DNA of 64,000 nt from Magnetococcales bacterium (GTDB lineage Bacteria > Pseudomonadota > Magnetococcia > Magnetococcales > Magnetaquicoccaceae). Positions within the stretch are counted from its first letter, which is position 1, and each line of letters opens with the position of its first letter. The notes below the pieces were generated by a model. It was not told the DNA's origin and did no database searches. It saw nothing but the letters and a program-made list of their open reading frames with translations. The position numbers and the translations under genes were made by a program. Shown here in pieces: positions 1 through 64,000 of this stretch. The stretch spans positions 1 through 64,000 of the forward strand of contig JADGAZ010000012.1 in the NCBI GenBank assembly GCA_015231755.1, written 5' to 3'.

Positions 1-358
1 GGTTTCGGTGGATCTTCTGCAACGCCTGAACTTCTCCCATCGCAAACGGTTGCTCCAGGGTGAAGCCGGAAAAGCCACAAAAAAATTGCAGATACGGGTT
101 CTCCTGGATCTGCAGAACCGTCTCCTCGTCGGTCCACCTCTGGCGATGTTTGATGATCACCGCACCCACCATCAACCGGGCCGGTTTGGCAGGCGTTCCC
201 TGGTCCGCGCTCATGCCGCTGTAATAGGCGGCGGCAAACTCCTCCCAGGGAACCACCTCAGCCAGTTTGACCCACCGGTTGTTCGGGTCAAGATTTCTCT
301 CGAATGGACTCTCAAAACCGGGCAGGCTGGGCTGCTTTTTGTCGGGCTCTCGGATCAT
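1..358 (-). mobile_element. IS5/IS1182-like transposase, N-terminal part, cut by the left window edge
   Basis: Reading the minus strand from an ATG at 358, an open frame runs off the left edge (119 codons visible). The product starts MIREPDKKQPSLPGFES and continues with a segment containing NNRWVKLAEVVPWEEFA and ENPYLQFFCGFSGF. This is the conserved N-terminal domain (DUF772 type) of transposases usually annotated IS5 or IS1182 family. The last visible residues, after the EQPF motif, match the family poorly in every frame, so the copy may be damaged there. The catalytic DDE part and the far end lie outside the window. I could not fix the inverted repeat of the near end; it should lie between about 360 and 500. 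Confidence 0.75.
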
Positions 359-567
359 GGGTGCAAGCCTTTTGGGCCAAAAGGGCTGAAAACCATACAT
401 CCGAATACTATCATAAATACGATTTCATGTACAGTTTCAATGTGTTGGACTTTCTGAGGATGCCCTATTTATCAGACATTAGAATCTAGAAAGATCGTTC
501 TAAAACATAATTCTGTTCTAATCCTGCAATATCCTATTCCAATAGTTGACATATAACAATATGAATC
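359..567. other. non-coding A+T-rich gap between transposase and toxin remnant
   Basis: No convincing gene in any frame. An imperfect palindrome (AGCCTTTTGG / CCAAAAGGGCT) sits at 366-387, just upstream of the transposase start, and could belong to the element's terminal region. An immunity gene would be expected downstream of the toxin gene at 568-1443, and none is visible here. Confidence 0.4.
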
Positions 568-1443
568 TTATTCACCTTGTAAACTTTTCTTATCATAATA
601 TTTGAATCCTTTTTTTATCCACTCTTGATCTTCTGGATCATCTCCATGGGGAGGTGATCCATACCATTCACCCCATTCCTTTTTGGACGTCCCAGCGTGC
701 CCCTGTGCCTATCCTGCGCCTCTGAGTAAGATCTTTTCTGGAATTCCTAATGCTTTTCCTGTGGCCCCATAATTGAAGTTACCAAAATTTTGAAATTTTC
801 CATCTCGTTGCTTAAAGTCCCAATCCCCCTTGTTTATAACTTTCTTGTAAAACCAATGCCAATCATTTCTATGTCTTGCGGCCTCTTTAATATTATCATC
901 AATACTGACATCTTCTGGTTCATGCTCTGGCTTTTCGGTTGTGATTTGTGTACCAGATTTTGAATAATTTCCATTGCATGTTACATATCTTATGCCAGCG
1001 TTGTTTGTCCTTGTCCAGCATTGAAAATATATAGAGTCAATTTTAGACTGAAAGATGTCAGATGTAATATTATCAAGTTCTTCTCTTTCAAGTGAAAAGT
1101 ATTCGTAAATACTAAAAGGAGTCAATTCAGAAAGACGTCTCAAGTCTTCATGGGATTCACTTGTCAAGAATGCTCTGTTTGGGCTTATCGGAGTGATTTG
1201 CATGTCTGACAATATATTATTGAAACAAATTTTTTCTTGATCGGGCTTGTTGATATTTAAAAATTTGTTGTACATACGCATTCCAAGTTCAACTCTAACA
1301 ATTGCTGCAATTAAAATAATCGATTTTAAATTTATATTTTTGGTAATATTAACTTCAATCAACAATCCGTAAGACGTGCTAATGCGTATTTCAAGATTAC
1401 CACATGTCGATTTTTGATGCAAATGAAACATGGCAGCCTCCAA
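568..1443 (-). pseudogene. polymorphic toxin type 44 (Ntox44-like) gene interrupted by one in-frame amber codon
   Basis: The frame from 1443 gives 244 residues and stops at TAG (709-711). The same frame stays open for 46 more codons to a TAA at 568-570. The last residues before the stop (WHWFYKKV, GDWDFKQ, FGNFNYGATGKALG, LLRGAG) and the residues after it (AQGHAGTSKKEWGEWYGSPP, then GDDPEDQEW) together make one continuous C-terminal domain that I recognise from memory as bacterial toxin type 44. In that family the residue after LLRGAG is normally Trp, so TAG is a one-base change from TGG. The N-terminal 150 residues are not recognised. Composition is much more A+T-rich than the genes to the right, which suggests transfer. 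It is probably an inactivated toxin, possibly tolerated because no immunity gene is visible. Readthrough or amber suppression, or a sequencing error, are the alternatives. Confidence 0.72.
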
Positions 1444-1537
1444 AATTTAATGACTGAAGTAGTCGATGGTGAAAGATATTAAAATTATGCCAATACTAGA
1501 CAGTAAATATAATATGAAATTCTTCTCTAAATCGCAC

Positions 1538-2019
1538 CTATCTTGGAATTCGTAGTTTTTTCGTATCGGGATCCAGGCAGCAGTCTTTCACCCAAAGCCG
1601 GTCTGCAAGTTCGTATGGAGATTGGTTGATATCGTCCTGAAATTTCGCTACACGGTCAATGAGTTTCTTGTTGGTTGTATGGCTGAAGAAATAGGTGACA
1701 TCCTCGCGTAACCATCAAGTTGATGGCGTTCTTCACTTCTCCGCAGATGGCGTCCTGGATTCTTTGGAAAAAAGGGGGTGGCCACCTGTATGGCGAAACA
1801 CCTGGGATTCAGGACCATGTTCATTATATCCATGAATCCAGCGCATCAGGGTCTGATAATGTCGCGAAATTCGTTTGGCCAATTGGGTGGGATAACTCCC
1901 CTGAGCCATCTCTAGAGCGCCAGCAAGCGTTCCCGAGTCCGCTGGCTCTGCATTCACAGAGCAGGTGACGCAACTCCTCCAGGGAGTGTCCCCACCGGGT
2001 ATATTCTACCCTTCAGCAT
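1538..2019 (-). pseudogene. decayed and internally deleted IS630-type transposase
   Basis: Three frames must be joined to read this remnant. An ATG at 2019 begins a short piece (MLKGRIYPVGTL). A shifted frame gives LEELRHLLCE. A third frame carries a helix-turn-helix stretch (ALEMAQGSYPTQLAKRISRH, then LMRWIHGYNEHGPE) typical of the IS630 N-terminus, followed by a further frameshift near 1790. The last piece, ending at TAG 1538-1540, contains SPYELADRLWVKD and LDPDTKKLRI, which resemble an IS630-type C-terminus. The catalytic DDE core is missing, so the copy cannot encode a transposase. Family assignment is from memory of conserved segments. Confidence 0.6.
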
Positions 2020-2104
2020 GTCACACCTCCGGATTAAGGAAAGTCTCATGCTGATTATGTCTTGGTTGTGATCAAGAAACTACGTATCCCGTGATCGGTG
2101 CGGT

Positions 2105-3322
2105 TTAGAACCATCCATCCAGAGACCGGGCCACCCGTTTGACCGGCGGAAACTGGTTGAAGGCCAGACCGTGGGCCTGGAACCAGGGGGAGTGTTCCAG
2201 CAGGGGGATCAACTCGGCCCGTTTGTTCAAGGTGCGGTCGATGCCCACTACCAGCGGGGGCGGGGTGGTGATGTGGTCGAGGCGGTTCAAGCGGCGGGGC
2301 AGTTGACTGGCGTGCCAGCGGTGAAACAGTTCCAGATGGGCCAACATCCCGCTTTGATGGCGGAAACTGAAATCCGGCACCACCAGTTCCTGACGCCCCA
2401 GATCCAGCAGGGTGGGATGGGGCAGAATTTCCCATTCCGGGATCTCTTTTTGGAACTGAGCGGCGAAGGTGACGAACTCCTCGGGGATGTAGGTGGCCAC
2501 CCGACTGAAATGGGCGTGGAGACCGCTGGTTTCATCGAGTTCCAGGGAGGCGGTTTTGCCATCGATGCGGGTGGTGGCCTGGAGTTTCCAGCGGGACAGC
2601 CCGCAGACCGCCGGCAGAAAGGCGGCCAGCTTCAAGCCGTATTTGCGTTGCACGTCGAACAGGCTCAAGGGGCCGTCCAGTTCCAGGGTGAAACCGCCGA
2701 CGGCGTGGGGGTCGTGGGTGACGGTGGCCAACAGTTGAAACCATTTCAGGTATTGAAAGAAAGTCCTTTGTCGTCCCGGATCCGGCTCTTGCATGCGGAT
2801 GGTCAGCCGATCGGCCCAGAAAAGCGGACCCTGGGCCATGGCCATGTTGTAGCGGTGCAGCAGGGCTTCGGGTTCGATGGGGTCGAAGGCGATCAGGGGT
2901 TGACGGTCCGGGAGGTCGGCGTGGAGATCAAGGGCCAGTTGATCCGGATCCGCGCTTTGCATCGTCTGGGCCACGGCCTGACGAAAGGCTTCCAGATCGT
3001 TCATGCGGGGGGCTTTCAGATGGAGGGCCGCCGCCGCGAACGTGGCGAGACGACGCTCTTCCAGTCCCTCCAGGGATTCCCGAAAGGTGCAGCGGTCCAG
3101 CAGCAGCTTGTTCAACCCTTTGGCCACCAGCGGGGAGCGGAAGGCGTTGATGCGGGGCATGAGGGTTTCACTCAGCTCTTCCCGGCTTTGACCTTCCGCG
3201 GCGGCGTAGATCAGGGCGAGATCCCGGGCGAAGGTGCGCAGCAGTTCGTTGGTGGGATCGACAAAACGGGGCAGAATCTTGCCGCCCCGATGGTCGAAGC
3301 GCAGCAGTTCCCGATTCAACAC
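2105..3322 (-). CDS. Bax1-like nuclease (DUF790), partner of XPB helicase
   Basis: This 405-residue protein belongs to the DUF790 family, whose archaeal members are Bax1, a structure-specific nuclease that binds XPB helicase. The start is GTG at 3322: a GGGGAG ribosome site lies 7 bases upstream, and the product begins MLNRELLRFDHRGGKILPRF, the usual DUF790 opening. A C-terminal PD-(D/E)xK-like pattern is visible: VVPDFSF (PDF at 316-318) followed by AHLELFHRW (Glu at 331), at the position where the archaeal family has its catalytic acid pair. The first 7 bases overlap the end of the helicase gene, so the two are translationally coupled. Expected role: incision of DNA opened by the helicase, in a nucleotide-excision-repair-like process. 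That function is known for archaea and only inferred here. Confidence 0.82.
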   Translation of the reverse strand: MLNRELLRFDHRGGKILPRFVDPTNELLRTFARDLALIYAAAEGQSREELSETLMPRINAFRSPLVAKGLNKLLLDRCTFRESLEGLEERRLATFAAAALHLKAPRMNDLEAFRQAVAQTMQSADPDQLALDLHADLPDRQPLIAFDPIEPEALLHRYNMAMAQGPLFWADRLTIRMQEPDPGRQRTFFQYLKWFQLLATVTHDPHAVGGFTLELDGPLSLFDVQRKYGLKLAAFLPAVCGLSRWKLQATTRIDGKTASLELDETSGLHAHFSRVATYIPEEFVTFAAQFQKEIPEWEILPHPTLLDLGRQELVVPDFSFRHQSGMLAHLELFHRWHASQLPRRLNRLDHITTPPPLVVGIDRTLNKRAELIPLLEHSPWFQAHGLAFNQFPPVKRVARSLDGWF

Positions 3323-4722
3323 GCTTGGTCTCCCCGTTGATAGGCCGAGTGCTGACGGCGGCGTTCGCTGGTGAAGGTTTCGGCGGTGTCTTGCGAGACC
3401 AGTTCATACAGAATGGCCTGTTTGCCCTCCCGGGGGCGGAGCAGGCGTCCCAGACGTTGCACATGTTCCCGGATTGAGCCGCTGCCCGACACGATAATGC
3501 CCACGCTCACCTCGGGCAGATCGATTCCTTCGTTGAGTACCCGTGAGTTGACCAGAAAAGGAAACTCCCCGGCCCGAAAGCCGTCGAGAAAGCGGCTGCG
3601 CTCGGAGAGTTTCGTCTTGTGGGTGATGACCGGCAGGAAAAAGGTCTCGCCGATGGCGTAGGCGGTGGCATTGTCGTCGGTGAACAGCAAAGCCCGTTCG
3701 TGGCGATGGCGGCGCATCAGGGTCCAGACCATGCGCAGCTTGGCGCGGGAGGCCCGGGCGAGTCGTTTTTGCATGCGATAGGCGGCCATGGCGGCCCGGC
3801 CCTCCTTGGAGCGGCAGCACACCATGATGAACTGGCTCCAGCCCGCCGGACGGGAGAGATTGACCCCGGTGGAACGGGCGAACTCCCGGTATTGGGCATA
3901 GGCGGCGTCGTAGGCCAGTCGCTCGTCGGGGTCGAGGGTGACGGGGATCCGTTCCAGCCGATAGGGGGCGAGAAAGGCGCCTTCCAGATCGGCAATCTCG
4001 CAGCGATAGACCAACGGGCCAAGCAGATGGAACAGTTCCTCCTCCTGGCCATCGGCCCGTTCCGGGGTGGCGGTGAGTCCCAGCCGGTAGGGTGCGACGC
4101 ACATCTGGGCCGCCAGACGGGTGGTGGTGGCGGGAAGATGATGGCATTCGTCGCAGACCAGCAGGCCGAAGCGGGCGCCGATGCGCTCCATGTGGATGTA
4201 GGCCGAGTCGTAGGTGCTGACGGTGATCGGTTCCAGTTGGTACTCTCCACCTCCCAGCATGCCGATGGGCATGCCGAAGGCCTGACCGAGCTGTTCATGC
4301 CACTGTTGCACCAGATTGATGGTGGGGGCCAGAATCAGGGTATCCCGCTGGATGCGGGCGATGGCCATGCGGGCCACCAGGGTTTTGCCCGCGCCGGTGG
4401 GCAGGACCACTACCCCCTGGGAGGCGGCCTTGACCCAGGCGTCGAAGGCGGCCTGCTGGTGGGGTCGGGGCGGGTGATCGTTGTGGCTGAGGAACTGGCG
4501 GGGTTGAAAGGCCCGGGCCAGATCCTCATAGGGAACTTTCGCCCGGTGCAGGGCCAAGACGATGGGACCGTAGTGACGGGCTTCGGCCCGATGGCACTCC
4601 AGGCGGTCATCCCAGCGCAGCAGCGGGGCAGCCGGTTGCAACGCCTCGGTGGGACCGGTGACGAGCAGGGTGCCCTGATCGAAGGTGATGCGGATCATGC
4701 GGGGGGTTCTAGGGGTGGTCAT
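3316..4722 (-). CDS. XPB/Rad25-type superfamily 2 DNA helicase
   Basis: A 468-residue helicase with an XPB layout. The N-terminal region (IRITFDQGTLLVTG, about residues 10-23) resembles the damage-recognition domain of archaeal XPB. Walker A is PTGAGKT (108-114), motif II is DECHH (191-195), motif III is TATPERADG (217-225), and motif VI is QRLGRLLRPREGK (about 422-434). XPB unwinds short DNA stretches and, with Bax1, forms a helicase-nuclease unit. The gene overlaps the nuclease gene by 7 bases and begins 14 bases inside the VanZ-like gene, so the three probably share a transcript. The start at 4722 has only a weak ribosome site; Met9 (4698) is an alternative. A generic ResIII-type helicase is the fallback assignment, but the DUF790 neighbour favours XPB. 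Confidence 0.85.
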   Translation of the reverse strand: MTTPRTPRMIRITFDQGTLLVTGPTEALQPAAPLLRWDDRLECHRAEARHYGPIVLALHRAKVPYEDLARAFQPRQFLSHNDHPPRPHQQAAFDAWVKAASQGVVVLPTGAGKTLVARMAIARIQRDTLILAPTINLVQQWHEQLGQAFGMPIGMLGGGEYQLEPITVSTYDSAYIHMERIGARFGLLVCDECHHLPATTTRLAAQMCVAPYRLGLTATPERADGQEEELFHLLGPLVYRCEIADLEGAFLAPYRLERIPVTLDPDERLAYDAAYAQYREFARSTGVNLSRPAGWSQFIMVCCRSKEGRAAMAAYRMQKRLARASRAKLRMVWTLMRRHRHERALLFTDDNATAYAIGETFFLPVITHKTKLSERSRFLDGFRAGEFPFLVNSRVLNEGIDLPEVSVGIIVSGSGSIREHVQRLGRLLRPREGKQAILYELVSQDTAETFTSERRRQHSAYQRGDQAC

Positions 4723-5284
4723 CCGGGCGTCGGATCATGACCCCGAACCACAACCCGCAAGCCGCGCCGACTCCATTCATGCCCACGTCCCGCAGATCGA
4801 AATAGCGGTTGGGGAGGATCCATTGAATGGTTTCGTCGGAAAATCCCGCCATCACCACCGCCAGGTAACACCAGAGCAATCCCATGCCGCTCGGCTGTCC
4901 CATGGCCCGGAACACCAGAAATGCCAGAATGCCGTATTCCAGCAGATGGACCCGTTCCACCGGGTTGTCCATGTAGGAGGCGACCCCGAGAATGGCCATG
5001 AAGGGGAGCAGGGCCGTGAACCGTCTCGCGGCGTGGATGCGGCGGAACATGATCCAGACCACGCCGATCAGGATGCATAACAAGACGATCGAGATGATCA
5101 ACCCGGTTTCCCGTTTGCCGATGAGCTTGAAGGCGGCCTGGGAGACCAGGGGAGTGAGGGGCAGGGTCAGATAGATGGTGAGCATGTAGCCCGCCACCAA
5201 CGCCCAGCGGGGACCCGGATAATGGATGTGCAGATATTTGGGCAGGTCGATGAACCGGACCAGTCCGAGAAATGGATTTTTCAT
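4709..5284 (-). CDS. VanZ-like membrane protein
   Basis: A 191-residue membrane protein of the VanZ-like family. ATG at 5284 (MKNPFLGLVRFIDLP) was chosen because the 50 upstream residues look non-coding and a GGGGA site precedes it. Hydrophobic segments lie at about residues 25-45, 55-75, 85-105, 115-135 and 165-185. A conserved acidic helix (GFSDETIQW) is typical of the family. VanZ itself is linked to glycopeptide tolerance, but most chromosomal VanZ-like proteins have no known role and no resistance genes are near. It is first in the unit with the XPB helicase and Bax1 nuclease; I see no functional link. Confidence 0.75.
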   Translation of the reverse strand: MKNPFLGLVRFIDLPKYLHIHYPGPRWALVAGYMLTIYLTLPLTPLVSQAAFKLIGKRETGLIISIVLLCILIGVVWIMFRRIHAARRFTALLPFMAILGVASYMDNPVERVHLLEYGILAFLVFRAMGQPSGMGLLWCYLAVVMAGFSDETIQWILPNRYFDLRDVGMNGVGAACGLWFGVMIRRPDDHP

Positions 5285-5414
5285 GGGCCATCCCCATCGA
5301 TGCGGGTCGCGGGGATGGGGATGGCCGTGCGTGGCCCGCCAGGGGAGAAAACATGGGGATTGGCAATCATGGAATGCTTTCCGATCTCTCGCGGGCATTG
5401 AGGTTGATGAGGGA

Positions 5415-6503
5415 TTAACCTTGAGTCCGTTCAAATTCCTGCATGAAGGTGATCAGGGCATCCACCCCTTCTTCCGGCATGGCGTTGTAAATGGAGGCGC
5501 GCATGCCTCCCACGGAACGATGACCTTTCAGGGTGACCAGTCCGGCGGCTTTGGCACCGGCCAGGAAGGCGTCGGTCAATTCCGGCTTGGCCAGGGTGAA
5601 GGGAACGTTCATGCGGGAACGGCTGATCGGTTCCGTGGGGCACAGATAAAACGCCGAGCTGTCGATGGCGGCGTAGAGCTTGTTGGCCTTGCGGATGTTG
5701 TGTTGTTCCATGGCCGTCACGCCGCCTTGCTCTTTGACCCATTCCAGCACCAGTCCGAGGATGTAGATGGCATAGGTGGGGGGAGTGTTGAGCATGGAGC
5801 CTTCCTTGGCCAGGGCCTGGAAATCCAGCATGCTGGGCAGATTGGCTTTGCGACCCATCAGATCCTTGCGGATGATCACCACGGTGACGCCGCTGGGACC
5901 GAGATTTTTCTGGGCGCCGGCGTAGATGATGCCGTGTTTCGAGACATCCACGGGACGGGAGAGGATGTTGGAGGAGGCATCCACCACCAGGGGGACGGAA
6001 CCGGTATCCGGGAGATAGGGGTATTCGGTGCCGAAGATGGTGTTGTTGCTGGTGATGTGAACGTAGGTCGCATCGGGATTGAGGGTCAATTCCTGCTGGG
6101 TGGGGATGCGGCTGTAGTTGACGCTTTTGGTGGAGGCGGCCACTCGCACATCGGAGAAGATTTTTTTGGCTTCGGAGCAGGCTTTTTCGGACCAACTGCC
6201 GGTCATGACGTAGTCGGCGGACTGGCTGGCGGGATCGGTGATGAGGTTCATGGGGATCATGGAAAATTGCAGCGAAGCCCCCCCTTGCAAGAAGAGGACG
6301 GCATAGTCGTCTCCGATGCCCATGATTTCCCGCAGCAGGGATTCCGCCGCGGCGATGATGGCCATGTAATCCTTGGAGCGATGGCTCATTTCCATCACCG
6401 ACATGCCGGAACCCCGGTAATCGATCATTTCATCTCTGGCCCGTTCCAGGACAGGCAGAGGAAGGACGGCGGGTCCGGCACTGAAATTGAAGACACGTTT
6501 CAT
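5415..6503 (-). CDS. serC: phosphoserine aminotransferase
   Basis: A 362-residue PLP enzyme that converts 3-phosphohydroxypyruvate and glutamate to phosphoserine in serine synthesis, and also acts in pyridoxal phosphate synthesis. The start MKRVFNFSAGPA at 6503 is the standard SerC opening, with a GAGGAG site upstream. The PLP lysine is Lys199 in YAGAQKNLGPSG. Further family motifs are GGASLQFSMIPMNL (74-87) and VGGMRASIYNA near the C-terminus. Length matches the family. SerA and SerB are not in the window. The long open frame running further upstream on this strand is not part of the gene. Confidence 0.96.
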   Translation of the reverse strand: MKRVFNFSAGPAVLPLPVLERARDEMIDYRGSGMSVMEMSHRSKDYMAIIAAAESLLREIMGIGDDYAVLFLQGGASLQFSMIPMNLITDPASQSADYVMTGSWSEKACSEAKKIFSDVRVAASTKSVNYSRIPTQQELTLNPDATYVHITSNNTIFGTEYPYLPDTGSVPLVVDASSNILSRPVDVSKHGIIYAGAQKNLGPSGVTVVIIRKDLMGRKANLPSMLDFQALAKEGSMLNTPPTYAIYILGLVLEWVKEQGGVTAMEQHNIRKANKLYAAIDSSAFYLCPTEPISRSRMNVPFTLAKPELTDAFLAGAKAAGLVTLKGHRSVGGMRASIYNAMPEEGVDALITFMQEFERTQG

Positions 6504-6737
6504 GGGGTACAATCTCCTCGTTTGGCGGTGCAAGCCGGCATGGGGCATGGCTTGGCTGAGCCGTTTCTGATATGGTTGTTTGGACGCTGTCGGTGCCGGG
6601 TCTGCTTGGTGATACTTTTCGGCGGCAACGCGGCTTGTCTTGAGAGGGTATTCCAGCGTGCGCCAGGAGGCAAGCGGGGGAGTTGCACCGTGGGGCCTTG
6701 AGAAAAGGAAGATGGAGTCACGGGGATGGGAGAAAGA

Positions 6738-7838
6738 ATGCGCACGGTACTGGTTGTTGACGATGACCCCCTGGCACGGTTGCATCTGGAACGCTTCCTG
6801 AAACGGGAGGGACATGCGGTCCTCATGGCCTTTGACGGTCAGCAGGGATTGGAGATGTATCGCGCCAAGTCTCCGGATCTGGTACTCATGGACGTGATGA
6901 TGCCCATCATGAATGGTCACGAGGCCACGCGACGGATTCGCGCCGAATCCATGGGGGCGGATGTGCCGGTGCCGGTGATTTTTTTGACCGGCGTCGAGGA
7001 CCAGGAACTGTTGGCCGAATGCCTGCGCTGTGGCGGAGATGATTTCATCTCCAAGCCCTTCAACCATGTGATCCTTCAGGCCCGTCTCAACGCCTGGTTG
7101 CGGCGTGTGGAGTTGGCGGAAAAAATCGCCATGGACCGGGAGGCCATCGAGAATGTCATTCTCAAGATGCGCAAGGATGACAGGTTTGATCCGTTTTCGA
7201 TGCGTTTCATCATGACTCCTGTGGAAAAAACCACCGGAGACCTGGTGCTTTCCGCCCGTGATGAGGCGGGAGTTCAATATGTGCTGCTGGGGGATTTCAC
7301 CGGACACGGTCTGGTGGCGGCGGTGTGTGGACCTTTGGTGTCGGATATTTTTCACAGCATGGTCTTGAAGGGGTGTTCTTCCCTGGAGATCTTGCAGAAA
7401 ATCAACCGACAGATTCACGACCGTCTGCCGGTGGACATGTTCCTGACCGCCAGCTTCATCGCCCTGGATCGGCGGGCCGGGCGGATGATCGTCTACAATG
7501 CCGGCATGCATCCGTTGTTTTTATGTCGGAAGGGTGTCGGCCTGTCGGGTCCCCCCTCCCGATTGATGCCGTTGGGGATCATGCGTGACATCTTGATGGA
7601 CGATGTGGAAGTGAGCATGCAGGTCGAGGCGGGGGATCAGATCTATTTTTATTCCGACGGTGTTTACGAGACCCAATCCCCGGATGGTCTTTTTTTCGGT
7701 GGTGAGAATCTGGATCGGGTGCTTTCCGGCATCGCCGCGTCGGGGGCGCCCCTGGAGTCGATTCACAGCGAACTGGTGCGGTTCCGGGGGGATGACGATC
7801 AGCGGGATGATATCACGTTGGTCGAATTGACGGTGTGA
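6738..7838 (+). CDS. response regulator with PP2C/SpoIIE-type serine phosphatase output
   Basis: A 366-residue cytoplasmic protein. Residues 1-120 form a receiver: acidic pair at 8-10, phosphoacceptor Asp52 (LVLMDVMMP) and Lys106 (FISKPF). A linker helix (about 120-150) leads to an RsbU/SpoIIE-type PP2C domain with metal-binding motifs TTGDLVLSARDE, LLGDFTGHG and, near the end, DDITLVEL. Such proteins dephosphorylate an anti-sigma-antagonist when their receiver is phosphorylated. ATG at 6738 was taken because GGGAGA lies 5 bases upstream; 6726 is possible. It stands alone between serC (divergent) and a cyclic-nucleotide protein (convergent), so its cognate kinase and target are unknown. Confidence 0.88.
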   Translation: MRTVLVVDDDPLARLHLERFLKREGHAVLMAFDGQQGLEMYRAKSPDLVLMDVMMPIMNGHEATRRIRAESMGADVPVPVIFLTGVEDQELLAECLRCGGDDFISKPFNHVILQARLNAWLRRVELAEKIAMDREAIENVILKMRKDDRFDPFSMRFIMTPVEKTTGDLVLSARDEAGVQYVLLGDFTGHGLVAAVCGPLVSDIFHSMVLKGCSSLEILQKINRQIHDRLPVDMFLTASFIALDRRAGRMIVYNAGMHPLFLCRKGVGLSGPPSRLMPLGIMRDILMDDVEVSMQVEAGDQIYFYSDGVYETQSPDGLFFGGENLDRVLSGIAASGAPLESIHSELVRFRGDDDQRDDITLVELTV

Positions 7839-7856
7839 TTTTCTGCTCGATGTGGA

Positions 7857-7905
7857 AACCGGCGGCAGGGATGTCTTTCCGACCTTGTCACCCCTGCCAC
7901 CGGTT
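7857..7905. terminator. hairpin between convergent genes
   Basis: A 14-base inverted repeat with one mismatch (AACCGGCGGCAGGG, 7857-7870; CCCTGCCACCGGTT, 7892-7905) with a 21-base loop. It lies between the stop of the phosphatase gene and the end of the opposing cyclic-nucleotide gene. There is no clear T-run, so factor-independent termination is only possible. Confidence 0.4.
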
Positions 7906-7954
7906 CAGCGTTCTACAAGGCCGCGATGGCCCTGTTTTTTCTCGGGGGTCGGTC

Positions 7955-8386
7955 TCAGGAAGGCTCAGGGGAAACCACTTGGTGGACGACCAGATCCAGG
8001 CGGTCCATCAGCACGGCCCCCAAGGAACGATAGAAGCGTACCGCCAGTCCAGGCATGGATTCCAGCAGGGATTGCAGATCGTGCAGGGCGATCAGTTCAA
8101 ATTCGCTCTCCTCTTTGGCCACCACCGTGGCCATGATGGCGGTTCCATTCAAAAGCGAGGCAATCCCTAGCAGTTCCCCGGGTCCCAGACGGGAGATCAC
8201 CACATCCTCCCCCCGCACATCCTTGACCACTTTGACCGATCCTTTGATCAACCGGTAAAGACTGTGGGCCACCACCCCTTCTTTCAGGATGATGTCGCCT
8301 TTCTTGAAGATGCGACGGGTGGATTTTTCGCTGAGTCGGGCCATGTCATCCTTGATCAGAAATCGCAACATGTCATTTTTGTTCAT
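7955..8386 (-). CDS. cyclic-nucleotide-binding domain protein
   Basis: A 143-residue single-domain protein of the CRP/FNR cNMP-binding fold. The start MNKNDMLRFL at 8386 has a GGAG site 8 bases upstream; the 43 residues upstream in frame look non-coding. The beta-roll is recognisable from FKKGDIILKEGVVAHSLY (about 28-45), IKGSVKVVKD, and GPGELLGIASLLNG (about 68-81), the place of the phosphate-binding cassette. No helix-turn-helix follows, so it is not a transcription factor by itself. It probably acts as a small nucleotide-sensing or adaptor module, as similar proteins do in signalling-rich genomes. The ligand cannot be told from sequence. Confidence 0.8.
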   Translation of the reverse strand: MNKNDMLRFLIKDDMARLSEKSTRRIFKKGDIILKEGVVAHSLYRLIKGSVKVVKDVRGEDVVISRLGPGELLGIASLLNGTAIMATVVAKEESEFELIALHDLQSLLESMPGLAVRFYRSLGAVLMDRLDLVVHQVVSPEPS

Positions 8387-8683
8387 AAACCAAGCTCCAG
8401 AATGTAGGACGTCCGGCTCGGGACGCATCGTGTTTATCGTGTAAAAATTAAGGTCCGGGTGTGAATCGGTATCGGGTGCGTCCCGTCGGATTCCCTGTGC
8501 CGCCCGCGGTTGCATGGATACTCAGCAATAATGAAACCATAATGGTCAACAGATTGAATTTGAATAAGAAATACCGTTTTTTATGCGGGTGCAGGACTGG
8601 GAATGCCTAAGAATTAATCGATATGGAGGCGTATTGTGAGGAGGGTGATGAATAAAAAGGCGATCTTGGGTGCCCCAAAAACA
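8387..8683. other. intergenic region without a gene
   Basis: About 300 bases between the cyclic-nucleotide gene and the tRNA terminator. The part from 8530 to 8640 is A+T-rich and probably holds the upstream promoter of the minus-strand gene. I see no open frame with a ribosome site and no RNA gene. Confidence 0.4.
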
Positions 8684-8715
8684 AAAAGAGCCACCTGTGT
8701 GTGGGTGGCTCTTTT
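8684..8715 (-). terminator. rho-independent terminator of the tRNA-Arg gene
   Basis: A perfect 12-base-pair stem (AAAAGAGCCACC, 8684-8695; GGTGGCTCTTTT, 8704-8715) closes an 8-base loop. Read on the minus strand it is followed by a T-rich run (TTTTTGTTTTT), and it lies 16 bases past the tRNA 3' end. The sequence could also act on plus-strand transcripts. Confidence 0.88.
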
Positions 8716-8730
8716 GGTATGCGATTCCAA

Positions 8731-8808
8731 TGGCGCGCTCGGAAGGATTCGAACCTCCGGCCTACTGGTTCGTAGCCAGTTGCTCTATCCGGGCTGAGCT
8801 ACGAGCGC
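8731..8808 (-). tRNA. tRNA-Arg (anticodon ACG)
   Basis: The minus strand folds into a full cloverleaf: acceptor GCGCTCG with CGAGCGC, D-arm GCTC/GAGC, anticodon stem ACTGG/CCAGT with loop CTACGAA, and T-arm GGAGG/CCTTC with loop TTCGAAT. The anticodon is ACG, which reads CGN arginine codons after A34 is changed to inosine. The 3' CCA (8731-8733) is encoded. It is followed at once by a strong terminator, so it is probably a single-gene transcript. There is no sign of an integrated element at its 3' end. Confidence 0.96.
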
Positions 8809-8937
8809 ATGATGCGGAATGGGGGGATTTATAATCCGTGACGTGGGAAAGGTCAAGCCGCAAAATGCAAAAAAATGGGCAATCCGGGGAAAAGATCGTG
8901 GAAAGGATGGATTGCCCGCAATCGGAAAGCGGGTGGA

Positions 8938-11436
8938 ATGGACATGAAAGCGATTTGGATCATAGCGTTGCGTGGCATTGCCGGGGCCAGACGGGATTTT
9001 TTGCTGTTTGCCTGGGCGATTTTTTTGTCTGTGGCCATGGCCACCGGCATGGCCGCCACTGCCAAAACCCTCCAGGATGGACTGGATCGGGAAACCAGGA
9101 CCATGCTGGCGGCGGATCTGCGCATCGAATCCGCCACGGCGTTTCCGGCGTTCATCCAGGCCCATTTGCGTCGGCCCGGCTGGCAGGTGGCGGAAAATTT
9201 GGAGTTCACCGCCATGGTGCGGATTCCCGGTTCCGAGCGGACCGTACTGGTGGAGGTGTTGGCCGCTGCCGATCTTCATCCTTTGCGGGGGGCGGTGGCG
9301 TTGCGTTCCGGGCTTCCCCTTCACGAGGCGATGCGGGACCAGGGAGCGGTGGTGGAACCGGCGTTGTTCGAGCGGCTCGGGCTGGAGCCTGGCGCCACCT
9401 TTGAACTGGGGGAGGCCCGTTTCCGACTGGCGGATGTGCTGCTGCGGGAACCGGATCGGGTGATGCGTTTTTTTCGTTGGGGTCCGAGATTGGTGATTCC
9501 CAAAGAGCGGGCGGTCGCCACCGGATTGTTGGGGTTCGGCAGTCGGGTGCAGCATGTCGCTTTGGTCCGGGTGCCCGATGGGGAGGATCTGGCCCGGATT
9601 GCCCGTCAGTTGGGGGAGGTGGCCGCGGGAACGGGGCTGCGGGTGATGACTCCGGCGGACAGTCAACCCGCCGCGCGCCGCTTTATTGAGCGTTTCACGC
9701 TGTTTTTGCATCTGATGACCCTCCTGACTCTCCTGACCTCCGGCAATGCCATGGCCGGGGCCATGGCGGCTCATGCGCGGGAAAATCGTGCCCAGATTGC
9801 CATTCTCAAGTCCCTGGGAGCCGGACATGCCACGGTAGTGGCCATTTTTCTGGTGCGGTTGCTGCTGATGGCCGTTCCGGCGGCGTTGGCGGGCGCAGCC
9901 CTGGGGAGTGGATTTCCGTGGCTGCTCTCCGGCTGGGGAGGGGAGGGGGGGGAGATTGTCTTCTCCGGGACGATTTTTGGGATCGGAGCCGGGGCCGGCA
10001 TGGCTCTGGGGGTGATTTTTTCCCTGGGAGCGCTTTGGAGTACCCGTTTGGTCTCTCCGGCGGGTCTGTTCCGGGCGGTGGAGTGGGGGGGCGGAACCGA
10101 TCTGCTCCACTGGAAATGGCGGTGGGGGGTGCCGGTGGGTATGACCTTGATGGCCGCTTTGGTTTTGGGGGGGCAGGGAGGGTGGAAAAACGGGGTGATG
10201 TTCGCCGTCGGGCTGGGGTTTTCGTTGGGGCTGCTCTGGCTGGTGGCCAGAGGCGGGATCCTGCTGTTGCGACGCCTTCGGCCCTCCCGTCTGGTCTGGC
10301 GATTGGCGGTGCGGGGACTGGTGGCCCAGGGGGCCGGTACCACGGGGGCGATTCTTTCCGTGGGACTCGGTGTGGGGGCGTTGTGCGCGATTTTCTTCCT
10401 GGAACAGAATCTTGACCGGCAGATGGTGGAGCGTTTGCCCGAACGGGTGCCGGGTTTTTTCCTGATCGACCTGCAACCCGACCAGGAGCCGGGATTGCGC
10501 CAGTTGGCCAATCGGTTCATGGGGGAGCCGGAGGGCTTGCGGGTCACGCCGGTGGTGCGGGGGCGCATTCAGGCCCTGAAAGGGGAGAAGGTCACCCCGG
10601 AGTGGGTGAAAAGTCATTCCCAGGCGTGGCGTTTCCAGCGGGATTATGTGTTGACCTGGGCGGAGAGGCTGCCTGCCGGCAACCGTTTGACCGAAGGGCG
10701 TTGGTGGCAGGATCCGGGGGCCATGGAGGCGAGTGTGGAACGGGAAATGGCCCGCGCCTTGAACCTGCGCATCGGCGATACCATCGCCTTCGACATTCTG
10801 GGGGAGGTGGTGTCGGCTGCCATCACCAGCATTCGGGAGGTGCGCTGGTCGGACATGGGGCTTAATTTTTTTGTGATCTTCTCACCGGCGGTGATGGAGG
10901 GGGCGCCGTATTCCTATCTGGCGAGCGTCATGATCGAGCCGGGTCGGGAAGAGGCCTTCCGTACCGCTGTGGTGCAGCAGTTTCACAATGTGTCGGTGAT
11001 CGCGTCGCGGGAGGTGATGGAGCGGGCCAGGGAGGTATTGGAACGGTTGATCGCTTCGGTGCGACTGGCCGGGGGTATGGCGGCGGCTTCGGGTCTGACC
11101 GGGTTGGCGGTGAGCGTGACGCTGATCCGGCGGCGACGGGCGCGGGAGGCGGCTATCCGGCGACTGCTGGGGGCCACGCAACGGGATCTGGCCATCGGCG
11201 CTTTGGTGGAATATCTGTTGTTGGGGGTGATCGCCACGGTGGCGGGTGTGGTGGTGGGGCAGGGGATCACCCTGGGGGTGATGGTGATGTTGTTCAACGA
11301 CGTGTGGGACTGGTTGCCGATGGCCACGTTTTTAGCCTTGGCCATCGGTTCCGCCACGGTGACCGCCACCGGCTACGCCGCCACGCGCCGGGATCTGGAC
11401 AGGCCGGTCATGGAGGCGTTGCGCGGGCATGCCTGA
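8938..11436 (+). CDS. ABC transporter permease, FtsX/MacB type (YbbP-like)
   Basis: An 832-residue inner-membrane protein with the duplicated layout of large FtsX-type permeases. There is one N-terminal membrane segment (about 12-32), an extracytoplasmic domain (about 35-240) and a group of segments (about 250-480). A second large outside domain (about 490-700) is followed by three C-terminal segments, with an RRRRAREAAIRRLLGA loop before the last pair. This is the architecture of YbbP and of permeases that export lipids or lipoproteins or control hydrolases. No ATP-binding gene is beside it, so the partner must be elsewhere. ATG at 8938 is preferred; ATG at 8944 is equally possible. The substrate is unknown. 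Confidence 0.82.
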   Translation: MDMKAIWIIALRGIAGARRDFLLFAWAIFLSVAMATGMAATAKTLQDGLDRETRTMLAADLRIESATAFPAFIQAHLRRPGWQVAENLEFTAMVRIPGSERTVLVEVLAAADLHPLRGAVALRSGLPLHEAMRDQGAVVEPALFERLGLEPGATFELGEARFRLADVLLREPDRVMRFFRWGPRLVIPKERAVATGLLGFGSRVQHVALVRVPDGEDLARIARQLGEVAAGTGLRVMTPADSQPAARRFIERFTLFLHLMTLLTLLTSGNAMAGAMAAHARENRAQIAILKSLGAGHATVVAIFLVRLLLMAVPAALAGAALGSGFPWLLSGWGGEGGEIVFSGTIFGIGAGAGMALGVIFSLGALWSTRLVSPAGLFRAVEWGGGTDLLHWKWRWGVPVGMTLMAALVLGGQGGWKNGVMFAVGLGFSLGLLWLVARGGILLLRRLRPSRLVWRLAVRGLVAQGAGTTGAILSVGLGVGALCAIFFLEQNLDRQMVERLPERVPGFFLIDLQPDQEPGLRQLANRFMGEPEGLRVTPVVRGRIQALKGEKVTPEWVKSHSQAWRFQRDYVLTWAERLPAGNRLTEGRWWQDPGAMEASVEREMARALNLRIGDTIAFDILGEVVSAAITSIREVRWSDMGLNFFVIFSPAVMEGAPYSYLASVMIEPGREEAFRTAVVQQFHNVSVIASREVMERAREVLERLIASVRLAGGMAAASGLTGLAVSVTLIRRRRAREAAIRRLLGATQRDLAIGALVEYLLLGVIATVAGVVVGQGITLGVMVMLFNDVWDWLPMATFLALAIGSATVTATGYAATRRDLDRPVMEALRGHA

Positions 11437-11457
11437 AGGCGGAGCCGCTGTCGCGGA

Positions 11458-11931
11458 TCAACTGGGGGAGGCTTTTTTCATCATGATGGCCCCTGATTCG
11501 GTATCGAAAATGATTTTGCGGCTGTAATCGCCTCCCATGTCGGAGGCGATGATGGGGATGTTTTCCCGCGCCAGAAGGTCCACCGCCACTTCGATGTTGC
11601 GCTCCCCCACGTTGAGCAGTCCGGAGGTGCTTTTGATCACCGCGCCACCACCAAAGACCTTGGCCACGATGTTGCGACGCAGGCAACCCATCTCGTCCAT
11701 GCGTTCGATGAGTTTGGCGATGGCGATGTTGCCGTACTTGGGGGAGGGGAGACCGTCACCGTTCCACAAGGGCAATTTGTAGTGATTCATGCCCCCTTCC
11801 TTGCGCATGCGGTCCCACAGGCAGACCGCAATGCAGGAACCAAGGACAGTGGTGATGACATAGGCCCCGTTTTGCGCAAACAGGGCGCCGGGCATCAGAA
11901 AGGGTTTGCTGGGATCGCCGCCGGTGGTCAT
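11458..11931 (-). CDS. cheD: chemoreceptor glutamine deamidase CheD
   Basis: A 157-residue protein of the CheD family, which deamidates glutamines in chemoreceptors and so tunes the chemotaxis array. Visible motifs are TTVLGSCIAVCLWD (catalytic Cys in GSC), KEGGMNHYKLP (catalytic His in GGMNH), and VFGGGAV. Length is normal. It starts 3 bases after the stop of the kinase-like gene upstream, so the two are one transcript. Two chemoreceptors are encoded further right (43009-45051, 45827-47911), but no cheA, cheW or cheR is in the window. Confidence 0.92.
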   Translation of the reverse strand: MTTGGDPSKPFLMPGALFAQNGAYVITTVLGSCIAVCLWDRMRKEGGMNHYKLPLWNGDGLPSPKYGNIAIAKLIERMDEMGCLRRNIVAKVFGGGAVIKSTSGLLNVGERNIEVAVDLLARENIPIIASDMGGDYSRKIIFDTESGAIMMKKASPS

Positions 11932-11934
11932 GGG

Positions 11935-12837
11935 TCAGAACGCCTCGACTCCGTCATCGTCGCCAAACAGGAATTCGTTGCCATCCACCGAGAAGGCATC
12001 CGCCTCGGCGTCCGAGGGGAGTTCCGGGACCGAAATGGTGAAGGTGGCTCCCTGCCGGTCCGGAGAGTGGACCGAGACGGTTCCTTGCATCAGGTCCAGC
12101 ACCGCCTGGGTGATGGAGAGTCCCAGACCGTGCCCCTTGTGGCTTTTGCGCATCCCCGACTCTCCTTGCACAAAGCGGTCGAAGAGGCGATGCAACTGGG
12201 ACATGTCGATACCGATGCCGGTATCGGCCACGGTCAGGGTGAGGTTTTCGTCCAGAACCTGGGCTTGGATGGTGATCTGGCCGTCATCCTGGTTAAACTC
12301 GATGGCGTTGGAGAGCAGATTGGAAAAAACCAGCCGCAGTCGTTCCGCGTCGGTTTTGAAGAGTAGACGTTCTTTTTCATCTCCTTGCGGCGTGAAGTTG
12401 ACGCTCAGCCGTTTGTCCTGGATCAGATGCTGGAACGATTCGGTGGTGCTGGTGATCAGGTGGTTGATGTCCACCATGGACACTTGCAGCGAGGTGTCGC
12501 CGGACTCCAGTTCCGCAGCCGCGAAGATGTTGCGCAGTTGGAAATCCAGGCTGAACGCTTCGTTGTGGATCAGGGACGCCGCGCTGGAGACCATTTCCGG
12601 GTCCATGGCGGAAGAAATTAATTGCTGTGACAATCCGAGAATGCATGATAAAGGATTATTGATTTCATTCTTCATATGGGAAACAAAGTTGCTTTTAACC
12701 TGTTCCGACAACTGAAGTTTATGATTGACATCCTCAAGCTTCTTGCTGATCATCTTGACATCGTACAGCGCCTGTTTGGTCTGGTCGAACCGTTTTTTCA
12801 GTTCGATGATGAGTTCGTCGTCACTCAGAATGTCCAT
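11935..12837 (-). CDS. histidine-kinase-like protein with Asn in place of the acceptor His
   Basis: A 300-residue soluble protein: an N-terminal coiled coil (about 5-48), a HisKA-like helical pair (about 48-115) and a HATPase domain (about 160-270). The ATPase motifs look intact: N box VFSNLLSNAIEFNQ, G1 VADTGIGID, G2 KGHGLGLSI. In the dimerisation domain the usual SHEIRTPL is replaced by KNEINNPL, so Asn57 sits where His should be; His54, three residues earlier, is not in register. Autophosphorylation at the normal site is therefore unlikely. The acidic C-terminus (FGDDDGVEAF) is unusual. Co-transcription with CheD suggests a role in chemotaxis control, perhaps as a scaffold or ATP-dependent switch. 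It could still act through another residue. Confidence 0.8.
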   Translation of the reverse strand: MDILSDDELIIELKKRFDQTKQALYDVKMISKKLEDVNHKLQLSEQVKSNFVSHMKNEINNPLSCILGLSQQLISSAMDPEMVSSAASLIHNEAFSLDFQLRNIFAAAELESGDTSLQVSMVDINHLITSTTESFQHLIQDKRLSVNFTPQGDEKERLLFKTDAERLRLVFSNLLSNAIEFNQDDGQITIQAQVLDENLTLTVADTGIGIDMSQLHRLFDRFVQGESGMRKSHKGHGLGLSITQAVLDLMQGTVSVHSPDRQGATFTISVPELPSDAEADAFSVDGNEFLFGDDDGVEAF

Positions 12838-12985
12838 GATTTAGGTCTCCGGCAAGTTTTTTTTACGCAGAAAAGACCAGATATGATACAGCAGAAAATC
12901 GCCAAGAGCCAGCACTGACGGACTTGAAAAAAGTTTGGGGTTGATCTATTATATGGAGAATTTTTTCAGCCCATGTGAGGAAGCA

Positions 12986-13513
12986 ATGTTTATCAAAATC
13001 ATTTCAGGTGGTCAAACCGGGGTGGATCGGGCAGCATTGGATTTTGCCATGTCCAAAGGTATCGCACTCGGCGGGTGGTGTCCCAAGGGGCGCAAGGCCG
13101 ATGACGGCCCCATCGGGGTCCAGTATCCGCTACGGGAGACCCCGAAGTCCGATTATCGGCAGCGGACCTTCTGGAATATGCGGGATTGTGACGGGGCGTT
13201 GATTTTTTATCGGGGCGAGTTGACCGGAGGCACGCTGTTGACGGTTCAACTCGCCCGATCCATGCCGAAATTGCATCGGCTGATCCACCTGAACCGCAAT
13301 GTGGACCTGGATGAGATACGCGAATGGTTGCGCGGTCATCGGATTCGGGTTTTGAATGTGGCGGGACCGCGGGAACGGGGCAATCGGGGCATTCACGCCC
13401 AGACTCTGGCCTTCCTGGAGGCGTTGCACAACGACCACCTGTCGGTCTGGCCCCCCCTGGAGCGGTGCCTGATCGCCGGGATGGAATACGCCTTCAGGGC
13501 AGAACCCGTTTGA
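12986..13513 (+). CDS. putative molybdenum-carrier/SLOG-fold protein
   Basis: A 175-residue protein starting MFIKIISGGQTGVDRAALD at 12986, with a GAGGAA ribosome site. The glycine-rich opening, the segment GWCPKGRKADDGPI (about 31-44) and GALIFYRGELTGGTLLT are typical of the bacterial 'molybdenum carrier' family (Rossmann-like SLOG relatives of YpsA). The name comes from a structural homologue. Whether these proteins bind molybdenum cofactor or nucleotides is not settled. It overlaps the tail of the convergent YciI gene by 20 bases and has no metabolic neighbour that points to a role. Confidence 0.75.
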   Translation: MFIKIISGGQTGVDRAALDFAMSKGIALGGWCPKGRKADDGPIGVQYPLRETPKSDYRQRTFWNMRDCDGALIFYRGELTGGTLLTVQLARSMPKLHRLIHLNRNVDLDEIREWLRGHRIRVLNVAGPRERGNRGIHAQTLAFLEALHNDHLSVWPPLERCLIAGMEYAFRAEPV

Positions 13514-13793
13514 ACGGCTTGACCGTCACCCGGGTGTAAACTCCCGCCGCAACATAGGGATCTCCCTCGGCCCAGGCCTGAGCGTCCGCCAGGGAGTCGA
13601 ATTCGGCCACGATCAGGCTGCCCGTGAAGCCTGGATTCTCCCCCGTCTGCGTTGCGGAATCCGGAAACGGTCCCGCCAGCAACAGACGGTTCTCCGCCTT
13701 CAGGGTTTCGAGTCGGGCCAGATGGGCCGGTCGAACGGCCAAGCGCAACGGCAGGGATTCCAGGACATCTTCACCGATGATGGCGTAGTACAT
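13494..13793 (-). CDS. YciI-like protein
   Basis: A 99-residue protein beginning MYYAIIGEDVLES. The pattern of an early His (RPAHLARLETLK), LLAGPF, and DSLADAQAWAEGDPYVAAGVY is that of the YciI family, small dimeric alpha-beta barrels that may act as enzymes or stress proteins of unknown substrate. The start at 13793 gives the usual YciI N-terminus; the 17 upstream in-frame residues are proline-rich and unlike the family. The downstream end runs 20 bases into the opposing molybdenum-carrier-like gene. Confidence 0.85.
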   Translation of the reverse strand: MYYAIIGEDVLESLPLRLAVRPAHLARLETLKAENRLLLAGPFPDSATQTGENPGFTGSLIVAEFDSLADAQAWAEGDPYVAAGVYTRVTVKPFKRVLP

Positions 13794-13840
13794 GGGGGGA
13801 ATCTCCAAGGGATGGGGCGTGGTCGTGGGGGCGGTCCGGG

Positions 13841-14179
13841 TCATGGGGGCGCGGTGGGGAGAGTGGAGGCGACCAGTTGGGGAGATTGATTGATCTCTTC
13901 CCGGATCTGTTGGGCGATTTCCCGCAGCAAGGTGCCGTACTCATTCGGCGCCGCCTCCCGCAGGGCGTGGAGCGCCTTGCGGTACTCCTCCTGTTGGGCA
14001 TCGTATTCGGCCTGTAGACGAAACAGCATGGACTGTGAGGTCGTATCCAGCCAGGAGCCGTCACGAATGGCGGTGATGCGCGCCTCGGAGTGTTTGCGGA
14101 ACGCCAAATGGGCCTGAATCCCAAGCCGGATGGCCTGTTCCATCTGCCCATTGAGGTTTGTTTTCTGCTGGTGATCCAT
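13841..14179 (-). CDS. conserved-looking hypothetical helical protein
   Basis: A 112-residue, mostly alpha-helical, soluble protein that I do not recognise. It begins MDHQQKTNLNGQMEQAIRLG; GGTGGGA precedes the ATG at 14179. Upstream in-frame ATGs exist up to 14248. The middle (about 50-95) is rich in Glu, Gln and Arg and probably coiled coil. There are no cysteines, signal peptide or membrane segment. It lies upstream of the YciI gene on the same strand, 47 bases apart, so they may be co-transcribed. The helical content resembles small phasin-like or adaptor proteins, but that is only an impression. Confidence 0.55.
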   Translation of the reverse strand: MDHQQKTNLNGQMEQAIRLGIQAHLAFRKHSEARITAIRDGSWLDTTSQSMLFRLQAEYDAQQEEYRKALHALREAAPNEYGTLLREIAQQIREEINQSPQLVASTLPTAPP

Positions 14180-14362
14180 TCCCACCCAATGTCCATGCTG
14201 GATGAATATCATCCAATCTAGCTTACAGGTTCGCCCCTTGCGCGGCAAGGTGTGGAAACCTGGTGAAACGGGGCGTCATGGCATCGGGATGATGGTTTTT
14301 CCAATCATTATCGAAAGCTGTCAGAGGACAGGAGTGATCGGCTTTTTTTTCGGGAATCCCCC

Positions 14363-15271
14363 TCAGGCCGGATACGCGCTGCCCACAGCCAGTTCCCGAC
14401 CATCGGGAATGGTTTCAAAGAAGGTTTTGAGTTTCTCCAGGGCGCGTTTTTCGATTTGTCGGACCCGTTCCCGGCTGATGGAAAGCGTGTGGGCCAGGGT
14501 ATCCAGGGTTTGCTGCCGGTCGGTCAGAAAACGCTGGGTGATGATCATCTGTTCCCGGGGGTTCAGATGGTTCAACCCTTGGCGAATCATCTCCCGGGTG
14601 CGGGAGTGGTGTTCCTGGGCCATGGCCGCGTGTTCCTGGTTGGGGCGATGGTCCGGGATCAAGTCGATGATTTCCCCCTCTTCTTCCAGGATGGTCTGGT
14701 TGAGGGAGGTGTCGGCGCCGCTCATGCGACCGTCCATTTCGAGGATGGTGGCCGCGTCGGTGCCAAATTTTTTCGCCAGCTCTTCGGCCTCTTCCCAGTT
14801 GAGGGGCAGAGAGGAATCCTTGGCCTGACGCAGCTTGAAAAACAATTGTCGCTTGAGTTGGGTGGTGGCGATTTTCACCATGCGCCAGGAGTTGAGAATG
14901 AATTCATGAATCGAGGCGCGAATCCACCACACCGCGTAAGACGACAGCCGGTTGCCCAGGGCCGGATCGAATTTTTTGACCGCGTGCATCAAACCGACGG
15001 TCCCTTCCTGGACCAGATCGGGCAGATTCAGATGATAGTTGCCATACTCTCGGGCGATTTTCAGCACCAACCGCAGGTAGGCGTTGACGAGTTTGTGGGC
15101 CGCTTCCAGATCGTTATGCTGCCGGTAGCGGTTGGACAACTCCCGCTCCTCGTCGGCGGACAGGATCGGCACCTGATAGGCGTGCAGGACAAATTGACGG
15201 AAGCCCGCTCCGTTGTCGGTGCTGGACAGATCGAAAGAACGGTGCAACGTCACGGGATGGTTCATCGTCAT
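14363..15271 (-). CDS. rpoH: RNA polymerase sigma-32 (heat-shock) factor
   Basis: A 302-residue sigma-70 family factor of the RpoH group. Region 2 is seen as ANAYLRLVLKIAREY-type sequence followed by LPDLVQEGTVGLMHAVKKFD (about 83-102) and SYAVWWIRASIHEFIL (about 111-126). Region 4 contains TLSISRERVRQIEKRALEKL near the C-terminus, the -35-recognising helix-turn-helix. The RpoH-box-like segment (KLRQAKDSS, about 146-154) supports sigma-32 rather than a vegetative or stationary-phase factor. The start at 15271 has GGAGGG six bases upstream. It directs heat-shock transcription. Regulation by DnaK and FtsH is known for the family and not visible here. Confidence 0.93.
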   Translation of the reverse strand: MTMNHPVTLHRSFDLSSTDNGAGFRQFVLHAYQVPILSADEERELSNRYRQHNDLEAAHKLVNAYLRLVLKIAREYGNYHLNLPDLVQEGTVGLMHAVKKFDPALGNRLSSYAVWWIRASIHEFILNSWRMVKIATTQLKRQLFFKLRQAKDSSLPLNWEEAEELAKKFGTDAATILEMDGRMSGADTSLNQTILEEEGEIIDLIPDHRPNQEHAAMAQEHHSRTREMIRQGLNHLNPREQMIITQRFLTDRQQTLDTLAHTLSISRERVRQIEKRALEKLKTFFETIPDGRELAVGSAYPA

Positions 15272-15370
15272 CGCATGCCCTCCAATCGTTGGAAAATGAA
15301 ATCCGGCTCCTCAGACCTCTTGGATATATCAATGCCCCGTTCGGTTTCAAGAGGGGCGCGAAAAAAAATT

Positions 15371-18300
15371 TCAAAGCAACACCCGTTCCAGTCCACCCCG
15401 CTCCATGCGTTGCAAAAAAGTCTCCCGCCATGACTCTCCCAGCAGGCCGCGGGTCAACTCCACCACCAGAAAGTCGGAGGTGGTGTTTTCCAGCCGGGAA
15501 AGCCCCTGATAACAGGAGGGACAGGCGGTGAGAATGCGTGCTGGTTGCGTGGGCGGGCGGGTACGGTCCAGCTCTTTTTCCTTGCGGTAGCGCACCTGGG
15601 CGGAAATGTCGGGACGGGAGACCGAAAAAGTTCCCGCTTCGCCGCAACAGCGATCCGTCAGCACCGCCGGACGACCGGTCAGGGTCGCGGCCACCATCAG
15701 GGGAGGATGGACCTTCATGGGGGAGTGGCACGGGTCGTGGAACAGCACCGGTTCCCGGTTGGACGACTGCATGCGTACCCCTTTTTCCATCAGGTATTCA
15801 TGGACATCCAGCAGACGGCAGCCGGGAAAGATGGTCTCGAAGTGATATTTTTCCAACTGGTCCAGACAGGTGCCGCAGGAGACCACCACGGTTTGGATTT
15901 CCATGTGGCTCAGAGCGTGGGCCACCCGGTGAAACAGCACCCGGTTGCGCATGGTGATTTGACGCCCCAGACTTTCGAGTCCCGACGCGCTTTGGGGAAA
16001 ACCGCAGCAGATGGCCCCCGGTGGCAGCACCACTTGCGCGCCCACATGCAGCATCATGGCGATGGAGGCCAGGGAGATGTCGGAAAACAGCCGTTCGCAT
16101 CCGCAGCCGGGAAAATAGAATACGCTTTCGAGTTTCGGTTCCCAGCGGTCCGGATCCCGCAGCACCGGAATGATGCCGGGATCTTCGATATTCAGAAAAC
16201 CTCGCGCCGAACGGTTGGGCAATCCGGAGGGCAGAGGGCGTTCCAGCAGGGGTACCACCTGTTCCACCAGATTGGGCGCCCGGCCCGCGGCGGCTTTGGG
16301 AGGCTCTTCCGGGTGGCGATGGCCGCGGCTGAGTTGTTTCCAGAGTCGATGGGCCCAGCGTTGCGCCGCGTATCCCCCGAGAATGAAAAACTGGCGGGCG
16401 AGCCGGATGGCTCTCGGGTCCGTGGCCGACAAAAAGGCCAGGGCCAGCCGATGGCCGATCCGTCCCGAACGCCGGGTGCGACTCTTGAGCAGCTCCCGCA
16501 TGCGCATGGTGACCGCGGCGAAGTCGATATTCACCGGACACGGGGTGGCGCAACGCCGACAGATGGTGCAATGGTCGGCCAGATCGGTCAGGGCGTTGAA
16601 ATGGCTCAAGGAGACCTTGCGACGGGCCTGTTCTTCGTACAGGAACGCCTCGATGATCATGCCGGTGGCCAGAATCTTGTCCCGTGGAGAGTAGAGCAGA
16701 TTGGCCCGGGGCACCTGGGTCGAGCAGACCTGTTTGCATTTGCCGCAGCGCAGGCAGTTGCGCACGTCGTCGTTCAACGAACCCATGGCGCTTTCCCGCA
16801 GGATCAGCGCCTCTTGCTGCACCAGACGCAAGGAAGGGGTGTAGGCGCTGTAGTCCATGGATTTCGGCAACAGCTTGTCCGGATTGAAGCGTCCGTCGGG
16901 GTCGGCGATTTGTTTGTAGCGGGCGAAGGCTTCGACGATTTCCGGATCCAGATAGCGGAATTTGGTCAGGCCGATGCCGTGTTCCCCGGAGACGCAGCCG
17001 TCCAGGGAGACGGCCAGCGCCATGATCTGATCCACGATCCGCTCCGCCTCTTGCAACATTTCGTAGTCGTTGGAGTTGACCGGAATATTGGTGTGGACGT
17101 TGCCGTCTCCGGCGTGCATGTGCAAGGCGACAAAAAGACGCCGGGTGCGCACCGTATGGTGGATCTCCTCCAGCTCTTTCCGGACCCCTTCCCACAGCTC
17201 GCCGCCAAAGGCGTTGTTCAAGGAGCGTTGCACCTCCTGACGGAAGGAGATGCGCAACTCCCGGCGCAGCAGCAGGTCGCTCAACAGCAGGCCGGGTCGG
17301 GCCTGTTCCGGGCCGTCGAGCAGTGCGGGATGGTCGGTGGCCGGGGCGTCGAAATGGGAGAGAATCGCCGTCCAGCGGTGGCGCACCCGGTTGAGCAGGG
17401 ACAGTCCTGCCTCCCGTTTGGCGGCCACCGAGGCCAGACTTTCGGCGCTGTTGGGATAACCCGAGGGGAGACTGCGGGCAAAGGATTCTCCTCCCAGATA
17501 GGCTTCCATGGCATCGAGCATGCGGATCTTATTGCGGATCGACTGGATGATGTTGATGCGTTCGATGCCGGTGTTGTATTCCGCGAGCCGTTCCAGGGGG
17601 ATGACCACGTCTTCGTTGATCTTGAAGGCGTTGGTGTGGGCGGCGATGGCCGCCGTGCGGGAGCGGTCGGCCCAGTAGCGCGCCCGCTCCTCCGGACTGA
17701 CGGCGATGAAACCTTCTCCATCCCGCACCCGGGCCAGCTCGGTGACGTGACGGGCCGCCTGATCCACCAACGCCTCGTCATCGCCGATGATATCCGCCAG
17801 GATGGCCATTTTGGGGTGTTCGCCCCGGGAAGCCTTGACGTTGTAGCCCACCGCCCGCAAATAGCGTTCGTCCAGATGTTCCAGTCCGGCGCAGGCCACC
17901 CCGGGGGTGGCTTCCAGGTAATTCTTGGTCTCGACGATGGCGGGCACGGCCTTGGAAAGATCCGCTCCGAAGAACTCCAGACAGACCGTCCGGGTGTGGC
18001 GGGGTTTGGGATGCAGCACGAATACCGCGCTGGTGATCAGGCCGTCGCAGCCTTCTTTCTGAATGGCGGGCAGACCGGCCAGAGCCTTGTTGGTGACATC
18101 TTTGCCCAGTCCGAATTTGCGGAACTGCTCCGTGGGAATGACCAGCAGGGTGGGATCTCCCACCGGGATCTGACCATCCGTGCCGTAGCGGGTGACACGG
18201 AAACGGGCCTCCGGCAGCACATGGATCTTGCCCAGGTTGTGATCGAGCCGTTCCACCTCCAGCCAGCCCCCGTCCGGGGTGACCATGCGCCAGGAGAGCA

Positions 18301-19192
18301 GATTGTCCAGGGTGGTGCCCCACAGCACCGCTTTTTTGCCACCGGCGTTCATGGCGATGTTGCCGCCGATGGTCGAGGCGTTCTTCGAGGTGGGATCCAC
18401 CGCGAATACCACGCCGGCGGCGGAGGCGGCCTCTTCGACCCGGGCGGTGACCGCTCCGGCTCCCACCCGGATGGCGGAGACCGGATGAGTCAATCCCGGC
18501 GGGGTGACGGTTTCCACCGGACCGATGGTGTCGAGTTTTTCGGTGTTGATGATCACCGTATCCGGGTGCAACGCCACCCCCGAGCCGGTATAACCGGTGC
18601 CGCCCCCCCGGGGAATGATGGGCAGTCCCAGTTCTCCGCACACCGCCACCAGGGCGGCCACTTCCGCTTCGTGATCGGGTTTGAGTACCAGGGCCGGACA
18701 TTCCACCCGCCAGTCCGTGGCATCGGTGATGTGGGCCACCCGCGCCATGGGGGTGAAATCGATGTTTTCCTCCCGGGTGACCCGTTCAAAGGCGTGACGG
18801 GCTTTGCGTCGCATGGCCTCGCGCCGGGGAAACCAGTCGCCGAAGTCGTGGACCGCTTCCCGGAGCTTTTCCACCAGTTGGAATACCAGAGGGTTGCCTT
18901 TGGCCCGGTCCACGATCAATTGGATCCGTTGGGTCATGCTTTCCAGCAGCGAGGCGAGACGTTTGGGATGGTCCAGCAGATCCTCTTGTAAGAAAGGGTT
19001 GCGTGTGACCACCCACAAATCCCCGAGAATCTCGAAGAGCATGCGGGCCGAACGTCCGGTTTCCCGTTTGCCCCGCAGGGTTTCCAGGGTTTCCCACATC
19101 GGGGCGCCGAGAAAGCGGATCACGATCTCCCGGTCGGAAAACGAGGTGTAATTGTATGGAATTTCCCTGATTTTGGCTGTCTGGTGTGCCAC
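15371..19192 (-). CDS. large FAD-linked oxidase / Fe-S oxidoreductase fusion (D-lactate dehydrogenase-like, DUF3683)
   Basis: A 1273-residue fusion. It has an N-terminal DUF3683-type domain (about 1-150) and a PCMH-type FAD-binding domain (about 160-400; PRGGGTGYTGSG and STIGGNIAMNAGG). An FAD-oxidase C-terminal domain follows, including HMHAGDGNVHTNIPV. Next comes a ferredoxin-type region with two 4Fe-4S patterns (CLRCGKCKQVC and CTICRRCATPCP), then two Cys-rich CCG modules (FPGCGCERLF with ICCGFPQS; DPCHSP with CCGEAG). Proteins of this layout oxidise D-lactate, glycolate or a similar 2-hydroxyacid and pass electrons to the respiratory chain. The substrate cannot be told. GTG at 19192 is the start, with AAGGGA 9 bases upstream. 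The gene stands alone on the minus strand after rpoH. Confidence 0.88.
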   Translation of the reverse strand: MAHQTAKIREIPYNYTSFSDREIVIRFLGAPMWETLETLRGKRETGRSARMLFEILGDLWVVTRNPFLQEDLLDHPKRLASLLESMTQRIQLIVDRAKGNPLVFQLVEKLREAVHDFGDWFPRREAMRRKARHAFERVTREENIDFTPMARVAHITDATDWRVECPALVLKPDHEAEVAALVAVCGELGLPIIPRGGGTGYTGSGVALHPDTVIINTEKLDTIGPVETVTPPGLTHPVSAIRVGAGAVTARVEEAASAAGVVFAVDPTSKNASTIGGNIAMNAGGKKAVLWGTTLDNLLSWRMVTPDGGWLEVERLDHNLGKIHVLPEARFRVTRYGTDGQIPVGDPTLLVIPTEQFRKFGLGKDVTNKALAGLPAIQKEGCDGLITSAVFVLHPKPRHTRTVCLEFFGADLSKAVPAIVETKNYLEATPGVACAGLEHLDERYLRAVGYNVKASRGEHPKMAILADIIGDDEALVDQAARHVTELARVRDGEGFIAVSPEERARYWADRSRTAAIAAHTNAFKINEDVVIPLERLAEYNTGIERINIIQSIRNKIRMLDAMEAYLGGESFARSLPSGYPNSAESLASVAAKREAGLSLLNRVRHRWTAILSHFDAPATDHPALLDGPEQARPGLLLSDLLLRRELRISFRQEVQRSLNNAFGGELWEGVRKELEEIHHTVRTRRLFVALHMHAGDGNVHTNIPVNSNDYEMLQEAERIVDQIMALAVSLDGCVSGEHGIGLTKFRYLDPEIVEAFARYKQIADPDGRFNPDKLLPKSMDYSAYTPSLRLVQQEALILRESAMGSLNDDVRNCLRCGKCKQVCSTQVPRANLLYSPRDKILATGMIIEAFLYEEQARRKVSLSHFNALTDLADHCTICRRCATPCPVNIDFAAVTMRMRELLKSRTRRSGRIGHRLALAFLSATDPRAIRLARQFFILGGYAAQRWAHRLWKQLSRGHRHPEEPPKAAAGRAPNLVEQVVPLLERPLPSGLPNRSARGFLNIEDPGIIPVLRDPDRWEPKLESVFYFPGCGCERLFSDISLASIAMMLHVGAQVVLPPGAICCGFPQSASGLESLGRQITMRNRVLFHRVAHALSHMEIQTVVVSCGTCLDQLEKYHFETIFPGCRLLDVHEYLMEKGVRMQSSNREPVLFHDPCHSPMKVHPPLMVAATLTGRPAVLTDRCCGEAGTFSVSRPDISAQVRYRKEKELDRTRPPTQPARILTACPSCYQGLSRLENTTSDFLVVELTRGLLGESWRETFLQRMERGGLERVLL

Positions 19193-19622
19193 GGCGTTTC
19201 ATCCCTTGTGTGCGAACGGTCTCCTGCCGGTCGGTGTGGCACGGGGCCATGCATGGGGATCCGACTGACACGGGGCACGCTGCTGAAGTGGTGAGAAAAC
19301 TGTCAGAAGGATATATCAACTCGGGCGTCATTCCAATGGATTCCGGAGCGACGGGGCGACCCGATCCCGGTCTCGTTTCGGGTTGAAGACCGGCGCCAAC
19401 CACGGGGCCCAACCGGGGAGACGGCGGAAATGGGGGCTTTGAGGTCGGGAGGGGGAGGGTGCGCAACGGCAGGATGGAACAATTGTGACCCCGGTGCCCC
19501 CGTGAAGCCGGGCACCGGGTACTATTCTATTATGGAAAGATCTGTGCATCTTTGTAGAGAGTGGCGGACAAGCTTCCCTCCGGCGGGGATTCAGCCGGGC
19601 CAAGGGCGGGGGGTGGGCGGCG
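19193..19622. other. intergenic region with a G+C-rich hairpin
   Basis: About 430 bases without a credible gene, between the dehydrogenase start and the end of the thioredoxin-like gene. It contains a perfect 10-base-pair inverted repeat (CCCGGTGCCC, 19490-19499; GGGCACCGGG, 19510-19519). The repeat lies about 100 bases past the thioredoxin-like stop and could end that transcript, though no T-run follows on the minus strand. The dehydrogenase promoter should be in 19200-19400, but I could not identify one. Confidence 0.45.
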
Positions 19623-20174
19623 TCACTCTTTCCATTTGATGCTGCACCCCATGGTGGTGTTTTGGTGGGTGGCTACCGGGCGGCCTTCCAACAGGGCCAG
19701 GATCGCCTCCTTCAACTCTTCTTTGCGCACGGCGGCGGGATTGCGGGGACTGTCGTCCAGGCGGCCCCGGTAGCGGAGTTTGCGTTCCTGGTCGTAGACG
19801 AAGAAATCCGGGGTGCAGACCGCGCCATAATCCTTGGCGGTCTGTTGGGTGGCATCATAGAGATAATCGAATGGATAGCCTTTCTTTTTCGCCTTGGCCT
19901 GCATGTTGGCAAAGCTGTCTTCCGGATAGTTGGTGGGATCGTTGCTGCTAATGCCCACAAAACTCACCTTTTTGGTGGCCAGTGTGCGCCCCAGGGTGAT
20001 GAGGCGATCTTCGATGGCTTGCACATAAGGACAATGGTTGCAGATGAACATCACCACCAGTACGGGGCTGTCCCGGTATTCGTCCAGGGTGTGGGTCTTG
20101 CCGTCCACGCCGGGAAGCGCGAAGTCCGGAGCCGAGGCGCCCAATTCACCGGGGGGTGAGTGCAAAAGAACCAT
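19623..20174 (-). CDS. thioredoxin-fold (AhpC/TSA-like) protein
   Basis: A 183-residue protein of the peroxiredoxin-like/redoxin family, beginning MVLLHSPPGELGASAPDFAL at 20174 with a GGGAG site. The domain opening APDFALPGVDGKTHTLDEY and the CNHCPYV motif (Cys45 and Cys48) are characteristic of a group often annotated 'thioredoxin family protein', with VRYRGRLDD-like and GCSIKW features near the end. No signal peptide is seen, so it should be cytoplasmic. It lies 69 bases downstream of epmA on the same strand and may be the last gene of the efp transcript. Role: thiol-dependent reduction, substrate unknown. Confidence 0.82.
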   Translation of the reverse strand: MVLLHSPPGELGASAPDFALPGVDGKTHTLDEYRDSPVLVVMFICNHCPYVQAIEDRLITLGRTLATKKVSFVGISSNDPTNYPEDSFANMQAKAKKKGYPFDYLYDATQQTAKDYGAVCTPDFFVYDQERKLRYRGRLDDSPRNPAAVRKEELKEAILALLEGRPVATHQNTTMGCSIKWKE

Positions 20175-20243
20175 GAATGTATCTCCCAAGAAAATGGCTG
20201 GATTATGGAATGGTGATGCCAATCGGTTGGGGAAATGCAATTT

Positions 20244-21197
20244 TCATGCACGATCCGCAGGGAAGGCGAGAACATCGGCGATCCGGTCGGTTCCCAGCAC
20301 AAGCATCACCAGCCTGTCCACCCCCAACGCCGCACCGGCTGTGCGGGGGAATCCGCTGCGCAAGGCGGCCAGGAAATGTTCATCCAGCGGCAGGGGAGGC
20401 AGGTTCATCGCGGCGCGTTTCCGGTTGGCCTGATGCAGACGGGTCGCCTGTTCGTCCCCGTCGGTGAGTTCCTGATAACCGTTGACCAGTTCCATGCCCT
20501 GGACATACAGCTCGAAACGCAAGGCCGTGGCGGGAGGGGCGGGATCGATTTCGGCCATGGCGGCCCGTTCGGCGGGGAAATGGGTCAGAAAGATCAACCC
20601 TCCCGCCTCCTGGAAAGCCGGTTCCACCCGTTCGGTCAGCAACAGATCCAGCAATCCCATGCGGTCCAGGTGTTCCGGAGGGGGAAAGGGCAGGGCGCGG
20701 ATCAACGCCTCGTCCGGATCCGAAAAGGGATCGACGCCGGCAAAGCGTTTCATCGCCGCGGCAAAGGTCCACTCCTGGACCGGCATGGCCCCCAGAACCG
20801 CCTGCAGCAGTTGGGCGCTTTCGGTCATCAGTTCCCGCCAACTCCAGCCGGGTCGGTACCACTCCAGCATGGTGAATTCCGGATTGTGCCGGTGACCCGC
20901 CTCTCCGGCGCGAAAGGCCTTGGCGATTTGATAGATGGGTCCGGAACCGGCGGCCAGCAACCGTTTCATGGCGGTTTCCGGGGAGGTGGACAGATACCAC
21001 CCGGCGCATCCGATGGGTTCGATGGCATCGTCCGGGACCGCGCCGGGACTCAACAGCGGGGTTTCCACCTCCAGAACTTGGCGGGCGTCGAAGAAGGTCC
21101 GCAGACGTTTCAGGGTCGCGGCGCGGGCGGCCAGTCCCGCCGGATTGGCCGCCGGTCGCCAGAGTTCCGCAGGGTCACTCTTTGGCACGTTCCACAT
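20244..21197 (-). CDS. epmA: EF-P beta-lysyltransferase EpmA (GenX/PoxA)
   Basis: A 317-residue class II lysyl-tRNA-synthetase-like enzyme without the anticodon-binding domain. It attaches (R)-beta-lysine to elongation factor P. Class II motif 2 is seen in IYQIAKAFRAGEAGHRHNPE followed by FTMLEWY, and motif 3 in GAALGVDRLVML. The start MWNVPKSDPAELWRP at 21197 lies 23 bases inside the end of efp, so the genes are coupled. The enzyme length and order fit EpmA. With epmB divergent on the other side of efp, the pathway is complete apart from EpmC. Confidence 0.93.
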   Translation of the reverse strand: MWNVPKSDPAELWRPAANPAGLAARAATLKRLRTFFDARQVLEVETPLLSPGAVPDDAIEPIGCAGWYLSTSPETAMKRLLAAGSGPIYQIAKAFRAGEAGHRHNPEFTMLEWYRPGWSWRELMTESAQLLQAVLGAMPVQEWTFAAAMKRFAGVDPFSDPDEALIRALPFPPPEHLDRMGLLDLLLTERVEPAFQEAGGLIFLTHFPAERAAMAEIDPAPPATALRFELYVQGMELVNGYQELTDGDEQATRLHQANRKRAAMNLPPLPLDEHFLAALRSGFPRTAGAALGVDRLVMLVLGTDRIADVLAFPADRA

Positions 21198-21747
21198 ACT
21201 GTCCGGTACGGGTATCCACGCGGATTTTCTCCCCTTCGTTGACGAACAGGGGAACCTTGACCTCGGCGCCGGTCTCCAGGGTGGCGGGCTTGGTGGCGCC
21301 GGAAACCGTGTCGCCCTTGATGCCCGGATCACACTTGGTGATGGTCAGAATCACAAACGACGGGGGCATGACGGCAATGGCGCGATTTTTCCAAAGCGTG
21401 ACCACATAGGTCTCCTGCTCCTTGAGCCAGGAACGGGAATCCCCCACCTGTTTTTCGTCCAGGACGGACTGCTCGTAGCTGGCCGGATCCATGAAATTCC
21501 AGAAGCCGGCGTCGTGATACAGAAATTGCATATCCTTGTCCATGACATCGGCTTTGATGACACTTTCGCTGGATTTGAAGGTCCGTTCGATCACGCGGCC
21601 ATCGATCAGGTTCTTGATTTTGATCTTGGTGAAGGCCTGTCCCTTGCCGGGCTTGACGAACTGGGCATCCACGATGATCCAGGGAGCGTCGTCGATTTCC
21701 ACGCGGACGCCTTGACGCAGTTGGTTATGGTTGAGCATGTCACTCAT
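21175..21747 (-). CDS. efp: elongation factor P
   Basis: A 190-residue translation factor that rescues ribosomes stalled at polyproline. The start MSDMLNHNQLRQG at 21747 gives the family's usual length; ATG at 21738 or 21798 are alternatives. The modification loop reads VKPGKGQAF, with Lys35 in the place of the beta-lysylated lysine, in agreement with the flanking epmA and epmB genes. The C-terminal domains are recognisable from VIKADVMDKDMQFLY and GAEVKVPLFVNEGEKIRVD. epmA overlaps its end; the epmB start is 44 bases away on the other strand, so the two promoters must overlap the coding starts. Confidence 0.95.
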   Translation of the reverse strand: MSDMLNHNQLRQGVRVEIDDAPWIIVDAQFVKPGKGQAFTKIKIKNLIDGRVIERTFKSSESVIKADVMDKDMQFLYHDAGFWNFMDPASYEQSVLDEKQVGDSRSWLKEQETYVVTLWKNRAIAVMPPSFVILTITKCDPGIKGDTVSGATKPATLETGAEVKVPLFVNEGEKIRVDTRTGQYVERAKE

Positions 21748-21791
21748 TTTGAATACAATTTCCTTGGCGGTTGGTTCATGAAAGGTCAACG

Positions 21792-22781
21792 ATGACACCC
21801 TCCTTCCAGTATACCCCCAAAGCCGCGTCAGATCACCCCGTTGTGAACTCCCTGGAGCAACGATTGCGGAATTTGTCCCCCGAGGCCCGGGAAGCGGCCC
21901 GTCAATTTCCCCTGTTGGTGCCCGAGGCCCTGGCCAGTCGCATCGACTGGGGGCGGGACGGACCCTTGACGCGGTCCTATCTCCCGGCCGCCGAGGAGTT
22001 GACGCGGATGGCCGGGGATTCGACCGATCCTCTGGACGAGGCCGCAGCCCGGATCGTGCCGGGTTTGATCGTCAAGTATCCGGGACGTGCTTTGTTGAAG
22101 GTGACGGCAGGGTGTGCCGTTCATTGTCGTTTTTGTTTCCGGCGTCACGCCCGCCACGACGTTTTGCCCAGAAAACGCCGGAAGTGGCAATCGGCTTTGA
22201 CGGCCATCGGCGCGGATGGCTCCTTGCGGGAGGTGATTCTTTCCGGGGGTGACCCCCTGACCCTGTCGGACCGTCGTCTGGCCCGCTTGACCAGACGTTT
22301 GGCCGCCATTCCCCATCTGACCCGGTTGCGAATTCATACCCGCATGCCGGTGGTCTCCCCGGAGCGGGTTACCCCCGGTTTGATTCGATGGCTGAAAGGC
22401 ACCCGACTGACACCGTTTGTGGTGGTGCATGTCAACCACGCCGACGAGTTGGATTCAAGGGCGGGGCAGGCTTTGGGATTTCTGGTGGATGCGGGTATTC
22501 CGGTGTTGAATCAATCGGTTTTGCTGAAAGGTGTCAACGATGATCCGGAAATCCTGGCCGCCTTGTGCGAGACCTTGATCGGTATGCGAGTTATCCCTTA
22601 TTATCTTCACATGCTGGATCCCGTGGCGGGCGCGTCCCATTTTGGCGTCAGCGAAGAGCGGGCGTTGGCCGTGATGGCCGGAGCGAGCGCCCGTTTGCCC
22701 GGCTATGCGTTGCCCCGTCTGGTGCGGGAGTTGCCCGGCGGGCCGGGCAAACGATGGTTGCCGTTCCACGCACCTTTATAA
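21792..22781 (+). CDS. epmB: EF-P lysine 2,3-aminomutase EpmB (radical SAM)
   Basis: A 329-residue radical SAM enzyme of the KamA/YjeK type that makes (R)-beta-lysine from lysine for EpmA. The 4Fe-4S cluster motif is CAVHCRFC (Cys108, Cys112, Cys115). Family segments ILSGGDPLTLSD, RIHTRMPVV and MRVIPYYLHMLDPV are present, the last being the PLP-lysine neighbourhood of the mutase. The start at 21792 has an AAAGG site upstream. The gene diverges from efp and ends 4 bases before the convergent XRE regulator. Confidence 0.93.
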   Translation: MTPSFQYTPKAASDHPVVNSLEQRLRNLSPEAREAARQFPLLVPEALASRIDWGRDGPLTRSYLPAAEELTRMAGDSTDPLDEAAARIVPGLIVKYPGRALLKVTAGCAVHCRFCFRRHARHDVLPRKRRKWQSALTAIGADGSLREVILSGGDPLTLSDRRLARLTRRLAAIPHLTRLRIHTRMPVVSPERVTPGLIRWLKGTRLTPFVVVHVNHADELDSRAGQALGFLVDAGIPVLNQSVLLKGVNDDPEILAALCETLIGMRVIPYYLHMLDPVAGASHFGVSEERALAVMAGASARLPGYALPRLVRELPGGPGKRWLPFHAPL

Positions 22782-22785
22782 AACG

Positions 22786-23223
22786 TCACGTTTCCGGAAT
22801 CTCTTCCCCAATCGATCGGGTGCGCACCCGTTTGCGGTTGCGCAGACGACGGAGCCGATTGCGCATCTGGTAAAGGGCTTGAATCGTCAATTCCAACTCT
22901 TTTTCCATGGCGCCCAATTGGGCGAACATGCCGCTGCCGGTCATGTCGTGGGGCAGGATCTCCTCTTCCACCGGTTTTCGACTCTCATGGAGGGTCATGT
23001 CACCCTCACCGGTCGCCAGCCATACCGGGTTGACCTCGCAGGCCATGGCAATGTCCACGGTCTTGCGGGAACTCTTGAAGTGGCCGGATTCCAGTTTGTG
23101 AATCGCGGCTTGGCTGATCCCGACCTTTACGGCCAGTGCGTGCTGGGTCAGATTGGCATGCAGACGGGCTGCCCGGAAGCGATAGGCGAAGTCGTATTTG
23201 GTGGGATTGTTGACGATGCTCAT
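22786..23223 (-). CDS. XRE-family helix-turn-helix regulator (small)
   Basis: A 145-residue DNA-binding protein. The helix-turn-helix lies at about residues 12-65: FRAARLHANLTQHALAVKVG, then ISQAAIHKLESG. The C-terminal half (about 95-145) is helical and ends in an Arg-rich segment (RNRLRRLRNRKRVRTR), unusual for the family and perhaps for oligomerisation or DNA contact. ATG at 23223 (MSIVNNPTKYDFAYR) has a poor ribosome site, so expression may be low. It diverges from a second XRE gene and shares its control region. It probably represses itself and the neighbour in the manner of phage-type repressors. Confidence 0.82.
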   Translation of the reverse strand: MSIVNNPTKYDFAYRFRAARLHANLTQHALAVKVGISQAAIHKLESGHFKSSRKTVDIAMACEVNPVWLATGEGDMTLHESRKPVEEEILPHDMTGSGMFAQLGAMEKELELTIQALYQMRNRLRRLRNRKRVRTRSIGEEIPET

Positions 23224-23264
23224 GAGGATGGCCTGGAAAATCGGGGTTGGAGGAAATTCTGACT

Positions 23265-23310
23265 GTGATAACATAAACAACTTGCTGAATCAACTGAAAT
23301 GGTGTATCTT
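23265..23310. promoter_or_regulatory. overlapping divergent promoters of the two XRE genes
   Basis: Plus strand: TTGCTG (23282-23287), 17 bases, TATCTT (23305-23310). Minus strand: TTGATT (complement of 23288-23293), 17 bases, TATCAC (complement of 23265-23270). Each -10 box matches 4 of 6 consensus bases. The boxes interleave, so a regulator bound here would affect both genes. Prediction by eye only. Confidence 0.35.
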
Positions 23311-23366
23311 GACACGAAGTAATAAATTGAGGACGTTAGCCACAATATTTTAGAAAAAATAAAGCA

Positions 23367-24413
23367 ATGATGCAAAAATCCACAAACAGTGTCAGTTTGC
23401 GCTTGAGATCGATTCGCAAGGAATTGGACCTGACCCAGCAAGGTTTGTCGGATCGGATCGGTGTCAGTCGCGCCTACATCGCCGATGTGGAAGCAGGCCG
23501 GAAAGACCCCTCCAGAAATTTTATCGTCAAGCTCACCGACCGGATGCACATCTCCGGGGATTGGCTGCTGTCCGGCGTCGGAGAGATGTTCATGGATGGG
23601 GCGCGGGGTACGATCCGCGACCGTCTGGTGCGCCTGCTGGCCGCCACGGAGCGGGATGTGGATGGCTGGCTGTCCGGCATGGGGATTGATCCAAAAACAA
23701 GTAATCTTTTTTGTGAATCCCGGGGCTCCTGGAACAAGGCCCTGCTGACCCGGGTTCGTCGCCTGGAAGGGGTGCGGGAAGAGTGGCTGCTTGCGGGGGA
23801 GGGGACTCCTTTTCCGGGTGGGCGCCACCGCAGCGATGCCGATGCCGTGGCCCGTCTGGAGTTGGTGCTTTCCGGCGCGGGGGGGTGGCATCTGTATCTG
23901 GTAACGGATCGGGAGCTGTTTTGCGTGGTGCTGATCGCCCCGTCCTGGTCGGATCCCGGGGATGAGACCTCTTACGAATATACGGTCATGGAGGTGATCG
24001 GTGGGGCTGTGGGTCGGCGGACGCTGGCGACGGTGCGCAATCAATTGGGACGCTATGCGGTTTATGTGGTGGTGGTCTCCGCAGATGCCTTGCGTCGGTT
24101 GGTGAACGGTTGGATGGGTATACGCGAATTCGTGGGACGGGAACGGGCAAACGGTCTGCTGGATGGAGCGGTCCGGATCGAGCAAGGCGCCCAGATGGAC
24201 GAGTTCATCCCCGAACCCCTGGCCCGCATCGACGCCGCCGAACTGGAAAAAATCTGCGGCCAAGCCGCCGAGGATCCCCGTTCCGCCCGCATGCTCTATT
24301 GGCTCTCCGGCTGGCTCCCCCGCGCCACCTCGGAGGAACGGATCTATCTGGAAGGATTGCTGAAACGCAATTTCCCCGAGTTTGCGGATACGTCGTGGGA
24401 GGGGGAAGTGTGA
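23367..24413 (+). CDS. XRE-family regulator with a long effector-like C-terminus
   Basis: A 348-residue protein. The N-terminal helix-turn-helix (about 9-65) reads LRSIRKELDLTQQGLSDRIG, then VSRAYIADVEAGRKDPS, and is followed by a second copy of similar organisation (about 85-145, with WLLSGVGEMF and WLLAGEGTPF repeated). That duplication is common in regulators near mobile elements. The rest (150-348) contains a beta-rich stretch (WHLYLVTDRELFCVVLIAP, VYVVVVSADALRRL) and a helical end. No peptidase motif is seen. The gene reads towards the HD/WD40 gene, with 187 bases between them, and is the natural candidate for controlling it. Its G+C content is like the chromosome, unlike the unit that follows. 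Confidence 0.75.
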   Translation: MMQKSTNSVSLRLRSIRKELDLTQQGLSDRIGVSRAYIADVEAGRKDPSRNFIVKLTDRMHISGDWLLSGVGEMFMDGARGTIRDRLVRLLAATERDVDGWLSGMGIDPKTSNLFCESRGSWNKALLTRVRRLEGVREEWLLAGEGTPFPGGRHRSDADAVARLELVLSGAGGWHLYLVTDRELFCVVLIAPSWSDPGDETSYEYTVMEVIGGAVGRRTLATVRNQLGRYAVYVVVVSADALRRLVNGWMGIREFVGRERANGLLDGAVRIEQGAQMDEFIPEPLARIDAAELEKICGQAAEDPRSARMLYWLSGWLPRATSEERIYLEGLLKRNFPEFADTSWEGEV

Positions 24414-24600
24414 GGGGGAGGTGTGAGGGGGGTGAAACGGTACTCATTTTGGGATTCAAGGAATTTAGAGTGTTTTTTTGGATCGGCTTCGTGTGTGATT
24501 AAAGATCTGCGTATTTCGTAATATGTGCGGTTGTTTTGTTAAACTGTCTCTAGTGGTTGACCAATCTATTCATTCGGCACAATCTTTCAGGAGAAAAATA

Positions 24601-27600
24601 ATGGACGTATTTGGTGTGGATACGAATTGCAGCATAAATAACTGGTTGAATGAATTGAAAAAGGAATGTGCGGAAATCTGGCGTGTGCCTTATATGCCAT
24701 GGTATACAGATCATGATATGATTCACTCTGAAAGTATACTGAGGCATATTGAAAGCCTTGTCTATGATTATAATGATGAAGATCATTTTAATAAATTGAG
24801 TCATGATGAAAGGATTGTATTGATTGCTGCCGCCTATGTTCATGATGTTGGTATGCAATATTTTAAGCACATTGGTAAAGTTGTTGATGAAATGGGTGCG
24901 CGTGAATACAATGCTGTCCGTGATCGACATACTCAAACTGCTTATGAGTTGGTTATGCGACAGTACCGGTCGAAATCGCCCGCAGGCATCATGGGTAATC
25001 CAGAGGGATTGTGTACGGCAATTCCAGGTTGTTTTCAAGAATCTGTTGCTGAAGTCGCCAGAGCGCACTCTGCAATAGCATTTGAATCTATCCATGATTC
25101 TTTTTATTGTCAGTCAACAATACGTATTAAATTGCTTGGTGCTTTATTACTTATCGGTGATGAGTTGGATTTGGATAATGGTCGCATCAGAGGGTTGGAT
25201 GCTCTTAGGAAATACTGCCATATTGGTCATGAGAGTCTGGTGCATTATTATAAACATTATTATGTTAGCAAAGTTTCAATACATAAAGGGATGATTGAAA
25301 TAGAAATATCTTATCCAGAAGGAATGGCGAGAGATATTAGTGTGTTGCAAAGACACGTCCAGAAGAAGCTTAATGAACGCTTTGGTCTTGTTAAACAGGT
25401 GTTTAGAAAGGTCGGACTGGAATTCGAATTGAATTTTGTCATGAGAGTCAATCCATCAAGAAATGAGAGAATGGAGCCTGTATTCCTGGATATGCTGTAT
25501 CAAGAGACCTTGATTGGCAAGTATGGTTCACTTTCCATCACTACCAAAGAAGACAATTCAGAATCGTCTTCTGTTTGTCCAGCGTTATTGAATAATTCTA
25601 ATAATCGGTGTGATGGTCATGTCGGTTGGGTTTCTGCATGCGTAAAATTAAGCAAGAATAGTTATATTTCAACATCTTTTGATCGAACAGTAAAGTTGTG
25701 GGTGTGTAACAGTGGAGGACACCAAGGGATGCGTATCAACCCTGTTGATACCTATGATAAAGATTGTACCTCTGCAATCGAGACATGTGTAAGACTGTCC
25801 GATAAAGAATTTGTGATATCATACGATAAAAATGTTAAGTTCTTGGAAGTTGATAATAACGAAATCAGAGAATCTGGTGTATCGATCGTATGGGGTGATT
25901 GTGAGCCTGCTGGGAATGTCAAGATTTTTACTGTCCATGCTTTAGATTCTAGTCCGCATCGCCTTATTTGTTCTGGCAGTTCTTCGTCTTGCTCTATGTT
26001 GTTATTGTTTGAAAGAAAATGTCAGAATTATACATTGGTTAAATTCAGGAGTTTTCCAACAGATAAGGTTGTGACTGCCTGTGTTTCATATCCGGATCGA
26101 TTGATCATCGGTTTCCATGATGGTGAGATCAGACTTTTGCATAGTGAAAGCCTGGAGGATGTTGCGTTGGTACCTGTCACAGGTCACAAAGCTCCCATTA
26201 CAGGTTGTTCGTATTTGAACAATAAGATCATTTCTGTCTGCAAGGGTGGGCGTATTGTATACTGGAAGCTCGTATTGGATAGCAATGGATCTCGACTGGT
26301 GATTGAGAAAACAATCAATCGTTATATTGCGCATAATGGTCGAATCAATGGCTGCATTACAGTTGGAAATCATCTCATTACAGCGGGAAATGATCAGAAT
26401 TGCCATGTGTGGGACTCGAATGGCAACTATTCGGGAAGTCTGATTGGTGATTCGGGAGAAATCTGGTGCATATCGGATGCCGGTGAAGGCAGAATTCTGC
26501 TAGGGTCGGAGCATAAAATGCTCTGGATTTGGGATTCTGTACTGATGAGAAAATTGCCTGAAGGCGCGCAGCCTCTAATACCAGCAAACCCAGAGTGTCT
26601 GACATCAAAGAACGTCATGCAGTATCCGACATCCAAGAACGTCATTTTTGACCGGTCAGATCGGGGTGCCCAGGATTGTGCCATCATCGAGAATGTTGTA
26701 TTTGGTATTCATGAGAATGGCGTATTGAGAATTTGGATTGACCAGAAAATGTTGGGTGAGTTTGATACTGGAATGGGTTGGTGTTGGGGGTGTGATGCCT
26801 TTAAGGTTGGGAATCAGCAGTATCTGGTCGCTGTTGGTTCGGGCAACCATTCTTACAGGGTTTATTTTGTAGAGATTGTAGGAAATAAAATTGAAATTAA
26901 AAATGATAAGAATCCAACTTATGAAGGTCATCACAAGAAGGCTGTTTGGCAAATCAATTTCTTTCCTGAGTCAGGTGACGGTTGTATACGTCTGATGTCA
27001 TGTTCTGAAGATGGATGGGCGCATCTTATACCATTACATCAGAATGGGATGTTAGACGTTTCAAAAGAAATTGTTAAAATAGAACACGGAGAAGGAATTT
27101 GTGATGGTACCGTTTCAAACAATCGCCCAGTCACTGCGTCTTATGATTGTAGTGCTGCAATCTGGGAAACTGATTATACATCCCGTAGAATTCTGGAGCA
27201 TGGCGATCAGGTGTGGTGCTGCGAAGCTTTTGAGAATGGTTGGATTTTGACAGGTACCAAAAATGGAGAGATTTGTCTTTGGGATAAGAACGGGCATAAG
27301 CAATGGTCTTATCTCGGGCACAACGGGTGTGTGCATGGATGCTCGGTGTCTCGTGTTGTTCAAGATGATGTGTTTGTATTTGCAACCGTATCCGTGGATC
27401 GGTCTCTTGTGGTATGGAAAATAAATATGAATATAAAATCCAACAATAATAAATGCAAGATTGAAAAAGAATGCAGAACGACAACTGGTGCGCCTCTGAA
27501 TTTCTGTAGCATTAATGAAAGTTCTAAGCTGTGTGTGGTCGCTGGAGGACATGGAATCAAATTCTTCACATTTGATTTTTCCAGTGAAAATATCTGTAAT

Positions 27601-27615
27601 ATTGAATCAGTTTAG
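24601..27615 (+). CDS. HD-domain phosphohydrolase fused to WD40 propellers
   Basis: A 1004-residue protein. ATG at 24601 has AGGAG seven bases upstream; ATG at 24523 would add 26 residues. Residues 30-310 are an HD-type domain: His42 (IHSESIL), His81-Asp82 (AAAYVHDVGMQYF), His110 (VRDRHTQTA), His156 (ARAHSAIA) and Asp187/Asp190 (LLIGDELDLDNGRI). These residues fit a complete metal-binding set. From about 340 to the end run degenerate WD40 units, for example GHVGWVSACVKL ending DRTVKLW, NGRINGCITVGNHLITAG ending CHVW, and HGDQVWCCEAFENGWILTG ending ICLWDKNG. There are roughly 14, enough for two propellers. The gene is clearly A+T-richer than its flanks, so probably acquired. Role by inference: the propellers sense something and the HD domain cleaves a phosphoester such as a nucleotide. 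It is followed after 34 bases by an unrecognised gene. Confidence 0.82.
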   Translation: MDVFGVDTNCSINNWLNELKKECAEIWRVPYMPWYTDHDMIHSESILRHIESLVYDYNDEDHFNKLSHDERIVLIAAAYVHDVGMQYFKHIGKVVDEMGAREYNAVRDRHTQTAYELVMRQYRSKSPAGIMGNPEGLCTAIPGCFQESVAEVARAHSAIAFESIHDSFYCQSTIRIKLLGALLLIGDELDLDNGRIRGLDALRKYCHIGHESLVHYYKHYYVSKVSIHKGMIEIEISYPEGMARDISVLQRHVQKKLNERFGLVKQVFRKVGLEFELNFVMRVNPSRNERMEPVFLDMLYQETLIGKYGSLSITTKEDNSESSSVCPALLNNSNNRCDGHVGWVSACVKLSKNSYISTSFDRTVKLWVCNSGGHQGMRINPVDTYDKDCTSAIETCVRLSDKEFVISYDKNVKFLEVDNNEIRESGVSIVWGDCEPAGNVKIFTVHALDSSPHRLICSGSSSSCSMLLLFERKCQNYTLVKFRSFPTDKVVTACVSYPDRLIIGFHDGEIRLLHSESLEDVALVPVTGHKAPITGCSYLNNKIISVCKGGRIVYWKLVLDSNGSRLVIEKTINRYIAHNGRINGCITVGNHLITAGNDQNCHVWDSNGNYSGSLIGDSGEIWCISDAGEGRILLGSEHKMLWIWDSVLMRKLPEGAQPLIPANPECLTSKNVMQYPTSKNVIFDRSDRGAQDCAIIENVVFGIHENGVLRIWIDQKMLGEFDTGMGWCWGCDAFKVGNQQYLVAVGSGNHSYRVYFVEIVGNKIEIKNDKNPTYEGHHKKAVWQINFFPESGDGCIRLMSCSEDGWAHLIPLHQNGMLDVSKEIVKIEHGEGICDGTVSNNRPVTASYDCSAAIWETDYTSRRILEHGDQVWCCEAFENGWILTGTKNGEICLWDKNGHKQWSYLGHNGCVHGCSVSRVVQDDVFVFATVSVDRSLVVWKINMNIKSNNNKCKIEKECRTTTGAPLNFCSINESSKLCVVAGGHGIKFFTFDFSSENICNIESV

Positions 27616-27649
27616 TCAATATCGGTTTTTTATCGTGGAGTGTTCGGAG

Positions 27650-28714
27650 ATGAGCGTTAGAATTACAGATCGGTTGTCTTTGGATCTGATCTCAGAAAAA
27701 TTGCGCAATAGAGATGATTTTGATCCGGTTGGTGCGCTCGCCAATCATGATCTGCGTCTGGAGGTGATTTCGCCTCTCCAACCACAACAAAATGCCAGGA
27801 AATTGCACGAGGTGATCGATCCGTTCGTTCAGGTTCTGCGGAATGGAGGCAGCATGGATCCTGGAGAAATCAAATCCACTGAGGATTTTGTGAGCGAGTT
27901 TTTGGACCACCATGAATCGAGAATTGCGATCATTGTTTCAGCAATCGGCATGGATGTGGATGGTAAGGCGTTGCCACCTGTCTGTGTGACTGGCGCCATT
28001 GGTGCAACTCTCGCGGGTCGGACCGATCAACGCGCCTGGGCCTGCAATCTGCTTGAATATTGCGGAACGGCTTTGCATGTCGTGGGTAGCGGTACTGGTT
28101 TGGGCACACTGGCTGTCAACCTTTATCTCCACGAAGCCAGAAAAGTGGCCGACAGCATGCAACGGGAATTTATTGGGTTGCTGATCGAAAGTGTGGAGTC
28201 CGCAACTGGATTCTGGAACGCCATTGGATCCCGAGCGTTTTGTCGTCGTGTCGAGCGTGAAGGGAATGAGATTCTGGAAGCGCTCTCCTACGCCATGCCT
28301 ACTCTGCCAGGTGAAGATGGCGTGCAACCGGATACCGGTTTGCCGCGTGCCGACGGACAGCATTTCTTCAGAGAATTGATCACCCTTCTTCCGGATCAAC
28401 CCAAAGAGAATCATTTTTCAGGGCAGATGTATAAACAGATGATTGGTGCCCTGTATGACTCCTCATACCGTCCGAAAAGAGCCTATTTCCTGGATGATGC
28501 GGCTTATGAAACGGCTGTCCGTTTTTGTGAGCGGACATTGCACGAAGTGTGTATCGATCATGTGTCTGATCAGGATACGATCTATTTTTATTCCGATGAG
28601 GATGTGCGCGCTTCAGGATTATCCGCGTACAAGTGGAAATCAAAAGAGTTTCAGCATCGATTTCTCATGGATCGCCCAGGGTGTACTGGAGAATACAGAG
28701 CTTGGTTTGATTGA
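27650..28714 (+). CDS. protein of unknown function linked to the HD/WD40 gene
   Basis: A 354-residue protein that I do not recognise. ATG at 27650 (MSVRITDRLSLDLISEKL) has a GGAG site and lies 34 bases after the HD/WD40 stop, so the two are one transcript. It is mainly soluble. A Gly-rich hydrophobic stretch (ALHVVGSGTGLGTLAVNL, about 145-162) stands out and could be a nucleotide loop or a membrane-active hairpin. The C-terminal third is rich in Tyr, Asp and Phe (QDTIYFYSDEDVRASGLSAY). No catalytic motif of a known nuclease, kinase or protease is seen. Composition is intermediate between the A+T-rich partner and the chromosome. It could be an effector, an adaptor or an immunity-type protein. 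Confidence 0.7.
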   Translation: MSVRITDRLSLDLISEKLRNRDDFDPVGALANHDLRLEVISPLQPQQNARKLHEVIDPFVQVLRNGGSMDPGEIKSTEDFVSEFLDHHESRIAIIVSAIGMDVDGKALPPVCVTGAIGATLAGRTDQRAWACNLLEYCGTALHVVGSGTGLGTLAVNLYLHEARKVADSMQREFIGLLIESVESATGFWNAIGSRAFCRRVEREGNEILEALSYAMPTLPGEDGVQPDTGLPRADGQHFFRELITLLPDQPKENHFSGQMYKQMIGALYDSSYRPKRAYFLDDAAYETAVRFCERTLHEVCIDHVSDQDTIYFYSDEDVRASGLSAYKWKSKEFQHRFLMDRPGCTGEYRAWFD

Positions 28715-28865
28715 TCATGCGCCTTACATCAAGCCGGTCTCCAGGTTCCGTAATGGAGATTATGCGTCAGGATGACTGGTACATTCTGAATGGTTGTCTC
28801 GTGGTCAATGGATCCCTGGGTGTTTGTCTGGCGGAAAGAAATCGTCTTGCATGATGGGGTACGGG

Positions 28866-29075
28866 TTAAAAGTGCGAATCTCGGGACGGGTCTGCCTTGG
28901 GTGTCTCTTCCACCTTCTTCCCCGGAATCATCTCCTGATCATCCTCAAAGAGAATACGATGGGCCGGGCCTTCCATGTCGTCGAATTGACCCCGGCGGAT
29001 CGACCAGATCAGCATGCCCAGTCCGACCAGACTCAACAGTACCGCCAGCGGCAGCAGAATATAGATGGTGTTCAT
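28866..29075 (-). CDS. ccoS: cbb3-type cytochrome oxidase assembly protein CcoS
   Basis: A 69-residue membrane protein needed to insert haem and copper cofactors into cbb3 oxidase. One N-terminal membrane segment ([20 protein letters not shown], about 4-23) is followed by the typical [17 protein letters not shown] motif and an acidic tail. It overlaps the end of ccoI by 4 bases (ATGA). The oxidase genes ccoNOP are not in the window. The 150 bases between the previous convergent gene and this one hold nothing beyond a 33-codon open frame (28753-28854) that I do not consider a gene. Confidence 0.93.
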
Positions 29076-31522
29076 GCGTCTTTCCCCTTCACGGTGTGGG
29101 AGGTGGTCGGTTCGGGGTGGTGGCGCAGGCGCAGCGCGTTGCCCACGACCACCAGACTCGACAAGGGCATGGAGATGGCCGCGACAATGGGGGAAACCAG
29201 TCCGGACATGGCCAGGGGAATGGCCAGCAGGTTGTAAAACAGGGAGAAACCGTAATTCTGGCGAATGGTTCCCAGGGTGCGGCGCGCCAGGGTGAATACC
29301 CGGGTCACCGTCTCCAGATCCCGGTTCAATAAAATCACATCCGCCGAGGCCACCGCCAGATCGGTGGCATTGGCCACCACCAGGGCTACATCCGCCCGGG
29401 CCAGGGCCGGGGCGTCGTTGACCCCGTCTCCCACCATGGCTGTTACCGCGCCGTTGCGTTGCAGATCGGCGATGATCCGCTCTTTGTCTTCGGGCAGCAG
29501 ATCGCTTTCCGCCCGCTCCACTCCGGTGAGACGCGCCACCTGATCCACCACCGCCCGCCGATCCCCGGAAAGCACCGTGACCGGCAGTCCCATGGCCCGC
29601 AAGGCCGCAACCACCTCCCGGGCTTTGGGTTTCAGGGTGTCGCCCAATCCGATCCAGCCCAGCAACACCCCGTCCTGACCACAGGCGCTCCAGGTGACGG
29701 CGTGATCCCGATCCTCCGGGGGGCGGGAGGCGTCATGTTCCGGATCTCCCCCTGCCAGCACAAACCCTGAGCGTCCCACACGGGTCAGTCGACCGCTCAC
29801 CCATGCCTCCATGCCCAGTCCGGGCACGTTGCGGGCCTCTTGCGCGTCTTCGACCTGTCCCCATCCCCGGGATTGAAACTCCCGGAAAATGGCCCGTCCC
29901 ACCGGATGCTCCGAATGTCGCTCCACGGTCGCGGCCAGGGTCAACAAGGTGCGTTCGTCCATTCCGGAGACCGGTACAATCCGTTCCACCCGGGGGGTGC
30001 CCAGGGTCAATACCCCGGTTTTGTCCATCACGACTTGGGTTACTCGCTCCAGCCGTTCGATGGTCTCGCCGCTTTTCAGCAGAATACCCATGCGGGCCGC
30101 CGCCCCCATGGCCACCAGCATGGCCGCCGGTGCCCCCAGTCCCAGAGCGCAGGGACAGGTGATGATCAAAACCGCGACACTGTTTTCCAAAGCCTGTGAG
30201 GGGTCGCGCCACAGCCAGAAACCCAGGGTCGCGGCGGCCAGCACCAGCACCATGCCCACAAAACGGGCCGCCACCCGGTCCGCCACCCCCTGAATCGGGG
30301 GGCGTTCCGCCTGTGCGGTCTCCACCAGCCGCAGAATCCGCGCCAGGGCGGTCTCTTCCCCCACCCGTTCGACGATCAACACCACGCTACCTTCCAGGTT
30401 CAGAGTGCCGCCGACCAGGATTTCTCCGGGTCCACGGGTCACGGGCAGCCCTTCTCCGGTCAACATGGACTCGTCCACACTGGTCATGCCGGATTCGATG
30501 ATGCCATCCACCGGCACCCGCTCTCCGGGCTTGACCAGGACCCGTTCCCCCACCCGCACCTCCCGCACCGGCACGCTGACCGGTTCCCCATCCCGCAGCA
30601 CCAGGGCGTGTCGTGGCTCCAGATTGAGCAATCGTTCCATGGAGCCCGCCGCCTTGCCACGGGCAATCGATTCCAGAAACCGTCCGGTCAGCAGCACGAA
30701 CAAAAACATGGTCACGGAATCGAAATAGATCTCCCCGCTGCCCCGCACCGTGACCACCACGCTGTAGCCGTAAGTGACCCAGGCTCCGAGGGCGATGGGC
30801 AGATCCATGTTCAGGTGTCCCAGGCGCAACCCGTTCCAGGCGCCCCGCACGAACACCCCACCGCTGTACAGAATCACCGGTGTGGCCAGCACCAGAGAGA
30901 CCCAGTGGAAGAAATTTTTGGCTTCCGCGTCCATGCCCTGGAAATAACCGGCATACAAGGCGATGGCGATGAACATGACATTGGCCGCCCCGAATCCCGC
31001 CACGCCCATGCGGGAGAGCAGTTCCCGATCCCGTCGCGCCCGGTTTTGTTCTCCCAGGGCTGGATCATAGGGTTCGGCCCGGTAGCCGATGCCCCGCACC
31101 GTGCCGATGATCTCGGAAAGTCGGAGTTGTTCCGGATTCCATCGCACCCGCGCCCGATGCGTGGCAAAATTGATCCAGACTTCCGAAACCCCGGGAAGAC
31201 GGCGCAACATCTGTTCGTTCAACCACACGCAGGCGGCGCAATGAATGCCATCCAGCAACAGGCACACTTCTCGTCCGCCTTCGACCTCGGAGACCAGACG
31301 GGATTGGTATTCCGGATCGTCGAAGGGTTCCAGAGCCTGCCGGTCGGTTTCGCCGGGGCGGGTGCCGAGGATGCCCCCATCCCGGCGTTGATAATAGTCT
31401 TCCAGCCCCATGCCCCGGATCACGCGCCATGCCCCCAGACAGCCGGAACAGCAGAACTTTCGCCCTTCGTCCAGGATCAAAGCTTCGGGTGGAATCTCCA
31501 GACCACAATGATAACAGCCCAT
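29072..31522 (-). CDS. ccoI: copper-transporting P1B ATPase CcoI/FixI
   Basis: An 816-residue P-type ATPase that moves copper across the inner membrane for cbb3 oxidase assembly. The N-terminus has a CYHC/CCSGC metal-binding domain typical of CcoI, then a heavy-metal-associated domain with GIHCAACVW (about 90-98). The membrane copper site is [10 protein letters not shown], the phosphorylation motif DKTGVLTLG, and the hinge motif [10 protein letters not shown]. The A-domain TGE loop (LTGEGLPV) is present. ATG at 31522 gives the usual start MGCYHCG; a TTG 12 bases upstream is less likely. ccoS follows with overlapping stop and start, and a SafE-like gene diverges 44 bases upstream. Confidence 0.94.
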
Positions 31523-31566
31523 ACCGTTCACCAACCCCGTTCATCCATTTCGTGGGAGCCTGACGC

Positions 31567-32259
31567 ATGCCTTCTTCTTTGATCGAGCCTTGGCTCACTT
31601 TTTTGGCCGCCCTGCTGGGCAGTGGCCATTGCATCGGCATGTGCGGCGGCCTGGCGGTCTCCACCCAACTCGGCGCGGGAATCGCCACGGATCGTCCCTT
31701 TTGGCACTGGGAACGGATCCGGCTTCCTCTTCTTTATACTCTGGGAAGGGTGGGCACATACATGGTTCTTGGAGCGGTGAGTGGCTGGCTTGGTTCCATG
31801 GCGCTGTTCCTCGCCCGTCCGACGGCTCTCAACGGTCTGCCCCATCTGGCGGTGGGGGTGGTGATGATCCTGATGGGCATCGATACCATCGGTCTGGTCT
31901 CCATGACCCGGGGTGGTCCGGAAGTCGGGGCGTTTTTTACCCGTTGGACCCAGACCATCACCGGATCACGTCCGGCGTTGCGCCCTCTGGGCATGGGCAT
32001 CTTGACTGGATTGTTACCCTGCGCCATGCATTGGGCCTTTCAGGCCAAAGCGTTCGCCACCGGATCGCCGCTTCAGGGGGTGGTGATTCTGCTGGCCTTT
32101 GGACTGGGCACGTTGCCCGCCATGTGGGGATTCGCCCTGCTGTCCACTTGGCTCGACCGCAAGGCCAGACGTGTGGTGATGCAACTGGCCGGGGTGTTGA
32201 TCGTGTTTATGGGGGCCATGAGCCTGAAACGGGGCGTGATGATGCTGATGATGGGGTAG
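31567..32259 (+). CDS. SafE/TauE-type membrane protein (cbb3-linked copper or sulfite family)
   Basis: A 230-residue polytopic protein. It shows the GSGHCIGMCGGLA motif near the start (about 18-30) and GILTGLLPCAMHW (about 144-156) with a matching hydrophobic profile of about six segments. This is the 'sulfite exporter TauE/SafE' family, very often found beside ccoI and ccoS, where DsbD-like Cys pairs suggest a copper or thiol function (CcoA/CcoH-type context). The usual Gly after LLPC is Ala here. It diverges from ccoI with 44 bases between starts and ends 2 bases before the convergent kdpE. Role in oxidase assembly is inferred from context. Confidence 0.85.
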   Translation: MPSSLIEPWLTFLAALLGSGHCIGMCGGLAVSTQLGAGIATDRPFWHWERIRLPLLYTLGRVGTYMVLGAVSGWLGSMALFLARPTALNGLPHLAVGVVMILMGIDTIGLVSMTRGGPEVGAFFTRWTQTITGSRPALRPLGMGILTGLLPCAMHWAFQAKAFATGSPLQGVVILLAFGLGTLPAMWGFALLSTWLDRKARRVVMQLAGVLIVFMGAMSLKRGVMMLMMG

Positions 32260-32261
32260 GC

Positions 32262-32978
32262 TTATTCTTTCGGGTCGTCATCCCGCAGCCGGTACCCGAC
32301 GCCCATTTCGGTCATCAGCAGTTGGGGATGGGCGGGATCGGGTTCCAGTTTGCGGCGCAGTTGGGCCATGAAAACCCGCAGGGTGTGGGTCTGGTGGGTA
32401 TAGTGGGGGCCCCACACCTCCTTGAGAATCTGTTGATGGGTCAGAACCCGTCCGGCGTTTTTGGCCAAGTGCCATAACAATCGGTATTCGATGGGGGTCA
32501 GGGTGACGGGTTGATCGTGAATGCGGGTTTCCCGGCGTTCCGGATCCAGATGCAAGGGACCGATTTTCAGGATGGTTTCCCGGGTGGTACCGGAGTTGGT
32601 CTGGGAGGAGTGGCGCAAGGCCACGCGGATTCTGGCCAGCAGCTCGTTGACACCGAAAGGCTTGGTCAGATAGTCGTCCGCGCCCGCGTCCAGGGCGGAT
32701 ACCTTGTCGTCCTCCCGTCCCCGGGCCGACAGCACGATGATCGGTATCAGGCTCCAGGTACGCACCTCCCGGGTGAAATCGATGCCGTCTCCATCCGGAA
32801 GCCCCAGATCCAGCAGGACAATCTCCGGAGGATGGGCGGTGACCGCCAGTCTGGCCTCCCGCACGTTGACCGCTTCGATCACCTCAAACTGTCGGGCGGC
32901 CAGGGCGGTGCGCAGGAAGCGGCGCATTTGCAGTTCGTCTTCCACCAGCAGGATTCGGGTTCCGGCGAGTTGGGTCAT
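32262..32978 (-). CDS. kdpE: KdpE-like response regulator
   Basis: A 238-residue OmpR-type regulator. The receiver (about 1-120) has acidic residues in LLVEDEL, the phosphoacceptor Asp in IVLLDLGLPDGDG, and Lys in YLTKPFGVNELLARI. The C-terminal winged helix has the KdpE-like ending THTLRVFMAQLRRKLEPD and LLMTEMGVGYRL. The start at 32978 overlaps the kinase stop by 4 bases. KdpE normally activates kdpFABC, which is absent here; the operon mate is kup, so kup is the probable target. Confidence 0.83.
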   Translation of the reverse strand: MTQLAGTRILLVEDELQMRRFLRTALAARQFEVIEAVNVREARLAVTAHPPEIVLLDLGLPDGDGIDFTREVRTWSLIPIIVLSARGREDDKVSALDAGADDYLTKPFGVNELLARIRVALRHSSQTNSGTTRETILKIGPLHLDPERRETRIHDQPVTLTPIEYRLLWHLAKNAGRVLTHQQILKEVWGPHYTHQTHTLRVFMAQLRRKLEPDPAHPQLLMTEMGVGYRLRDDDPKE

Positions 32979-34573
32979 GATGGGTGCGTCTCCTGGTGCA
33001 ACGTTTCTTCCAGTTCCGGTGAGAAAAGATCCGGGGGCAGGGGGGGTTGAGGGAGTTCGATGCGGAATTCGGCTCCTCCTCTGGCCCGGTTCAACGCCCG
33101 GATCGTCCCCTGATGGGCCTGGATCACCCCCCGACAAATCGCCAGTCCCAGTCCGGAACCGGGAATTCCGCTGGACTCCCCCCGGATGAATTTTTCGAAA
33201 ATCCGTTCCTCCTGACCCGGTGGAATCCCCGGTCCCCGATCCCCGATGCGCAGGATCACCCGGTCTCCATCCTTGTGGACTTTCCAGGTGATGTCCAGGT
33301 TCGAAGGGGCATGCTTGAGGGCGTTGTCCAACAGATTGATCAATACCTGCTCGAACAAGACCGCGTCTACGTACAACATGGAGACCCCTTCTTCCACATC
33401 CAGGGTGATGCGCCGACCCCGGGACCGTTTTTCCAGTCGCACCAGGGTGGAACCGATCAACTCCTCGAAGGGGATCCATTCCAGACGCAGGGTGCAACTC
33501 CCGGATTCCAGTCGGACCATATCCAGCAGATTGGCGATCAGCCGTTCCATGCGTTCGGCTTCGGTGCAGATGGTTTCCAGCAGTTCGGTCTGTTGGGCGG
33601 CTTCCAGATGGGAATCGTCGTCCCGCAGGGTGGTGCCGGCCCCGGTGATCGCCGCCAGCGGGGTGCGCAGATCGTGGGAGGCCATGCTCAACAAGGTGGC
33701 CCGCATCTCTTCGGCCTGGACCCGCACGGCGGCGGTTCTGGCCTCTTCTCCCAGTCTGGCCCGATCGATGGCCAGACTGGCCTGTCGGGCGAAGGCGGAC
33801 AGTAAGGTTTGGCGTTCCGTCCGCAAGAGCGCCCGATTGCCGATCCGGATGGCCAGGGCGCCATAGAGTTGTCCGGTGGCGATGGGCAGTACGGTGAAGG
33901 CTTCATCCGGAAAGACGGGGGTTCCCTGTCCCGCGGATTGCCCATGCTCGCAACACCAGCGAATCACCGTCATGGCCTGCCCGGACAGATGAAAATAGGC
34001 TGGACAGACCGCTGCCAGGGTCAATCCGCCGCAGCCGTCTTCCAGCCAGATGCCCGCTTCGCCCCGGAAGAGTCGGGCGGCGTGACGGGTGATGATGCCC
34101 GCCATCTCCTGGTCATCGAGAGTGGAGAGTACATCCCGGCTCAGATGGTACAAGGCTTCGGTTTGCTGTTCCCGTTCCTTGGCGTCTTGTTCCTGTCCCC
34201 GGATGCGGGTCATGAGACTGCTGATGACCAGTCCGATCACGAACAGAATGATCACGGTCAGGATGGACTGGGAGTCCGAAACCGACAGGGTGAAATAGGG
34301 GTGGATGAAAAAAAAGTCGTAGGCTGCCACCGAAAGGGCGGAAGTGGCCAGGGATGGCCCCTGACCAAACCGATAGGCCACCGCCATGATGGGCAGCAGA
34401 TACAGCATCACCAGATCCGGAGCGGTCAGCCACGCCCGTCCCCAATAGGCCAGACTGGTGGTGATCAGCACCGAAACCAGACCGATGGCATATCCCGCCC
34501 AGGAAGAGTCGGATGCGGTCGGGTGCGGGAGATGATCCTGTTGCCGGTATGGCTTTTTTTCCGCGTCGGACAT
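32975..34573 (-). CDS. shortened KdpD-like sensor kinase (no N-terminal KdpD/Usp part)
   Basis: A 532-residue membrane kinase. It begins with four closely spaced membrane segments of the DUF4118 type (about 30-135; VMLYLLPIMAVAYRFGQGPS), then a GAF-like domain (about 150-290), HisKA with SMASHDLRTPLAAITG and a HATPase domain with LLDNALKHAP, GDRGPGIP and GSGLGLAI. This equals the C-terminal half of KdpD. The large N-terminal cytoplasmic KdpD and universal-stress domains of classical KdpD (about 900 residues) are missing. ATG at 34573 is preferred because AAGGAG stands 10 bases upstream. It sits between kup and kdpE and should sense potassium or osmotic state. Confidence 0.85.
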   Translation of the reverse strand: MSDAEKKPYRQQDHLPHPTASDSSWAGYAIGLVSVLITTSLAYWGRAWLTAPDLVMLYLLPIMAVAYRFGQGPSLATSALSVAAYDFFFIHPYFTLSVSDSQSILTVIILFVIGLVISSLMTRIRGQEQDAKEREQQTEALYHLSRDVLSTLDDQEMAGIITRHAARLFRGEAGIWLEDGCGGLTLAAVCPAYFHLSGQAMTVIRWCCEHGQSAGQGTPVFPDEAFTVLPIATGQLYGALAIRIGNRALLRTERQTLLSAFARQASLAIDRARLGEEARTAAVRVQAEEMRATLLSMASHDLRTPLAAITGAGTTLRDDDSHLEAAQQTELLETICTEAERMERLIANLLDMVRLESGSCTLRLEWIPFEELIGSTLVRLEKRSRGRRITLDVEEGVSMLYVDAVLFEQVLINLLDNALKHAPSNLDITWKVHKDGDRVILRIGDRGPGIPPGQEERIFEKFIRGESSGIPGSGLGLAICRGVIQAHQGTIRALNRARGGAEFRIELPQPPLPPDLFSPELEETLHQETHPS

Positions 34574-34600
34574 CCCCCGCAAGCTCCTTAGGTGGTGGGA

Positions 34601-36499
34601 TTACAAGGCGATGCGTCCTCCCATTTCCACCACCCGGTGGGGCGGCAGTTGAAACCAGGAAGCCGCGCTGCTGGCATGACGCTGCATGGCCAGGAAAAGC
34701 CGGATGCGCCACAACGGAAACCCTTTGCGTCCGGTTCCGGCGGAAAAGACGGAGCGGCCCAGGAAAAAGGAGGTTTCATCCGGGTTCGACCAGTCCTGGA
34801 ACAAGGTTCCGTGTACCAGGGCGCGGGGGATGTCGGGAGTTTCCGCGAAGCCGAAGCGGATCGTCATCCGATGGAAGCCGTTGCCCAGATCCTCTTCGAT
34901 CACCCGGTCGCCCTTGACCAGATAAGGAGTATCCACGAACTCCGTTGTGAGGATAATCACGGTTTCGTGGATGATCCAGTGGTGTTGAAGATTTTGCACC
35001 AGGGGACGGGGTGCGGTGAAGGCGTGGGTGGTCATGTAGACCCCGATTCCCTGGGAGCGGGGGACCGGATTGGCGGAGAATTGACGCAGGAACGGTTCCA
35101 GGGGAATCTCTTCTTTGCGCATGGCTTCCCGGGCCAATTCCAGTCCCATTTTCCAGGTGGACATCAATAGGAAGATCACCGCCCCCAGCAGGAGGGGGAA
35201 CCATCCCCCTTCCGGGATTTTAAGGGCATTGGCGGCGAAGAAAATCAGGTCGAACACCAAAAAGAAAACCGTCGTCACCAAAGTCACCATCGCCCCCCAA
35301 CCCAGCATGCCCCGCAACACCAGTCCGAAGGCCAAGGTGGTGTCGATGGCCATGGCTCCGGTGACGGCGATGCCATAGGCCGAGGCCAGATTGCTGCTGC
35401 TTTTGAATCCCAGCACCAGCAGCAGGACCGCGCCGAGCAGGATCCAGTTGATGGTGGGGACATAGATCTGACCTTCTTCTTGTTCCGAGGTGTGGATCAC
35501 CTCCATGCGGGGCAGGAAACCCAGTTGCATGGCCTGACGGGCCGCGGAGAAGGCGCCGGAGATCACCGCCTGGGAGGCGATCACCGTGGCGGCGGTGGCC
35601 AGTCCCACCAGGGGATAGAGTCCCCATTCCGGGGCGAGCAGATAGAAGGGATTGCGCACGGTTTCCGGGTTTTCGAGGATCAATCCCCCCTGGCCGAAAT
35701 AGTTGAGTACCAAGGAGGGAAAGACCACGACCATCCAGGCCAGACGGATGGGACGGCGGCCAAAGTGGCCCATGTCGGCGTAGAGGGCCTCGGCGCCGGT
35801 CACGGAGAGAAAAACCGCCCCCAGCACGATGAAGGCCTGTCCTTTGTGCAACATGAAGAAGTGCCAGGCATGGCTTGGGTCCAAAGCGGCCAGCACCTGG
35901 GGATTTTTCAGGATGCCATGGATGCCCAGGGCGCCGAGGACAAAAAACCATACCATCACCACCGGGCCAAAGAGGGCGCCGACTCCTTCGGTTCCTTGGC
36001 GTTGGAACATGAACAGGCCGACCAGGATGCACAAGGTGAAAGGCACCACCACCGGCTTGAGTACCGGTGTGGCCAGTTCCAGTCCTTCCACGGCGGAGAG
36101 TACCGAGATGGCCGGCGTGATCACCCCGTCGCCGAAAAACAGGGCCAGTCCGCAGATGCCCAGGAAATGAATCATGATGCGCCACCGGGGGGTGGCGAAC
36201 GGGGAACGCAGGGCCAGAGCGGTCAAGGCCATGATGCCCCCTTCGCCCTTGTTGTCGGCCCGCATGATGAACAGGACGTATTTGATGGTGATCACCACCA
36301 CCAGGGACCAAAAGATCATGGACAATACCCCCAGCACATCGGCCTGGGTGGGCATGCCCCCATGTCCGGCCGAGGCGGCCAGGGACTCCTTGATGGCATA
36401 CAAGGGACTGGTGCCGATATCCCCGAAGACCACGCCCAGGGCGCCGATCATCAGAGTGGACAACCGATTGCTTCCCGAATCCTCCTGGTGTGCCGACAT
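34601..36499 (-). CDS. kup: Kup-type low-affinity potassium uptake protein
   Basis: A 632-residue potassium transporter with about 12 membrane segments in the first 440 residues and a soluble C-terminal domain. Family motifs are GALGVVFGDIGTSPLYAIKE (about 17-36), ADNKGEGGIMALTALAL, FFGDGVITPAISVLSAVEGL and FTGAEALYADMGHFGR-like sequence. The start MSAHQEDSG at 36499 has a GGAG site; the 21 residues upstream are unlike Kup. It is the first gene of a kup, kinase, kdpE operon, 27 bases before the kinase start. Confidence 0.94.
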   Translation of the reverse strand: MSAHQEDSGSNRLSTLMIGALGVVFGDIGTSPLYAIKESLAASAGHGGMPTQADVLGVLSMIFWSLVVVITIKYVLFIMRADNKGEGGIMALTALALRSPFATPRWRIMIHFLGICGLALFFGDGVITPAISVLSAVEGLELATPVLKPVVVPFTLCILVGLFMFQRQGTEGVGALFGPVVMVWFFVLGALGIHGILKNPQVLAALDPSHAWHFFMLHKGQAFIVLGAVFLSVTGAEALYADMGHFGRRPIRLAWMVVVFPSLVLNYFGQGGLILENPETVRNPFYLLAPEWGLYPLVGLATAATVIASQAVISGAFSAARQAMQLGFLPRMEVIHTSEQEEGQIYVPTINWILLGAVLLLVLGFKSSSNLASAYGIAVTGAMAIDTTLAFGLVLRGMLGWGAMVTLVTTVFFLVFDLIFFAANALKIPEGGWFPLLLGAVIFLLMSTWKMGLELAREAMRKEEIPLEPFLRQFSANPVPRSQGIGVYMTTHAFTAPRPLVQNLQHHWIIHETVIILTTEFVDTPYLVKGDRVIEEDLGNGFHRMTIRFGFAETPDIPRALVHGTLFQDWSNPDETSFFLGRSVFSAGTGRKGFPLWRIRLFLAMQRHASSAASWFQLPPHRVVEMGGRIAL

Positions 36500-36812
36500 G
36501 CTTGACTGCTCCGTGTCTGTGATTGAGGTTGCCACCTGATGGTGTTTGCGGATCCTGGTCACAGAATAAACGGGGCCGTATCAGCATGGGGTCAAATCCG
36601 TGGCGAAAGGCATCAGGATTTTATCAAGACGATGTGAGGATTGGATCGGAATTGGATACCAATTGTATTGCCATGGCGCGGCATCATGCTATCATGATTT
36701 CAGCCTTGCCAATATGGGTTCACTATCATGAACCATGGAAAAGGAGCGCCTTTTTCCGATGACAAGGATGACTCTGTTCCTTTCCCGCCACGCCATTGCC
36801 AGGAGTCGCGCC
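36500..36812. other. divergent intergenic region with a possible promoter
   Basis: About 310 bases between kup (minus) and the binding-protein gene (plus). A candidate sigma-70 promoter for the plus-strand operon is TTGCCA (36668-36673), 16 bases, TATCAT (36690-36695), about 115 bases before the start codon. No small gene was seen. Confidence 0.38.
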
Positions 36813-37835
36813 ATGCCTACCTATCCCTGGATTTATTTGTTGGTGGCTTTGCTGTTTTTGATGCCCGTCATGGCCCAGGCCGGGCAGTCGGATCTTGATT
36901 TTGCCCTTCAGGGACCCTCTTTCGAGCCGGGAAAACCCAATCCCAAACTGGTGACTCCGGAGTGGATCCAAAAAGGCATCACCCATCCGACCGGGGGGGA
37001 GCCCTTCGACCTGCAAATCGAAATGGACCAGAATCTCTACGAAGCCCTGACCCCTTTGGTGGAACAGTATGCCGCCGGGAGAGGGTTGAAGGTGCGGATC
37101 AATCGGGGCACCTGTGGCACCAGTTCCGGGCCGTTGGCCAAAAAGGAGGCGGACATGGCGGGATTTTGTTGTCCGCCCGCCTCCTACGACCGTTTGCCGG
37201 GGATTGTCTTTCACACCATCGGCATTGTGCCCACGGTGTTCATCACCCATCCGGGCAATCCCGTCACCCGGATCACCTTCGGCGAAGTGCAGAAGATTTA
37301 CAGCGGCGACCTGCGTGAATGGCGTGAGCTGTCGGATCCGGCGGCCAGGGAGATGACGGGTACGATCCAACCGGTGGCGCGTCTGCATTGCGAAACCCGT
37401 CCGGGCCACTGGCGGGAGATCCTCGATAATAAAAGTCTGTTCTTTCAGTATGCTCTGTTTGTCAGTTCGATCCCCGACATGGTGGATACCGTGGCCTCCA
37501 ATCCCAATGCCTTTGGTTGGATTTCCCGCTGGGTGGTGGAAAAACCCACCAACAAGGGCAGGGTCCGCTGGCTGAAACTCAACGGCGTCGACCCGGATGA
37601 CACCCAGGCCGTATCCGAAGGGAAATATCCGTATTTCAAGGTGATGAACATGACTACCTGGGAAGGTGCGGGGGCCAGTCCCCTGGCCGATCGGCTCATT
37701 GATCATCTGCTCAACCGTTCCGATCCGGCACAGAACGCCGCGTTCATTGTCCCTGCCAGCGCGCTGCGGCGTCATGGGTGGCGGTTCGACGGCAACGAAC
37801 TGATTGGCACCCCGAACCATCAAACCAGCCCATGA
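36813..37835 (+). CDS. periplasmic phosphate-binding-like (PstS-type) solute-binding protein
   Basis: A 340-residue exported protein. The start [20 protein letters not shown] at 36813 (GGAG site) gives a signal peptide cut near AQA-GQ (about 24). The mature part has features of the PstS-like/PBP superfamily: a central segment with [20 protein letters not shown] and a later [16 protein letters not shown], the standard 'Sec-dependent phosphate-binding-like' pattern. Four cysteines (NRGTCGT, GFCC, LHCE) are unusual. No transporter genes follow; the next gene, 46 bases on, is a large hybrid kinase. It is more likely the ligand-binding partner of that sensor than part of an importer. Confidence 0.8.
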
Positions 37836-37881
37836 TATCTCGGGGGGGCGGTTTGCCCCCCGGGTCATCCCCGCCAACTCC

Positions 37882-40800
37882 ATGAAACGCCTGTTCTCCA
37901 AACTGACCCTGGGTGTCAAGACCGTCCTGATCGGCTTGTTGATCAGTCTGGTGGCGAGCGTGGTGCTGGATCAGTTTCACTCCCGTTTTTTCATGAGTCA
38001 GAGTTCCAGCGCCCTCAACGCCGAACTGGCACGGGAGATCCGTACCGTGCGTCACCGGCTGAAACAGTTCAAAAACCAGATTCCGGACACCATGACCCTG
38101 TTGGCGGATAACCGCAGGCTGCTGGATTATCTGGCCAGTCCGTCCGCCCCGAGAGAGCGGATTGTTTACAAGAAATCACCCCCCTGGCTGCCTCCTGCGA
38201 GCAGTTGGCACCACCTGCACGCCGAGTTGATGCTGCTGCTGGGGGCGGAAGGGGAAATTCGGGAATATTTCCTGCTGGATAAAAGAAAAAAAGAGTTGCC
38301 ATCCTGGCTGGAGGCGTCCCTGCCTTTGTCGCTGGCCAAGAGTCTGGGTCAGATCCTGGTGATCGAACAGGATCGCCGGCTTTATCTGCTGAGCGCGGTG
38401 CGGGTGCGTCAATCCGGAAAGGGGGAGGTGGTGGCCCATCTCCTGATGGTCAGTGCCCTTGACGATGCGTTGCTGGAGAGCATTTATCCCTACATGGGTC
38501 AGGATGATCTCGGCGTGGCGATTCTGCTGGGTTCTCCGGCCCGGGTGGTGGCGGATAACATTCCGGGGCCTTCACAGCCGGGTCTGGATGCCGACTCCGA
38601 CGACCCCCACCAGATCCTGAGCGGCAGTGGGGAGTATTTGATGCTCGGCAAGGAGTACGACGACGACGGCGATACCGAGGCCCGCATCAACCTGTCGGTA
38701 TTCGTCAAGAAACAGCGCACCACCTTGTTCAGCGCGCAATTGCTGGTGGTGGAACGGCAGATGCAGTTGGCCATGGGTGTGATCCTGGTGATGGCCTTTT
38801 TGTGGCTGGCCCTGCGGGAGGTGCGGCGCATTCGCGGCTTGATTCAGCGCATGGCGCTGGTGTCCCGGAAGGAGTTGGATTTTCATCTGTCCATCACCTC
38901 CAGCGGGGATGAACTGACCCTGTTGGAGGATGTCTTCACCCGGTTGTGGGAAAAAAACCGTTTGACCCACACCTACCGGACCAATATCAATCGGATTTTG
39001 CACTCCGGTCTGGAGACCCGTTCTCTCCACGAGGAGTTGCGACAGGATATCATCCTGGCGTTGAACGGTTGTGATCATTTCAGTTTCGGCAGTGGCGCTA
39101 TTTTCCTCGCCCAGGGGGAGCCGTTGGTATTGCGTTTGGTGGCTGATGTCGGATTGTCGTCCGGGTCGCAGACGCTGTGTGACGGGATTTCCATGGATGC
39201 CTCCTGTCCATGTGGACGCGCCTTGAAAAGTGGCATGGCCATGTTTGATGGCTGTGATCACTGCCGTCCTGTCGCCGCCGTCGCGGAATCGGTGCCCTCT
39301 GGGCTGTATTGCCTGCCGATCCAGGGGCAGGGGCAGACTTTGGGGGTGCTGGCCATTCCCATGCGTCGGGATCATCTTCAGGGATCCGACGAGGTGGACT
39401 ATCTGTGGACCGTGACCCACACCTTGGCCGGAATCATCGAACGGTATCGCAAGGAGGAGGAGTTGGCCAAGGCCAAGGAGCTGGCGGAAACGGCCAACCG
39501 GTTCAAAAGCGACTTTCTGGCCAACATGAGCCACGAAATCCGTACCCCCATGAACGCCATCATCGGCATGGGCCATCTGCTGGCGAAAACCGATCTCAAT
39601 GCCCGGCAGATGGATTATGTCGGCAAGATCACCACCGCGTGTCGCACCTTGTTGGGGATCATCAACGATATTCTGGATTTTTCCAAGATCGAGGCCAACA
39701 AGCTCCATCTGGATCCCATCCCCTTCGAGCTGGAAACCGTGTTGCGGGATGTGGCGGATCTGATCGTGGGCAAGGCCGAGGAGAAAGGGATTGAGTTTTT
39801 GCTGCATATCGCCCCTTCGACGCCGCCTTTGCTGATCGGGGATCCCTTGCGTCTGGGGCAGATTCTGATCAACCTCGCCAGCAACGCGGTGAAGTTCACC
39901 CATGAGGGGGAGGTGGTCATCTCCGTGAGTCCGGAGCATCTCAGTTCGACTTTCGTCTGGTTGCGTTTTTCCGTGCGGGATACGGGCATCGGACTGGCTC
40001 CGGAACAACTGGAACGGCTTTTTCAAGCCTTTGGACAGGCGGAGAGTTCCATCACCCGTCAGTACGGGGGGACGGGATTGGGGTTGGCCATCAGCAAGCG
40101 GCTGGTGACCATGATGGGGGGAGACATCGTGGTGAAAAGCACTCCCGGGATGGGGAGTGATTTCAGTTTCCGGGCCGGTTTTGCCGTCCAGGAGCGGGAA
40201 CCGGAGCGCATGCCCATGACCTTGAACCATTTTCGGGAATCCAAAGCCCTGATCGTGGACGATAATGGGCCTTTTTGCATGATTTTTCAGGATCTGCTGG
40301 CGCCCATCGTTCGGGAGGTGGTGGCCGTGCCTTCCGGAAAGGCGGCGTTGCTGGAATTGCGTCATGCCAGCGAAAGCCGGTCGGCTTATGATCTGGTTTT
40401 CATGGACTGGAACATGCCGGAGATGGATGGCATCGAGACCATTCGCCGCATGCGCGAGGAGTTGGATCTGCCCCAACTGCCGGCCACGATCCTGGTGACC
40501 GCCCATGCCCGGGAAGACATCCTCCATCAGGTGGACCGGATCCATGTGGACGGGTTGATTTTCAAGCCTGTCAGTCAATCCCAACTGGTCAACGCCCTGA
40601 TGGAACTGCGGGCGGGCAGGTCGTTGCGCACCTGTCGCAACGGGGATTCTCTGGCCACCATCGAGGCCAGATTGCGGGAGACCATCGGTGGCGCCCGGGT
40701 GGTGGTGGTGGATGACAGTCCCATCAATCAACAGGTGGCGCGGGAGATTCTGGAGGATTGTGGTCTGACGGTCACCCTGGCGGGGAATGGTCGGGAGCTG

Positions 40801-41769
40801 GTGGCGTTGATGAACAAGGCCGCGCCCGGTGAGGTGGAACTGGTTTTCATGGATCTTCAGATGCCCGTCATGGATGGTTTCACCGCCACCCGGGCGCTTC
40901 GGGAGATGTCTTGTTATCGGGATCTTCCCATTGTGGCCATGACCGCCAACGCCATGGTCGGAGACCGGGAGCGTTCTTTGGCCGCGGGCATGAACGATCA
41001 TGTGGCCAAACCGATCGATCTGGTGGAGCTGCATGCCACCCTGGAACGCTGGTTGCCTCCCCGTTGCCGGATTCCGACCCCTGGGGCCGCAGAGGATGGG
41101 GAGTCGTTCGGATCCGACGGGGAGGCGGGTTTGCTGCCAGCCCGGCTTCCGGGATTGGATTTGCGCGAGGCTTTGGCCCGGGTCAAGGGCAACGAACGGT
41201 TGCTGGGGGAGTTGCTGGTGGCTTTCTGTCAGGAACATGGCGCCTCGGCGCAACGGATCCGGGGGTTGCTGGCGGTCGGGGAACGGCGATCCGCCGCCCA
41301 TCTGGCCCACGCGGTCAAGGGGCCGGCGGGCAATCTGGGCGCCCGGGAGCTTTGGGAGGCGGCCCGGGAGCTGGAACAACTGATCCTGGACGACGGGGAT
41401 GACGGGGAGCTGAACTTCGCCTTGAACCGTTACGACAGCCGTTGGCCCGCCTTGCTGCATTCCGCCGCTCTTGTGGAAAAGAGCCTGTCGAGGAATGGTC
41501 GAAAAATGGCGGATTACGGGCCGGCGCTCCAGGCCGGGGAGGTGTTTGTGCTGTTGCGTCGTTTGCGGGGATTGCTGGCCAGTCATGACATGGAGGCCCG
41601 CACCCTGGCGGAACTGCTGCGGGGATTGCCTGTGGATGAGGTCCGTACTCCCCTCATCGAGGCTTTTTTTGCCGCCATGGATCATTTGGATTATCGATCC
41701 GCTGGCCATCTGTTGGAACAACTCGCCTCAACCCTGTCCATCGATCTGGACGAGGAGCCTGCCGCATGA
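37882..41769 (+). CDS. hybrid sensor histidine kinase with two receivers and an Hpt domain
   Basis: A 1295-residue membrane kinase. Membrane segment 1 is at about 12-32, a periplasmic sensor region at about 33-290, segment 2 at about 295-315, then a GAF-like domain (about 370-520) with several Cys residues ([15 protein letters not shown]). HisKA carries His551 in [13 protein letters not shown] and HATPase has [15 protein letters not shown]. Receiver 1 has Asp842 ([11 protein letters not shown]), receiver 2 Asp991 ([11 protein letters not shown]), and the Hpt domain His1143 ([14 protein letters not shown]). All phosphorelay residues appear present. The start at 37882 is weakly supported by its ribosome site but begins directly with the first membrane helix. 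The next gene overlaps by 4 bases (ATGA). Confidence 0.9.
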
Positions 41770-42920
41770 CGACTTTTCCCGAGCCGCCGACGCTGTTGAT
41801 CATCGACGATCAACCGGCCAACATCAAGGTTCTCAACGAACTGCTCCGGGCTGAGTATCGCATTCTGTTTGCCATCGAGAGTCGTGCCGGTCTGGAGATC
41901 GCCCGGGAGCGGTTGCCGGATCTGGTGTTGCTGGATGTGATCATGCCGGAAATGGATGGTCATGAGGTGTGCCGGCGTCTGAAACAGGATGAGAAAACCC
42001 GCAACATTCCGGTGATTTTCATTACCTCCTTGCAGTTGAAGGAGTTCGAGACCGCCGGATTGCTGCTTGGGGCGGTGGATCATGTCACCAAGCCGTTTCA
42101 TCCCGAGATCGTCAAGTTGCGCATTCAGAATCAACTGGAGCTGAAACGCCATCGGGATCATCTGGAACAGATCGTGGCCCAGCAAACCGCGCAACTGCGT
42201 CTGGCCAAGGAGGCCGCCGAGGCCGGGGAACGGGCCAAACGGGATCTGCTGATGCTGTTCAGCCATGAACTGCGCACTCCGTTGCACGGCATCATCGGTT
42301 TTACCGATCTGCTGCTGACCTCGGGGCTGACGGATGAACAACAGGAGTATCTCGCCGTGGTGAGCCGCTCCTCCCATGTGTTGGCGGATATGGTGGAAGG
42401 GATCCTGGAATTGATGCAGATCGAACTCGACGAACGCCAGACCCTTCCGGAACCCTTCGACCTGAAGGCCACCTTGCACGGGGTGCTGGAGCGGCACGAA
42501 CGGGCGGCCCGGGACAAGGGGTTGACCCTGGAGTTGCGGGGGGCGTTCGACTCCCTGCCCGATGTGGCGGGAAGTCAGCGGCACTTTGGACGGATCGTCG
42601 ATCATCTGGTGCGCAACGCGGTCAAATTTACCGCCCGGGGGGGGATTGTCCTTGGGGTGGAGACCCTGGAGGATCGGCCCGGGTATTTGCATGTCTTCGT
42701 GTCGGACACCGGAATCGGGATCGAGGAGGGGCACCGGGAGTTCATTTTGCAATACTTCACTCAGGTTGAGCGGGTGATGACCCGGCATCAGGGGGGATTG
42801 GGGCTGGGTCTGGCCTATTGCCGCAAGGCCCTGGCCCGTTATTTCGAGGGACGGCTCTGGCTGGAGAGCGTGCCCAACCAGGGCAGTACCTTTCATTTTG
42901 ATGCGCGTTTGTGTGGGTAG
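41766..42920 (+). CDS. receiver-histidine kinase protein
   Basis: A 384-residue cytoplasmic protein with reversed order: a receiver first (acidic pair in LLIIDDQ, Asp57 in [12 protein letters not shown], Lys near HVTKPFHPE), a coiled coil (about 125-155), then HisKA with His167 ([12 protein letters not shown]) and HATPase ([35 protein letters not shown]). It is likely to receive phosphate from the upstream hybrid kinase and to pass it on or reset the relay. The start overlaps the previous stop (ATGA), and the chemoreceptor gene begins 88 bases later. Confidence 0.9.
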
Positions 42921-43008
42921 ATCTTTACGAAAAGATTGATCCGTTCCGGGGTCCGTGTTACCGTGCTGCTCAAGATTGCTAATGGAACCCATGAATAAAG
43001 GAGGGTAT

Positions 43009-45051
43009 ATGAAACTGAATCTGATGGCCAAGGTGGTGATCGCTTTTGCTTCGGTCCTGTTGATTACCCTTGCGATTGCGGCAAATGGCTGGGTAAGCCT
43101 GGATGGGGTCAACAAACGGGTTCACAATACAACCCGTATGGTCAAGATCCAGGCGGAAGCGACCAATATTCTGCGGGCCGAGCGGAATTTTATCGAGAAT
43201 CGGGATCCCGCCCATCTGAACACCGCCCTGCAGGCCGGGGAGTCGATCAAGAGCAAGGCCACCGAGGCGCGGGAGGTCTTCAAGGATCCGGAGGACAAGG
43301 AGCGGATGCATCATATCATTCAGGTGACCGACGCGTATGGGCGGCTTTTCACCAAACTGGTGGAAGGGGACAAGAAAATCACCCATGATATCGAGGCGAT
43401 GCGCCATACCTCTCAGACTGTGATCGAGGCGGTGCATGTGCTGGAAAAGGGGCAGTCGGAAAAATTGCGTGGCATGGGTGAGCATCTCAACACGTTTCAG
43501 TGCATGAAAGATCTGCAGGGCAGTCTGGATAGCCGCATCCAGAAGATCAACAGCAGCAGTGAAATGGGGTTGCTGTTTCTCGATGCCCGGCTGGGGGAAA
43601 AAGAGGTGATCCTGTCGGGAGGCAAGGATACCAAACAGATCGAGCGAACCCGCACCGGTCTGGACAAAGGCAAAAAGCTCGCCATCGAAATGACCGCCTC
43701 TTTCACCGATTCCAAGGATCAGGAGATTGGCAAACAGGTCGAGACGGCGTTTGGAACATATATCCAGGAGTTCGATGCCCTGTTGGCCCTGTTGCAAGAG
43801 CAGGAGAAGGCGGAACACGACATGGTGACGGGCCGTCGTGAACTCAACAAGGTGATTGACGAGGTGGTCGAAGGGCAGCAGCAGAAACTGGATGGTGAGG
43901 TGGTGCGGGCGGAATCCTTCATTCTGGTCGGCAGTCTGATCGCGATCATCGTGGGTACCCTGATCGCCTTGATTTTTTCCCGGAGTCTGGTCAAGGCGGT
44001 CACCGGATGCATTGGCAACATGGCCAGCATGGCGGAGGGCAATCTGGCGATTCGTTGCGTCACCACCCGTGCCGACGAATTGGGCAGCATGTCGAAGGCC
44101 ATTGATTCGGTGGCGGTGAAGTTGCGCGAGGTGGTCGATGAAGTAACTCAATCGGTGGCCAACGTCACCTCCGGTTCCATGCAGCTCTCCTCGTCGGCCC
44201 AGACCCTTTCCGAGGGGGCCACCTCCCAGGCGGCCAGTATCGAGGAAACCTCGTCGGCCATGGAGCAGATGACCAGCACCATCTCCAAGAACATGGATAA
44301 CGCCATGACCACCGAAAAGATCGCCCTCACGGCCTCCCAGGATGCCGCCGAAGGGGGAGAGGCGGTGTCGCAGGCGGTGTCCGCCATGAAGGAGATCGCC
44401 GGCAAGATTTCGATCATCGAGGAGATTGCCCGTCAGACCAATCTGCTGGCTTTGAATGCCGCCATTGAGGCGGCTCGGGCTGGCGAACACGGCAAAGGAT
44501 TCGCCGTGGTGGCTGCTGAGGTGCGTAAATTGGCGGAACGCAGCCAGTCCGCGGCGGGTGAGATCAGTCAGTTGTCCTCCACCAGCGTGGGGGTGGCCGA
44601 ACGGGCCGGAGAGATCATCAACAAACTGGTGCCGGATATCCAGCGCACTGCCGAGTTGGTGCAGGAGATTTCCTCATCCAGCCGGGAACAGAGTCAGGGG
44701 GCGGTGCAGATCAACCAAGCCATCCAACAACTGGACCGGGTGATCCAGCAGAACGCCGGTGCCTCCGAAGAGATGGCCGCCACCGCCGAGGAGCTGAATT
44801 CCCAGGCCGAACAACTCAGGCAGTCCATCAGTTTCTTCCGGACCGGAGCCAATCCCGCCGCCATTCCAACCCGGTCGGCAAAGTCAGCCATGGTTTTGGG
44901 CTCGGGTGGGGTTTCTCTGGCTTTGATGGATCGAACCCGCAAAACCGCCAAACCGGCGATTCAAAAAACAGTTGTTTTGCCGGCTCCGGGTCAATCCGGC
45001 GGTCGCACCTCCCATTCCGGGAACCTGGATGACGAATTCGAACGCATGTGA
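43009..45051 (+). CDS. methyl-accepting chemotaxis protein
   Basis: A 680-residue chemoreceptor, starting [18 protein letters not shown] at 43009 with a perfect AAGGAGG site. Membrane segments are at about 8-28 and 305-325. Between them lies a helical periplasmic domain (30-300) resembling the HBM two-bundle fold ([16 protein letters not shown]). A HAMP domain (about 326-380) is followed by the signalling domain with the hairpin tip [22 protein letters not shown]. The C-terminal extension ends in DDEFERM. It probably belongs to the same transcript as the kinases upstream and the carbonic-anhydrase-like gene 34 bases downstream. Confidence 0.93.
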
Positions 45052-45085
45052 CCCCACGATTTTTTGCCTGGAAAGGAGAACCATC

Positions 45086-45643
45086 ATGACCCATCCGAAC
45101 GGATGTTTCCCCGGGGATCACCATCCGGTTGCCTTGACCATCAGCCGTCGCCGTTTCTTGCGTCTGACCGCTGCCGCCGCCAGTGGTGTGGCGCTATACT
45201 CTTCCCTGGTTCCCGGCGTACTGCACGCCGGGGGACATACCGAGGCGATGCTGCTCAGTTGCATGGACTATCGCCTGATCAACCAGATCGAGCATTACAT
45301 GTTCAAGCGTTGCATGCGCACCAAGTATGACCATGTGATCCTGGCCGGGGCCTCCCTGGGCGCCTTGAACGACAAGTTCCCGGCCTGGGGTCAGACCTTC
45401 TGGGATCATCTGGATGTGGCCAAGAAGCTCCACGACATCCGTTCGGTGATCATCATGGATCATCGGGACTGCGGCGCCTACAAGGTGATCCTGGGGGAAG
45501 ATCTTGCCAAGGACGCCCAGAAGGAGACCGCGGTTCACAAGGCCCAATTGGAAAAACTGGCGGCTGCGGTCAAGAAGAAATATCCCGAACTGGGTATCGA
45601 ACTGCTGCTCATGGGGCTGGATGGAGAGGTGGAGACCCTGTGA
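45086..45643 (+). CDS. Tat-exported beta-carbonic-anhydrase-like protein
   Basis: A 185-residue protein. The start at 45086 has AAAGGAG upstream. Residues 20-48 form a Tat signal (SRRRFLRL then a hydrophobic stretch ending VLHAGG). The mature part keeps beta-carbonic anhydrase residues: Cys59, Asp61 and Arg63 in SCMDYR, and His126 and Cys129 in DHRDCGAY. These would be the zinc ligands and the Asp-Arg dyad. At about 135 mature residues it is shorter than a full enzyme (about 200). It may hydrate carbon dioxide in the periplasm or serve as a sensor. The signalling genes just upstream favour a link to bicarbonate or CO2 sensing, by inference. Confidence 0.75.
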   Translation: MTHPNGCFPGDHHPVALTISRRRFLRLTAAAASGVALYSSLVPGVLHAGGHTEAMLLSCMDYRLINQIEHYMFKRCMRTKYDHVILAGASLGALNDKFPAWGQTFWDHLDVAKKLHDIRSVIIMDHRDCGAYKVILGEDLAKDAQKETAVHKAQLEKLAAAVKKKYPELGIELLLMGLDGEVETL

Positions 45644-45665
45644 TGTCGTGTGATGTCGTGTGATG
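45640..45665 (+). repeat. 10-base direct repeat covering the stop codon
   Basis: The unit TGATGTCGTG occurs twice (45641-45650, 45651-45660) followed by TGATG. Because the period is 10, TGA falls in all three frames in turn. It starts exactly at the stop of the carbonic-anhydrase-like gene. Confidence 0.85.
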
Positions 45666-45762
45666 GAATGGGTCATCCCCGGTCCCTGCCCGGATGCATC
45701 GGCGCGGGATCGGGGATGGCGGTCGTCAGGGAGGAGTTGTTTTGTCCCTGTTCGGCGTTTGA

Positions 45763-45797
45763 ACCGGGACCTGTCCGAATGTCGGGCAGGTCCCGGT
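45763..45797. terminator. strong hairpin between convergent genes
   Basis: A 16-base stem with one mismatch (ACCGGGACCTGTCCGA, 45763-45778; TCGGGCAGGTCCCGGT, 45782-45797) and a 3-base loop, followed by TTGGTTTCTG on the plus strand. It lies between the carbonic-anhydrase-like gene and the oppositely oriented chemoreceptor and probably ends the plus-strand sensory operon. Confidence 0.7.
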
Positions 45798-45826
45798 TTG
45801 GTTTCTGCGGTGCGCAGGCCGGGGGG

Positions 45827-47911
45827 TCAGAAGGTCTCGAAGGCGTCGTCCGAGGTGTCGGAGGCATGATGGCCCGCCGATTTGGACGGGGAGTGGTGGA
45901 CCAGGGCCAGGTTGTTACCCGGTCTGGATTTGCCGGCTGGGCCGGAAAGATGGGCCAGCGCCTTGGATGAGGAGGTGTGGCTGACTCCCCGTCCCGAACC
46001 GTGTCGGGATGACCCTCCCACCACCACCGGGGCGTCGCCGATGTTGAAAAAGGCGATGCTGGATTGCAGCAGTTCGGCCTGGGCGTTGAGTTCTTCGGAG
46101 GTGGCCGCCATCTCTTCGGAAGCGCCGGCATTCTGCTGGATCACGTGGTCCAGCTGCTGAATGGCCTTGTTGATCTGTTCGGCACCGCTGTTTTGTTCCT
46201 GGCTGGAGGCGGCGATCTCCTGGACCAGTTCCGCATTCTTTTGAATATCCGGCACCAGCTTGATGATGATCTGTCCGGCCCGTTCCGCAACCGAGACGCT
46301 CGACGCGGAAAGACGGCTGATCTCGGCGGCTGCGGTTTGGCTGCGTTCCGCCAGTTTGCGGACCTCCGCCGCCACTACGGCAAACCCCTTGCCGTGTTCC
46401 CCGGCCCGGGCCGCCTCGATGGCGGCATTGAGGGCCAACAGGTTGGTCTGACGGGCGATCTCTTCGATGATGGAGATTTTGGAGGCGATTTCCTTCATGG
46501 CGCTCACCGCCTCGGTGACGGATTTGCCCCCCATTTCCGCGTCGGTGGAGGCCTGACGGGCGATCCGTTCGGTTTGCTGGGAGTTGTCGGTGTTTTGCTG
46601 GATGTTGGCGGCCATCTGTTCCATGGCCGAAGAGGTCTCTTCCACGGAGGCGGCCTGTTCGGTGGATCCCTGGGAGATGCGCTGGGAGGTGGAGGAGAGT
46701 TCCTGACTGCCACTGGCCACGCTGTTGGCGGCGTTGCGCACTTCGCTGAGGACGCTGCGCAGTTTGTCGGCCATGTCGTTCAAGGATTTTGCCAGGGTGC
46801 CGATTTCGTCCTTCTGGTCGATGTCCAGACGGGTGGTCAGGTCGCCCCGGGCCATGGTTTGGGCGAAGGTCACACCTTGCACGATGGGTTTGGTGATCAG
46901 GGCCGCCAGGAACAAGGCGATCAGGATCCCGAGAATCACGGCGGCCACGATGGTGCCCACGATGATGGTATTGGCTTCACCCGTCAATTTCTCCGCCTGC
47001 TCCCGGGCTGCGGCCAGTTGTTGATAGCCCGCTCCTTCCGCGTCCATGGCCTGTTTGATCACGTCGGCTCCCAGTCGTCCCATCTCGGCGAGGATGGTTT
47101 TCAAGGCGTCATCGTTCTTGATCCAGTTCTGGGCCGCTTCGGTATATTCCTTGGTGGCTTTGCGGGCCTCTTCGATGAGCTTGAGTTGGGCGGGTTCGGT
47201 GGTGATTTTTTGCAAGGAGTTATACAGTTCCATCAACTCTGGAAGCAGTTGATTCATCTGTTTCCAGGATTCCCGGGTTTTGTAATTCACCTCATCTTTT
47301 TCCGCACGCATGATGCTTAAGGCATGCACGTAGATATTGGTGGTGATGATGTAACGTTGCACATAGGGATCCAGGGCGGCGGAGTCGGCTTTGCCTTGCA
47401 TGGCAGCGGTATAGGCATCGACCTGCATCTTGAGGAAGGTGGAGGCGGCGTTTTCGACGATTTTGCCTTTTTCGATCATCTGGGCCACCGCGGCCTTGTT
47501 GGCTTGCAGGGCTTTGACCCCGGCACGATACTGGTCCGCATAGACGGCGGTGCCGGTCCGGGCGAGTTTGGATTGTTCCAGCAGCTTGGTATTGTTGTAT
47601 TTTTTGGCCAGTTCGTCCACCTTGTCGAGGAATTGATTCAACTCCTTGACATTTTTTTCCGCTTTTTGATGAATTTCATCTTTTTCGTACAGCAGATAGT
47701 TTTTCTCTTCCATGATGGTGGCCAGGGCCATACGCTCCACGCCGGTTGCGAATTCAACCGCCTTGGCATTATTGTCCGTGATTCCGAACAAGGCCCCCGA
47801 CACTTTGCCTATGTAAAGATTCGCTAGCCCTCCGAAGATAACGGTAATGGCAACCAGGAGGAGCGCTCCTCCAAGGATTTTGGTTTTTACGCTGAGATCG
47901 TTGATGTTCAT
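45827..47911 (-). CDS. methyl-accepting chemotaxis protein with NWETF-like C-terminus
   Basis: A 694-residue chemoreceptor starting [20 protein letters not shown] at 47911 (GGAG site 11 bases upstream). Membrane segments are at about 12-32 and 325-350. The long helical periplasmic region (about 35-320) resembles the HBM fold. A HAMP domain follows (about 350-405), then the signalling domain with the same tip as the other receptor ([22 protein letters not shown]). The C-terminal tail is His/Ser-rich and ends DDAFETF, close to the NWETF-type pentapeptide that tethers CheR and CheB, with Phe in place of Trp. It has its own promoter upstream. Confidence 0.93.
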
Positions 47912-48010
47912 AGAACGAAAACTCCGTGATGTTCTTGAATAAGGGGGCCAGGTTGTTTTTATCAGGCATTCCAAAGAAATATCTGTGATTCAATAAATCG
48001 ATTTTTACCA

Positions 48011-48039
48011 ATCGTATCAGGATCCAATGTTTGCGTCAA
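48011..48039 (-). promoter_or_regulatory. sigma-70-like promoter of the chemoreceptor gene
   Basis: On the minus strand: TTGACG (complement of 48034-48039), 17 bases, TACGAT (complement of 48011-48016). This matches 5 and 4 of 6 consensus bases. It would leave a leader of about 90 bases before the ATG at 47911. No sigma-28-type flagellar promoter was noticed. Confidence 0.5.
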
Positions 48040-48167
48040 TCCGGTTTTGCAAGCTTTTTGCTCAATCTTTTAAAGACGGTTTTTTTGTGCGTTCGAGTTG
48101 CGTGTGTGTTTTGGAGTATTGTATGTGAGTTTTCGCTATCTATATCTTGGTGTGGGAGATCAACCCG

Positions 48168-48596
48168 ATGAGACTGTGGAGCCTGCATCCAGGTTATCTG
48201 GATTCGGCGGGGCTGGTGGCGGTGTGGCGCGAGGGATTGCTGGCGCAAAAGGTATTGCGCGGCATGACCCGTGGTTATCGTCACCATCCCCAGTTGATCC
48301 GTTTTCGGCAGACCGATGATCCGGTGGGCGCGGTGGTGGCCTATCTGCGGGTGGTGGAACAAGAGGCGGTGCGGCGGGGATACCGTTTCGATCCGACCCG
48401 TCTGGGTCCGGAAGCGTGGTCGGGCACGCTGGAAGAGACCATCGGTCAGCTTGATTTTGAATGGCGCCATCTGTTGGCCAAGGTGGCGATTCGTTCTCCG
48501 GTCCATTACGCCGCAATTGCGGGAATGGGGCGGCCCGATCCCCATCCGTTGTTCACGGTGATCGACGGGGCGAAACGGGGCTGGGAAAAAGGGTGA
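48168..48596 (+). CDS. pyrimidine-dimer DNA glycosylase (T4 endonuclease V-like family)
   Basis: A 142-residue protein starting MRLWSLHPGYLDSAGLVAVW at 48168 with a GGGAG site. This opening, the following WREGLLAQKVLRG (Glu at about 24, the expected catalytic acid) and the HHPQLIRFR segment identify the PF03013-type 'pyrimidine dimer DNA glycosylase' family. Such proteins cut the glycosidic bond at UV dimers. The function is established for the T4 enzyme and inferred for this group. The gene is alone, convergent with GAPDH (12 bases between ends) and divergent from the chemoreceptor. Confidence 0.85.
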   Translation: MRLWSLHPGYLDSAGLVAVWREGLLAQKVLRGMTRGYRHHPQLIRFRQTDDPVGAVVAYLRVVEQEAVRRGYRFDPTRLGPEAWSGTLEETIGQLDFEWRHLLAKVAIRSPVHYAAIAGMGRPDPHPLFTVIDGAKRGWEKG

Positions 48597-48608
48597 GGGG
48601 GGCGGGTC

Positions 48609-49610
48609 TCACAGCTCCATGGTTCGCATGTGGCGGATCAGATCCAGCACCCGGTGGGCGTAGCTCCATTCGTTGTTGTACCAGCTCAACACCTTGACCG
48701 TGCTTTCGATGACCCGGGTGGAGAGGCCATCCACGATCGAGGAACGGGGATCCTCCCGGTAGTCGCTGGAGACCAAAGGATCCGTGGAAAAACCCATGTA
48801 ACGGCTTTGGGAGGCGCGCAACGCCTCGTTGACCGCGTCGGTGTTGGAGGGGCGTTCCACTTCCATCACCATGTCCACCAAAGAGACATTGGCCACGGGA
48901 ACCCGTACCGACAGACCGTCGAAACGTCCGGAAAGCTCCGGAATCACCAGTCCGATGGCCGCGGCGGCCCCGGTGGTGGTGGGAATCAGGGAGGTGGCCG
49001 CGGAACGGGCGCGGCGCAGATCGTTGTGGGGGGCGTCCAGCAGTCGTTGATCGGCGGTATAGGAATGGATGGTGGTGAGCAGACCCCGCCGCACGCCGAA
49101 ATGGTCCAGAATCACCCGTACCACCGGAGCCAGACAGTTGGTGGTACACGAGGCGTTGGAGACCACCCGATCCTGATCCGGATCGTATTCGTCTTCGTTG
49201 ATGCCCATCACCAGCGTCTTGACTTCCCCCTTGGCGGGGGCGGAGATCACCACCCGGCGCGCTCCCCCTTTCAGATGGGCGGAGGCGGCGGCCAGATTGG
49301 CGAACCGTCCGGTGGACTCGATCACGTAGTCCGCCCCGTGACGATGCCAGGGAATGGCGCCGGGTTCGGGTTCGGCCATCAGGGTGGTCTGGCGTCCGTC
49401 CACGGTCAGGGTGGTGCCGGATACGTTCACCTGTCCTTTCCAAGGGCCCATGAAGGAGTCGTACTGGAACAGATGGGTCAGAATCTCCGGTGTGGACAGA
49501 TCGTTGACTGCCACGATCCGCAGATCGTCGAACAGAGGATCGCTCATGGCGGCCCGGAAAATGGCCCGGCCAATGCGACCGAACCCATTGATGCCAATGC
49601 GAATGGTCAT
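48609..49610 (-). CDS. gap: glyceraldehyde-3-phosphate dehydrogenase (type I)
   Basis: A 333-residue glycolytic or Calvin-cycle enzyme. NAD(P)-binding GINGFGRIGRAIFRA (about 7-21), Asp37 in VAVNDLS (favouring NAD), active-site Cys155 in SNASCTTNC, and the closing WYNNEWSYAHR segment are all normal. The start at 49610 follows a GGGGA site. No pgk or tkt gene is adjacent, so it is a stand-alone gap gene. The long open frames on the opposite strand are shadows. Confidence 0.96.
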   Translation of the reverse strand: MTIRIGINGFGRIGRAIFRAAMSDPLFDDLRIVAVNDLSTPEILTHLFQYDSFMGPWKGQVNVSGTTLTVDGRQTTLMAEPEPGAIPWHRHGADYVIESTGRFANLAAASAHLKGGARRVVISAPAKGEVKTLVMGINEDEYDPDQDRVVSNASCTTNCLAPVVRVILDHFGVRRGLLTTIHSYTADQRLLDAPHNDLRRARSAATSLIPTTTGAAAAIGLVIPELSGRFDGLSVRVPVANVSLVDMVMEVERPSNTDAVNEALRASQSRYMGFSTDPLVSSDYREDPRSSIVDGLSTRVIESTVKVLSWYNNEWSYAHRVLDLIRHMRTMEL

Positions 49611-49882
49611 GTATTCGTCCCCTGTGGGGTCTGGATGCTGTGCCCTTGGGAAAAACGCCATCGCCTTTAACTTGGCAAACGCGCGGTTTCACATGTTGCC
49701 AGAGGTGGTATCCGGTGTTCAAGGCGTCATGATCGGGAGACAACACAGAAGAGGAGAGCGGGACTTGGGTGGCATGGGAGACGATTTTCACTTTTGCCGC
49801 GCCGGACGATGGGGTATGCTCGAAGCCGTGGAATTATCGATTCCTAAGATGCCCCTCAACCCCCCTTCGTCGATATCCGGCC

Positions 49883-51073
49883 ATGGAAGAATTTCAACGA
49901 ATCAAAAGACTTCCCCCTTACGTCTTCGCGGCGGTCAATGATCTCAAGTACGCCGCCCGGCAAAGGGGCGAGGATATCATCGACTTCGGCATGGGCAATC
50001 CCGATCAGCCCACCCCCAAGCACATTGTGGATCGTTTGTGCGAGGCGGCCCAGGAGGGCCGCAACCATCGCTATTCGGTCTCCAAGGGGATCCATGGGTT
50101 GAGAAAGGCGATTTGCTCCTATTATCAACGCCGTTTCCAGGTGGAACTGGATCCCAACACCGAAGCCATCGTCACCATCGGATCCAAAGAAGGCATCTCC
50201 CATCTCGCCCTGGCCATGACCAATCCAGGGGATACGGTGCTGGTGCCCAATCCCACCTATCCGATTCACGTCTACGCCTTTGTGCTGGCGGGAGCCGATG
50301 TGCGTCATGTGCCGTTGCTGCCCAATTCCGACTTTTTCGCGGAATTGACCCAGGCGATGCGCACCTCGTGGCCCAAACCCAAGACGCTGGTGATCAACTT
50401 TCCGTCCAATCCGACCGCCCAGGTGGTGGATCTGGACTTTTACTACAAGGTCAACGAGTTCGCCCGGGAACACGATCTGTTCGTCATCTCCGACATCGCC
50501 TATGCGGACATCTGCTACGACGGCTATCAGGCCCCGAGCATGTTGCAGGTTCCGGGGGCCAAGGATCGCTGCATCGAGTTTCACTCCCTGTCCAAAACCT
50601 ACAACATGCCCGGCTGGCGGGTGGGATTCGGCGTGGGGTGTCCCCAATTGGTCTATGCCCTGGCACGCATCAAGTCCTATCTGGACTATGGCATGTTCCA
50701 ACCCATCCAGATCGCCGCTGCCGTGGCCCTGAACGGACCTCAGGAGTGCATCCAGGAACACTGCGAAACCTACCGGATCCGTCGCGATCTGCTGGTGGAC
50801 GGCCTGAGCCGTTCCGGATGGCGGGTGGACAAGCCCAAGGCCTCGATGTTCGTGTGGGCGGAAATTCCCCAGGAGTTCAAACATCTGGGATCTCTGGAGT
50901 TCTCCAAGCTGCTGCTCAAGGAGGCCAAGGTGGCGGTTAGTCCCGGAGTTGGTTTTGGTCAGTACGGGGATGATTATGTGCGTCTCGCCCTGATCGAGAA
51001 CGAACATCGGACCCGGCAGGCGGTGCGGGGCATCCGCCGGTTCATGAATCTCGGTGGCGATATCGCCTCTTGA
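49883..51073 (+). CDS. alaC: PLP aminotransferase, probable alanine transaminase
   Basis: A 396-residue class I/II aminotransferase starting [20 protein letters not shown], the typical opening of the AlaC/YfdZ group. The substrate-binding motif [10 protein letters not shown] (about 35-44), SNPTAQVVD-type segment (Asn), [12 protein letters not shown], and PLP-lysine motif [18 protein letters not shown] are present. It makes alanine from pyruvate and glutamate. AlaC genes are commonly followed by hom, as here: the stop at 51071-51073 lies 20 bases before the hom start. Substrate specificity (alanine, or a related branched or diaminopimelate-type substrate) rests on the gene order. Confidence 0.88.
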
Positions 51074-51093
51074 TGGTCCTGGGAGGATCGACT

Positions 51094-52404
51094 TTGGAAG
51101 CACTGCGCATTGGAATGTTGGGATTCGGCACCGTGGGACGGGGGGTGGCGGATCTGCTGTTGAACCATCAGGAATTGCTTTCCCAACGGGCCGGCATGCC
51201 GTTGCGTCTGGTTCGCATCGCCACCCGCACTCCGGAACGGGATCGGGGATTGTCTTTGGGTGGGGTGGAACTCACCGGAGATGTCAACCGGGTGGTGAAT
51301 GCCCAGGATCTGGATGTGGTGGTGGAGTTGATCGGCGGGTTCATACCGGCCCGGGATCTGGTTCACCGCTCCCTGGAGAGTGGCAAACACGTGATCACCG
51401 CCAATAAGGCCCTGATCGCCGAATACGGTTCGGAACTCTTCGCCTTGGCCCAATCCAAAGGGGTGCAACTGGGTTTCGAGGCCTCGGTCGCCGGGGCGGT
51501 TCCGGTGATCAAGGCGCTGCGGGAGAGTCTGGCGGGCAACCGGGTGGATCTGGTGTATGGCATTCTCAACGGCACCTGCAACTACATCCTGACCGAAATG
51601 CGGGAAAAAGGCTTGCCTTTCGCCCAGGTGCTGGCCGATGCCCAGGACAAGGGCTTTGCCGAGGCGGATCCGTCGTTTGACGTGGATGGCATCGACGCGG
51701 CCCACAAGCTGGCGATTCTGGCGGCCATCGCCTTTGGCACCCACCTGGACTTCGCCCGCATCGTCAAGGAGGGGATCCGCCATGTCTCCGACACCGACAT
51801 CGCCTGGGCCAAGGAGATGGGCTATCGCATCAAGCTGTTGGCCATGGCCCGCCTGAAAGAAGGATTGCTGGAACTGGCGGTGCGTCCGGTCATGGTGCCG
51901 GAAAGCTCCATGGTGGCGGCGGTGGAAGGGGTCTCCAACGCGGTGTTCATGCATGGGGACTACGCGGGCACCACCATGTATCACGGACGGGGCGCGGGGG
52001 AACGTCCCACCGCCAGCGCCGTGGTGGCGGATCTGATGGATCTGGCCCGCGAGCTGCGTTCCGGGGCCATGGGACGGGTACCGGCTTTGTCGGTGCCGGT
52101 TCACCATCTGCGCACGCTGCCGATTCAGACCGCGGCCCAGCGTCATGGCACCTTTTATCTGCGGCTGGCCGTCACCGATCGGCCCGGCGTTCTGGCGGAG
52201 ATCACCGCGATTCTCGCCCGGCACGCCATCTCTTTGGATGCCATTCACCAGAAAGGCCGCTCCCCGGTGGAGGCGGTGCCCCTGGTGATGGTCACCCACG
52301 AAACCACGGAAGAGCGCATCGCCATGGCCCTGGTGGAAATCGAGCAGTTGGACTCGGTGCGGGAATCCCCCCGGGCGATTCGCATCGAATCCGGTCTGGC
52401 CTGA
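51094..52404 (+). CDS. hom: homoserine dehydrogenase
   Basis: A 436-residue NAD(P)-dependent enzyme that reduces aspartate semialdehyde to homoserine for threonine and methionine synthesis. The Rossmann motif GMLGFGTVGRGVADLL is at about 7-22. The catalytic-site segment GILNGTCNYILTEM and GIDAAHKLAILAAIAF are standard, and an ACT domain closes the protein (RPGVLAEITAILARHAIS). The likely start is TTG at 51094, because GGGAGG stands 7 bases upstream and the protein then begins MEALRIGMLG; ATG at 51073 would overlap the alaC stop. It lies between alaC and a phosphoglycerate-mutase-like gene. Confidence 0.94.
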   Translation: MEALRIGMLGFGTVGRGVADLLLNHQELLSQRAGMPLRLVRIATRTPERDRGLSLGGVELTGDVNRVVNAQDLDVVVELIGGFIPARDLVHRSLESGKHVITANKALIAEYGSELFALAQSKGVQLGFEASVAGAVPVIKALRESLAGNRVDLVYGILNGTCNYILTEMREKGLPFAQVLADAQDKGFAEADPSFDVDGIDAAHKLAILAAIAFGTHLDFARIVKEGIRHVSDTDIAWAKEMGYRIKLLAMARLKEGLLELAVRPVMVPESSMVAAVEGVSNAVFMHGDYAGTTMYHGRGAGERPTASAVVADLMDLARELRSGAMGRVPALSVPVHHLRTLPIQTAAQRHGTFYLRLAVTDRPGVLAEITAILARHAISLDAIHQKGRSPVEAVPLVMVTHETTEERIAMALVEIEQLDSVRESPRAIRIESGLA

Positions 52405-52413
52405 CTTCCGTTT

Positions 52414-53544
52414 GTGGCCCTCTCCTCGTTACTGATCCTGATCGAAGGGTTGACCGTGCCGGGAGATCCACCCCTCGGGGTGGGATCTCCCACCCTGGCC
52501 CGGTTGTCCGCGGTCGGCTCCACCGGAACGGTTGTCGCCCCTCAGGGGGTGCGGGGGCTGTCGTGGGATCTGCTGGCCCCGGATCAACCGGGGGGTGGGG
52601 GATTGCCTTTGGGTTATCTCGCCGCCCTTGGGGCGGGCCTCGATCCGGATCCGGATCGTCTGTGGGCCTTGCTGGATTTTATCCATTTGCGTCAGATTCG
52701 GGACCGGTTGATTTTTTCCGCCTCCGGTCGCGCCATGCCGTCGCCTCCGGAGCGGGCCGCGCTGCTCCAGGCCATGGAGGGTGTCCTGGCCGAGGCCGGA
52801 TGGCGGGTCCATCCCGTCTGTGAAACGGCGGATGGTCCCGTTCTGCTCTCCACATCCCATCCCATGGCTGTCCACACCGTCTCTTTGGACGGGCTGGATG
52901 GCGCCTCGTTTCTGGATCATCAGCCCAGTGGACCCGATGGACTCACCCTGCTGGCCCTGCTCACCCACGGGCAGATGATACTCGCCCGCCATCCCCTCAA
53001 CCAGCGGCGCGGTCGGGATCGGGAACCGGCCCTCAACACCCCCTGGATCTGGGGAATCGGCACCGGTCGGGCGTGGCCATCGCCAGCGCATCCTGCGGTC
53101 CCCCATGGACTGTGCGTGAGTTCCCGCCCCGAATGGGCCGGTGTGGCCCGTGGTGCCGGTTTTTCGGTCCAGATTGCCTCCCCGGTGCCGGATGAGGCTT
53201 TTTTCCTGGATTTCTTGACGCGGGTGGAGCAGTCCGAAGCCATGCCCGGAGTGCTGTATCTGCACACCCCGATCCATTGGCTTCGGGCTGGCGGAGTGGA
53301 GCGGCGGTTGGATTGGCTGAAGAGTCTGGATACCCATCTGCTGGTTCCTCTGGCCGCCTTGTTGGCCTCCAGGGGAGCGCGTCTGCTGGTGGTGGGAGAT
53401 GGGGTCGCCGAGGCTCCGCAAGTGGTCTGGGTGCAGGCCCAGGGGCGGAAACTGGTGGCCCGACCCTGGTTTTGGTCACGTCGTGTTTTGGGGCAAGGGA
53501 AGAGCATTGACTGTCATGGATTGCGGAGCAAGTGGTTGACATGA
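52414..53544 (+). CDS. degenerate phosphoglycerate-mutase (ApgM)-like protein, possible homoserine-kinase relative
   Basis: A 376-residue protein, GTG start at 52414 (weak ribosome site). Position after hom and general layout match the alkaline-phosphatase-superfamily proteins annotated as cofactor-independent phosphoglycerate mutase and proposed as alternative homoserine kinases. The sequence is strongly diverged: the N-terminal metal-binding Asp-Gly motif reads IEGLTVPGD, the nucleophile region is not recognisable, and the C-terminal His-rich motif is reduced (DTHLLVPLAALLASRGARLL remains). It may have lost catalysis. It is 9 bases after hom and overlaps recJ by 4 bases (ATGA). An unrelated protein occupying the slot remains possible. 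Confidence 0.55.
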   Translation: MALSSLLILIEGLTVPGDPPLGVGSPTLARLSAVGSTGTVVAPQGVRGLSWDLLAPDQPGGGGLPLGYLAALGAGLDPDPDRLWALLDFIHLRQIRDRLIFSASGRAMPSPPERAALLQAMEGVLAEAGWRVHPVCETADGPVLLSTSHPMAVHTVSLDGLDGASFLDHQPSGPDGLTLLALLTHGQMILARHPLNQRRGRDREPALNTPWIWGIGTGRAWPSPAHPAVPHGLCVSSRPEWAGVARGAGFSVQIASPVPDEAFFLDFLTRVEQSEAMPGVLYLHTPIHWLRAGGVERRLDWLKSLDTHLLVPLAALLASRGARLLVVGDGVAEAPQVVWVQAQGRKLVARPWFWSRRVLGQGKSIDCHGLRSKWLT

Positions 53545-55328
53545 ACGATCACCAGGGGGAGCAGGGTTGTTCGTTCAGCGGCAAGATGTGGCGTTTGCGG
53601 GCATTGACCACGGACCATCACCGTCAATTGGCGCGGGAGTCGGGTCTGCATGGATTGTTCGCCGCCATTCTGGCGGACCGGGGGTTGGAGAGTGTCTTGG
53701 AGGTGGAGCGGTATCTGCGCCCCTTGTTGAGCCATCTGGTGGATCCGATGGGCCTGCGGGATATGGACAAGGCGGTGGCGCGGTTGGTCCGCATGGTGGA
53801 ACAGGGGGAGCCTTGCGCCATTTTTGGTGACTATGACGTGGATGGGGTCACCTCTTGCGCCCTGCTGTACCGCTATTTCGCCGCGTTGGGACAGGCGCCC
53901 CGCATCTACATTCCGGATCGCATGAGCGAGGGTTACGGTCCCAACGAGCCGGCCTTGCGCACCTTGCACGCCGAAGGGATCCAGGTGGTGATCACCGTCG
54001 ATTGCGGCATCACCGCCTTCGAGCCCATGCAGGCGGCGGCCAAAATCGGGTTGGATGTGATCGTGACCGATCACCATCAGGCCCGGGAAATCCTGCCCGA
54101 CGCGGTGGCGGTGATCAATCCCAATCGGCTGGATGATCCGTTTCCCCACAAGGAGTTGGCCGGGGTGGGGGTGGCTTTTTATCTGGTTCTGGCCCTGAAC
54201 CGGGCCTTGCGGGAACGGGGCTGGTTTCAGTCGCCCCGAGTGGAACCGGATCTCAAGAGCGTGCTGGATCTGGTGGCGGTGGGCACCATCGCCGATGTGG
54301 CCAGTCTCACGGGGCTGAATCGTCCTTTGACCGCCGTGGGTTTGCGGGTCGCTTCGGCAGATACCCGGCAGGGGTTGGTGGCCTTGATGGCGGTGGCCCG
54401 GCTGCGCGGCAGCCTGAGCGCCGGCCAAGTGGGGTTTCAGATCGGTCCCCGCATCAACGCCGGGGGGCGTCTGGGTCAGGGGGCGCTGGGGGCGGAGTTG
54501 CTGATCACCGACGACGCGACCCGCGCCGAGGAGATTGCCCAGACCCTGGAGCAGTACAATCACGAGCGTCAGCAGTTGGAAAAAAAGATTCTCCAGGAAT
54601 CCATCGCCCAGGTGGAGTCCCAGGGCTTGGCGGAACGGCGACTCGGGTTGGTGGTGGCGGGTCAGGGGTGGCATCAAGGGGTGGTGGGCATTGTGGCCTC
54701 CCGGCTGGTGGAACGATATCACCGGCCTGTGGTGGTGATGGCCATGGACGCGGACGGGGGCGGCAAGGGATCGGGCCGTTCCATTCCCGGCGTGGATCTG
54801 CTGGCGGCGGTGACCCGGTGCGAGCCGTTGTTGCGGGGATTTGGCGGTCATCGGGCCGCGGCGGGGTTGACCTTGATCCCCGGCGAGCTGGATGCCTTGA
54901 TCGAATGCTTTGACCGGGCCGTGCGGGAGGGGAATCCGCCCGAGCTGTTTCAGCCGGTGTTGCGGGTGGATGGAGAGTGTCCCCTGGGGGATGTGGATCT
55001 GGAGTTGGTGGGGCGTCTGGAGCGGTTGCAGCCCTTTGGCCGGGGCAATCCCGAGCCGGTGTGGGTGGCCCGCAATGTCCGGGTGCTGGATCCCCGGGTG
55101 TTGAACGAGCGGCATGTCCGTTGCCAGTTGGCGGATACCCGGGATGCGGTGGTGGATGCCATTGCGTTCGGGGTGCTGCCTGGACCCTTGGGGCAGGGCA
55201 TGCTGCACGCGACGGCGCGGGTGGATGTGGCCGGAACCCTGTCCATCAACCGCTACAACCATCGGGAACGGGTGCAGTTCATCATCAAGGATGTGCGCCC
55301 CGCCAGTCTGGAGCCTTTGGGGGTGTGA
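53541..55328 (+). CDS. recJ: single-strand-specific DNA exonuclease RecJ
   Basis: A 595-residue 5'-3' exonuclease used in recombination and mismatch repair. The DHH-family motifs are present: DYDVDGVTS (97-105), VDCGITAFE (153-161), TDHHQAREILP (DHH at 177-179), a later GTIADVASLTG motif, and the DHHA1 motif GFGGHRAAAGLTL. The OB-fold end (NPEPVWVARNVRV) closes the protein. The start at 53541 overlaps the preceding stop by 4 bases, so it is part of the alaC-hom-ApgM-like operon. Confidence 0.95.
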   Translation: MNDHQGEQGCSFSGKMWRLRALTTDHHRQLARESGLHGLFAAILADRGLESVLEVERYLRPLLSHLVDPMGLRDMDKAVARLVRMVEQGEPCAIFGDYDVDGVTSCALLYRYFAALGQAPRIYIPDRMSEGYGPNEPALRTLHAEGIQVVITVDCGITAFEPMQAAAKIGLDVIVTDHHQAREILPDAVAVINPNRLDDPFPHKELAGVGVAFYLVLALNRALRERGWFQSPRVEPDLKSVLDLVAVGTIADVASLTGLNRPLTAVGLRVASADTRQGLVALMAVARLRGSLSAGQVGFQIGPRINAGGRLGQGALGAELLITDDATRAEEIAQTLEQYNHERQQLEKKILQESIAQVESQGLAERRLGLVVAGQGWHQGVVGIVASRLVERYHRPVVVMAMDADGGGKGSGRSIPGVDLLAAVTRCEPLLRGFGGHRAAAGLTLIPGELDALIECFDRAVREGNPPELFQPVLRVDGECPLGDVDLELVGRLERLQPFGRGNPEPVWVARNVRVLDPRVLNERHVRCQLADTRDAVVDAIAFGVLPGPLGQGMLHATARVDVAGTLSINRYNHRERVQFIIKDVRPASLEPLGV

Positions 55329-55346
55329 AGACGGTATGAGATCCTG

Positions 55347-55402
55347 TGCCCTCCTCGGTTTTCCCGGCGCCCTGTTTCGGGGCTGGCCGGGAAACGAGGG
55401 CA
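55347..55402. terminator. extended hairpin between recJ and the convergent TPR gene
   Basis: Two paired blocks (TGCCCTC with GAGGGCA; TTCCCGGC with GCCGGGAA) separated by a small internal loop enclose a G+C-rich apical stem. It follows the recJ stop by about 20 bases. There is no long T-run, so termination strength is uncertain. Confidence 0.45.
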
Positions 55403-55405
55403 GGT

Positions 55406-57025
55406 TCAGGCTGCGGCGGTTTGGTTCCAGACTGGAAAGCGTTCCAGAATTTCCGGAGAGTGGCCTCCGCTGATCACGTCGGCCAGGGCGGTCAGCAGCG
55501 CGGATTCCGGGTGGCGATCCTGGATGGCCCGTTGACAGTTGCAGCGCAGATCCCATCCCGGAGAGCGGGTACCGGTCCGGATCAGGCTTTTGACGCGGCC
55601 CAGGGCGGCATCGAAGCGTTTGGGGTCGTGGGCCAGCACATAAAACCACAGCTCAAGAGCCAAGACCGGATTGGTGGCGCCCTGCAAGGTGATCGCTCTG
55701 TCCAGCAGCGGCAGACCTTCGGTGCTGCGCCCTTGACATAACAAAAGTTGTACAAAGTTGGCCAGACGGCTGGCGTTGTTGGGTTCCATTTGCAAGGAAC
55801 GGCGGTACAGATCCTCGGCGGCGGCGTGGTTGTGGCGCAGATCGTTCATGAACAGGGCCAGATTGCCCAGATTGTTGGGATCCGTGGGATCGGCCTTCAG
55901 GGCGCGGTGATAATAGTCTTCGGCCTTGTCCGGGTCGCGGCGGACGTTCTTCAAGAACAAGGCGTAGTTCCCCAGGTGGGCGGAGTGGTTGGGATCCACC
56001 TCCAGGGCTTGGAGAAAGCGTTTTTCGGCGGCGTCGTGATCCTGGCGGACGTTTTTCAGGAACAACGCGTAGTTGCCCAGACAGTTGGCGTCCCGATCAT
56101 CCAGGGTCACGGCCCGTTGGTAGAGGTCTTCCGCCAGATCGTCGTCCCGGCGGGTGTCGTGGAGATACAGCGCGAAATTGCTCAACAAGATGGCGTCGTG
56201 ATCCCCGTTTCCGGTGGCGATGGCGCGACGGTACAGGGTTTCCGCCTGGTCATCGTCGCCACGCACCTCGTGCAGGAACAAGGCGTAGTTGCCCAGATGG
56301 GTGGCACATTCCGGTTCCAGTTCCAGGGCGCGGCGGTAATGGGTTTCGGCGGCGTCGTGGTCCTTGCGGACTTCGTGCAGGAAGATTGCGAAATTGTCGA
56401 GATTGACCCCATGATCGGGATGGATCCGCAAGGCGTGTTGGTAGAGGGTTTCGGCCTGATCCGGATCGTGACGGACTTCGTGCAGGAACAAGGCGAAAGT
56501 GCCCAGCAGATCCGGATTTTCCGGTTCCAAGTCGAGGGCCTGACGAAACAGTCGTTCCGCCAGATCGTAATTCCGGATCACCTTTTCGGCCACGAACCGT
56601 TTGGCCAGCAGTTCGTTGATGGGGGAGGATTCCGGTTGATCCAGGCCCGGCACCCAGCGGATTTGGTCCGAGGCGAGAATGGGACCGAGCTTGTCGAGCA
56701 GTACGGTCATGCCTTGGGCCAGACGGGCGCTGTCGTCGCTGTTGGGATGGGTTCGGTCCGATTCGTGGGCGCAGGGACGGAACTCCAGAGTCGAGATTTC
56801 TTCGCTTTGGGGTTGCCAGGTTTCCAGGGCCTGAGGATCGGAGGGAACACCGGGTCCGGCGATGTGGACCTCGAAGCCGTGGGTGCGCAAAAAGACCCAT
56901 TGGTTCCATTGTTCCGTTTTGTTGCGTGTGGCGTCCCGTCGGGTCAGAAAGGAGGTCAGCCCCTTGAGCAGACCTTTGGGGGGGGCGGAGTGGGGCGCAT
57001 GGGCCGGTTGGAATTGGGTATTCAT
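55406..57025 (-). CDS. TPR-repeat protein
   Basis: A 539-residue cytoplasmic protein beginning MNTQFQPAHAPHSAPPKGLL at 57025. After a unique N-terminal region (about 1-145) come about nine repeats of 35 residues (about 145-440), with consensus G-N-Y-A-L-F-L-x-x-V-R-x-D-x-x-x-A-E-x-x-Y-x-x-A-L. This is TPR with one extra residue per unit compared with the classical 34. A C-terminal tail (about 440-539) has no recognised domain. The repeats are near-identical in DNA as well. It may be a scaffold. It diverges in position from the ParA gene but shares its strand, 94 bases apart, so the two may be linked. No magnetosome-type MamA assignment is made, because the sequence is too different. Confidence 0.8.
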   Translation of the reverse strand: MNTQFQPAHAPHSAPPKGLLKGLTSFLTRRDATRNKTEQWNQWVFLRTHGFEVHIAGPGVPSDPQALETWQPQSEEISTLEFRPCAHESDRTHPNSDDSARLAQGMTVLLDKLGPILASDQIRWVPGLDQPESSPINELLAKRFVAEKVIRNYDLAERLFRQALDLEPENPDLLGTFALFLHEVRHDPDQAETLYQHALRIHPDHGVNLDNFAIFLHEVRKDHDAAETHYRRALELEPECATHLGNYALFLHEVRGDDDQAETLYRRAIATGNGDHDAILLSNFALYLHDTRRDDDLAEDLYQRAVTLDDRDANCLGNYALFLKNVRQDHDAAEKRFLQALEVDPNHSAHLGNYALFLKNVRRDPDKAEDYYHRALKADPTDPNNLGNLALFMNDLRHNHAAAEDLYRRSLQMEPNNASRLANFVQLLLCQGRSTEGLPLLDRAITLQGATNPVLALELWFYVLAHDPKRFDAALGRVKSLIRTGTRSPGWDLRCNCQRAIQDRHPESALLTALADVISGGHSPEILERFPVWNQTAAA

Positions 57026-57119
57026 GGCTTCAAGACCCTTTGGAAGTGCCACGCGATCAACACGAACGCTGCGGTGTTTGATGAAACCGGATTGGCCTTA
57101 TTTTTCGATTTATTTTCAG

Positions 57120-57887
57120 TTATTTGGCGGACGTTTGAGGCCGACGCACATCCCGTTGTTTGATTTCGTTCCACAGATTGCGATAGGCGGCGGCTTCCTG
57201 GCTTTCCCGGGCATAGGAGAAGATCGGAGAACGTTTCACCCCCATGGCCTCGATGATGTTGGATTCGGGAATGATGGATTGCAGGAAGATCGGATGTTTG
57301 CCGAAGACGTTGCGGGTCACCACCCGGTGGATCGGTTTGTGGTCGTTGATCATGTTGAAGAAGGGCATGACCTGGAGCCGGTTGGCGCGGCGCTTGACCA
57401 GGAACTGGACCAGACTGTTGTAGGCCCGCAGCGAAAGCGGCGTGGGGATGAGGGGGACCAGCAGCACATCCGACATGTGAAAGACATTCTCCGCCACCAC
57501 ACCGATACCCGGGGGGCAGTCCACGAAGACGTGATCGAAATGTTTTTGCAGAGGTTTCAGGATTCGTTGCAGGGCCACCAGGGGTTTGGACTGCTGATCG
57601 ATCTGGGATTCCATGTGACGGTAGGTGATGTCGGCGGGCAGCAGGTCCAGATTGGGGAATCCGGTCATGCGCAACGCGGACTGGGGATCCGGATGTCCAC
57701 CGAGAAGCTCTTTGGAACCGCCCTTGATGACCGGTTTGACGCACAGATAATAGCTGGTGCTGCCCTGGGGATCGAGATCCCAGATCAGGGTTCTGGCCCC
57801 TTCCGAAGCGGAAAGATAGGCGAGATTGACGGCTGTGGTGGTTTTTCCGACGCCGCCTTTGATGTTATACAAAGAAAAAATTTTCAT
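57120..57887 (-). CDS. ParA-family ATPase
   Basis: A 255-residue cytoplasmic P-loop ATPase starting MKIFSLYNIKGGVGKTTTAV, with the deviant Walker A KGGVGKTT at 10-17. Further motifs are IWDLDPQGSTS (about 35-45), VFVDCPPGIG (about 120-129) and VLLVPLIPTPLSL. It belongs to the ParA/MinD/Soj group that positions DNA or protein complexes. No ParB gene and no parS-like cluster are visible nearby, so it is probably an orphan that positions a protein array, like those working with chemoreceptors or carboxysomes. It precedes the TPR gene on the same strand. Confidence 0.85.
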   Translation of the reverse strand: MKIFSLYNIKGGVGKTTTAVNLAYLSASEGARTLIWDLDPQGSTSYYLCVKPVIKGGSKELLGGHPDPQSALRMTGFPNLDLLPADITYRHMESQIDQQSKPLVALQRILKPLQKHFDHVFVDCPPGIGVVAENVFHMSDVLLVPLIPTPLSLRAYNSLVQFLVKRRANRLQVMPFFNMINDHKPIHRVVTRNVFGKHPIFLQSIIPESNIIEAMGVKRSPIFSYARESQEAAAYRNLWNEIKQRDVRRPQTSAK

Positions 57888-58067
57888 GGGCGATTCAGCG
57901 CTCCTTGCGGGGTGGTGAGGATCGGATCGAAAGCCAGTGATCCCAGCGGGAGAATATATCGGCTTTGTCGGTTGAAAGAAAGTCGATAATGCGGGTATTC
58001 TAACGGGGGTGAGTCCGGAAGTGGCCGGTCTTTTAAGGGGTGAAGGTCCATTGGGAGGAGAGAGACC

Positions 58068-58373
58068 ATGAAAGTGTCCGTTACATACGCCGAACCGAAA
58101 CGGCAGGTGGTGCTGAATGTGGATGCGTCCGAGGGGATCACGGCGGAAGGTGCGATCCGGCAATCGGGCATTCTGGGGCGTTATCCCCGCATTGATCTGG
58201 GGGTGAACAAGATTGGCATCTACAGCAAACTGGTGCCATTGGATCATGTGCTGTCCAACGGAGACCGGGTGGAGATCTATCGTCCGGCAGAGGGCAAACC
58301 GCCCAAGAAGGACCGGGCGGCCCGCAGCGCCGCCGGTGCCGCCGCCGCGGAGGAGGGAGCCGGAGAGTCGTGA
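58068..58373 (+). CDS. rnfH: RnfH-family ubiquitin-like protein
   Basis: A 101-residue protein of the UPF0125/RnfH family (ubiquitin-fold relatives, also known as RatB). The start at 58068 has GGGAGGAG upstream. The family segments ITAEGAIRQSGILGRYPRIDL and VNKIGIYSKLVPLDHVLSNG with GDRVEIYRPAEGKPPKKDRA are characteristic. It has a Lys/Ala-rich tail. Its usual neighbour, the RatA gene, is absent; here it overlaps truA by 4 bases (GTGA). Biological role is not settled for the family. Confidence 0.9.
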   Translation: MKVSVTYAEPKRQVVLNVDASEGITAEGAIRQSGILGRYPRIDLGVNKIGIYSKLVPLDHVLSNGDRVEIYRPAEGKPPKKDRAARSAAGAAAAEEGAGES

Positions 58374-59149
58374 GCCGTCTGCCCGGCGCGACCCGCTACC
58401 GGTTGACCCTGGAGTATGACGGGAGCCGTTTTTCCGGCTGGCAGCGTCAGGCGCCGGGAGTGGTTACGGTGCAAGGGGTGGTGGAGCAGGCTCTGGAACA
58501 GATTTGTGGCCATCCGGTATTGCTGGTGGGGGCGGGTCGCACCGATACCGGGGTACACGCCCGGGGACAGGTGGCCCACTTCGATACCCTTCGTCCCCGG
58601 GAGGCATGGGTCTTTCCCCGGGCACTCAATGTGTTGACCCCTCCGGATGTCGCGGTGCTGGAGGCGGAGAAGGTGCCGGAGGGGTTCAATGCCCGTCGGG
58701 CGGCGTGGCGGGAGTATTGTTATCGGATCCTGCGCCGGTCGGTGCCATCGGCGCTGGACCGGGGTCGGGTGTGGCATCATCCGGGCCGCCTGGATCTGGA
58801 GGCGATGACGGAGGCGGCGGGATTCCTGGTGGGCCGCCAGGACTTTTCCGCCTTTCGCGCCGCCAACTGTCAATCCCTGACCCCGGTGCGGGAGGTGACT
58901 CTGGCCGAATGCCGCTCGGTGGGAGACGAAATCCATTTTGTCATCCGCGCCAATGCCTTTTTGTACCACATGGTGCGCAACATCGTGGGCAGTCTGGTAC
59001 TGACCGGGCGGGGAAAATGGACCCCGCAACAGTTCGCCCAGGTGCTGGCGGGTCGGGATCGCACCCAGGCCGGCCCCATGGCTCCGGCCCAGGGGCTTTA
59101 TTTGATGCGGGTCCATTATGGGGATGGGGAACCGATGGGCACTCTTTAA
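58370..59149 (+). CDS. truA: tRNA pseudouridine synthase A
   Basis: A 259-residue enzyme that makes pseudouridine at positions 38-40 in the anticodon stem-loop of tRNAs. GTG at 58370 follows a GGAG site and overlaps the rnfH stop. Catalytic Asp59 sits in GAGRTDTGVHARG, and the RRAAWREYCYRIL and FLYHMVRNIVGSL segments are standard. Length is normal. No frameshift is seen. Confidence 0.96.
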   Translation: MSRLPGATRYRLTLEYDGSRFSGWQRQAPGVVTVQGVVEQALEQICGHPVLLVGAGRTDTGVHARGQVAHFDTLRPREAWVFPRALNVLTPPDVAVLEAEKVPEGFNARRAAWREYCYRILRRSVPSALDRGRVWHHPGRLDLEAMTEAAGFLVGRQDFSAFRAANCQSLTPVREVTLAECRSVGDEIHFVIRANAFLYHMVRNIVGSLVLTGRGKWTPQQFAQVLAGRDRTQAGPMAPAQGLYLMRVHYGDGEPMGTL

Positions 59150-59324
59150 AGAGTCGCGATTCAAGAATCGGCCAATCCTGACAAACAGGCCGGTCCCGAA
59201 CAAGAGGGATGCGGATAGATGCGGGCCTTATGCCGTTTTTGTTGTGCGGAAAGGGAATATGTGTTATTGGCTCGTAAAAGGTGGGATGAAATCCCCAAAT
59301 CGATGCACGCGGGAGTGATGGCGA

Positions 59325-60005
59325 ATGGACGAGTGGATCACGGTCAGAAACGACGCTCATGAGGCCCTGGTGCAGGCCGAGGAGCGTTCGCGGGATTTGA
59401 AGGAGCGGTTCAAGGAGATCAAGAGAAAGATCATTCATCTCTCCATTATCCTGTCCCAGGCCGAGCACGCCAAGGATCGGGCACTGGCCGCCTATGCCAC
59501 CCATTCCGGCTCCGAGCGGTTGCAGGAGGAGTTGAGCGAAGCGCGGGAGCGGGTGGCCCGTACCCGGCAGGAGATGGAAGACCTGGAAACCCTCATGGAA
59601 GCCTCCAAGAGTGAGTTCCGTTTGTTGACCCGGGAGCTGCCGGCGTTGCGCAAGGCTTTTGCCGATGCGGAGCAGTTGTTCTGGTTCGGTCTGTTCGAGA
59701 CCATGCGGGATCGGATTCGCCACGCCATCGGCGCCGAAGTGGAACAGGCCTATGCCGCTTATGCCGCCTCGTTCACCCGCGACCTGACCCCCGAGGCCTT
59801 CCTGAAACGTCTGTTCGGCGATTTCGGGAATGCGGAACGTCTGCCGGAGATCCGTCGGGAGCTGGCCAGGAGCTATCCTTTGACCCGATCCCCGAACGAA
59901 GCCTCCGAAACCTACTCCCTGGCCCCTCCGGAAGGGGCGGGTCCGGAGGGAAAACATTCTCCCGGCGACGAGGCCCGTCAATGGGCCCAGATGGTGCGCG
60001 GATAA
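59325..60005 (+). CDS. coiled-coil protein of unknown function
   Basis: A 226-residue protein not recognised. ATG at 59325 follows GGGAGTGATGGCGA. Residues about 10-125 form a long, charged coiled coil (VQAEERSRDLKERFKEIKRK, then ELSEARERVARTRQEMEDLE). A helical domain at about 125-185 contains FWFGLFETMRDRIRH, and the C-terminal 40 residues are Pro/Gly-rich and probably disordered. It precedes the MamK-type gene by 280 bases on the same strand. A scaffold or filament-associated role is possible, but that is only position-based. Confidence 0.65.
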   Translation: MDEWITVRNDAHEALVQAEERSRDLKERFKEIKRKIIHLSIILSQAEHAKDRALAAYATHSGSERLQEELSEARERVARTRQEMEDLETLMEASKSEFRLLTRELPALRKAFADAEQLFWFGLFETMRDRIRHAIGAEVEQAYAAYAASFTRDLTPEAFLKRLFGDFGNAERLPEIRRELARSYPLTRSPNEASETYSLAPPEGAGPEGKHSPGDEARQWAQMVRG

Positions 60006-60285
60006 AGGATGTGGAAGGTCGGGGTCGCGCCTTCGGAAACGCTTTGCCGGAGGTGCCGACCATCCCGTCCATCCTGGCCGGATCGGACCCGGTCCAACGA
60101 TGAGTCGTGCGCACCGTGTGCGATGCGTCGGTTCTCGACCCTCTCTCCCGACGCCGGGTGTGCCAACCATTCCGCGCTCCTTTCGCTGGAGAGCCCGCGC
60201 GCTTTATTGATTCCACATAACACCAGGAAACCGCCCGCATTTTTTCTAAGGCGACAGGTGGGCGCTTGTCATTCCGGAGGAAGTC

Positions 60286-61323
60286 ATGACGACCAAGAAG
60301 ACCGAACGAGTCTTGCTGTTGGGTATCGATTTGGGCACGGCGCGCACCGCCGTGATGAGCAACCGTCAGTTCAGAGGGTTGGTCCACTCCGTGGTGGGAT
60401 ATCCCAAGGATATCATCGGGGTGAAAATTCTCAATCGCACCCAGGTGATCGGTTCCGAGGCCATCGAGAAACGGGCCTTGCTGGATCTGTATCATCCCTT
60501 GCAAGACGGCGTGTTGAAAGAGGCCAGTGAACGGGATCTGGAAGCGGCCCGGGAGCTGCTCAAACAGGTGATCGCCTTGACCGAACCCGCTCCCGGCGAC
60601 CGGGTTTGCGGCATCATCGGCGTGCCGACCCGGGCCGCGCTCTCCAATAAGGGGCAGTTGCTCGGCATCCTCGATGGCTTGATGGACATCTCCATGGTGG
60701 TGTCCGCACCGTTCATGGTGGCGTATGGCCAGAATCGCCTCAACAACGCCATCATCATCGACGTGGGAGCCGGCACCATCGATCTGTGCGCCATGCGGGG
60801 CACGATTCCCGGTCCCGAGAGTCAGGTGAGCGTGTTCAAGGGGGGCGACTACATCGATGGCTTGCTGGAATCGGCCATGCGGGATGCCCATTCCGGGTTG
60901 CATGTGGATCGTTATCTGGCCCAGGCCATCAAGGAGCGTTACGGCTTTGTGGGGGAGGCGGAGCAGCGGGTGATCGTGCCGTTGCGCATTCACGGCAAGC
61001 CGGCGGAAGTGGATGTGACCGATGCCCTCCGCATCACCTGCGAAACCATCGTGGGTGATATCGTCGAAAGCGTCAAGCGCATGCTGTTGCTGTTCGATCC
61101 GGAGAGTCAATCGGCGGCCTTGGCCAATCTGGTTCTGGCCGGGGGCGGATCGCGCATCCGGGGATTGGGTTCGATGATCGAAGCGCAGCTTCGGGACTAT
61201 GGAAACGTGAAGGTCACGATGGCCGATGACGCGGATTTCGCCGGTGCCGAGGGGGCCTTGAAGCTGGCCACCGAACTGCCTCCGGAGTATTGGGATCAGA
61301 TCGGCGCGGTGGTTGGGGGGTAG
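60286..61323 (+). CDS. mamK: MamK-type actin-like protein
   Basis: A 345-residue actin-fold ATPase. The start at 60286 has GGAGGA upstream. The phosphate-1 motif is LLGIDLGTARTAVMSN (about 11-26), phosphate-2 VDVGAGTIDLCAMRG (about 163-177), and the adenosine-binding VLAGGGSRIRGLGSMIE motif is near residue 285. From memory it lines up along its whole length with MamK proteins of magnetotactic bacteria (VVGYPKDIIG, SAPFMVAYG, PPEYWDQIG at the end) rather than MreB or ParM. MamK forms filaments that keep the magnetosome chain aligned. No other magnetosome gene is in the window, so this copy could lie in an accessory locus. The next gene, 82 bases on, is the ZorA-like protein. Confidence 0.85.
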   Translation: MTTKKTERVLLLGIDLGTARTAVMSNRQFRGLVHSVVGYPKDIIGVKILNRTQVIGSEAIEKRALLDLYHPLQDGVLKEASERDLEAARELLKQVIALTEPAPGDRVCGIIGVPTRAALSNKGQLLGILDGLMDISMVVSAPFMVAYGQNRLNNAIIIDVGAGTIDLCAMRGTIPGPESQVSVFKGGDYIDGLLESAMRDAHSGLHVDRYLAQAIKERYGFVGEAEQRVIVPLRIHGKPAEVDVTDALRITCETIVGDIVESVKRMLLLFDPESQSAALANLVLAGGGSRIRGLGSMIEAQLRDYGNVKVTMADDADFAGAEGALKLATELPPEYWDQIGAVVGG

Positions 61324-61405
61324 GCTGTTTTTTTGGGTTTGGGTTGGGGCCCGTGGTCTTCATGGGTGGCTTGACTTAAAGATCGAAATGGAGTGGGGGA
61401 GTGCG

Positions 61406-64000
61406 ATGCGCGACGGATCGACTGGCTTTTTTTCGACCCTGGTTTCGTGGTTTTGGACCGTGCTGTTTGTCGGAGGCGCGGTACTGAGCGGGGTTCGGGT
61501 CGCGCAGGAGCTGGATGTGGTGGCCTTGTCCAAATGGGCCTCGTTGCCGTCATTCCTGAGCGTGCCTTTGCAACGTCAGGGGGACAACGCCATCATTGCC
61601 ACTCTGGCCGGGGTGGTGGCGTGTTTTTTGATGTTGTTTTTGTTGGGTTATGTGCTTCAGTCGCTGCTGGACGCCCTGCGTCTGGGTCTGGTGGCCCGCG
61701 CCATCAAAAAACGTTCCCGTCGTTTGGACGATCCCCGCACCACCTCCCCGGAACAGTGGCGTTGGTTTTATTACAGTCGTTTCACCCGGTTGTGGCGTGA
61801 GTTCGCTTTATCCTTGCAAGCCGAGTCGCTGCCGGATCTGTCTACCGGAGCCACCCATACCCGTCTGATCGCCTCCCTGCCCCCCGAAGTGGTGTTCAGC
61901 CATCAAGCCTTGGTGGATGTGCCCATGCGGGTGGAGTTTTTTCGTCATCTGCCCGGGATTTTGACCGGTGCCGGCATCGTCAGCACCTTTGCCGGAATCT
62001 TGATGGGGTTGACCGGGTTTGATCCGTCGGTGGGGGCGGATCAGGTGACGCGGGAACTTCAGGGGCTGTTCATGGGGGTTTCCACCGCCTTTTCCGCCTC
62101 CTTTTTCGCCATTGTCACCGCCATGCTGGTCACGGTGGTGGAAAAACTTCTGTTGCATTGGCGTTATGCCCAGGTTCTGGCCTTTCAGGGCTTGATGAAC
62201 CGGCGCTTTGGCATGGGATCGTCCTCGGGAGAGTCCCGGTTGCGGGATGCTTCGGCCCGGACCCTGTGGGAAGAGCCGGTGCAACGGATCGTGGAATCCG
62301 TGGCGCGGCTGGAGCCGTTGTTGTTGCGGGATCGGGATGATCGGGAAGAGGCGACGCTGGGGGTTTCGTTGGGTTTGAGCGGGGTGATGGCCACGGTGGA
62401 ACGGGCCTTCGAGACTTGGTCGGCGCGGGAGAGCAAACAGCAGGAGGCGATGCGTACCCTGTCCAGGGATCTGGTGTCGGTCGGACGGGGCGTGGAAAAT
62501 TTGTTGACCCGCCAGTTGGCCGGGATGGAGGAGGAGGCCGAACGGGTCGCCGAACGGGCCAAAGCCACCCAGGAGCGGTTGGAGGCCCGTCTGGCCAATC
62601 TGGAAGGATTGCTGGAACGGCTGGCGGGGCGGGAAGAGAGCCACACGGCCCGGTTGGAATCGGCTTTGGAGCGGTTGGGGGCGGGCATGGCCCAGGTGCT
62701 GGAGCAGCGTCTGTCCAGTCTTCAGGGGGAGGGTACGGGTGCGCAGGAGGTGTTGACCCAGGGGATGCGGCGTCTGGCGGACTCCGGGGAGGGGCTGGCG
62801 CTGGGGCTGGAACGGCTGGGGGGCTGGCTGGAAGAGGAGGCGCGCCGGAGTCGGGAGGAGCGTCAGGGGGTCGGGGCGCGACTGGAGGCGCTGGGCGAGC
62901 GTCTGGGGGGGCATCTGGAGGCGCAATCGTCGTGGATGCAGGCGCGGGCTACGGAGTTGGGGGTCGCTCTGGAGGGGGTGTCGCAGGGTCTGGAGACCGT
63001 GGGCAATCGTCTGGAGGGGCAACTGGAGCAGCAGGTGGCGTTGATGCAGGCGGAGCAGGTCTCCCGGCGCACGGGATTCGGGGCGGTGGTGGGGGGGCTG
63101 GAGAAGCTGAATGGTCAATTGGGCCAGCAACGGGAGTGGATGCAGGAAGAGTCGGTCTTTCGGCGTCAGGAGATGGGTGTTCTGGCCAGTGGTTTGGAAA
63201 ATCTGGATCGCCGCCTGGAAAACGAAGGCGTGTTGTGGGCCGAAGAGAGAGAGGGGCGTCGCGACGGGATGGAGCGGGTGGTCGGCGGTTTGCGGAGCCT
63301 GGAAGAGGGGCTTCATCGGCAATGGGCATGGTTGCAGGAGGAGTCCACAGGGCGTCAGTCTGGCCTGGGTGCGTTGACCAACAGCGTCGAGGGGGTCCGG
63401 GCGCAACTGGCGCAACAGCTTCCGCTGTGGCAAGAAGAGGCCGCCGAGCGGCAGGCCGGTTTGCTTGCCGTGACCGGTGGGATCGGAGAAGTGCGGGATC
63501 AATTGGCGCAACAGCTTCCGTTGTTGCGGGAAGAGACCGCGGGGCGGCAGGCCGGTTTGCTTGCCGTGACCGGCGGTATCGAGGGGGTCCGGGAGCAACT
63601 GGCGCGGCAACTTCCGCTGTTGCAGGAGCTGACCGCCGCCCATCGGGAGTCCATGGGTGGATTGACCGGGGGCGTGGAGGCTTTGGGCAGCCGGTTGGAT
63701 CGGCAATTGTCCGTGATGGAAGCGGAAGCGGGCATCCGTCGCGAGGGGATCGCCGGGGTGAGCCGTCATCTGTCCGAGCTGCGCGGCGCTCTGGAGCATC
63801 GCTTGGAGGAACAATCGGCGAGTCTGGAGTCCCTCGCGGTCCGTCACGGGGAGTGGATCAGACGTGGGGAAGAGGGGTTGGTGGTGTTGCGGGAGTTGGC
63901 GGGCCGGATCGACGCGGGGGATGCGGAGAGCCGTCTGTTTCGGGAGCAGGCCATGGAGTCCGCGGGTCGGTTGCGTCAGGGGATGACGGAGTTGACCACC
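61406..64000 (+). CDS. ZorA-like MotA/TolQ/ExbB-family protein with long coiled-coil tail, partial
   Basis: The frame runs from ATG at 61406 (GGGGGAG five bases upstream) to the right edge without a stop: 865 codons visible. The N-terminal part has about four membrane segments: about 12-34 (WFWTVLFVGGAVLSG), 62-84 (ATLAGVVACFLMLFLLGYVL), 195-217 (FFRHLPGILTGAGIVSTFAG) and 235-262 (FMGVSTAFSASFFAIVTAML). The third segment has the pattern of ZorA, the ion-channel subunit of the Zorya anti-phage motor. From about residue 280 the protein is a long Gln/Glu/Arg-rich coiled coil with repeats. ZorB and effector genes would lie to the right. It could instead be an unrelated MotA/TolQ-family motor with a coiled-coil tail. 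Confidence 0.65.
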   Translation, partial: MRDGSTGFFSTLVSWFWTVLFVGGAVLSGVRVAQELDVVALSKWASLPSFLSVPLQRQGDNAIIATLAGVVACFLMLFLLGYVLQSLLDALRLGLVARAIKKRSRRLDDPRTTSPEQWRWFYYSRFTRLWREFALSLQAESLPDLSTGATHTRLIASLPPEVVFSHQALVDVPMRVEFFRHLPGILTGAGIVSTFAGILMGLTGFDPSVGADQVTRELQGLFMGVSTAFSASFFAIVTAMLVTVVEKLLLHWRYAQVLAFQGLMNRRFGMGSSSGESRLRDASARTLWEEPVQRIVESVARLEPLLLRDRDDREEATLGVSLGLSGVMATVERAFETWSARESKQQEAMRTLSRDLVSVGRGVENLLTRQLAGMEEEAERVAERAKATQERLEARLANLEGLLERLAGREESHTARLESALERLGAGMAQVLEQRLSSLQGEGTGAQEVLTQGMRRLADSGEGLALGLERLGGWLEEEARRSREERQGVGARLEALGERLGGHLEAQSSWMQARATELGVALEGVSQGLETVGNRLEGQLEQQVALMQAEQVSRRTGFGAVVGGLEKLNGQLGQQREWMQEESVFRRQEMGVLASGLENLDRRLENEGVLWAEEREGRRDGMERVVGGLRSLEEGLHRQWAWLQEESTGRQSGLGALTNSVEGVRAQLAQQLPLWQEEAAERQAGLLAVTGGIGEVRDQLAQQLPLLREETAGRQAGLLAVTGGIEGVREQLARQLPLLQELTAAHRESMGGLTGGVEALGSRLDRQLSVMEAEAGIRREGIAGVSRHLSELRGALEHRLEEQSASLESLAVRHGEWIRRGEEGLVVLRELAGRIDAGDAESRLFREQAMESAGRLRQGMTELTT
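63404..63640 (+). repeat. 96-base tandem repeats in the coiled-coil tail
   Basis: Three units start at 63404, 63500 and 63596 with a spacing of exactly 96 bases (32 codons); the third is shorter. Each encodes a version of QLAQQLPL, a charged stretch, RQAGLLAVTGGI and VREQL. They are nearly identical in DNA (GGCCGGTTTGCTTGCCGTGA occurs in two). This points to recent duplication inside the tail. Confidence 0.85.

Follow-up and report, generated by a model that had tools for sequence, protein, structure and literature searches.

The locus described here lies in the window, the whole stretch of 64,000 nucleotides from a Magnetococcales bacterium that was analysed, and comprises a gene for an XPB helicase followed by a gene for a Bax1 (DUF790) nuclease, with these features:

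4709..5434, minus strand: VanZ-like membrane protein, overlapping the start of XPB with its 3' end (14 bases)
3316..4722, minus strand: XPB helicase of 468 residues, ATG start, of the short archaeal type with a DRD, a pair of helicase domains and a thumb
4138..4152, minus strand: XPB motif II, DECHH, residues 191-195
3316..3322, minus strand: overlap of the XPB and Bax1 reading frames, 7 bases
2105..3322, minus strand: Bax1 (DUF790) nuclease of 405 residues, class B as defined below, GTG start
2372..2374, minus strand: codon of Bax1 Asp317 (D305 of the A. fulgidus protein, AfBax1)
2330..2332, minus strand: codon of Bax1 Glu331 (AfBax1 E318)
2321..2323, minus strand: codon of Bax1 His334, the mark of class B (Gly in class A)
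2312..2314, minus strand: codon of Bax1 His337, a residue without variation in class B
2291..2293, minus strand: codon of Bax1 Arg344, a position that is Lys or Arg in class A

The original prediction had recognised an XPB-Bax1 pair with a 7-base overlap at these positions, and both reading frames, the Pfam assignments and the PDB matches confirm it. The GTG start of Bax1 is backed by the alignment of its first two residues, M1-L2, which are nearly invariant among relatives. Because of the overlap of the VanZ-like gene with the XPB start, these three genes are probably read as one transcript at this locus; a VanZ-like gene has been identified upstream of the pair in just 5 of 68 loci. Downstream of Bax1, an ORF of 244 residues (709-1443, minus strand) carries at its C-terminal end a partial Ntox44 domain (PF15607, model positions 36-70 of 104), and with this middle third of the domain only, the ORF looks truncated.

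XPB is a central helicase of repair and transcription in archaea and eukaryotes. The XPB of the window contains three Pfam domains above cut-off, namely XPB_DRD (1.3e-16), ResIII (1.6e-27) and ERCC3_RAD25_C (1.5e-17). The best PDB chains by sequence are the XPB of A. fulgidus (AfXPB, 2.4e-102) and XPBII of S. tokodaii (3.5e-94). The alignment with AfXPB spans residues 24-465 with few gaps and covers the thumb region, and the protein thus has the archaeal-type DRD, two helicase domains and thumb. The long bacterial XPB, known from Mycobacterium tuberculosis and represented by the NCBIfam equivalog NF045503, shares the helicase core but has a longer N-terminal domain and is described as lacking the DRD and the thumb in PMC3353954. 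The XPB of the window scores 230.4 bits with this equivalog, below the cut-off of 610.

The RED motif reads RAD in this XPB. Its Arg and Asp are kept in all 42 XPBs of Magnetococcia, and the middle letter is variable elsewhere too (RED in A. fulgidus, RDD in S. tokodaii). The Arg is missing from 11 of the 17 XPBs of the Lentisphaeria group (L110, L111, L113, L114, L115, L117, L119, L121, L122, L123 and L125) and is kept in all 88 XPBs outside this group. Several XPB matches appeared to contain one in-frame stop, and recoding of XPB was considered and rejected, as in the matches re-read with tblastn the stop lay at the protein end or at the very start, or disappeared. In six pairs of Magnetococcia genomes both genes are under purifying selection, with dN/dS of 0.02-0.13 for XPB and 0.07-0.21 for Bax1.

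Bax1 belongs to DUF790 (PF05626; 6.3e-67, 226.5 bits against a Pfam cut-off of 28.8). Its PDB matches by sequence are the Bax1 chains of P. furiosus (8gy8_A, 5.9e-20) and A. fulgidus (6p66_B, 1.3e-11), together with S. tokodaii Bax1. With the archaeal Bax1 equivalogs of NCBIfam, NF053694 and NF053695, it scores 87.3 and 67.1 bits against a cut-off of 500, and by these scores it is a relative and not the archaeal equivalog itself. An AlphaFold model was built from 62 aligned sequences (61 of 75 listed relatives were supplied; L155, L162 and loci of deviating length had been excluded beforehand) and has a pLDDT of 91.3 and a pTM of 0.76. A Foldseek search with this model gives eight matches below 0.001, all of them Bax1 chains, and VIA-align superposes it on five Bax1 entries with Z of 24.7-28.3 over 361-369 residues. 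The next rows among those listed by VIA-align cover single domains: MunI (7.6) and MUS81-EME1 (6.0) on residues 279-405, and Cas2 (5.7) on 171-265. Such single-domain values prove little alone, yet they agree with the domain plan published for Bax1 (PMC7293015). The predicted structure thus has the full-length Bax1 fold, made up of an N-terminal part, a Cas2-like part (about 170-265) and a nuclease part (about 279-405). In the model Asp317 lies just ahead of the strand 318-322 and Glu331 inside the strand 327-333; His334, Trp336 and His337 follow this latter strand, and Arg344 is placed within the helix 341-350.

The nearest named relatives are encoded in metagenome-assembled genomes of Magnetococcales, one of which (L097) has a Bax1 90% identical to that of the window. 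A search with the window Bax1 covered 61 genomes. Of the 48 that belong to the order, the host's own among them, 42 encode it; the 13 from elsewhere gave no match. In 398 genomes of the phylum, a Pfam search for DUF790 likewise identified 42 with Bax1, all within these 48, and none among the 350 outside the order (336 of which are not itemised). Of the 48 genomes, 44 have a complete or nearly complete XPB, the one in G031 being interrupted where its contig ends; in G007 and G046 there are weak helicase matches only, and in G022 and G026 no XPB match. Both genes are present in 41 of the 48. Among the searched genomes of the order, Bax1 was not found in G015, G017 and G031 although XPB is present, and G007 has Bax1 without a full XPB. 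UvrC, a core repair gene, is encoded in 43 of the same 48 genomes (42 above cut-off), and the pair is about as common in Magnetococcales as UvrC.

The conserved layout claimed by the original prediction is also borne out, as XPB directly precedes Bax1 on one strand in 32 of the 41 genomes with both genes. The gap between them is at most 69 bp in 31 of these and 231 bp in one, and the reading frames overlap in 19, in 14 of them by 7 bp. In nine genomes (G009, G011-G014, G016, G020, G021 and G025) the two genes are on separate contigs, yet both are kept; the separation in G021 may be a mere assembly break, because both genes lie at contig ends. Five of the nine, G011-G014 and G016, represent one genus of the window's family, and their Bax1 is longer, about 425-448 residues. 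The co-occurrence throughout the order, together with the conserved layout, suggests that the pairing is more than chance.

The pair has been regarded as best known from archaea, and it proves less archaeal than assumed, with representation in several bacterial lineages. When one genome per species was scanned, 206 Bax1 relatives emerged, of which the best 80 were kept. Nineteen of these are from Magnetococcales and the remainder mainly from Lentisphaeria/Victivallales, Myxococcota and Competibacteraceae. Among the 61 loci outside Magnetococcales in this best 80 of 206, XPB precedes Bax1 on the same strand in 53 (within 250 bp in 49, overlapping in 33), seven have no XPB in the available stretch and one has XPB on the opposite strand. 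Bax1 is encoded by 114 of the 148 genomes in the class to which a Lentisphaerae genome belongs, and by 51 of 117 in the phylum of Myxococcus xanthus, whose own Bax1 is of class B; both counts are for Bax1 as a whole, irrespective of class A or B.

Earlier accounts drew a narrower distribution. In 2005 DUF790 was reported as almost confined to archaea and cyanobacteria, beside SSL2-like helicases (PMC1189080). In 2012 an XPB-Bax1-like complex was described as not yet identified in bacteria, XPB was said to occur in few if any proteobacteria, and the DRD and thumb were treated as archaeal (PMC3353954). The Deinococcus XPB (DRA0131) is mentioned in tables and in passing, and two phage papers (PMC8590004, PMC7868345) each name XPB-Bax1 once. 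We recognised no description of a bacterial Bax1, or of a bacterial class with an altered site, in the literature searched, which left most subscription papers outside. Thus the family, the XPB-Bax1 pairing and the helicase-nuclease role are already known, and a bacterial class with a putatively altered site appears to be new.

This class has been identified in an alignment of 111 Bax1 sequences, comprising 40 of Magnetococcia, 68 of other bacteria and haloarchaea and three archaeal PDB chains (the row "Ta" in alignment and tree is P. furiosus Bax1, 8gy8; the partial Bax1 of G010 and G032 are absent). The position of His334 is His in 79 of the 111, referred to here as class B, and Gly in the other 32, referred to as class A. 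Class B comprises 40 sequences of Magnetococcia, 18 of the Lentisphaeria group (which includes one record titled Verrucomicrobia and one titled "uncultured bacterium") and 21 of Myxococcota. It may extend beyond these three groups, because the best 80 of 206 relatives were kept and were selected for their similarity to a class-B query. Asp317, Glu331, His334, Trp336, His337, Arg344, Pro280 and Pro392 are invariant in all 79 members.

The predicted active site is one point at which class B departs from its archaeal relatives. The column of AfBax1 E274 is Glu in 26 of 32 class-A sequences and Phe, Val, Ile or Leu in all 79 of class B; the window Bax1 has Phe283 in this column and Val284 in that of E275. 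E275 is the published motif-I residue, varies in both classes, and its neighbour E274 is the one conserved in class A. Of the acidic triad of AfBax1 (E275, D305, E318), the window Bax1 retains D305 as D317 and E318 as E331. In comparison with archaeal Bax1, EI[VA]GFWT is replaced by ELFHRWH and Lys344 by Arg. At the N-terminal site reported for AfBax1, D133 is Asp in all 111 sequences, and E135 corresponds to Pro138 in the window Bax1 and is Pro in 71 of 79 class-B sequences. The XPB partners differ as well: motif II is DECHH in all 80 XPBs of the class-B groups, and its third position in the 25 other XPBs is Val in 13, Ala in six, Cys in four and Glu in two.

Absence of the nuclease residues had been named as an observation that would speak against the original prediction. 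The result is divided, since the Asp of motif II and the Glu of motif III are kept in 79 of 79 class-B sequences within a Bax1 fold and the Glu of motif I is gone. One alternative is that class-B Bax1 has ceased to cut and plays a structural part, keeping XPB at forks and adjusting the ATPase of XPB, as archaeal Bax1 does besides cutting. The loss of the motif-I Glu throughout the class would fit such a role, and so would the rate of change on the stem of class B, which is highest in the nuclease part (0.65 per site, against 0.33 in the N-terminal and 0.15 in the Cas2-like part). Class A also contains sequences without one of the catalytic acids: the Glu331 equivalent is absent in three of 32 and the Asp317 equivalent in two. 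These are the bacterial records L126, L135, L137, L140 and L163, in which the Asp317 equivalent is replaced by N or T, or the Glu331 equivalent by V, V or D, and inactive or altered Bax1 may occur there. A dead site, however, would have no need of Asp317, Glu331, His334, His337 and Arg344, which are invariant in 79 of 79, and we regard a non-cutting Bax1 as rather improbable. Class-B Bax1 most likely still cuts, by means of a changed active site.

Phylogeny of both proteins, which had been proposed as a check, supports the unity of class B. The split of the classes is a single branch in the Bax1 tree (SH-aLRT 100), the clade persists at 99 in a tree built from the regions that precede the nuclease domain, and the partners of class B form a single clade in the XPB tree (97). 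Both trees have the same inner order, Myxococcota-B first and then Lentisphaeria with Magnetococcia, and the matching clades and order suggest that the two genes travelled together. The trees are unrooted and give no direction for any transfer between archaea and bacteria. Under one shared model, the class-B stem measures 0.39 for Bax1 and 0.17 for XPB, a moderate excess that ranks third among 94 branches; the larger contrast from separate gene trees mixes two models. Branch lengths of the two genes, compared with L163, L141, L154 and L135 left out, correlate with r 0.88 over 94 internal branches, a value unusable as proof of co-evolution because a single tree served for fitting both genes. 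With a single origin, the changes of class B mark a lineage and not repeated covariation.

To identify partners of the pair, we clustered 562 neighbouring ORFs from 68 loci of Magnetococcia, the Lentisphaeria group and Myxococcota of class B, with some genomes represented twice. Beyond XPB and Bax1, found in 57 and 48 loci, no ORF family occurs in more than 13 of the 68. One cluster of ten loci across the three groups consists, in those members whose coordinates were compared, of reverse-strand ORFs of the pair itself, and another, also of ten loci, is mostly from Magnetococcia. A damage-response signal was sought with four LexA-like (SOS box) patterns in 38 upstream stretches, many shorter than 300 bp, and a single distant match, 279 bp upstream, was found in one of the 38 loci.

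Pairs are also encoded on plasmids. Forty plasmid records contain Bax1, including 11 of Deinococcus, and the other names among those listed are haloarchaea; in seven inspected records the reading frames of XPB and Bax1 overlap, six times by 14 bp and once by 1 bp. The Deinococcus plasmid pairs, such as that of D. psychrotolerans (L081), resemble that of the window in being bacterial, in their adjacent overlapping genes and in an XPB about 45% identical; they differ in their class-A Bax1 (EIVGYWR), their plasmid location and their overlap of 14 or 1 bp. Occurrence on plasmids of Deinococcus and haloarchaea, and the restriction genes that lie a few kb downstream in D. psychrotolerans, could suggest a module that defends against foreign DNA or restricts it. 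The XPB also matches PbeA models of PADLOC (best 1e-51) and other restriction helicases, but AfXPB is a far better match, and Bax1 matches no PADLOC model. The near-universal and not patchy occurrence in the order and the lack of any further ORF family in more than 13 of 68 loci also argue against defence, and of 87 pattern matches on viral contigs none was confirmed as a viral relative. A role in defence is thus very improbable.

The host had been expected to possess UvrABC, and UvrA, UvrB and UvrC are each above cut-off in the window's genome. UvrC is above cut-off in all 13 Bax1-bearing genomes checked outside the order. In the genomes of L108, L111 and L118 (G398-G400), which belong to the Lentisphaeria group and encode XPB-Bax1, the UvrC frames are 490-527 residues long and skip model positions of about 232-365. 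XPF is the partner that in archaea accounts for the other incision. A search for XPF/ERCC4 in 14 good genomes from the order found none, and its four archaeal controls were positive.

These observations bear on the proposal that the pair is a second, independent route of excision repair, in which XPB would open UV or bulky lesions and Bax1 would incise them in parallel with UvrABC. Archaeal XPB-Bax1 is known to grip forks, open bubbles and cut DNA (PMC7293015 and PMC7672443), and bubble cutting of this kind, like the core status of the pair in Magnetococcales, would be in keeping with such a route. A complete UvrABC and the absence of XPF from the 14 genomes argue against it. The proposal is further weakened by the genetics of Halobacterium NRC-1, an archaeon with a class-A XPB-Bax1 pair on its plasmid pNRC200. 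Within 3 hours, uvrA, uvrB and uvrC mutants of this strain are reported to repair neither CPDs nor 6-4 photoproducts, and no further dark-repair path was seen by the authors (PMC1590041). As NRC-1 has both systems and its uvr mutants lack dark repair, XPB-Bax1 is no stand-in for UvrABC on UV lesions in that archaeon; the result may not carry over, because its pair is of class A and the archaeon has two rad25 genes. A second excision-repair route therefore seems unlikely.

We consider it reasonably probable that XPB-Bax1 of Magnetococcia is a helicase-nuclease for forks and bubbles that acts beside UvrABC with a changed, class-B site, and not a second route for UV photoproducts. A structure-directed task is favoured because the NRC-1 pair does not replace UvrABC on UV lesions. 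The two genes would be co-translated to give one machine, in which XPB would grip the junction of double and single strand at a fork or bubble and open the DNA with ATP. The N-terminal domain of Bax1 would dock on XPB, its Cas2-like domain would meet the opposite arm and its PD-(D/E)XK domain would cut. Complex formation, ATPase coupling and the cutting of forks and bubbles are carried over by analogy from the published archaeal work (A. fulgidus 6p66; S. tokodaii 6p4o and 6p4f), where the same two proteins occur with the DRD and thumb of XPB, the three parts of Bax1 and the catalytic Asp and Glu. The present pair differs in its bacterial host, which has UvrABC and in whose order no XPF was found in 14 genomes, in the DECH of XPB motif II and in Pro138. 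Its nuclease belongs to a separate bacterial class that keeps the catalytic Asp317 and Glu331 and has lost the motif-I Glu. For class B we infer both activity and substrates; the latter are expected to be bubbles, flaps, stalled forks or sites of blocked transcription that UvrABC handles poorly, and the machine would work without XPF.

A more far-reaching interpretation, which we put forward tentatively, is that the PD-(D/E)XK nuclease has been rebuilt in class-B Bax1. Two His and an Arg (E-x-F-H-x-W-H ... R) would have taken the place of the acidic ligand of motif I and of the migrated Lys, giving the bacterial helicase-nuclease a chemistry and a DNA target of its own. Three bacterial lineages would have inherited this enzyme as a unit with an XPB of the DECH-box type. 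If true, the unit, near-universal in at least one order, would serve an as yet unnamed housekeeping task such as the processing of forks, R-loops or blocked transcription.

Comparison of the two classes provides a natural way to learn which nuclease residues are important. A bacterial order with UvrABC has the pair in its core, two further groups commonly have it, one of them including the cultivable Myxococcus, and the role of prokaryotic XPBs alongside UvrABC becomes testable by gene deletion in a laboratory bacterium.
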